A DNA stretch of 21,210 nt from positions 1 through 21,210 of IMG/VR virus record IMGVR_UViG_3300027687_000090; one strand, 5' to 3'. The position numbers and the translations under genes are program-made. Shown here one piece after another: positions 1 through 21,210 of this stretch. The number at the start of each line of letters is the position of its first letter. Positions within the stretch are counted from its first letter, which is position 1. The notes under the pieces are model-generated. The model saw only the letters and a program-made list of their open reading frames with translations, did not search any database and was not told where the DNA came from. Source of the DNA: a virus.

Positions 1-603
1 GATTCTGATGAACAAGGAGAACCAACACAAGATGGCGACACAATACCAGATGAGCAAACAGAAGAAGAGTCTACTGAGGAGCCTAAGACGGAAACGGCTG
101 AGGCAGAAGTTGACGGAGGCGAACAGGATGCACAATCTGAAACGAACGCCGATTCTTCAGAATCGAATGGTGTAAAGAAATCTAGTGGTGGTGGTCTCCT
201 TTCGTTATTTGGTATTAATTCAAACGAGGAGGAGGTGACTGAACAAAGTGATATATCTGCTGATGAGGAACCTGTGATTGAGATCGCAGAAGTCGATTCA
301 GAAACGGAGACCCCACCCATTTCTACTGACGCTGAGGTTGAAGTAGAAGACATATCTATTGACGGAATAGATGATATTAAACCTCACGCAATGGTAGCAG
401 AAGTAGAAGTAGAACCTAAAGTTGAAATAAACATATCAGACATCGTAGTCAATGCTGAGGTAATAGTTGACGATATCTTAATTGATCCAGGCATTGAAAT
501 AACTGCAATCGATAATGTAATTGAACGAGTCATTACACCTGACGAAGGCACAATGATTGTTTCACCATCTGGTCAACTGTACGCTTCAACAAACTTTAAT
601 TAA
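1..603 (+). CDS. Acidic low-complexity protein, 3' part (5' end outside window)
   Basis: The frame is open from the first base of the window to a TAA at 601-603, giving at least 200 residues with no start visible, so this is the C-terminal part of a longer protein. The first 60 residues are almost entirely Glu, Asp, Thr, Ser and Gln. A short basic/hydrophobic stretch (KKSSGGGLLSLFG) follows, then another strongly acidic region with loosely repeated units beginning AEVEVED, AEVEVEP and AEVIVDD. The last 20 residues are less charged. A GTG at 235 sits next to a GAGGAGG purine run and could be mistaken for a start, but the spacing is too short and the frame continues upstream. The 58-aa gene begins 1 nt after the stop. 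I do not recognise the family; an acidic surface or DNA-mimic role would be speculation. Confidence 0.75.
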   Translation, partial: DSDEQGEPTQDGDTIPDEQTEEESTEEPKTETAEAEVDGGEQDAQSETNADSSESNGVKKSSGGGLLSLFGINSNEEEVTEQSDISADEEPVIEIAEVDSETETPPISTDAEVEVEDISIDGIDDIKPHAMVAEVEVEPKVEINISDIVVNAEVIVDDILIDPGIEITAIDNVIERVITPDEGTMIVSPSGQLYASTNFN

Positions 604-604
604 T

Positions 605-781
605 ATGATACAATATATATTTCAACAATGTAAAGGAAATTTAATCGAGATAGCAATCGCAACGATTGGCATCTTATCAATGTTAACATTACTCATACCT
701 AAAGATTCATTCCTTGGAAAAGGCTTAGGGATCTTTGGCCAGATCTTTGGATTAATGGGTAAACTAGTAGGAAGAAAATAA
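605..781 (+). CDS. Small single-span membrane protein, 58 aa
   Basis: An ATG at 605 follows the previous stop by one base; a longer version starting at 557 would overlap the upstream gene by 47 nt and is less likely. The protein has a polar N-terminus, one hydrophobic segment at about residues 10-29 (IEIAIATIGILSMLTLLIP) and a glycine-rich amphipathic tail ending in GKLVGRK. There is no clear Shine-Dalgarno motif, so translation may be coupled to the gene upstream. It is followed after 1 nt by the PEP-CTERM gene, so it belongs to the same transcription unit. The size and topology would allow a holin-like or membrane-anchoring role, but nothing in the sequence decides this. Confidence 0.6.
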   Translation: MIQYIFQQCKGNLIEIAIATIGILSMLTLLIPKDSFLGKGLGIFGQIFGLMGKLVGRK

Positions 782-782
782 A

Positions 783-1412
783 ATGAAAAAGTGGTTAGGA
801 TTATTTTTATTAACAGCAGCCTCAGCGTTTGCTAGTATTAGCGTAACAAGCGGGTCGAACAGCGATGGCTATACATATGATTTAGACATTACTCTTACGT
901 CTGATCAGTACATCGATGCTGCAGACTTCGACGGTTCTGTTGATGGTTCGAAACTATATTACCAAATAATAAACGTTATACCATCTGTCACAGGAACGTA
1001 TTCGTTTGATAACTGGAGTAGTGACTTAACTGCAAATAATTCAGAAATAACTGAAACAGAATTGCTATTCTACTTAGATGAACCACAAGGTGGTTATATC
1101 ACTGATGCACCTTGGGCTTTTAGAACTTCAACCGGTGGATTTGGTGCAGGACTAGATGGAACAATCCAAACACCTGATCGTGGAGAAGATTCTTCATATA
1201 GCGGTTTCGTTGGTGATCTCACATTAGACAAAGGTGTTAAGTACATCGCAGTATTTACCTCCTTTCAAGCTGATACGCTTGGAAGTATGGATGTAAGTGT
1301 TATAGGCAATAACCAATTAACTTGGGCAGCAATACCTGAACCATCATCCTATGTGTTAATACTAGGTTGGTTATTATTTCTATATGTAGCAACAAAACGT
1401 AGAACGGATTAA
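783..1412 (+). CDS. Secreted PEP-CTERM sorting-signal protein
   Basis: 209 residues. The N-terminus is a typical Sec signal peptide (MKKWLGLFLLTAASAFA, likely cut after AFA). The mature region is Gly/Ser/Thr/Asp-rich and predicted to be beta-structured. The C-terminus has the three-part PEP-CTERM signal: IPEPSSY at about residues 184-190, a hydrophobic segment of about 14 residues, and a basic end (KRR). In bacteria such tails are recognised by exosortase (EpsH/XrtA family), which sorts the protein to the cell surface or the exopolysaccharide matrix. A purine-rich AGGAAG lies about 9 nt before the ATG. It sits 1 nt after the small membrane gene and 3 nt before the beta-barrel gene, which implies co-expression. 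No exosortase is seen in the window, so processing would depend on the host. The function of the mature domain is unknown. The PEP-CTERM call is strong on sequence pattern. Confidence 0.85.
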   Translation: MKKWLGLFLLTAASAFASISVTSGSNSDGYTYDLDITLTSDQYIDAADFDGSVDGSKLYYQIINVIPSVTGTYSFDNWSSDLTANNSEITETELLFYLDEPQGGYITDAPWAFRTSTGGFGAGLDGTIQTPDRGEDSSYSGFVGDLTLDKGVKYIAVFTSFQADTLGSMDVSVIGNNQLTWAAIPEPSSYVLILGWLLFLYVATKRRTD

Positions 1413-1415
1413 ATT

Positions 1416-2567
1416 ATGAGATTTTTGTTATGTGCATTATTGTTAGTGATAACAACCATAAGCTATGGCCTAGGAGGTCTTAACTTTACTTCGTTTAGTA
1501 GAATCTTTTTTGATGACAATGTTTTTATGCGGGCGGCTGGTACGCCCCACCAAACATCAACCTTTTACTATAGCCAATCACTGGGAATCGATGGTAAGTT
1601 CCTTCGAGATCTAATAGATCTTAAAGCACAACCAGAAATAAGATATCGGGCTGTTGACAGTAAGACGTTGGTGTTTGGTAACATTGGCATTAAAAGCAAA
1701 TACGAATTTGGACCAAAGCTTACACTTGATTCTGCAAATACATTCTCCCATTCTGAAAGAGAACCAAGTGATATCGATGACGACCTCGATGTAACATACT
1801 TTATGAATAAGAGTTCGTACTTGCTAACGTGGCAACCTCGATATCTCTTAAAACTCAAAGGTGGTTATGAAAGCTATGTCAAACGTTGGTCTGAAAACTT
1901 GCCTATAGGAAGCGGTGCTGAATTAACTAACGGTGATTTTACTAAAGATACACTTACGTTCGGCGCAGAACAGATTATCGGCAAAAGGTTTATATTAGAA
2001 TTAGTAGGAAAGAAATCATTCTTAGATTATAGTGGAACTCGTGGAGCGATTAATACTGATACGTATTATGCTGAGTTCTCGTATGTAATGAATCCATCAA
2101 CTATCATAAAATTTAACTATGGTATTATTGATGTATTGATCGAAGATCAGTATGGTACACTAACCGATTACACTGTTCCAACGTATGGTGCCAATATAAC
2201 TTACTTTACTGAAAGAGGTACAGTGATCGGATTTAACACGACTTACGAAGTAATGGATTCGTCTGTAGCATATTGGAATATGAAAGAGAATTTAAAAACA
2301 TCTCTTATGATAAAGTATCCAATCACGCCAAAGCTTGAAGTAAGTGCTATGGCTGCACACCTTCTGACATCTTATAAAGACATTGGCAATCGTTATAACA
2401 TTGGTTTAGAACGTGAAGAAGAAGTCTTTGTTTCGAGCATCACATTTGCTTGGAAGTATAACGAATTCCATTACGCTGAATTTGGCTATCAAGGCTTGCA
2501 TCTATTAAATAAAGATGCTGATGTATTTAAGAATAAAGTGTTTGTTGGATATAGATTAAAATTCTAA
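1416..2567 (+). CDS. Outer-membrane beta-barrel protein (porin-2-like)
   Basis: 383 residues. A hydrophobic signal peptide (MRFLLCALLLVITTISYG) is followed by a long region of alternating polar/hydrophobic stretches rich in Tyr, Phe and Thr, with short turns, ending in the aromatic residue of GYRLKF. A terminal Phe after an alternating strand is the usual BAM-recognition signal of outer-membrane proteins. The N-terminal pattern SRIFFDDNVF and the overall length resemble the putative beta-barrel porin 2 (BBP2-like) proteins found in exopolysaccharide/exosortase loci; that family link is from memory and moderate. It lies 3 nt after the PEP-CTERM gene, so the pair is probably translated from one message. 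A phage-encoded outer-membrane protein could alter the host surface, for example to block superinfection, but this is inference. Confidence 0.75.
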   Translation: MRFLLCALLLVITTISYGLGGLNFTSFSRIFFDDNVFMRAAGTPHQTSTFYYSQSLGIDGKFLRDLIDLKAQPEIRYRAVDSKTLVFGNIGIKSKYEFGPKLTLDSANTFSHSEREPSDIDDDLDVTYFMNKSSYLLTWQPRYLLKLKGGYESYVKRWSENLPIGSGAELTNGDFTKDTLTFGAEQIIGKRFILELVGKKSFLDYSGTRGAINTDTYYAEFSYVMNPSTIIKFNYGIIDVLIEDQYGTLTDYTVPTYGANITYFTERGTVIGFNTTYEVMDSSVAYWNMKENLKTSLMIKYPITPKLEVSAMAAHLLTSYKDIGNRYNIGLEREEEVFVSSITFAWKYNEFHYAEFGYQGLHLLNKDADVFKNKVFVGYRLKF

Positions 2568-2575
2568 TCACACAC

Positions 2576-2740
2576 TTATTTTAAAGGAAGACTATCGTAG
2601 TATTCTTGATCTTTTTTCGAAAGCGGTGAATCGTACGGATTACGGTTCAACTGATATTCTAAATAGGCATATAAGATAAAGCAGCCTAAGGGTACCACGA
2701 CAAATCCAAATAGTATTATTGATGCAAGTAATAAATTCAT
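2576..2740 (-). CDS. Small membrane protein, 54 aa
   Basis: Read from an ATG at 2740 the product is MNLLLAS..., with one long hydrophobic segment (about residues 2-27) followed by a polar, Tyr/Asp/Lys-rich tail ending SLPLK. A TTG at 2761 would add seven residues, but it lies inside the U-tract of the upstream terminator and upstream of an exact TATAAATA box, so the ATG is preferred. The ATG is directly preceded by AGG. The gene converges with the beta-barrel gene, leaving 8 nt between their stops. The function is unknown; it would be a single-span inner-membrane protein with the tail on one face. Confidence is moderate because it is short, but the dedicated late box and terminator around it support a real gene. 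Confidence 0.55.
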   Translation of the reverse strand: MNLLLASIILFGFVVVPLGCFILYAYLEYQLNRNPYDSPLSKKDQEYYDSLPLK

Positions 2741-2748
2741 CCTATTGT

Positions 2749-2756
2749 TATTTATA
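2749..2756 (-). promoter_or_regulatory. T4-type late promoter box TATAAATA
   Basis: Exact match to the T4 late-promoter consensus on the minus strand, in the gap between the terminator and the 54-aa gene. By T4 spacing (box at -13 to -6), transcription would start near 2743, only about 3 nt before the ATG at 2740. Confidence 0.6.
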
Positions 2757-2759
2757 ATC

Positions 2760-2789
2760 AAAAAAGGCCCACTCTTTCGAATGGGCCTT
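2760..2789 (-). terminator. Intrinsic terminator of the 89-aa gene
   Basis: Perfect 8-bp stem AAGGCCCA/TGGGCCTT (2764-2771 with 2782-2789) around a 10-nt loop. Read on the minus strand it is followed by six U. It lies 18 nt after the stop of the gene at 2808 and separates it from the 54-aa gene. Confidence 0.85.
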
Positions 2790-2807
2790 AGTCAATTTTC
2801 TAGTTAA

Positions 2808-3077
2808 TTAAGCACTTTTACTTTTACGCCAATCGTCTTTATGATATCGAGCCCAAGATTCTTGAGCTTTATTCATGCCGATGTCATGACCAGCTTTTTC
2901 TGATTCAAGCCATTTGTGTAATAGTACTTGCCGCTCTTCAGCTTTGTGTAGACTAATCTCGTAAGCTACATTTAAACCGCTTTTAACTACCCTTTTAGGG
3001 TAATACAGTTCAAATAGAAAAAACGCAACAAGACAGCACAACGATAGCCAAACAACCGCGTATATCATCATTTCCAT
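2808..3077 (-). CDS. Small membrane-anchored protein, 89 aa
   Basis: The N-terminus (about residues 4-27) is one hydrophobic membrane segment ending at YYPKR. The remainder is a charged, helical soluble domain with the pattern HKWLESEKAGHDIGMNKA followed by a Trp/Lys-rich end. This H-x-W...SE-x-AG-x-DIG motif recalls short segments of DUF4032-like and other phage hypotheticals, but I would not assign a family. There are ATG codons at residues 1, 3 and 4, so the exact start is uncertain; no strong Shine-Dalgarno motif is seen. It has its own upstream TATAAATA box (3129-3136) and downstream terminator, so it looks like a monocistronic late gene. Likely an inner-membrane protein with a cytoplasmic domain. 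Confidence 0.75.
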   Translation of the reverse strand: MEMMIYAVVWLSLCCLVAFFLFELYYPKRVVKSGLNVAYEISLHKAEERQVLLHKWLESEKAGHDIGMNKAQESWARYHKDDWRKSKSA

Positions 3078-3128
3078 GGTATTATTAGTTTAGTATGTTA
3101 AAGAACGCTGCCACTTGACAGCAATTGT

Positions 3129-3136
3129 TATTTATA
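3129..3136 (-). promoter_or_regulatory. T4-type late promoter box for the 89-aa gene
   Basis: Exact TATAAATA on the minus strand, 51 nt upstream of the start codon at 3077. The expected transcription start is near 3123, giving a leader of about 46 nt. Confidence 0.65.
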
Positions 3137-3147
3137 TGTTTGGCTAC

Positions 3148-3344
3148 CAACAACTTATAAAATAGTCGTGCGAAGCCGCAAGCTAAGTGCCTGATAAGCA
3201 ACAACTTACGGCCTCGCGGCACATTTCGGCTTGAAATCCCCTTTATTTTGAAAAAAAAGTAAAAAAAAGTGCATTTATTTTCCGTCATAAGTGATTGATT
3301 ACTAACAACTTAGCTTGAGAGCCGAAAATAAGTGCAGTTTACTA
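3148..3344. repeat. Non-coding region with repeated AACAACTTA and inverted repeats
   Basis: The 329 bp between the genes at 3077 and 3407 contain no convincing gene. The decamer CAACAACTTA occurs at 3148-3157 and 3199-3208, and AACAACTTA again at 3304-3312. GCCGC near 3174 faces GCGGC near 3216. TGCATTTATTTTC near 3270 faces an approximate complement, GAAAATAAGTGCA, near 3323-3335. Two A8 runs lie near 3249-3266. The middle is more GC-rich than its surroundings. This could be a structured non-coding RNA, a protein-binding site or an origin-like element; nothing seen decides between these. Confidence 0.45.
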
Positions 3345-3373
3345 TTCACATATGCCATTTTATATGGTATAAT
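3345..3373 (+). promoter_or_regulatory. Sigma-70-like early promoter
   Basis: TTCACA (3345-3350), a 17-nt spacer ending TATGG, and TATAAT (3368-3373) with an extended -10 TG. The predicted start is near 3380, 27 nt before the ATG at 3407. Same architecture as the promoters at 5224 and 7243. Confidence 0.75.
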
Positions 3374-3406
3374 AGTATTATAACAATCAACTAAAAGGTA
3401 CAAATT

Positions 3407-3823
3407 ATGGCTAAAAACACAAAAATACTCACCACCCTCAAGACAATCGTCGAGTCCCTCGACACAGCTGGATACGTCAACGTAAAACGTTCGTATTTCA
3501 TCGGTAAAGCAAATCTATCAGGGCTGATCGAAAAGGACACGTACGTGATCCTCAAACCTTCGGCAAAAGCTGCTGGCCATCGTGGCCACTATGCGGTAGC
3601 CGAATTGCTCAACATCGTCAACACCGCACTCGGTAAACCTGCCCATAAGGCTTCTGCTCCTGTAGCTCCTGTAGCAAAAAGTGCTCCTGAAGAAATCTCC
3701 TTCGATGAAAAAGACGGTGGACCAAACCTCAAAGTCCAAGCCGCATGGGGCGAACTCCCTTACACCGACGAGGACGTATACGACGAGTTATCGCTTATGG
3801 GTACATACACATCCTCAATGTAA
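3407..3823 (+). CDS. Conserved-looking hypothetical protein, 138 aa
   Basis: The start ATG is preceded by AAAAGG about 9 nt upstream and lies 27 nt after the predicted transcription start of the promoter at 3345, so the start is well supported. The first 75 residues look like a compact alpha/beta domain. A Pro/Ala-rich linker (about residues 78-95, KPAHKASAPVAPVAKSAP) and an acidic C-terminal region ending LSLMGTYTSSM follow. There are no membrane segments. Codon use favours C- and G-ending codons (ctc, gtc, acc, atc) more than most other genes in the window, a feature shared with the next gene. It is the first gene of an early-type operon. I do not recognise the family. Confidence 0.75.
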   Translation: MAKNTKILTTLKTIVESLDTAGYVNVKRSYFIGKANLSGLIEKDTYVILKPSAKAAGHRGHYAVAELLNIVNTALGKPAHKASAPVAPVAKSAPEEISFDEKDGGPNLKVQAAWGELPYTDEDVYDELSLMGTYTSSM

Positions 3824-3869
3824 TCGTCTTCACCGCATACTCACTCACACTCAAGAAAAGGTTAATATT

Positions 3870-4397
3870 ATGGCAAAAATCGTACAGACACAACATCGCG
3901 AAAACTACGGCGCCCACGATTGGGATGGCACTGGGGAATGTCCCCAGCACTGGAAGAACAAAGGTGGAAGCACCTACGTTGTCGTCGGTAACGCTTCAGA
4001 CGAGTACATCGACAACGTCATTCAATCTGCGAGTGAGTACTCAGAGGAGTACATCATTCACCGTAAGGATGTTTCTGAGGAATACCTCGCAAACGTAGAT
4101 AAAGAGGCCTCGATCGACTTCGAACCGTGGGAAGATCGCACCTACATCTACATCACCGCAGGCTCAGGAGTGAACTGTTACCCAATCACTGAAGTGCGTA
4201 AAAGCGGATTCGAAGACTTACGTCGCGGATTGGCTTCTTATACTCACACGTGGGAATACGCGAGCGGCGCGGCACGTACCGCCGGAGATGTTGGAAAGTA
4301 CAGTGTACAGTATGTCTTTAAGAATGGAATGATCGCTAATAGCGAAGAACAAGCTCGCGAAATATTCGAGCATTTAGCATCACGCGTAACTGCTTAA
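3870..4397 (+). CDS. Hypothetical protein of the QHRENYGAHDWDG type, 175 aa
   Basis: The frame is open from further upstream, but the ATG at 3870 has AAAAGG 8-9 nt before it, and the leader (AAAAGG..ATTATGGCAAAA) closely resembles that of the preceding gene. The N-terminus has the motif TQHRENYGAHDWDGTGECP, rich in His, Asp, Trp and Cys, which I recall from hypothetical proteins of other phages and bacteria without a known function. The C-terminal half has alternating beta-like and helical segments. There is no signal peptide or membrane segment. Codon use is GC-richer than most neighbours, as in the gene before it. It lies 46 nt after the previous gene and 2 nt before the SleB-like hydrolase, so it is in the same operon. 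Confidence 0.8.
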   Translation: MAKIVQTQHRENYGAHDWDGTGECPQHWKNKGGSTYVVVGNASDEYIDNVIQSASEYSEEYIIHRKDVSEEYLANVDKEASIDFEPWEDRTYIYITAGSGVNCYPITEVRKSGFEDLRRGLASYTHTWEYASGAARTAGDVGKYSVQYVFKNGMIANSEEQAREIFEHLASRVTA

Positions 4398-4399
4398 TT

Positions 4400-4864
4400 A
4401 TGAAATTACCAATATTTGCATTCTTAGTAATGATCGCAACTTTAGCGTTAGCTGAAAAGGCCAATGCTAGCACCTACGATCCTTGTCCTTATGCGCACGA
4501 TATCGTCGTAGCGACCATCATCATGGAAGCGGGTGGTGAATATCACGTTGGTGCACTTGAAGGTGTCTACGAAGTAATAAAGACTCGTGCTAAAAGACGC
4601 CACAAGACACTTGCTCAGGTATGTTTACAGCGAAAACAATTCTCTTGTTGGAATGGAAAGGCTGATGGAATAAAATCTTTAGAAGCCACGATTGCTAAAG
4701 CAAAGAAACATCCACGCTGGGCAATCGCTAACGCTGTCATTGGCACATCTACAAACTTTACGAATGGTGCTGACCACTATTACGCAGACTATATCGCTGA
4801 GCCTTATTGGGCAGCAAGCATGACACAAACCGTGAAGATCGGTAAACACATATTCTTCAAATAA
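4400..4864 (+). CDS. Exported SleB/CwlJ-like cell-wall hydrolase
   Basis: 154 residues. A Sec-type signal peptide (MKLPIFAFLVMIATLALA, then EKANAS) is followed by a domain matching the Hydrolase_2 (SleB/CwlJ) pattern: VVATIIMEAGGE with the catalytic-type Glu near residue 50, then VYEVIKTRA, a segment with QFSCW, and a C-terminal GADHYYADYIAEPYW motif. SleB-type enzymes act on peptidoglycan as lytic transglycosylases or amidases. The signal peptide implies action in the periplasm without a cytoplasmic endolysin/holin step, although the adjacent two-segment membrane peptide could be a holin. The T4-type gp5 in this genome has no lysozyme domain, so this may be the main murein-degrading enzyme visible here. 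Starts 2 nt after the previous stop. Confidence 0.85.
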   Translation: MKLPIFAFLVMIATLALAEKANASTYDPCPYAHDIVVATIIMEAGGEYHVGALEGVYEVIKTRAKRRHKTLAQVCLQRKQFSCWNGKADGIKSLEATIAKAKKHPRWAIANAVIGTSTNFTNGADHYYADYIAEPYWAASMTQTVKIGKHIFFK

Positions 4865-4868
4865 ACCT

Positions 4869-5018
4869 ATGAAATTATTCGCCTATATCGTATTAGCACT
4901 CAACGTTGGTATCGTACCAATCAACTACATCGCAGGAAATCTAACGTCTTCCTCTTTAATTCTTAACATGTCAATTTCTGCTATCGTAATTTTTCAACTT
5001 ACATTCGACAATAAATAA
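4869..5018 (+). CDS. 49-aa hydrophobic peptide, possible holin
   Basis: ATG at 4869, four bases after the hydrolase stop, to TAA at 5016-5018, which overlaps the next start as TAATG. The product begins MKLFAYIVLALNVGIVP and has two hydrophobic segments, about residues 3-22 and 28-45, separated by a short polar turn and ending FDNK. Tight coupling on both sides supports it as a real gene. Small proteins with two membrane segments next to a cell-wall hydrolase are often holins; here that is inference from context and topology only. The hydrolase has its own signal peptide, so the peptide may instead regulate membrane state or have an unrelated role. Confidence 0.6.
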   Translation: MKLFAYIVLALNVGIVPINYIAGNLTSSSLILNMSISAIVIFQLTFDNK

Positions 5019-5215
5019 TGTATACTGACTCAAATAGACATCGAATGGGCGAACTTAAAGAAGGCGACGACATCTTATATTCCTGTGGCGACATGGTAGG
5101 TAGCGGCACAGTGTTTCAAATTAAAGAAACTGAAATCATTGTACAAACCGGAAACGGTGGACGAGGATTAGAGTACATACATAAGTCTCAAATACTTCCT
5201 CAGAAATCAACTTAA
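5018..5215 (+). CDS. Small hypothetical protein, 65 aa
   Basis: The start overlaps the stop of the 49-aa gene by one base (TAATG), so translation is probably coupled. The product is soluble, with the pattern HRMGELKEGDDILYSC, alternating beta-like stretches and a Gly-rich turn (TGNGGRG), consistent with a small SH3- or OB-like beta barrel. There is no signal peptide or membrane segment. It is the last gene of the operon that starts at 3407; a new promoter follows at 5224. No function recognised. Confidence 0.65.
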   Translation: MYTDSNRHRMGELKEGDDILYSCGDMVGSGTVFQIKETEIIVQTGNGGRGLEYIHKSQILPQKST

Positions 5216-5223
5216 TTATGTTA

Positions 5224-5252
5224 TTTACAAACTGCTCAATCTATGGTATAGT
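5224..5252 (+). promoter_or_regulatory. Sigma-70-like early promoter, near-leaderless
   Basis: TTTACA (5224-5229), a 17-nt spacer ending TATGG, and TATAGT (5247-5252). The usual start distance places +1 at about 5259, the A of the downstream ATG, so the message may be leaderless; no Shine-Dalgarno motif is present. Confidence 0.75.
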
Positions 5253-5258
5253 ATAACT

Positions 5259-6410
5259 ATGAAAATTAAAACAAGAAAATTTCAAAAGAATGGCCAAGTA
5301 GCTGCTGTCGATGGCAAGTACACAGGCGAAGAACCTACGTGGAACAGTGTCAAAACGCAGAAAGCATACGACATAAAGCTATCGAAAGGTCTTAACTTTT
5401 ATAACTACTACCTTGATCGTGATGACTACATCCCTATCATTTATGACTATATGATTACTCAAGGGTACAATCCAAAGCAGTGTAAGCTTATTCAGAAGGT
5501 GCCTAAAACCGCAGGTGAAGTGTCTCTTACTGGTAAGCTATGTCGAATGTTTAACATGGGCTCACCTGATTATTACAACTATAGAAAGCTTGTAAAGACT
5601 AACATCGCATCGATGCTTAATCAGGCATCTTCAGTAGAAGATAAAAAGGTAAAGGTAGATACCGATGCTCCAGCAAAGCCTAACGTTCATGAAATCATGA
5701 AAGAAAAGGTAAGGAAATCTATACTATGCGAACTTGAAGGTATGCTTGATTCTTGGTGTACAGACGATACAAAGGTAGTCAAATTCCCATTGGCTTCTGT
5801 TATGCGTGGTGAAAACATTCCAGTTTCAGCGACAGGTGAAGTCAAACAATGGTTGACTAAACACCGTGACGAATATAACGAGGCGTTTGAAAAGACGTGT
5901 GATCAAATGGTGGAAGGCTATTCTTATCTAGGTAAGCCAGCACTCCGCAATCGTATTAAAGCACTAGATGATATGCTAAATGAATTAGTACTTTACAAAT
6001 CAAGTAAAGCTTCAGCACGTAAACCACGTGTCAAAAAGCCTAAGTCAGCGATTAAGCAAATCCAAAGGTTGAAATACTTAAAAGAATCGAAAGATCATGC
6101 GATACAATCATGTGATCCTACACGAATCATTGGGGCAAATAAATTCTTTGTCTTTAATACCAAGTATCGTAGGCTTACGGTGTTTAACGCACAAGGTCGT
6201 GATGGATTTACCATAAGTGGTACATCAATTAAAGACTTTGATGAAACTACTTCCTTTGCTCTCACGCTACGAAAGCCGGAAGATTACCTTCCAATCATCG
6301 CAGCTAGGACAGAAAAACAAATTGAGAAAGCGCTTAATGAGTTAAAAACAAAGCGTAAATCCGCGAATGGTAGGATTAATCAAGACACCATTTTAATTAG
6401 AGCGCTATGA
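5259..6410 (+). CDS. Hypothetical protein of marine T4-like phages, 383 aa
   Basis: A soluble basic protein. The N-terminal part contains a Tyr-rich stretch (GLNFYNYYLDRDDYIPI). A middle Lys-rich linker (about residues 135-150) leads to a helical segment, and a very basic region (SSKASARKPRVKKPKSAIK, about residues 248-266) precedes a C-terminal domain with FVFNTKYRRLTVFNA and a long basic helix. The basic segments suggest nucleic-acid binding. It ends 4 nt inside the gp33 gene and is preceded by a dedicated early promoter, so it is probably transcribed with gp33, gp59 and gp32. I recall proteins of this general type at this position in marine T4-like phages, always as hypotheticals; no function is assigned. 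Confidence 0.8.
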   Translation: MKIKTRKFQKNGQVAAVDGKYTGEEPTWNSVKTQKAYDIKLSKGLNFYNYYLDRDDYIPIIYDYMITQGYNPKQCKLIQKVPKTAGEVSLTGKLCRMFNMGSPDYYNYRKLVKTNIASMLNQASSVEDKKVKVDTDAPAKPNVHEIMKEKVRKSILCELEGMLDSWCTDDTKVVKFPLASVMRGENIPVSATGEVKQWLTKHRDEYNEAFEKTCDQMVEGYSYLGKPALRNRIKALDDMLNELVLYKSSKASARKPRVKKPKSAIKQIQRLKYLKESKDHAIQSCDPTRIIGANKFFVFNTKYRRLTVFNAQGRDGFTISGTSIKDFDETTSFALTLRKPEDYLPIIAARTEKQIEKALNELKTKRKSANGRINQDTILIRAL

Positions 6411-6661
6411 GTGAAAGAATACCAAAACAAAAAGTAACGTTTAAACCTTCTATCACAAAAGAAGAACTACGTTTACAAGTCGAAAAATTAGTATCACACG
6501 ATGCTATGACTTACACTGAAGCTATTATTGAAATATGCGAAAGGAAACATATTGATCCAGCTGACATGGCTAAGCTTGTCAAAGGGCCATTGAAACTTAA
6601 ACTAGAAGTCGAAGCGATGGATAGAAATATTATAAAACGAACGACGGGAACACTATTTTAA
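6407..6661 (+). CDS. 33: Late-transcription co-activator gp33
   Basis: 84 residues with the T4 gp33 pattern: a basic N-terminus, then a helical core VEKLVSHDAMTYTEAIIEIC...IDPADMAKLV, parallel to the T4 segment with MSYLEATTAF and the E-x-x-x-I-P-E region, and a hydrophobic C-terminal end (GTLF). In T4, gp33 binds the RNA-polymerase beta flap and the gp45 sliding clamp and couples late transcription from TATAAATA promoters to replication; the clamp contact is through the hydrophobic C-terminus. It is shorter than T4 gp33 (112 aa). It overlaps the preceding gene by 4 nt and the gp59 gene by 1 nt, the same 33-59-32 order as in T4. Exact late boxes elsewhere in the window fit this role. Confidence 0.85.
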   Translation: MSERIPKQKVTFKPSITKEELRLQVEKLVSHDAMTYTEAIIEICERKHIDPADMAKLVKGPLKLKLEVEAMDRNIIKRTTGTLF

Positions 6662-7287
6662 TGGACGGCTATCAAGCATACCAAATTTACCAATCTCTTA
6701 AGTTACACTTTACTTCTGACTACGATGCAGTAAAGTATAACTATAAGACTGCAGTGAAGCGGGTAACGTTTGAAAGGCGAAGAGATAGATACTTTTTTGA
6801 AAAGCTGTCACGTAAATTCAGACAAGAAAAACTTATCCATTGGTTTACTGCTAACCTCATTAAAGATCCTAATGGTTGGATTGGCAAAATGAATGATTCT
6901 GCATACGATGAATACGTTGCACGACAAGATAAGTTATCGTATATGTTTACACAAGATATGAAATTTATGGCTGATCAAGAATATTCGTTTGACCAGTTAT
7001 GCACAACCACTGATAACAACAGTAGAAATCCTTTGTTAGAATCACTACGAGCTGAAGAGATTAACATAGAATCTGTTGTGCTGGTAGATATATTAGTCAA
7101 CTTTCTTAACCGCCTGAAGAAGGATCTAAGTGATCCCTTAGGTATAAATAAAGATCTGATTAACTTAGTACTTAAATACAAATTAATCATGCTACAGTCT
7201 CCATTACCACGAACTAAGCTGAAAGAAAAGTTGCTTTTAACCTTTACACATCAGACAAACTATGGTAATATAGATTCTGTCAGTTAA
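6661..7287 (+). CDS. 59: Replicative helicase loader gp59
   Basis: 208 residues, close to the 217 of T4 gp59. The N-terminus MDGYQAYQIYQSLKLHFTSD followed by YDAVKYNYKT is the family signature. The rest is mostly helical and basic (RRRDRYFFEKLSRKFRQEKL), consistent with fork-DNA binding. The C-terminal half has the YSFDQL and LVLKYKLIM patterns of the second domain. In T4, gp59 binds fork DNA and gp32-coated single strands and loads the gp41 helicase. Its start overlaps the gp33 stop (TAATG). An early-type promoter (7243-7271) lies in its 3' end, and a TATAAATA box (7143-7150) is embedded further upstream, both pointing to gp32. Confidence 0.92.
   Translation: MDGYQAYQIYQSLKLHFTSDYDAVKYNYKTAVKRVTFERRRDRYFFEKLSRKFRQEKLIHWFTANLIKDPNGWIGKMNDSAYDEYVARQDKLSYMFTQDMKFMADQEYSFDQLCTTTDNNSRNPLLESLRAEEINIESVVLVDILVNFLNRLKKDLSDPLGINKDLINLVLKYKLIMLQSPLPRTKLKEKLLLTFTHQTNYGNIDSVS
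7143..7150 (+). promoter_or_regulatory. Possible late promoter inside gp59, upstream of gp32
   Basis: Exact TATAAATA on the plus strand within the gp59 coding sequence, about 200 nt before gp32. It could supply late gp32 transcripts, but because it is in coding DNA it may be chance. Confidence 0.35.
7243..7271 (+). promoter_or_regulatory. Sigma-70-like promoter for gp32
   Basis: TTTACA (7243-7248), a 17-nt spacer ending TATGG, and TAATAT (7266-7271), with the same extended -10 as the promoters at 3345 and 5224. It overlaps the end of gp59 and would give a leader of about 74 nt. Confidence 0.65.
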
Positions 7288-7351
7288 TGGTAAACTCTAT
7301 ACATTGTGCAATACACTGTAATACTAAAACAAAATAAATAAAATACAAAAT
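7288..7351 (+). promoter_or_regulatory. gp32 mRNA leader, A/U-rich, no Shine-Dalgarno
   Basis: The 30 nt before the gp32 ATG consist almost only of A and T (ACTAAAACAAAATAAATAAA...), with no AGGAG-like motif. T4 gp32 represses its own translation by binding an unstructured A/U-rich leader; this stretch would suit the same mechanism. No clear pseudoknot was found by eye. Confidence 0.45.
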
Positions 7352-8263
7352 ATGTCGTTCGCAAATATGAAACAAAATCGCAATGATGCGATTTCTAAAC
7401 TGGTCGCAGCCGGTGCAGGTAATAGTGAAAAGAAGTCCTACGGTGATGACCGTATGTGGAAACCCACTGTAGACAAAGCAGGTAATGGCTATGCCGTTAT
7501 TCGCTTCCTACCCGCTGGTGAAGGTGAAGATCTTCCTTGGGTACGTTATTGGGATCATGGATTCAAAGGATCCACCGGTCGTTGGTACATCGAAAAGTCT
7601 TTGACTTCTATTGGTCAACAAGATCCTGTGTCTGAATTGAATTCTCAATTGTGGAACACAGGTCGTGATGAAGATAAGGAAACAGCACGTCAGCGTAAGC
7701 GTCGTCTGCACCACGTCTCTAACATTCTTGTTGTCTCTGATTCCGCTAATCCTGAAAATGAAGGTAAGGTATTCCTTTATGAGTATGGTAAGAAAATCAT
7801 GGACAAGATCATGGATGTAATGCAACCTCAGTTTGCTGATGAAACTCCAGTCAATCCATTTGACTTTTGGGCCGGTGCAAACTTTAAGCTTAAGATTCGT
7901 CAAGTTGAAGGCTATCGTAACTACGATAAGTCTGAATTTGATAGTGCTGTAGCGCTATTCGATGGCGATGAAGCACAGCTTGAAGAAGTTTATAATAAGC
8001 TCTATAAGCTAAGTGAATTCACTAGTCCTGAATCATACAAATCATACGCTGATTTGAAACAAAAAATGTTCGAAGTGATTGGTGAAGCAGAAGTAGCATC
8101 AGGTCTCACAACCTCTCAAACAGTTGAACTAAATACTACTAAAGAACCGGTGACGGGCAATTCGGTTGAGTCTCCTATTATCGATACACCAAATATCGGT
8201 GAAGGTGATGATGGTGACGGTGAAGATACTTTGAGTTATTTTGCAAAATTAGCTTCACAGTAA
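7352..8263 (+). CDS. 32: Single-stranded DNA-binding protein gp32
   Basis: 303 residues, like T4 gp32 (301). Family landmarks in order: WKPTVDKAGNGYAVIRFLP, DHGFKG...RWYIE, NILVVSDSANPENEGKVFLY, YGKKIMDKI, a WAGANFKLKIRQVEGYRNYD segment, then a flexible tail with an acidic patch (GEGDDGDGEDT) before the hydrophobic end SYFAKLASQ. It coats single-stranded DNA at forks and recombination intermediates, and its acidic tail contacts gp59, gp43 and UvsY-type partners. The T4 zinc site (one His, three Cys) is not preserved: the His of DHGF remains, but the three cysteine positions are replaced (YIEKSLTS...QDPVSELN). Last gene of the 33-59-32 cluster, followed by a terminator. Confidence 0.95.
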   Translation: MSFANMKQNRNDAISKLVAAGAGNSEKKSYGDDRMWKPTVDKAGNGYAVIRFLPAGEGEDLPWVRYWDHGFKGSTGRWYIEKSLTSIGQQDPVSELNSQLWNTGRDEDKETARQRKRRLHHVSNILVVSDSANPENEGKVFLYEYGKKIMDKIMDVMQPQFADETPVNPFDFWAGANFKLKIRQVEGYRNYDKSEFDSAVALFDGDEAQLEEVYNKLYKLSEFTSPESYKSYADLKQKMFEVIGEAEVASGLTTSQTVELNTTKEPVTGNSVESPIIDTPNIGEGDDGDGEDTLSYFAKLASQ

Positions 8264-8284
8264 ATAAACTAAACAACTAACTAG

Positions 8285-8316
8285 AAGGAGTGGTCTTATT
8301 GGCCACTCCTTTTTTC
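8285..8316 (+). terminator. Intrinsic terminator after gp32
   Basis: Stem AAGGAGTGG (8285-8293) with CCACTCCTT (8303-8311), extended inward by a U-G and a C-G pair to a TTATT loop, followed by a T run (8310-8315). It lies 22 nt after the gp32 stop and ends at the 3' end of the convergent minus-strand operon. Confidence 0.9.
8295..8315. repeat. Direct repeat, left copy (half-terminator)
   Basis: The loop and right arm of the gp32 terminator. The 15 nt GGCCACTCCTTTTTT (8301-8315) are identical to 8554-8568; including the flank CTTAT the match is about 20 nt with one extra T in this copy. The two copies bracket the 72-aa gene. Confidence 0.7.
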
Positions 8317-8317
8317 T

Positions 8318-8536
8318 TTATAATAACCGTGTTAAGCTATAGCGCTTTTCTTTTCGTATTTCTTCAATTAAAAGAATAAAGACTTCATCAAACTCGTCGA
8401 GTATTTCGTTAATGTTTTTTACATCTGATTCAAGTGACTCAACTTTATTTTCTAAATCGAGTATTTGTTGAGACTGCAGATAGAAACACACAACAGTTGT
8501 TACTGCGAGAATAAAAAGAATGAGTTTTGATATCAT
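8318..8536 (-). CDS. Small membrane protein with coiled-coil tail, 72 aa
   Basis: Residues 3-21 (SKLILFILAVTTVVCFYLQ) form one N-terminal membrane anchor. They are followed by a heptad-like acidic helix (DLENKVESLESDVKNINEILDEFDEV) and a basic end. This is a signal-anchor protein with a coiled coil, most likely exposed to the periplasm, a layout seen in i-spanins and in other small phage membrane proteins; no family is assigned. It is the last gene of the minus-strand tail operon, 30 nt after the tape-measure stop, and converges with the gp32 terminator. An AGGAG lies 22 nt before the start, which is too far for a standard ribosome-binding site. The gene is bracketed by the two copies of a 20-nt near-identical repeat, which suggests a later insertion. 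Confidence 0.65.
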   Translation of the reverse strand: MISKLILFILAVTTVVCFYLQSQQILDLENKVESLESDVKNINEILDEFDEVFILLIEEIRKEKRYSLTRLL

Positions 8537-8548
8537 AGTTGTTACTTA

Positions 8549-8568
8549 CTTATGGCCACTCCTTTTTT
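8549..8568. repeat. Direct repeat, right copy
   Basis: CTTATGGCCACTCCTTTTTT, matching the right half of the gp32 terminator at 8295-8315 with one T missing. Here no complementary left arm is present, so it cannot form the terminator hairpin. It overlaps the tape-measure stop codon (8567-8569). Confidence 0.7.
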
Positions 8569-9994
8569 AGAAGTCGGCCACGGCTGCAGAAAGTGCAGCA
8601 TTGCTGTAATCCGTTGGACTTTCTACGATAGTCATAGGAGAATTATTTGTAGTAGTAGTTGAAGTACTACTCATAACTGATCCTGCTTGTCGTTGTTCTC
8701 TTGCTTGATCTCTTTGAGCCTGTGCCATATCCAATCCAACTAAATCCTTTTGAGCTTCCATTTTCATTGCTTTAGCATCTGCACCAAATTTCGGCACCCA
8801 GCCAAACATATCGCCAATTAGAATCTTTACATTCGCAAAGATTCTTCTCATCATATCGCCTATATTAAATCTGTCTCTTAGATCTTCAATAAAGTCCATT
8901 GAAAAAAGATCTTTAACTAATCCAACTAATGGGTCAAACATTCCAGTTATAAAATCTGTCATTCCAGACCAAACCTTTGAAAGTCCACCCTTTATTTTTT
9001 CGCCATCAAGAGTAAATATTCCTATGACGATATCTACAAAACCTCTAAAAGCGTCTTTAATACCTTCTAGCATTTTGTCCACTCCGCTTTTAATTGAAGC
9101 CGATAAATTATCTAGGCCAAGGAGTTCTGCGATTTTACTTGGAATCCACGCTAGCATTCTCATTACAGATCCAATGAGTCCTTCGAATACACCAATGATT
9201 CCTTCTTTAATCCCACCAATGATTCCTTCTTCTTTGTATCCTTTCATGAATCCTTTAACAAAATCAAATACACTCATAAGAATCGTAATTGGTAGAAATA
9301 CTTTACCAAGAAGCCTTCCCGCGACCTTTGCGAATTTAGTGACTACACCAAAGCCTTGTTTAAATCCTTTTGTGAGAGGTCCAAATATCTTTTTAACGAC
9401 ACCTCCTACTTTTTTTAAGAATCCAAAGAACTTACCTAAAACCCCACTTGATTTGCCTACACCACTAATTACTTTTTTTACTTTATCAAATACCTTTAAT
9501 ACTTTACCAAATGGGCCTTTTCTACTAAAAAAGATTCTTATTCGTCTAAAAAAGTTAGTAACTGGTGAGAATATTTTTCCAAGTCGACCACCTGTTAGTG
9601 TATTTAAAAATCTAACTTCGGTCGCAAGTTGTTTGAAGAATGAGACTGCTAAAAAGACTGGTGCCAATATAAGACCAGCCGCTGCGCCTAAAGCGATACC
9701 AATAAATTTTAAAATGTTTTTACCTTTTTCTTTGAAACTCTTAGCAAGATTACTTAATCCAGTATCTAAAGATTCAGCCATACCTTTAATACCTTTTGCG
9801 ATATCTTGAAAAACAGATCTTTCTTCTCTTGATTTCTCAAGGTTTTTAAGATCATTTTCCTTTTGCTGATCAATAATAGGCTTAGCGATTTGCTCAGGAT
9901 TCGCGAGTTCTACTTTCGTAGATTCGTTTGTAACCGCAACCTTTTGAATTACGCTACTTAAATCCTTTTTTGTTATTGGTGTTTCTTCAGCCAT
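8567..9994 (-). CDS. Tail tape-measure / gp29-like hub protein
   Basis: 475 residues. The polar N-terminal about 90 residues are followed by a hydrophobic stretch (about residues 92-122), long Gly/Phe/Lys-rich amphipathic repeats (GKFFGFLKKVGGVVKKIFGP and similar), and further hydrophobic segments (FLPITILMSVFDF, GIIGGIKEGIIGVFEGLIG). The tail is Gln/Arg- and Ser/Thr-rich. This composition is typical of tape-measure proteins, which fix tail length and are ejected with the DNA. In T4 the equivalent is gp29 (590 aa), so this one is shorter. It is placed immediately after the gp26/gp51 pair, the usual position of a tape measure after a tail-assembly chaperone, and overlaps gp51 by 8 nt. The direct gp29 assignment rests on position and composition, not on a clear motif. 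Confidence 0.75.
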   Translation of the reverse strand: MAEETPITKKDLSSVIQKVAVTNESTKVELANPEQIAKPIIDQQKENDLKNLEKSREERSVFQDIAKGIKGMAESLDTGLSNLAKSFKEKGKNILKFIGIALGAAAGLILAPVFLAVSFFKQLATEVRFLNTLTGGRLGKIFSPVTNFFRRIRIFFSRKGPFGKVLKVFDKVKKVISGVGKSSGVLGKFFGFLKKVGGVVKKIFGPLTKGFKQGFGVVTKFAKVAGRLLGKVFLPITILMSVFDFVKGFMKGYKEEGIIGGIKEGIIGVFEGLIGSVMRMLAWIPSKIAELLGLDNLSASIKSGVDKMLEGIKDAFRGFVDIVIGIFTLDGEKIKGGLSKVWSGMTDFITGMFDPLVGLVKDLFSMDFIEDLRDRFNIGDMMRRIFANVKILIGDMFGWVPKFGADAKAMKMEAQKDLVGLDMAQAQRDQAREQRQAGSVMSSTSTTTTNNSPMTIVESPTDYSNAALSAAVADF

Positions 9995-10124
9995 ATTTAG
10001 TATTCCTTTGTTCTCTTTCCTTTTCTTCTTTTAAGTGTTCCTTTAATAAGCCTACGTATATTTCCCTTTCCCATGGAATTAAATTATCTAGCTCTGTTAA
10101 ACTATATTTATGGTGTTGGGCCAT
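9987..10124 (-). CDS. 51: gp51-like baseplate hub assembly protein / chaperone C-terminal part
   Basis: 45 residues from an ATG at 10124: MAQHHKYSLTELDNLIPWER, then EIYVGLLKEHLKEEKEREQ. The H-H-K-Y-S-L-T-E-L...I-P-W-E-R-E-I-Y core is the pattern found at the end of T4-type gp26/gp51 proteins and resembles tail-assembly chaperones. It may be expressed alone, but the frame is also open upstream without a stop to a slippery T_TTT_TTC at the end of gp26, where a -1 shift would join the two into one 291-aa protein. The linker would read RIALSHINLENYYQVQFS, itself conserved-looking. T4 gp51 (249 aa) acts catalytically in hub assembly. Overlaps the tape-measure start by 8 nt. It is short but highly characteristic. 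Confidence 0.75.
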   Translation of the reverse strand: MAQHHKYSLTELDNLIPWEREIYVGLLKEHLKEEKEREQRNTKYG

Positions 10125-10171
10125 AGAAAATTGAACTTGATAATAATTTTCTAAATTAATATGAGAAAGGG

Positions 10172-10861
10172 CTATTCGAAAAAATCACCTAAGCCTCTTA
10201 AGGTCCTTTCTTCCTTTTTACCATTCTTAGCTTCATACGAAACGGTGTGTTCTAATCTAGGCATTTCTTCCATCCAATCTTTAATTTCTTCTAATTGGCT
10301 GTGTGTTAAAGAATCCACAAATGCTGTAAGTTCTTTAGAACTTGAATCAGCGGATGGATATACATCAGTAGCGTCGTATATAGTATCGATAACAGAAATG
10401 ATAGATTCCGTGATCACGTCTTTAGAATTAGACGCTCTCTCCATATCTTTTAGGCCAGGCGCTTTAAGTGTTATTCCTACATCAGCAGTAATTTGAATTT
10501 TGCTATTGAGTTGTACTTCTCCCTTTACTTCAACCTGCGTAAGATCGATTTCGACAGGAACGTATTCTCCATCATCACCTTCAAGCTGTATTTGCGCTGT
10601 TTCACCTACGCTTTTTGCTCTAAGGTTTAAGAATATGTATTCTAGATCATACATCGCCAATTTGTATATATCAAGTTTGTTGAATGTACACGCATCTATG
10701 ATATCTCTCATAGCGCGGATCATAGCGTTATCGTTATCTTCTTCTTTAGCGATTAAAAGTATTTTTTCTTCTTTTACTAAGAAAGGTCTATATTCAATCA
10801 TTTCTCCTGAAGAAGGAATCTTTAATGCATATTTTGGTGCTTCAATTACTGGTAGTGCCAT
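10172..10861 (-). CDS. 26: Baseplate hub subunit gp26
   Basis: 229 residues (T4 gp26 has 208). The N-terminus MALPVIEAPKYALKIPSSGE, then IEYRPFLVKEEKILLIAKE, is the signature of the T4 baseplate gp26 family. The middle has the AMRDIIDACTFNKLDIYKL and YDLEYIFLNLRAKSVGE segments, a beta-rich section, and a C-terminal helix ending GLGDFFE. In T4 it takes part in forming the central hub of the baseplate, on which the tail tube polymerises. The last codons, GAT TTT TTC GAA TAG, contain a -1 slippery heptamer immediately before the stop, and the -1 frame leads into gp51. Transcribed from the gp4-side promoter together with the tube initiator, which ends 22 nt upstream. Confidence 0.9.
   Translation of the reverse strand: MALPVIEAPKYALKIPSSGEMIEYRPFLVKEEKILLIAKEEDNDNAMIRAMRDIIDACTFNKLDIYKLAMYDLEYIFLNLRAKSVGETAQIQLEGDDGEYVPVEIDLTQVEVKGEVQLNSKIQITADVGITLKAPGLKDMERASNSKDVITESIISVIDTIYDATDVYPSADSSSKELTAFVDSLTHSQLEEIKDWMEEMPRLEHTVSYEAKNGKKEERTLRGLGDFFE
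10178..10184 (-). promoter_or_regulatory. -1 ribosomal frameshift site T_TTT_TTC at end of gp26
   Basis: In the zero frame the codons are GAT TTT TTC GAA TAG, so the heptamer fits X_XXY_YYZ exactly. After a -1 slip the frame has no stop for 64 codons and runs through the gp51 start, giving a gp26-gp51 fusion of 291 residues. No strong downstream stem is visible by eye. Confidence 0.7.
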
Positions 10862-10883
10862 AATGTTTTTCAGTTGTTTTGTG

Positions 10884-11570
10884 TTATATTAGTCTTCTTA
10901 AGACGTTAAGTTTATTTCCTATATTGCTAAGTAGAGAGCTTATAGCTCCTTCTACTACAAAGTTATCGTACGCCAATGTGACTTGTAATGATGTAGTAGA
11001 GTCAACAGCTTCATTGCTCAACTCAACGCTATTAACACCTGTAGGAAAAGCGTTAATAAGTTTTACTCCATACACAGGCGTGTTTTGCTGATCTAACTGC
11101 TGAATTATAACATCTCTCTTATACTCCCGCGGATAATTTACCAAATGCGTATCAACGTCAATCACTGCTGATTGCCAACGGTCAAACATTTTTTTCATAT
11201 AATAATCATTGGTTAATAAGAAGCTAAAGTTTACATCTTCATCAATGACTACAGTCGGAAACTTTTTAGGGGTTCTATCCATTGAATCATACTCTGAAGT
11301 CTGTATTAATCGTCCTGGTAGCGAGCATGATTCGCACAATATACTTATGTCCCGCGGATCATTGACTAATCCGCCTAAACTAAAACTTCCACTTAGCGCA
11401 GAAGCTGCCATAGACTGTAAGTCTAAATTCAATAACGTTTGTGAAGGAGGTGTGAATGTTACGCTAAACCTATTAGCACGGGCTATTCCTCCACGTTTAC
11501 CGATTGTAGCTTTAAACCCATCAATAGTGGTTGGGTTTGTTGTGTTTTTTATGTCGCTTAGTAATCCCAT
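10884..11570 (-). CDS. 54: Tail-tube initiator, gp54-like
   Basis: The best start is the ATG at 11570 (MGLLSDIKN...), 8 nt after the preceding gene, with AAGG about 7 nt before it; the longer frame to 11666 would overlap that gene. 228 residues. An N-terminal section contains RANRFSVTF, as in tube-fold proteins. A central part has SILCESCSLPGR, a short MDRTPKKFPTVV strand pair, VNFSFLLTNDYYMKKMFDRW and a Tyr/Arg loop, and a C-terminal strand set (LQVTLAYDNFVV). This is the gp19/gp54/gp48 tube-protein layout. Size and position in the baseplate operon favour gp54, the initiator on which tube polymerisation starts; a gp19-type tube protein is the alternative. T4 gp54 is longer (320 aa). Confidence 0.7.
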   Translation of the reverse strand: MGLLSDIKNTTNPTTIDGFKATIGKRGGIARANRFSVTFTPPSQTLLNLDLQSMAASALSGSFSLGGLVNDPRDISILCESCSLPGRLIQTSEYDSMDRTPKKFPTVVIDEDVNFSFLLTNDYYMKKMFDRWQSAVIDVDTHLVNYPREYKRDVIIQQLDQQNTPVYGVKLINAFPTGVNSVELSNEAVDSTTSLQVTLAYDNFVVEGAISSLLSNIGNKLNVLRRLI

Positions 11571-11578
11571 GTTTAACC

Positions 11579-12184
11579 TTAAAATTGTGTTTTTGAATCT
11601 GCCCATACCGCAGCTGATTTTTTCTTCGTAAAGTATTCTGTTGGCATATGTAAAACAATATCCCATTCACTAGCAGGTATTTCTACTATATTCGATCTTA
11701 CTTGAGAAGTTAAATAGTGTTTAAAGCACGGTTTGTAAAATGATAATTTGTTTGCTCGTTTAAGAGTCTCGTATTTCATTTTAACTCGAGTAGTTTCATC
11801 ATACTTTTTGTTATTCGTGTAAGACGTAAATCTATCAAAAAATATTGCCCTTTGCTTAGGCGGAAGATAGTGTAAATTCAATCCATAAAAACCACCTTCT
11901 GCAGCTCCTACTAAGAATATTAAAGGAAACCTATCGTAATAAGGTAATTCCTTTTTCAACTTAGGATCGTAAAAGTACATAAACATTCTTCCATATAAGC
12001 TCTGCTCACTCATTTTGCCTTTGGCTGTTTTCTTAAAACTAGGATTTTTTAAAAGCTGTGAACGATTTACACCTTTTACTTCCTTTAATTTTTCCTGAAA
12101 CCACTTTTTCGCCTCGTCGCTACCGCGCTTAAGACCTGCGCTCAATGCTTCAGCTTTTACTTTATCGATAAACGTTGTTGCCAT
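11579..12184 (-). CDS. Conserved T4-like protein at the gene 2 position
   Basis: 201 residues. The N-terminus is helical and basic (KVKAEALSAGLKRGSDEAKK). A distinctive core follows: GRMFMYFYDPKLKKELPYYD, RFPLIFLVGAAEGGFYGLNL and HYLPPKQRAIFFDRF. The FPLIF...GLNLHYLPP motif occurs in proteins of many T4-like and other myophages; I recall them as hypotheticals or as DNA end protectors (gp2), but not firmly. In T4, genes 4 and 2 are neighbours read in the same direction away from gene 53, and the same holds here (gp4, this gene, gp53 on the other strand), which supports gp2 by position. A TATAAATA box lies 6 nt before the ATG. If gp2, it would protect packaged DNA ends from host RecBCD. Confidence 0.65.
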   Translation of the reverse strand: MATTFIDKVKAEALSAGLKRGSDEAKKWFQEKLKEVKGVNRSQLLKNPSFKKTAKGKMSEQSLYGRMFMYFYDPKLKKELPYYDRFPLIFLVGAAEGGFYGLNLHYLPPKQRAIFFDRFTSYTNNKKYDETTRVKMKYETLKRANKLSFYKPCFKHYLTSQVRSNIVEIPASEWDIVLHMPTEYFTKKKSAAVWADSKTQF

Positions 12185-12190
12185 ACTATC

Positions 12191-12198
12191 TATTTATA
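12191..12198 (-). promoter_or_regulatory. T4-type late promoter box before the gene-2-position protein
   Basis: Exact TATAAATA in the 16-nt gap between gp4 and the next gene. With T4 spacing, +1 would fall at 12185, one base before the ATG at 12184, so the message would be essentially leaderless. Confidence 0.55.
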
Positions 12199-12200
12199 AC

Positions 12201-12644
12201 TTACGTAAGCAACTTTATACCCAAACCCTTTAAAGTTTCTTCTGTCCAAACCTGGAATATCATCCCTCTTTTATGCGCAAACTTTGTAGCTGCTTTCCAC
12301 TTAGATTGGTTCTTACCATACGTCATGACTTCTCTTAAATACTTTTTTGATTTACGACTCTTTTGTTTAGGCGGAAGAGTCTGTGCCTTTGGTTTTATTT
12401 CGATTAGATAACACTTTCCGTCTTTCATTCTAATGAATAGATCAACAAAGTATCTGTGCATTTTATTATCTGTTTGACAGCGATATCCTACTACTACCTC
12501 TTCAGAGCTCCAACCTATAATAGATGGATTACCATCGCACCACTTAAAGGCCTGTCTTTCCCACAAAGAACGGTATTTTATTTTATTAAAATCGCCTTCG
12601 TATTTTTTAGGATTCTTAACTTTATATCTGCCGGAATAAGCCAT
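12201..12644 (-). CDS. 4: Head completion protein gp4
   Basis: 147 residues, nearly the same length as T4 gp4 (150). Signature segments: MAYSGRYKVKNPKKYEGD, YRSLWERQAFKWCDGNP, IIGWSSEEVVVGY, HRYFVDLFIRMKDG and CYLIEIKP. The order E...SEE...D...EIK is that of a PD-(D/E)xK nuclease fold, also seen in TnsA-like proteins. In T4, gp4 acts in head completion, after which tails can join. It is first in the leftward late operon and has a late box at 12675-12682, inside the start region of the divergent gp48 gene. A TATAAATA box for the following gene lies 3 nt past its stop. Confidence 0.9.
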   Translation of the reverse strand: MAYSGRYKVKNPKKYEGDFNKIKYRSLWERQAFKWCDGNPSIIGWSSEEVVVGYRCQTDNKMHRYFVDLFIRMKDGKCYLIEIKPKAQTLPPKQKSRKSKKYLREVMTYGKNQSKWKAATKFAHKRGMIFQVWTEETLKGLGIKLLT

Positions 12645-12652
12645 GATTTCAT

Positions 12653-12660
12653 TATAAATA
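12653..12660 (+). promoter_or_regulatory. T4-type late promoter box for gp48 operon
   Basis: Exact TATAAATA on the plus strand; expected +1 near 12666 and a leader of about 16 nt containing AAAGG before the ATG at 12682. Confidence 0.7.
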
Positions 12661-12674
12661 GATTTAACTAAAGG

Positions 12675-12682
12675 TATTTATA
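12675..12682 (-). promoter_or_regulatory. T4-type late promoter box for gp4 operon
   Basis: Exact TATAAATA on the minus strand, overlapping the first base of the gp48 start codon. Expected +1 near 12669, giving a leader of about 25 nt before the gp4 ATG at 12644. It faces the plus-strand box at 12653-12660. Confidence 0.7.
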
Positions 12683-13644
12683 TGTCAATTATTTCTAACA
12701 CAATACAAAATGCATCAACTGGATTAGGTGGAGTCGGTAAAGGTAATGAAGACTCAGCAACACTGGAATTCCCATTAGATTTAGAATTATCGCAAAGGCC
12801 AGTTATAAGATTTGTATGCTTGCCGCACGATACAACTAAAAAGATAGAATCGATATGCTTGCCGTGTCCAGGAAATGTGACCTTTACAGACGCTGCAGAA
12901 TATGCTACTATCAATATGGGCGATATAGCTGCAGGTGCTGAAGTGATTAACGCTTTTCAACAAGGTGGTTCTATTACAGATAAAATCGGTAAAGCGGCAA
13001 AAGAAGCGAAAACACAAGCTGGTTCAGGTGGATCTTTAGGCGCTAAAATGTTATTGGCAAAGAAACTAGGTATGGAAGGTGTATCGAGCGCAATTGGATT
13101 CGCTGCAAAACAAGTACTCAACCCTAGAACAAATACCACATTTAGTGGAAATACTTTAAGAAATTTCCAATTTGATTTTAAAATGATTGGCCAAAGCCCT
13201 GCTGAAGTAAGAGCGATTGATCGTATACAAAATACCTTTAGGCATAACACATACGCTAGTGAAGTGGGTGGCAGAAAACTATTATTGCAGTATCCTGCCC
13301 AATGGCACGTAGAGTTTTTAGATGGCAATATGAATGAATTGGAATATATGCCTAAGATATTCGCGTGCTATTTAACTACTGCTGCTTGCACCATTAATGC
13401 AGAAAATAACGTATGGCGAACAGATATGTCACCACACGAAGTTTCTGTATCGCTATCATTCCAGGAAACTAAGGTCCTTACACGTAATGAAATGGAAGAT
13501 CTTGAAATGAATAGTAATAGAGAAAATGCAGACACCAGATTCATGGAACAACAGGCTGATCAGTTAGTACAAACACAGCAAAAGGTTTTAAAAAGCGTGA
13601 TAGCTGAAGCAGCCGAGGCTAAGCGAAAAATGAAAAATGATTAA
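12682..13644 (+). CDS. 48: Baseplate tail-tube cap/junction protein gp48
   Basis: 320 residues (T4 gp48 has 364). The N-terminal domain has FPLDLELSQRPVIRFVCLP and VTFTDAAEYATINMGDI. A Gly/Ala/Lys-rich hydrophobic middle follows (GGSLGAKMLLAKKLGM), then the family signature NPRTNTTFSGNTLRNFQFDF, an RIQNTFRHNTYAS helix and a strand set with WHVEFLDGN. The C-terminus is a polar helix. In T4, gp48 and gp54 form the platform that starts tube and sheath assembly. It starts the rightward baseplate operon with its own late promoter and is 2 nt from gp53. The gp48 call rests on the N-P-R...F-x-F segment and operon position. Confidence 0.85.
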   Translation: MSIISNTIQNASTGLGGVGKGNEDSATLEFPLDLELSQRPVIRFVCLPHDTTKKIESICLPCPGNVTFTDAAEYATINMGDIAAGAEVINAFQQGGSITDKIGKAAKEAKTQAGSGGSLGAKMLLAKKLGMEGVSSAIGFAAKQVLNPRTNTTFSGNTLRNFQFDFKMIGQSPAEVRAIDRIQNTFRHNTYASEVGGRKLLLQYPAQWHVEFLDGNMNELEYMPKIFACYLTTAACTINAENNVWRTDMSPHEVSVSLSFQETKVLTRNEMEDLEMNSNRENADTRFMEQQADQLVQTQQKVLKSVIAEAAEAKRKMKND

Positions 13645-13646
13645 TT

Positions 13647-14675
13647 ATGGCATTCTTTAAACAATTTCCCAAAATACAGTATAGCATCAATAATGACGGT
13701 ATACAGAACACTATCACTGACATTTATCGCTATGTTGATGTGGTCGAAAAGTTTTCAAAAAACGTTTTAGCTTATTCACAGATAGATGTGTTAGATGGAG
13801 AACGCCCTGATAATTTGTCACAGCGGCTGTATGGAACACCTGATTATTATTGGACTTTCTTTTTAGCAAATGATATTTTTAAAGATGGCTTAGCAGCTTG
13901 GCCTAAGGCACAAAACGAATTAAGATCAAAACTACAATATGATTTTAAAAACGTGTCTGTAATTCGTATGCCTTTTTTGGATGTCGGTGCAGATAGTCCT
14001 ATTTACACCATTACAGAACTGCCGATTGAGAAATACGAAGACTACTTACAACTAAGAATTGGATTTACGAATACAGTCATAAATGGTGAAGCTTACGTTG
14101 TTTACGCATCAGCACCAATTATACATTATGATCCTTCTAATGCACAGGTTTGGATAGACAATTCAAAAATAACGGCAGTAGGTGATGCTGCTGTAAGCAA
14201 TACTATATTACAAGGTTTTCAGAAAGAGGCGCAGCGTGCTTTCACTGACAACATTCCTAATTCTAATTTCCACGTAAAGTTCATAAATCCTGAAACTATA
14301 GGTACAACATCTTACGTTGCAGTTGATAGGCTTAGAGCGCTGTGGTTACAAAGTATGAAAGAAGCTATTTCGCTGTTTAGAGCAGGAACAACTATTGCAA
14401 TCGATGCTTCTAATGGTACTTTTAAAGAAGAAGACTACACTCTTCTTGCGAGTCAAGCTTGGCTTGATGGAAAATTAGCTCCTGCATATTATTATGATCC
14501 ATTGAATATAGACGAAAGAACCACTCAATACTCCTCACCAATCGCGGCCACCAATTATATTTCGATTGAGCAAGATCAAATTGAAAAAAATGACGCAAAG
14601 CGAAGAATTAAGTACGTCTTGCCAGGGTATATTCAAAGCTTTGCTAAAGAATATAGAAATTTACTAAATGAATAG
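13647..14675 (+). CDS. 53: Baseplate wedge subunit gp53
   Basis: 342 residues. The gp53 signature lies at about residues 52-85: GERPDNLSQRLYGTPDYYWT, FFLANDIFKDGLAAWP, parallel to the T4 segment LYGNPQLYWVLLMCND. The C-terminal end (KRRIKYVLPGYIQSFAKEY) resembles the C-terminal helix of T4 gp53. The protein is much longer than T4 gp53 (196 aa); the extra residues lie in a middle insertion containing mixed beta segments and a helical part with WLQSMKEAISLFRAG. In T4, gp53 clamps the inner baseplate ring and holds wedges together around the hub. It overlaps the next gene by 8 nt, and the gp27-like hub and gp5 follow, so wedge and hub parts are made together. Confidence 0.88.
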   Translation: MAFFKQFPKIQYSINNDGIQNTITDIYRYVDVVEKFSKNVLAYSQIDVLDGERPDNLSQRLYGTPDYYWTFFLANDIFKDGLAAWPKAQNELRSKLQYDFKNVSVIRMPFLDVGADSPIYTITELPIEKYEDYLQLRIGFTNTVINGEAYVVYASAPIIHYDPSNAQVWIDNSKITAVGDAAVSNTILQGFQKEAQRAFTDNIPNSNFHVKFINPETIGTTSYVAVDRLRALWLQSMKEAISLFRAGTTIAIDASNGTFKEEDYTLLASQAWLDGKLAPAYYYDPLNIDERTTQYSSPIAATNYISIEQDQIEKNDAKRRIKYVLPGYIQSFAKEYRNLLNE

Positions 14676-16017
14676 AAATAGTTATGCTGATTCAAAAGGT
14701 AATTCGACAAGAACATCCGGTTTTGAATTAATTAAAGTCGAATGTACCAATGTTAACGGGTTGACTAAAGATATTAAAGGCCTAGTTGGATATACTAAAA
14801 TACACGAAGGCTTATTTAATCCTACGCTAGTATTAGAGCTAGGCATCCGTGATGAAAGTAACTTTTTTGAAGAGTTTAATATCACTGGTAATGAGGTAAT
14901 TGATATCGAAATAGAAACTAAAGCTCTTGATCTTGAGCAGACTATTTCACTTAGGTTTTTCGTAGTAAAATACGAAGATTTCGTAAAAGGTAACGATGGC
15001 CAGGTTCAAGTATATACTCTCACTGCGGTATCAGAGTTTGCTTATATCGCTCCATTGAAAACTATTTCGAGGTCAGTGTCTGGTAATTCGACAAATATAA
15101 TCGACAAAATATTCAAAAACGATTTAAATACTGGAATAGTCATACATGGCGATTGTTTATCGACATTTGATGGTATCATACCAATTAGCAATCCCTTAAA
15201 GGCTGCTAATAGAATTAGAAAGATGTCATTTGATTCTAATAATACGCCTTATCTGATGTATCAAAGGTTAAATGGTCTAGTCTACTTAACCTCTTTGTCC
15301 TATCTTACAGATTTAGAGGAGAATCCAGTGTATAAATCTATTAATCACTCATCACAGATAGAATCAGATTCAAACACACCTGAAGAATTTTTTGAAAGAA
15401 GTACATCTATGACTGAACTTTCGTCTAAGATTAATATTTCTCCTAGCTATCAGGCAAAGTTAGGCCAATACGCTTCGGAAAATAGATACATCGATATTGG
15501 TACTAAAACATACCGTAAACACATTTTTAACGCGCAAGAGCATTTAAAGGCAGCGAATACTATTTCAAAAAGATTAGACAACCAGGATAAAGAACAAACC
15601 ACAAATAGTTTAAATGAAACTACGAACGCTTTTGAAAAAATACCGAGTGCTAAAATAAACTATCAATACGTAAACAAATTATCGTTCGAAGGGTTTAATA
15701 CTGTCTCGTCACTTGCTGAAAAAAATAAACACTTATCAGAAGCTTACTTATCTGCTTACGATGTGTGTACACATAAGTTTTCTTTATTCGGTGATCCTTT
15801 ATTAAATCCAGGTAGATCTTTAAAATTGCTTTTTCCAAAGGCTACTGACCCTGCTACCTATAAGGAAAATACAAAAAAATCAATAACTGAACAATACGAT
15901 AAGCTTTTATCAGGTAACTATTTAATTTTTAGCACCACACACGTATTTAAAGACAATGTATACACTACTGAGTGTCTTGTAAAAACAGACTCGCTCAAAG
16001 AGGAGACTAAATTATGA
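14668..16017 (+). CDS. 27: Baseplate hub protein, gp27-like
   Basis: 449 residues. The N-terminus opens with a beta-barrel-like domain (GFELIKVECTNVNGL, LVGYTKIHEGLFNPTLVLEL). A second section contains the FFVVKYEDF and VYTLTAVSEFAYIAPLKTIS patterns. A polar central part follows, and the C-terminal domain carries LSFEGFNTVSSL, FSLFGDPLLNPGRSLKLLFP and SGNYLIFSTTHVFKDNVY, a pattern typical of gp27-type hubs (tube-like domains, T4 gp27 391 aa). The trimer would form the socket for the gp5 spike, which is encoded next with a 4-nt ATGA overlap, as expected for stoichiometric partners. The start overlaps the gp53 end by 8 nt. I judge gp27 likely from these patterns and position. Confidence 0.82.
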   Translation: MNRNSYADSKGNSTRTSGFELIKVECTNVNGLTKDIKGLVGYTKIHEGLFNPTLVLELGIRDESNFFEEFNITGNEVIDIEIETKALDLEQTISLRFFVVKYEDFVKGNDGQVQVYTLTAVSEFAYIAPLKTISRSVSGNSTNIIDKIFKNDLNTGIVIHGDCLSTFDGIIPISNPLKAANRIRKMSFDSNNTPYLMYQRLNGLVYLTSLSYLTDLEENPVYKSINHSSQIESDSNTPEEFFERSTSMTELSSKINISPSYQAKLGQYASENRYIDIGTKTYRKHIFNAQEHLKAANTISKRLDNQDKEQTTNSLNETTNAFEKIPSAKINYQYVNKLSFEGFNTVSSLAEKNKHLSEAYLSAYDVCTHKFSLFGDPLLNPGRSLKLLFPKATDPATYKENTKKSITEQYDKLLSGNYLIFSTTHVFKDNVYTTECLVKTDSLKEETKL

Positions 16018-17264
16018 TAACATCAAAATTCTTTATAGGCGTAATAGAAGATGTAAACGATCCTTCTGAAAAGAATAGAGTTCGCGTACGTATCTTTGGT
16101 AAACACACCGAAGATATAACAATGATTGACACCGAAGACCTTCCATGGTCAAGCGTAGTCATGCCGTGTACCGAAGGTTCAATATCAAACATAGGTTCAA
16201 GTCTCGGTTTAGTTCAAGGCTCATGGGTAGTTGGTATATTTACTGATCCTGCAACAGAAAACGATCCTCTTATCATCGGTTCTTTACCTTCTGAATCTAC
16301 GAAGAGACTTCCGTCTGACGGATTTTCTGATCCTGATGGTGTACATCCTTATGAAAATGGTAATGATCTACCAAAGGCAGCATCATCTACTCAATACGCA
16401 CTTGATACTGCGTATCGTGCAAAGGCTTCAAGTCATATTACGACTATTGCTACTGCAACTCCTCCTAATATTAAAACCTTTCCAGATCCAAAGCTGGCTG
16501 CTGACTATCTTGAGCCAAAGACTTACGACCTCCCAAATCCTAAAGACAATGTAAGGCCTGCTTATCCAAACAATAAAGTAACTCGTACAGAAGGTGGCCA
16601 CACCTATGAATCAGACGATACACCTAACTTCGAGAGAATATCAGAAGTGCATGCACCGTCTGGCACTTATCGCGAAGTCATTGCTGATGGTACAACTACT
16701 ACAGTTATTCAGGGTAAAAACTATAAAGTAGTCGCTGAAGACGACAATATTTATATTAAAGGCAACTGCAATTTAACAATAGATAACGATTGTCGAACAC
16801 TTATTAAAGGTAACTATCACCTCGAAGTTGAAAAGGATTACACTGTTAAAGTCAAAGGCACTATTCGTACAAAAGCCTTACAGACTGTCACCGAAATCGC
16901 GCAGAACAGCGCAATCAACATTGGCCAGAAGTCTATTGTAAACATCGGAAACAACGAAAACAAAACCATTTGTGGTAATTTAAACTTTGTTGTAAAGGGC
17001 GACTCGAATCGTACAGTTATTCAAAATTCATGTGAAACAATCGCGGGTGCTCTTAATTTACAAGCAAAAGAGGCCTCTAAAATCTCTTGTGGTGGTAATA
17101 TTAACGTAAATACAACTTTAGTCGACTGTTCAGGTGATGTATTTGCAGGTGGTGGTAATGTTTCTCTTATTACTCATAACCACCCTCAACCAAATACAGG
17201 GGCCGATGCTGTTGCTCAAGGTAATACTTTTTCATCAATACCCAATACAGGACTCGGTAGGTAA
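16014..17264 (+). CDS. 5: Baseplate spike gp5 without lysozyme domain
   Basis: 416 residues; T4 gp5 has 575. Residues 1-95 are the OB-fold domain (FFIGVIEDVNDPSEKNRVRV, DLPWSSVVMPCTEG, GSWVVGIFTDPATENDPLII). About 100 linker residues follow, Pro/Ala-rich (FSDPDGVHPYENG ...). No lysozyme catalytic segment is found where T4 gp5 carries one. From about residue 190 a beta-helix region begins with GGHTYESDDTP and IYIKGNCNLTIDNDCRTLIK, with repeated K-G-N/V-x-V units forming the needle. Near the C-terminus (about residue 388) is THNHPQPNTG, an H-x-H motif like those that bind iron at the tip of P2-type spikes. It starts with a 4-nt overlap with the hub gene. Confidence 0.9.
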   Translation: MITSKFFIGVIEDVNDPSEKNRVRVRIFGKHTEDITMIDTEDLPWSSVVMPCTEGSISNIGSSLGLVQGSWVVGIFTDPATENDPLIIGSLPSESTKRLPSDGFSDPDGVHPYENGNDLPKAASSTQYALDTAYRAKASSHITTIATATPPNIKTFPDPKLAADYLEPKTYDLPNPKDNVRPAYPNNKVTRTEGGHTYESDDTPNFERISEVHAPSGTYREVIADGTTTTVIQGKNYKVVAEDDNIYIKGNCNLTIDNDCRTLIKGNYHLEVEKDYTVKVKGTIRTKALQTVTEIAQNSAINIGQKSIVNIGNNENKTICGNLNFVVKGDSNRTVIQNSCETIAGALNLQAKEASKISCGGNINVNTTLVDCSGDVFAGGGNVSLITHNHPQPNTGADAVAQGNTFSSIPNTGLGR

Positions 17265-17270
17265 ACAATT

Positions 17271-19832
17271 ATGTCATATCATTCTTCATCAGGTAATACC
17301 TCTAATAATACTACAACTAGTAGTAGTACACCTACCAGCAGCGTCGCTCAAGTAGCACCGGTCGTGACTACTACTACTCAATATAGTTCTGCAGGTGCGT
17401 TTATACCACACACGATGTATGATCCTAATACAGGTCAGGCTTATAATGCAAGCACCGAAGCATTACATTTAGAGTATATCGCATTAGGTTATGTACATGA
17501 AATGCCAGCACGAGAGGAAGAGCCTACTAAATTTGGTGAGACAACTGTACAGCTACAAATACAGTCAATTATACCAGTACCTTCGAATTTTGATAGTAAC
17601 GGATACCCTCGCACTGTAACATACGGAGGTATAGTTCTTACACGCACCGAAGAGTCTCGAAAAGAACAGGTCACCGCACTCATAAAAGCCACCTCGTTAG
17701 CGACGAACGCGAATTATGTACAGTTAGATACTGTAAGAGTACGCGCGAAGCAAGATGATGTAGACGCCGATCCTACAATTACACTTGGTGAAGAGATTAT
17801 AGCTAGTACAGCAGCCGACATGTCACGACGAGCACCTGGTCAAGGTATGTTTATGTTTGGTGATAGTCTCGAAAATATGCCAACTGGTGTTTCGTATCAA
17901 TGGCCACACGGATATCAGTATGCACCAGCTACGACCGCTCACAAATCTGTTGTAACTATACAGCCACCGAAAGGCCACTCACTTTCCGAAATTAATGCAC
18001 CGATCGGCCTGCAGCCGCCACAATATGGTATTTCGCTATCACAATATACAGAAACCGCGAGAGATTTAAACTATTTGTCTATACCAGTATCAGTAACAAA
18101 CGATGAAACCTCGTTGTGGATATCTGGCCAGCAAACACATGGTAGTAGTACTGATGCTAATCTATATATAGAAGTTAATTATCCTGTTTACACCTTTTCT
18201 AATTTCCGGCAATCATTCTCTTACATGCGTGATCCAGCTAATACTGATATAGAGTATAAGTGGCATGTATCTAAAATAGTATACGACGAAGGTACTGGCA
18301 CTTTGCTGAATAAAGACCCTGTTATACATATTGGCTCAAAAGCGTCCATCGACCGTGCAGCGATAGTTGTACCAACCCGAGATCCAGAAGGTACCGTAAC
18401 TTCCGCAGATATATTCGACAAAGGCCAATATAATGGTACAGGCAGACGTACAATGCGTGGTTTAGTCTATACAGGTATGAATCCACCAGATATAATCGTA
18501 AGAGTGTCTCAAGAGGCACCTAAGGTTAACGAGTCCACAGGTAAACCAATAGACATAAGAAAGAACGATGGCGGAGATGCTGCGAGTAAATTAGCACTAG
18601 CTGCAGGTGTTATAGGTGGTGTAGGTGTAATAAGTAAATTAACCGAGGGAGTTACTAGCTCCCTTACTACAAATGGTCTAACAAGCAATTTACCTGCCTT
18701 ACCTAAAATAGATATAGACATAAGTAAATGTATCGATATTACTATACCAGAATTAGCTATCGACGATGCACTCAATAAGTTAAAGGGGCAACTCGACGGT
18801 GCTGTGAATAAGGCAGGTTTAGATAAATTAATGGGCAAGCTTGACTCTCTTAAGAAGGATGTACTCTCAAAAGTACCACCATTACCGAGTTTTCCGGACT
18901 TTGCGTCACAATTAGCAGCGCTTGATCCAACAGATACAAAGGCTGTACAGTTACTTAAACAACGCTGGGGTAATATAGTATCTAATATAGATGATAAAAT
19001 AGCCGGTGTAAAGGCGTTTGTTTCTGGCATCGAATTACCTGATTTCGATATATGTAAGTTGAAAGAGCAAGAGATACTCGCGGAGATACAGCCGGATGGT
19101 ACCTATAAGGAAAAGATTATCGCGACTACGCCTACTCTCCCTACTATAATACCTATTGAAGACATACCGGTATCGGAACAGGTAATTACAGTCGAAGCTG
19201 CTGATACTGCTGCAGACGAATTCCAAGAGAAGTTTAGTGTCACACCTGTCATTGCGAAATCAGGCTTAGCTATATTTAAAGCTAACTCTCTTGCAGCATT
19301 TGGTACATGGTTCTCTCTCACTCATCGCGCTGATCTTGAAGTAGTAGTAGCAGACCTAAAGAAGCTACAAGGGGATAAGAACTATCAAGCTTTTCTTACA
19401 GCGCGCAAAACAGCAGGAGGAGTAGCAGACTTCGATACAACACAAGATAAGTATATTAAATGGGTTAAAAAGGAGAAAGACATTTTTCCTCGATACTATA
19501 AACTTACTAATAGAGCAAAACTGTATAACCTTGCTATAAAGAACTTACATAACTACGTAAAGGCTAATTGCTCGAGTATACTTGAAGCAGAGGACCCTGG
19601 TGCATGGAGCGATATTATAGCCGGCCGAATACCTCGACCCCTTAAGGCTGGATCTAACATCACTGCCACTTCAGCAATCGTAACCGAAGAGATGTATAAT
19701 ACCTTCATGGATGAAAATCAGGAGCTACTTTTGTTTATAAAGAGAAATCTGTGGAAAAAAATTCCTGTACTGGGATTGGCCCGATACTATTTAGCGAGTG
19801 GTCAGCCTGGTGTTACTCTATTAGAAACATAA
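17271..19832 (+). CDS. Large virion protein of unknown role, 853 aa
   Basis: The N-terminal 40 residues are Ser/Thr-rich. A segment with FIPHTMYDPNTGQAY and LHLEYIALGYVHEMP follows, then a long beta-rich portion (to about residue 430) with repeated Tyr/Pro/Gly turns. Residues 445-465 are hydrophobic and Gly-rich (LALAAGVIGGVGVI), followed by a helical, Lys/Leu/Asp-rich part (KLKGQLDGAVNKAGLDKL, MGKLDSLKKDVLSKVPPLP) and a C-terminal section of mixed structure (WGNIVSNIDDKIAGVKAF and later helices). It lies 6 nt after gp5 in the baseplate operon, so a structural role at the spike or baseplate is likely. Isoleucine is very often encoded by ATA. I do not recognise a family; it is probably lineage-specific. 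Confidence 0.8.
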   Translation: MSYHSSSGNTSNNTTTSSSTPTSSVAQVAPVVTTTTQYSSAGAFIPHTMYDPNTGQAYNASTEALHLEYIALGYVHEMPAREEEPTKFGETTVQLQIQSIIPVPSNFDSNGYPRTVTYGGIVLTRTEESRKEQVTALIKATSLATNANYVQLDTVRVRAKQDDVDADPTITLGEEIIASTAADMSRRAPGQGMFMFGDSLENMPTGVSYQWPHGYQYAPATTAHKSVVTIQPPKGHSLSEINAPIGLQPPQYGISLSQYTETARDLNYLSIPVSVTNDETSLWISGQQTHGSSTDANLYIEVNYPVYTFSNFRQSFSYMRDPANTDIEYKWHVSKIVYDEGTGTLLNKDPVIHIGSKASIDRAAIVVPTRDPEGTVTSADIFDKGQYNGTGRRTMRGLVYTGMNPPDIIVRVSQEAPKVNESTGKPIDIRKNDGGDAASKLALAAGVIGGVGVISKLTEGVTSSLTTNGLTSNLPALPKIDIDISKCIDITIPELAIDDALNKLKGQLDGAVNKAGLDKLMGKLDSLKKDVLSKVPPLPSFPDFASQLAALDPTDTKAVQLLKQRWGNIVSNIDDKIAGVKAFVSGIELPDFDICKLKEQEILAEIQPDGTYKEKIIATTPTLPTIIPIEDIPVSEQVITVEAADTAADEFQEKFSVTPVIAKSGLAIFKANSLAAFGTWFSLTHRADLEVVVADLKKLQGDKNYQAFLTARKTAGGVADFDTTQDKYIKWVKKEKDIFPRYYKLTNRAKLYNLAIKNLHNYVKANCSSILEAEDPGAWSDIIAGRIPRPLKAGSNITATSAIVTEEMYNTFMDENQELLLFIKRNLWKKIPVLGLARYYLASGQPGVTLLET

Positions 19833-19844
19833 TACAACAAGTGT

Positions 19845-19852
19845 TATAAATA
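19845..19852 (+). promoter_or_regulatory. T4-type late promoter box, leaderless spacing
   Basis: Exact TATAAATA in the 25-nt gap between two genes, 5 nt before the ATG at 19858. With T4 spacing (box at -13 to -6), +1 is the A of that ATG. Confidence 0.55.
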
Positions 19853-19857
19853 ACAAT

Positions 19858-20427
19858 ATGTCACACTCTATCTCAACTAATTTTACACCAAGGGATGAAC
19901 TTACTCCAGATGTAAATGGGTTTGTATTGAAGAAGTATGTACGTGCTTATATAGAAGAGATTGCACGTGATTCTTTTTTAAATGGATATACTCCGCCTGA
20001 TGGTGGGAGGTTTCAAATATACAATGGGTATCCCGAGGAATGGGCACGATACTTTATGTCTATAATAGAAGAAACTACAGATTATAATGCTCTTTTCCAG
20101 AAAAATGTTTTTCGGTATGAGAATCTTACTCGTGTGGATGATACACGTATAGGTCTTTTTGCTTTAACTCCTCGTGTTACGGGTAAGTCGATTTCTGACT
20201 TAATGCGACCTAGGATAAACATAAAAACCGCGGTAGATCTATATGCTATTGTCATCAAAGTAAATCGGACTGTGAGAGTGAGTAGCTACTTCTGGTATGG
20301 TGCAAAAACTGGAGAAGATGGTCAGGGGTTCGGTACTGGGGGTGGTAGTACTACTGGCACCGCAATTACGACTGAAGGCGGTTCTTATATCACCGCGGAA
20401 GATGGTTCCTATATTGTAATTGAGTAA
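19858..20427 (+). CDS. Putative baseplate/tail structural protein, 189 aa
   Basis: Soluble protein. The N-terminal 60 residues include FTPRDELTPDVNGFVLKKYV and a helix (YIEEIARDSF). A Tyr-rich middle follows (RFQIYNGYPEEWARYFMSI), then RVDDTRIGLFALTPRVTGKS and a beta-rich section (AIVIKVNRTVRVSSYFWYG). The end is a Gly/Thr-rich tail with a near-repeat, GGSYITAEDGSYIVIE, as seen at the tips of several phage structural proteins. A late box places transcription at its own start codon. It overlaps the next gene by one base (TAATG). Context and tail suggest a virion protein, but no family is assigned. Confidence 0.7.
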   Translation: MSHSISTNFTPRDELTPDVNGFVLKKYVRAYIEEIARDSFLNGYTPPDGGRFQIYNGYPEEWARYFMSIIEETTDYNALFQKNVFRYENLTRVDDTRIGLFALTPRVTGKSISDLMRPRINIKTAVDLYAIVIKVNRTVRVSSYFWYGAKTGEDGQGFGTGGGSTTGTAITTEGGSYITAEDGSYIVIE

Positions 20428-20972
20428 TGGCTTCAGATAGATTAGATAAAAACACGGCGCAGCTTTTCCCTCTTCCAGAACATACATGGCACTGGGGTGT
20501 TGCTTCAAAGATACTTGAACAACCAAAGGTCAAGGAGAATATTCACGTAGTAGGTTTAAATGTACCTCTATACGAGTCTCTTAAACGAGAGCCGGTGATA
20601 TATAATCCCTTCCTCTGTATGGATAACTGGTGGCCTATCGTAGGAAGTCAGCGGTTAAGAGCAATTCAAGAAATTCGAGAGAAAGATGATCCTAACTTTG
20701 ATTGCGAGATTAAAGTTGCTCGTTTAAATAAGAACTACTTAGCCTATACAACCCTTTGGCCCGATAAAGAGTTCGGTACTCAAATGAGTCAGGTCACGCT
20801 CCAAATGTGGGAGTTAGTCTTTAAGAGTCTTTACTTCGAAGTGGATGCCACGAAAGATGGAATCAACATGACTGAATTCGAAGACGAAGGTGATCGTAAT
20901 TCAGGTTGGAAGTATGCTCCTAGGCCTTCTTCGGAAAACGAGCCTTCACAGCCCGTCTCTGATCAAGAATAG
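20427..20972 (+). CDS. Hypothetical protein with ParB-like motif, 181 aa
   Basis: The central part reads VIYNPFLCMDNWWPIVGSQR followed by LRAIQEIREKDDPNFDCEIK. The [hydrophobic]-G-S-Q-R-L-R-A-I-x-E-I pattern, followed by a short strand, resembles the ParB/Srx N-terminal domain core (G-H-x-R-L-x-A-A-x-E-x), but the key residues differ and the similarity is only to this short segment. The C-terminus is acidic and disordered (EFEDEGDRNSG...PSQPVSDQE). It overlaps the preceding gene by one base (TAATG), so translation is coupled. It may bind nucleotides or nucleic acid, or the motif may be structural only. Its 3' end overlaps the convergent gene at 20920 by 53 nt. Confidence 0.7.
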   Translation: MASDRLDKNTAQLFPLPEHTWHWGVASKILEQPKVKENIHVVGLNVPLYESLKREPVIYNPFLCMDNWWPIVGSQRLRAIQEIREKDDPNFDCEIKVARLNKNYLAYTTLWPDKEFGTQMSQVTLQMWELVFKSLYFEVDATKDGINMTEFEDEGDRNSGWKYAPRPSSENEPSQPVSDQE

Positions 20973-21189
20973 CTTGATCCTTTCCGAAGTCAAGAGTTAT
21001 ACCTTCTGCTTCAAGAGCAGTCTTCATTACTTCGATCATATCGTAAAGTGCACCGATATCACTATCTGACGCATCAGGATAATACATTTGACGTGCAAGA
21101 AGTGGATCCATTGCATTTACTTCTGCAATAGTATATTGCAGTTCGTCTTCTTGTAAGTTTTCTTTTCTGTTTTCGTGTTTAAATGCCAT
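20920..21189 (-). CDS. Hypothetical protein, 89 aa
   Basis: ATG at 21189 with the AACTATTATGGC context seen before other starts in this genome (for example the gp26 start, AACATTATGGC). The product is soluble and mostly helical: an acidic/polar N-terminus (KHENRKENLQEDE), a DPLLARQMYYPDASDSD segment, a helix (IGALYDMIEVMKTALEAEGI) and a basic end (RRAVKARFPKKA). It overlaps the 3' end of the opposite-strand gene by 53 nt. Its promoter, if any, lies beyond the window. No family recognised. Codon use and a regular amphipathic pattern favour a real gene. Confidence 0.65.
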   Translation of the reverse strand: MAFKHENRKENLQEDELQYTIAEVNAMDPLLARQMYYPDASDSDIGALYDMIEVMKTALEAEGITLDFGKDQAILDQRRAVKARFPKKA

Positions 21190-21210
21190 AATAGTTTTTA
21201 GCTTCCGTCA

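Follow-up and report, generated by a model that had tools for sequence, protein, structure and literature searches.

The window, meaning the whole stretch of DNA analysed here, is one complete IMG/VR record of 21,210 bp. Its first genes belong to a unit that recurs in other phages and encodes, in order, a long acidic protein, a membrane protein of ~57 amino acids (aa), a PEP-CTERM protein and usually a 383-aa beta-barrel (Table 1). Homologues of T4-type gp2, gp4, gp5, gp32, gp33, gp48, gp53, gp59 and baseplate hub indicate that the window comes from a T4-like (myo)phage; the nearest deposited relative of its gp32, at 56.5% identity, is Phage C48C1, whose host is unknown. An Rfam search of the window returned no matches. 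Elsewhere in the window, positions 5259–6410 encode a phrog_11903 protein, common to Pseudomonas jumbo phages and Sinorhizobium phages, with 24%–28% identity, and an 853-aa ORF that has no PHROG match (17271–19832) lies 3' of the gp5-like gene.

Table 1. Positions of the unit and of other envelope-related features in the window
Feature	Positions	Strand	Basis or remark
Long acidic protein, C-terminal 200 aa; first gene of the unit, start off the contig	1..603	+	Open frame 1–603
Single-pass membrane protein, 58 aa, amphipathic basic C-terminus	605..781	+	Conserved position immediately 5' of the PEP-CTERM gene in every lineage
PEP-CTERM protein, 209 aa	783..1412	+	Translation, profile matches, alignment of homologues
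Sec-type signal peptide, residues 1–17 (AFA, then S)	783..833	+	Sequence reading by eye
Predicted beta-sandwich ectodomain, residues 18–183	834..1331	+	AlphaFold2 model; cassette-like exchange among phages
Pro-Glu-Pro motif, residues 185–187	1335..1343	+	Alignment A4
Hydrophobic helix of the tail, residues 189–204	1347..1394	+	Helix 189–208 in the AlphaFold2 model
Basic cluster KRR, residues 205–207	1395..1403	+	R or K at position 207 in 20/20 homologues
Protein of 383 aa with signal peptide and predicted outer-membrane beta-barrel, immediately 3' of the PEP-CTERM gene	1416..2567	+	AlphaFold2 model, PDB folds
SleB-type cell-wall hydrolase (endolysin), secreted	4400..4864	+	PF07486 48.5 bits, over cut-off; phrog_938 endolysin
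72-aa protein, N-terminal membrane segment and heptad-like coil	8318..8536	-	Sequence comparison by eye

Anatomy of the PEP-CTERM protein

The initial annotation had described the product of ORF 783–1412 as a 209-aa protein with a signal peptide at one end and a PEP-CTERM tail at the other, and this anatomy is indeed present. Read by eye, the N-terminus, MKKWLGLFLLTAASAFA followed by SIS, has an n-region, an h-region and an AxA c-region, and signal-peptide-like starts can be seen in the same way in full-length homologues. Beyond the signal peptide (MKKWLGLFLLTAASAFA, with S as the next residue) comes an ectodomain of 166 residues and then IPEPSSYVLILGWLLFLYVATKRRTD; the C-terminal end of the ORF reads AAIPEPSSYVLILGWLLFLYVATKRRTD. 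The tail thus has the layout IPEPSSY, hydrophobic helix, KRR, with 22 residues after the PEP motif. The AlphaFold2 model of the ectodomain is a beta-sandwich with a mean pLDDT of 79. Its matches in a PDB fold search are weak (an Eph-receptor ligand-binding domain, a flocculin and CBM35, with E values of ~1e-3 to 1e-2 and TM scores <0.4), such that the predicted fold can be called “jelly-roll-like” at most. A search of BFVD finds a nameless protein, A0A516MBN4, at an E value of 2e-10.

Is the tail a genuine PEP-CTERM signal?

Two curated profiles describe the PEP-CTERM tail, with cut-offs of 20.7 bits (PF07589) and 16 bits (TIGR02595). The window copy itself falls below both, scoring 15.7 bits (six-frame DNA) or 12.6 bits (protein) against PF07589 and 11.8 bits against TIGR02595, but its relatives do pass. 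Specifically, 8 of 26 related phage contigs exceed the PF07589 cut-off in six-frame comparison, the best at 27.5 bits, and the TIGR02595 cut-off is exceeded by L041 (21.0 bits), the second gene of L014 (21.1) and L031 (16.6). That the same tail is shared by related viral contigs is also clear from an alignment of 20 homologues (A4), from which conservation was read: P185 and E186 are invariant (20/20), P187 is found in 19/20 and S188 in 18/20. The third place after PEP is occupied by Tyr in 17/20 phage tails. There are exceptions. PES replaces PEP in L007/L008 (VPESSTY), two near-identical contigs, and in the second G014 copy (G014:136072–136632, VPESTAF), so the PEP motif is sometimes lost, perhaps through decay or as a tolerated variant.

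The PES variants, together with the sub-threshold score of the window tail, would fit a plain C-terminal anchor, i.e., a single-pass inner-membrane protein that faces the periplasm and in which PEP has no sorting role. Such an anchor would need no invariant PE, however, and it is hard to accept because the motif is conserved above everything surrounding it: the mean majority frequency in A4 is 0.96 for the PEPS columns, compared with 0.65 for the hydrophobic helix and 0.57 for the ectodomain. Moreover, the tails of other phages pass the curated cut-offs, and unrelated phage proteins carry the same terminal signal. We consider a plain anchor distinctly improbable. The comparisons instead support the view that the match of the window tail is not due to chance and that the PEP-CTERM signal is genuine and selectively maintained, as far as can be judged from sequence.

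A conserved gene unit in three phage lineages

Relatives were gathered by scanning viral contigs with the window protein, with the downstream barrel and with alignments of each. The initial annotation recognized a genuine tail in a T4-like phage, for which sorting by a host exosortase is the natural reading, but it overlooked the multi-gene unit in which the gene lies. Full-length relatives of the acidic protein are found in L010, L014, L041, L046, L115 and L125. They begin with an N-terminal domain, followed by a single hydrophobic segment rich in Gly, Ala and Ser and then by long acidic repeats, and most of them end in I[DNP].IKPH...VSP. In L115 (positions 1062–1796), the C-terminal motif of the acidic gene, TPHDAIITSPSGP, resumes past the stop in another frame, reflecting a frameshift, a sequencing error or a split gene.

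The small membrane protein has no confident family match, and the alignment of small proteins was too divergent to serve as a scan query. A scan with the small protein yielded 16 contigs. Where the sequence extends far enough past the small-protein gene, a PEP-CTERM gene nearly always follows: it is complete in nine loci (the L007/L008 type having PES), and in others the contig ends inside a PEP-type ectodomain. A few contigs stop too early to tell. The contig end lies ≤~450 bases after the small-protein start region in 8 of the 16 (L142, L145, L146, L148, L150, L151, L153 and L155). Most of these eight break inside the PEP-CTERM gene, and the first base of the window already falls within the acidic gene; the unit seems to be a place where assembly breaks. 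So many breaks inside the PEP-CTERM gene suggest that the population is locally diverse.

The order acidic protein, small membrane protein, PEP-CTERM protein is kept in three lineages: T4-like phages (L010, L014, L041 and L115); G014, which is a different myophage of 141,669 bp with two PEP-CTERM copies; and L125, whose structural genes differ from those of the T4-like contigs. In both L115 and L125, the small-protein gene fills the gap just before the PEP-CTERM gene. L014, L030 and G014 have a second PEP-CTERM gene, with a different ectodomain type, between the first copy and the barrel. The barrel has homologues in 24 viral contigs. Its AlphaFold2 model comprises ~18 long antiparallel strands (mean pLDDT 83), and the closest folds in the PDB belong to outer-membrane channels and receptors, hence the prediction that the product of ORF 1416–2567 is an outer-membrane protein. 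Its match to BBP2_2 (PF10082) is C-terminal and weak, at 13.2 bits (E value 0.04), below the gathering cut-off of 23.7 bits.

Could the PEP-CTERM gene simply be a captured host surface gene that has no special role in the phage and is being lost? Bacteria rich in exopolysaccharide commonly have PEP-CTERM proteins (PMC1569441), and the PES variants could be decay. On the other hand, a fixed gene order is kept in many contigs and three lineages, the ORFs are intact, and outside the phage contig only two weak partial ectodomain matches occur in 368 other gammaproteobacterial genomes. Hence, we regard this explanation as very improbable indeed.

Ectodomains are exchanged as cassettes

Pairwise identities of the ectodomain, tail, barrel and small protein reveal which parts travel together. 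For example, the window and L009/L027 are 92% identical in the barrel and 88% in the tail, with 31% identity in the ectodomain. The window and L010, by comparison, share 89% in the ectodomain, 62% in the tail and 34% in the small protein. Similar patterns are seen for L027 and L022 (ectodomain 98%, tail 62%, barrel 75%) and for L009 and L023 (ectodomain 97%, barrel 79%). The ectodomain moves as a cassette between phages, and the tail stays with the barrel. This is as expected for a surface-exposed part under recombination.

PEP-CTERM proteins in other marine phages

The carriers form a group of bacteriophages from the sea. When IMG/VR was searched with an exact DNA pattern encoding [VIM]-P-E-P-x-T-Y-A-L, 27 contigs matched, and in all 23 of the newly read contigs (23/23), the motif lies 17–36 residues before the end of the ORF or contig. 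Some of the proteins are unlike the window ectodomain. One of them, an Asp-rich PEP-CTERM protein of 117 aa, occurs in five contigs (L104, L105, L111, L113 and L126; the largest is 73 kb), which constitute a separate lineage. Others are a 234-aa protein in the T4-like contig L115, a 95-aa protein in the 37.8-kb contig L125, where structural PHROGs are also present, and a 97-aa protein in L114. The small PEP-CTERM proteins of L125 and L114 have no obvious signal peptide by eye. The high-G+C matches L107, L109, L110 and L117 may be host flanks of prophages. Overall, the PEP-CTERM signal is found in T4-like phages and at least two other phage lineages. Genes for Ig-like secreted proteins and sugar enzymes lie near the gene for the 117-aa Asp-rich protein, and L104 also encodes a tyrosinase-like Tat-type protein.

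Among 50,697 deposited phage records, there is no relative of the window protein, in keeping with the earlier remark that PEP-CTERM sorting is not known as a regular part of T4-like phage genomes. Searches of the same records with two other phage PEP-CTERM proteins, with the L113 protein and with a phage tail alone were likewise negative.

Promoter motifs suggest late expression

The T4-type late motif TATAAATA stands before structural genes of the window, namely gp2, gp4, gp48 and the ORF at 19858. The window begins inside the acidic gene, so the promoter of its own unit lies outside it. Of the 10 T4-like loci that include the start of the acidic gene, 8 (L005, L006, L008, L012, L014, L027, L030 and L041) have either TATAAATA or CTAAATA 13–21 nt before that gene, against a background of ~1%–2.5% at random positions. 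L010 has no late motif, and in L115 the motif is ~60–70 nt upstream of the acidic gene. The count is suggestive, but the cases are not independent events because several of the contigs are close relatives. The motifs suggest that the unit may be expressed late in infection.

A possible role in remodelling the infected cell's envelope

In the PEP-CTERM model, proteins are exported by Sec, retained by the tail and recognized by exosortase at the periplasmic face (PMC1569441; PMC11980579). A phage-encoded enzyme was considered and rejected: no exosortase (PF09721) was detected in 27 phage contigs, most of which are fragments, one being 141.7 kb and another 92 kb. This makes a host exosortase the likely processor of the phage protein.

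We favor a reading in which Sec would export the PEP-CTERM protein, its C-terminal helix would hold it in the inner membrane so that the PEP motif faces the periplasm, and the host exosortase would cleave it and pass it to the outer envelope. It would be made late, together with the acidic membrane protein, the 57-aa membrane protein and mostly also the outer-membrane beta-barrel, and these products would together remodel the outer surface of the infected cell. The most likely benefit would be a surface blocked or altered toward other phages (superinfection) or toward the phage's own released progeny (debris binding). Such blocking or alteration would explain why ectodomain cassettes are exchanged among phages. 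Indeed, late timing, an outer-membrane barrel and a swapped ectodomain together suggest remodelling of the surface near the end of infection. We think it somewhat probable that the protein is a true PEP-CTERM substrate of a lytic phage, serving late envelope remodelling by way of the host exosortase. For the broader proposal, that unrelated lytic phages share a transferable late envelope unit that is sorted by the host exosortase, carries serotype-like ectodomain cassettes and provides the first viral exosortase substrates, the balance is about even.

Alternatively, the unit could act in lysis or release, weakening the outer membrane or the exopolysaccharide layer in place of spanins or beside them. 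Several neighboring genes are consistent with this. The divergent neighbors in L008 and L027 encode small membrane proteins, one holin-like (161–185 aa) and others of 73 aa and 94–95 aa with a membrane segment and a coil; by eye, homologues of the 72-aa window protein (8318–8536) adjoin the unit in the same two contigs. In L125, the acidic gene comes after a gene for a holin-like protein of 135 aa, the PEP-CTERM gene of L114 directly follows a GH19 endolysin gene, and the secreted endolysin of the window is encoded 1.8 kb downstream of the barrel. The late-promoter motifs would also fit. Against this, the holin- and spanin-like labels come from architecture alone, and the holin-like proteins match no Pfam family and no lysis PHROG; replication genes adjoin the unit in L014 and L030; and ectodomain exchange is more typical of surface recognition. 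In addition, the 209-aa protein has no cysteine near its cleavage site and hence no lipobox, meaning that it is not a unimolecular spanin. A role in release is therefore rather unlikely, although it and surface remodelling are not mutually exclusive.

Relationship to known systems

How does the phage unit compare with systems already described? The phage protein has the tripartite C-terminal signal and, by eye, the N-terminal export signal of the PEP-CTERM/exosortase (EpsH) system (TIGR02595/PF07589), and phage and bacterial members alike have little homology beyond the tail (PMC1569441). The setting is different: the phage gene is part of a multi-gene unit of fixed order, next to phage genes and on a contig without an exosortase, whereas most bacterial members form operons of one gene in genomes that also encode an EpsH homologue (PMC1569441). 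The phage barrel resembles the barrels of exosortase loci (EpsL, TIGR03014; BBP2_2, PF10082) in combining a signal peptide with a predicted outer-membrane beta-barrel encoded beside an exosortase-system gene, but it has no match to TIGR03014 and adjoins the substrate gene rather than the exosortase. Phages are also known to modify the host surface, for example with lambdoid porins, T5 Llp, P22 Gtr and superinfection-exclusion proteins. As in those cases, phage products in the host envelope would alter what later phages meet; the PEP-CTERM unit differs in that it looks late-expressed, and we know of no such modifier that uses a host sortase-like sorting enzyme. Spanins and holins are similar in being late, envelope-directed proteins with adjoining membrane-protein genes, but the phage PEP-CTERM protein combines an apparently cleavable Sec signal with a variable, predicted beta-sandwich, and it lacks a lipobox.

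The sorting signal, then, is already known; what is new is its use by phages within a conserved, apparently late unit. In the literature we found on PEP-CTERM and phage, with subscription journals and most preprints outside its coverage, we saw no report of a phage-encoded PEP-CTERM protein; articles examined there concern bacterial PEP-CTERM genes. To our knowledge, phage exploitation of the exosortase pathway, the Gram-negative counterpart of the sortase pathway, has not been described previously.

What would follow if the preferred reading is correct? First, phages would make use of exosortase sorting, the Gram-negative equivalent of the sortase route. Second, the tail would provide a host-range hint for uncultured phages, since the host must have an exosortase. 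Third, phages would offer a means to study the action of exosortase on a substrate. Fourth, the unit would represent a new type of phage gene, acting toward the end of infection to rebuild the surface of the host. Cassette exchange would also supply direct candidates for the recognition target of the ectodomain.

Candidate hosts

The initial annotation pointed to an exosortase-bearing host. A related phage contig, L030, is binned in the Porticoccaceae MAG NP1052, the sole MAG with such a contig. NP1052 has one clear exosortase, with a best match to XrtC (271 bits, cut-off 300), adjoining an EpsL/BBP2-like barrel and polysaccharide genes; this XrtC-like cluster lies on contig C82 (L089, L090) of the MAG, labelled G027. 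This exosortase has no match at an E value of 1e-20 in 368 other gammaproteobacterial genomes, so its contig is probably misbinned or foreign (horizontally acquired), and the PEP-CTERM genes of NP1052 lie only on the phage contig. Given these observations, we rejected the assignment of Porticoccaceae as host through L030. Across the family, exosortase is present in 36 of 112 genomes and PEP-CTERM genes over the cut-off in 28 of 112, but Tyr at the third place after PEP is found in none of the Porticoccaceae tails read, as opposed to most of the phage tails.

A different pointer comes from the holin-like neighbor in L125, which among 50,697 phages matches only P8625 (Puniceicoccales host) and C75C1 (host unknown). 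P8625 infects strain IMCC8625, a verrucomicrobium of marine origin (PMC4642752), and it was in Verrucomicrobium that PEP-CTERM was originally noticed (PMC1569441). The match may hint at a Puniceicoccales host and is a lead, not an assignment. P8625 itself was rejected as a carrier, since a regex scan for PEP-CTERM ORFs was negative for P8625, for C75C1 and for the stretch of C48C1 that it covered. The 141-kb contig has three tRNAs only.
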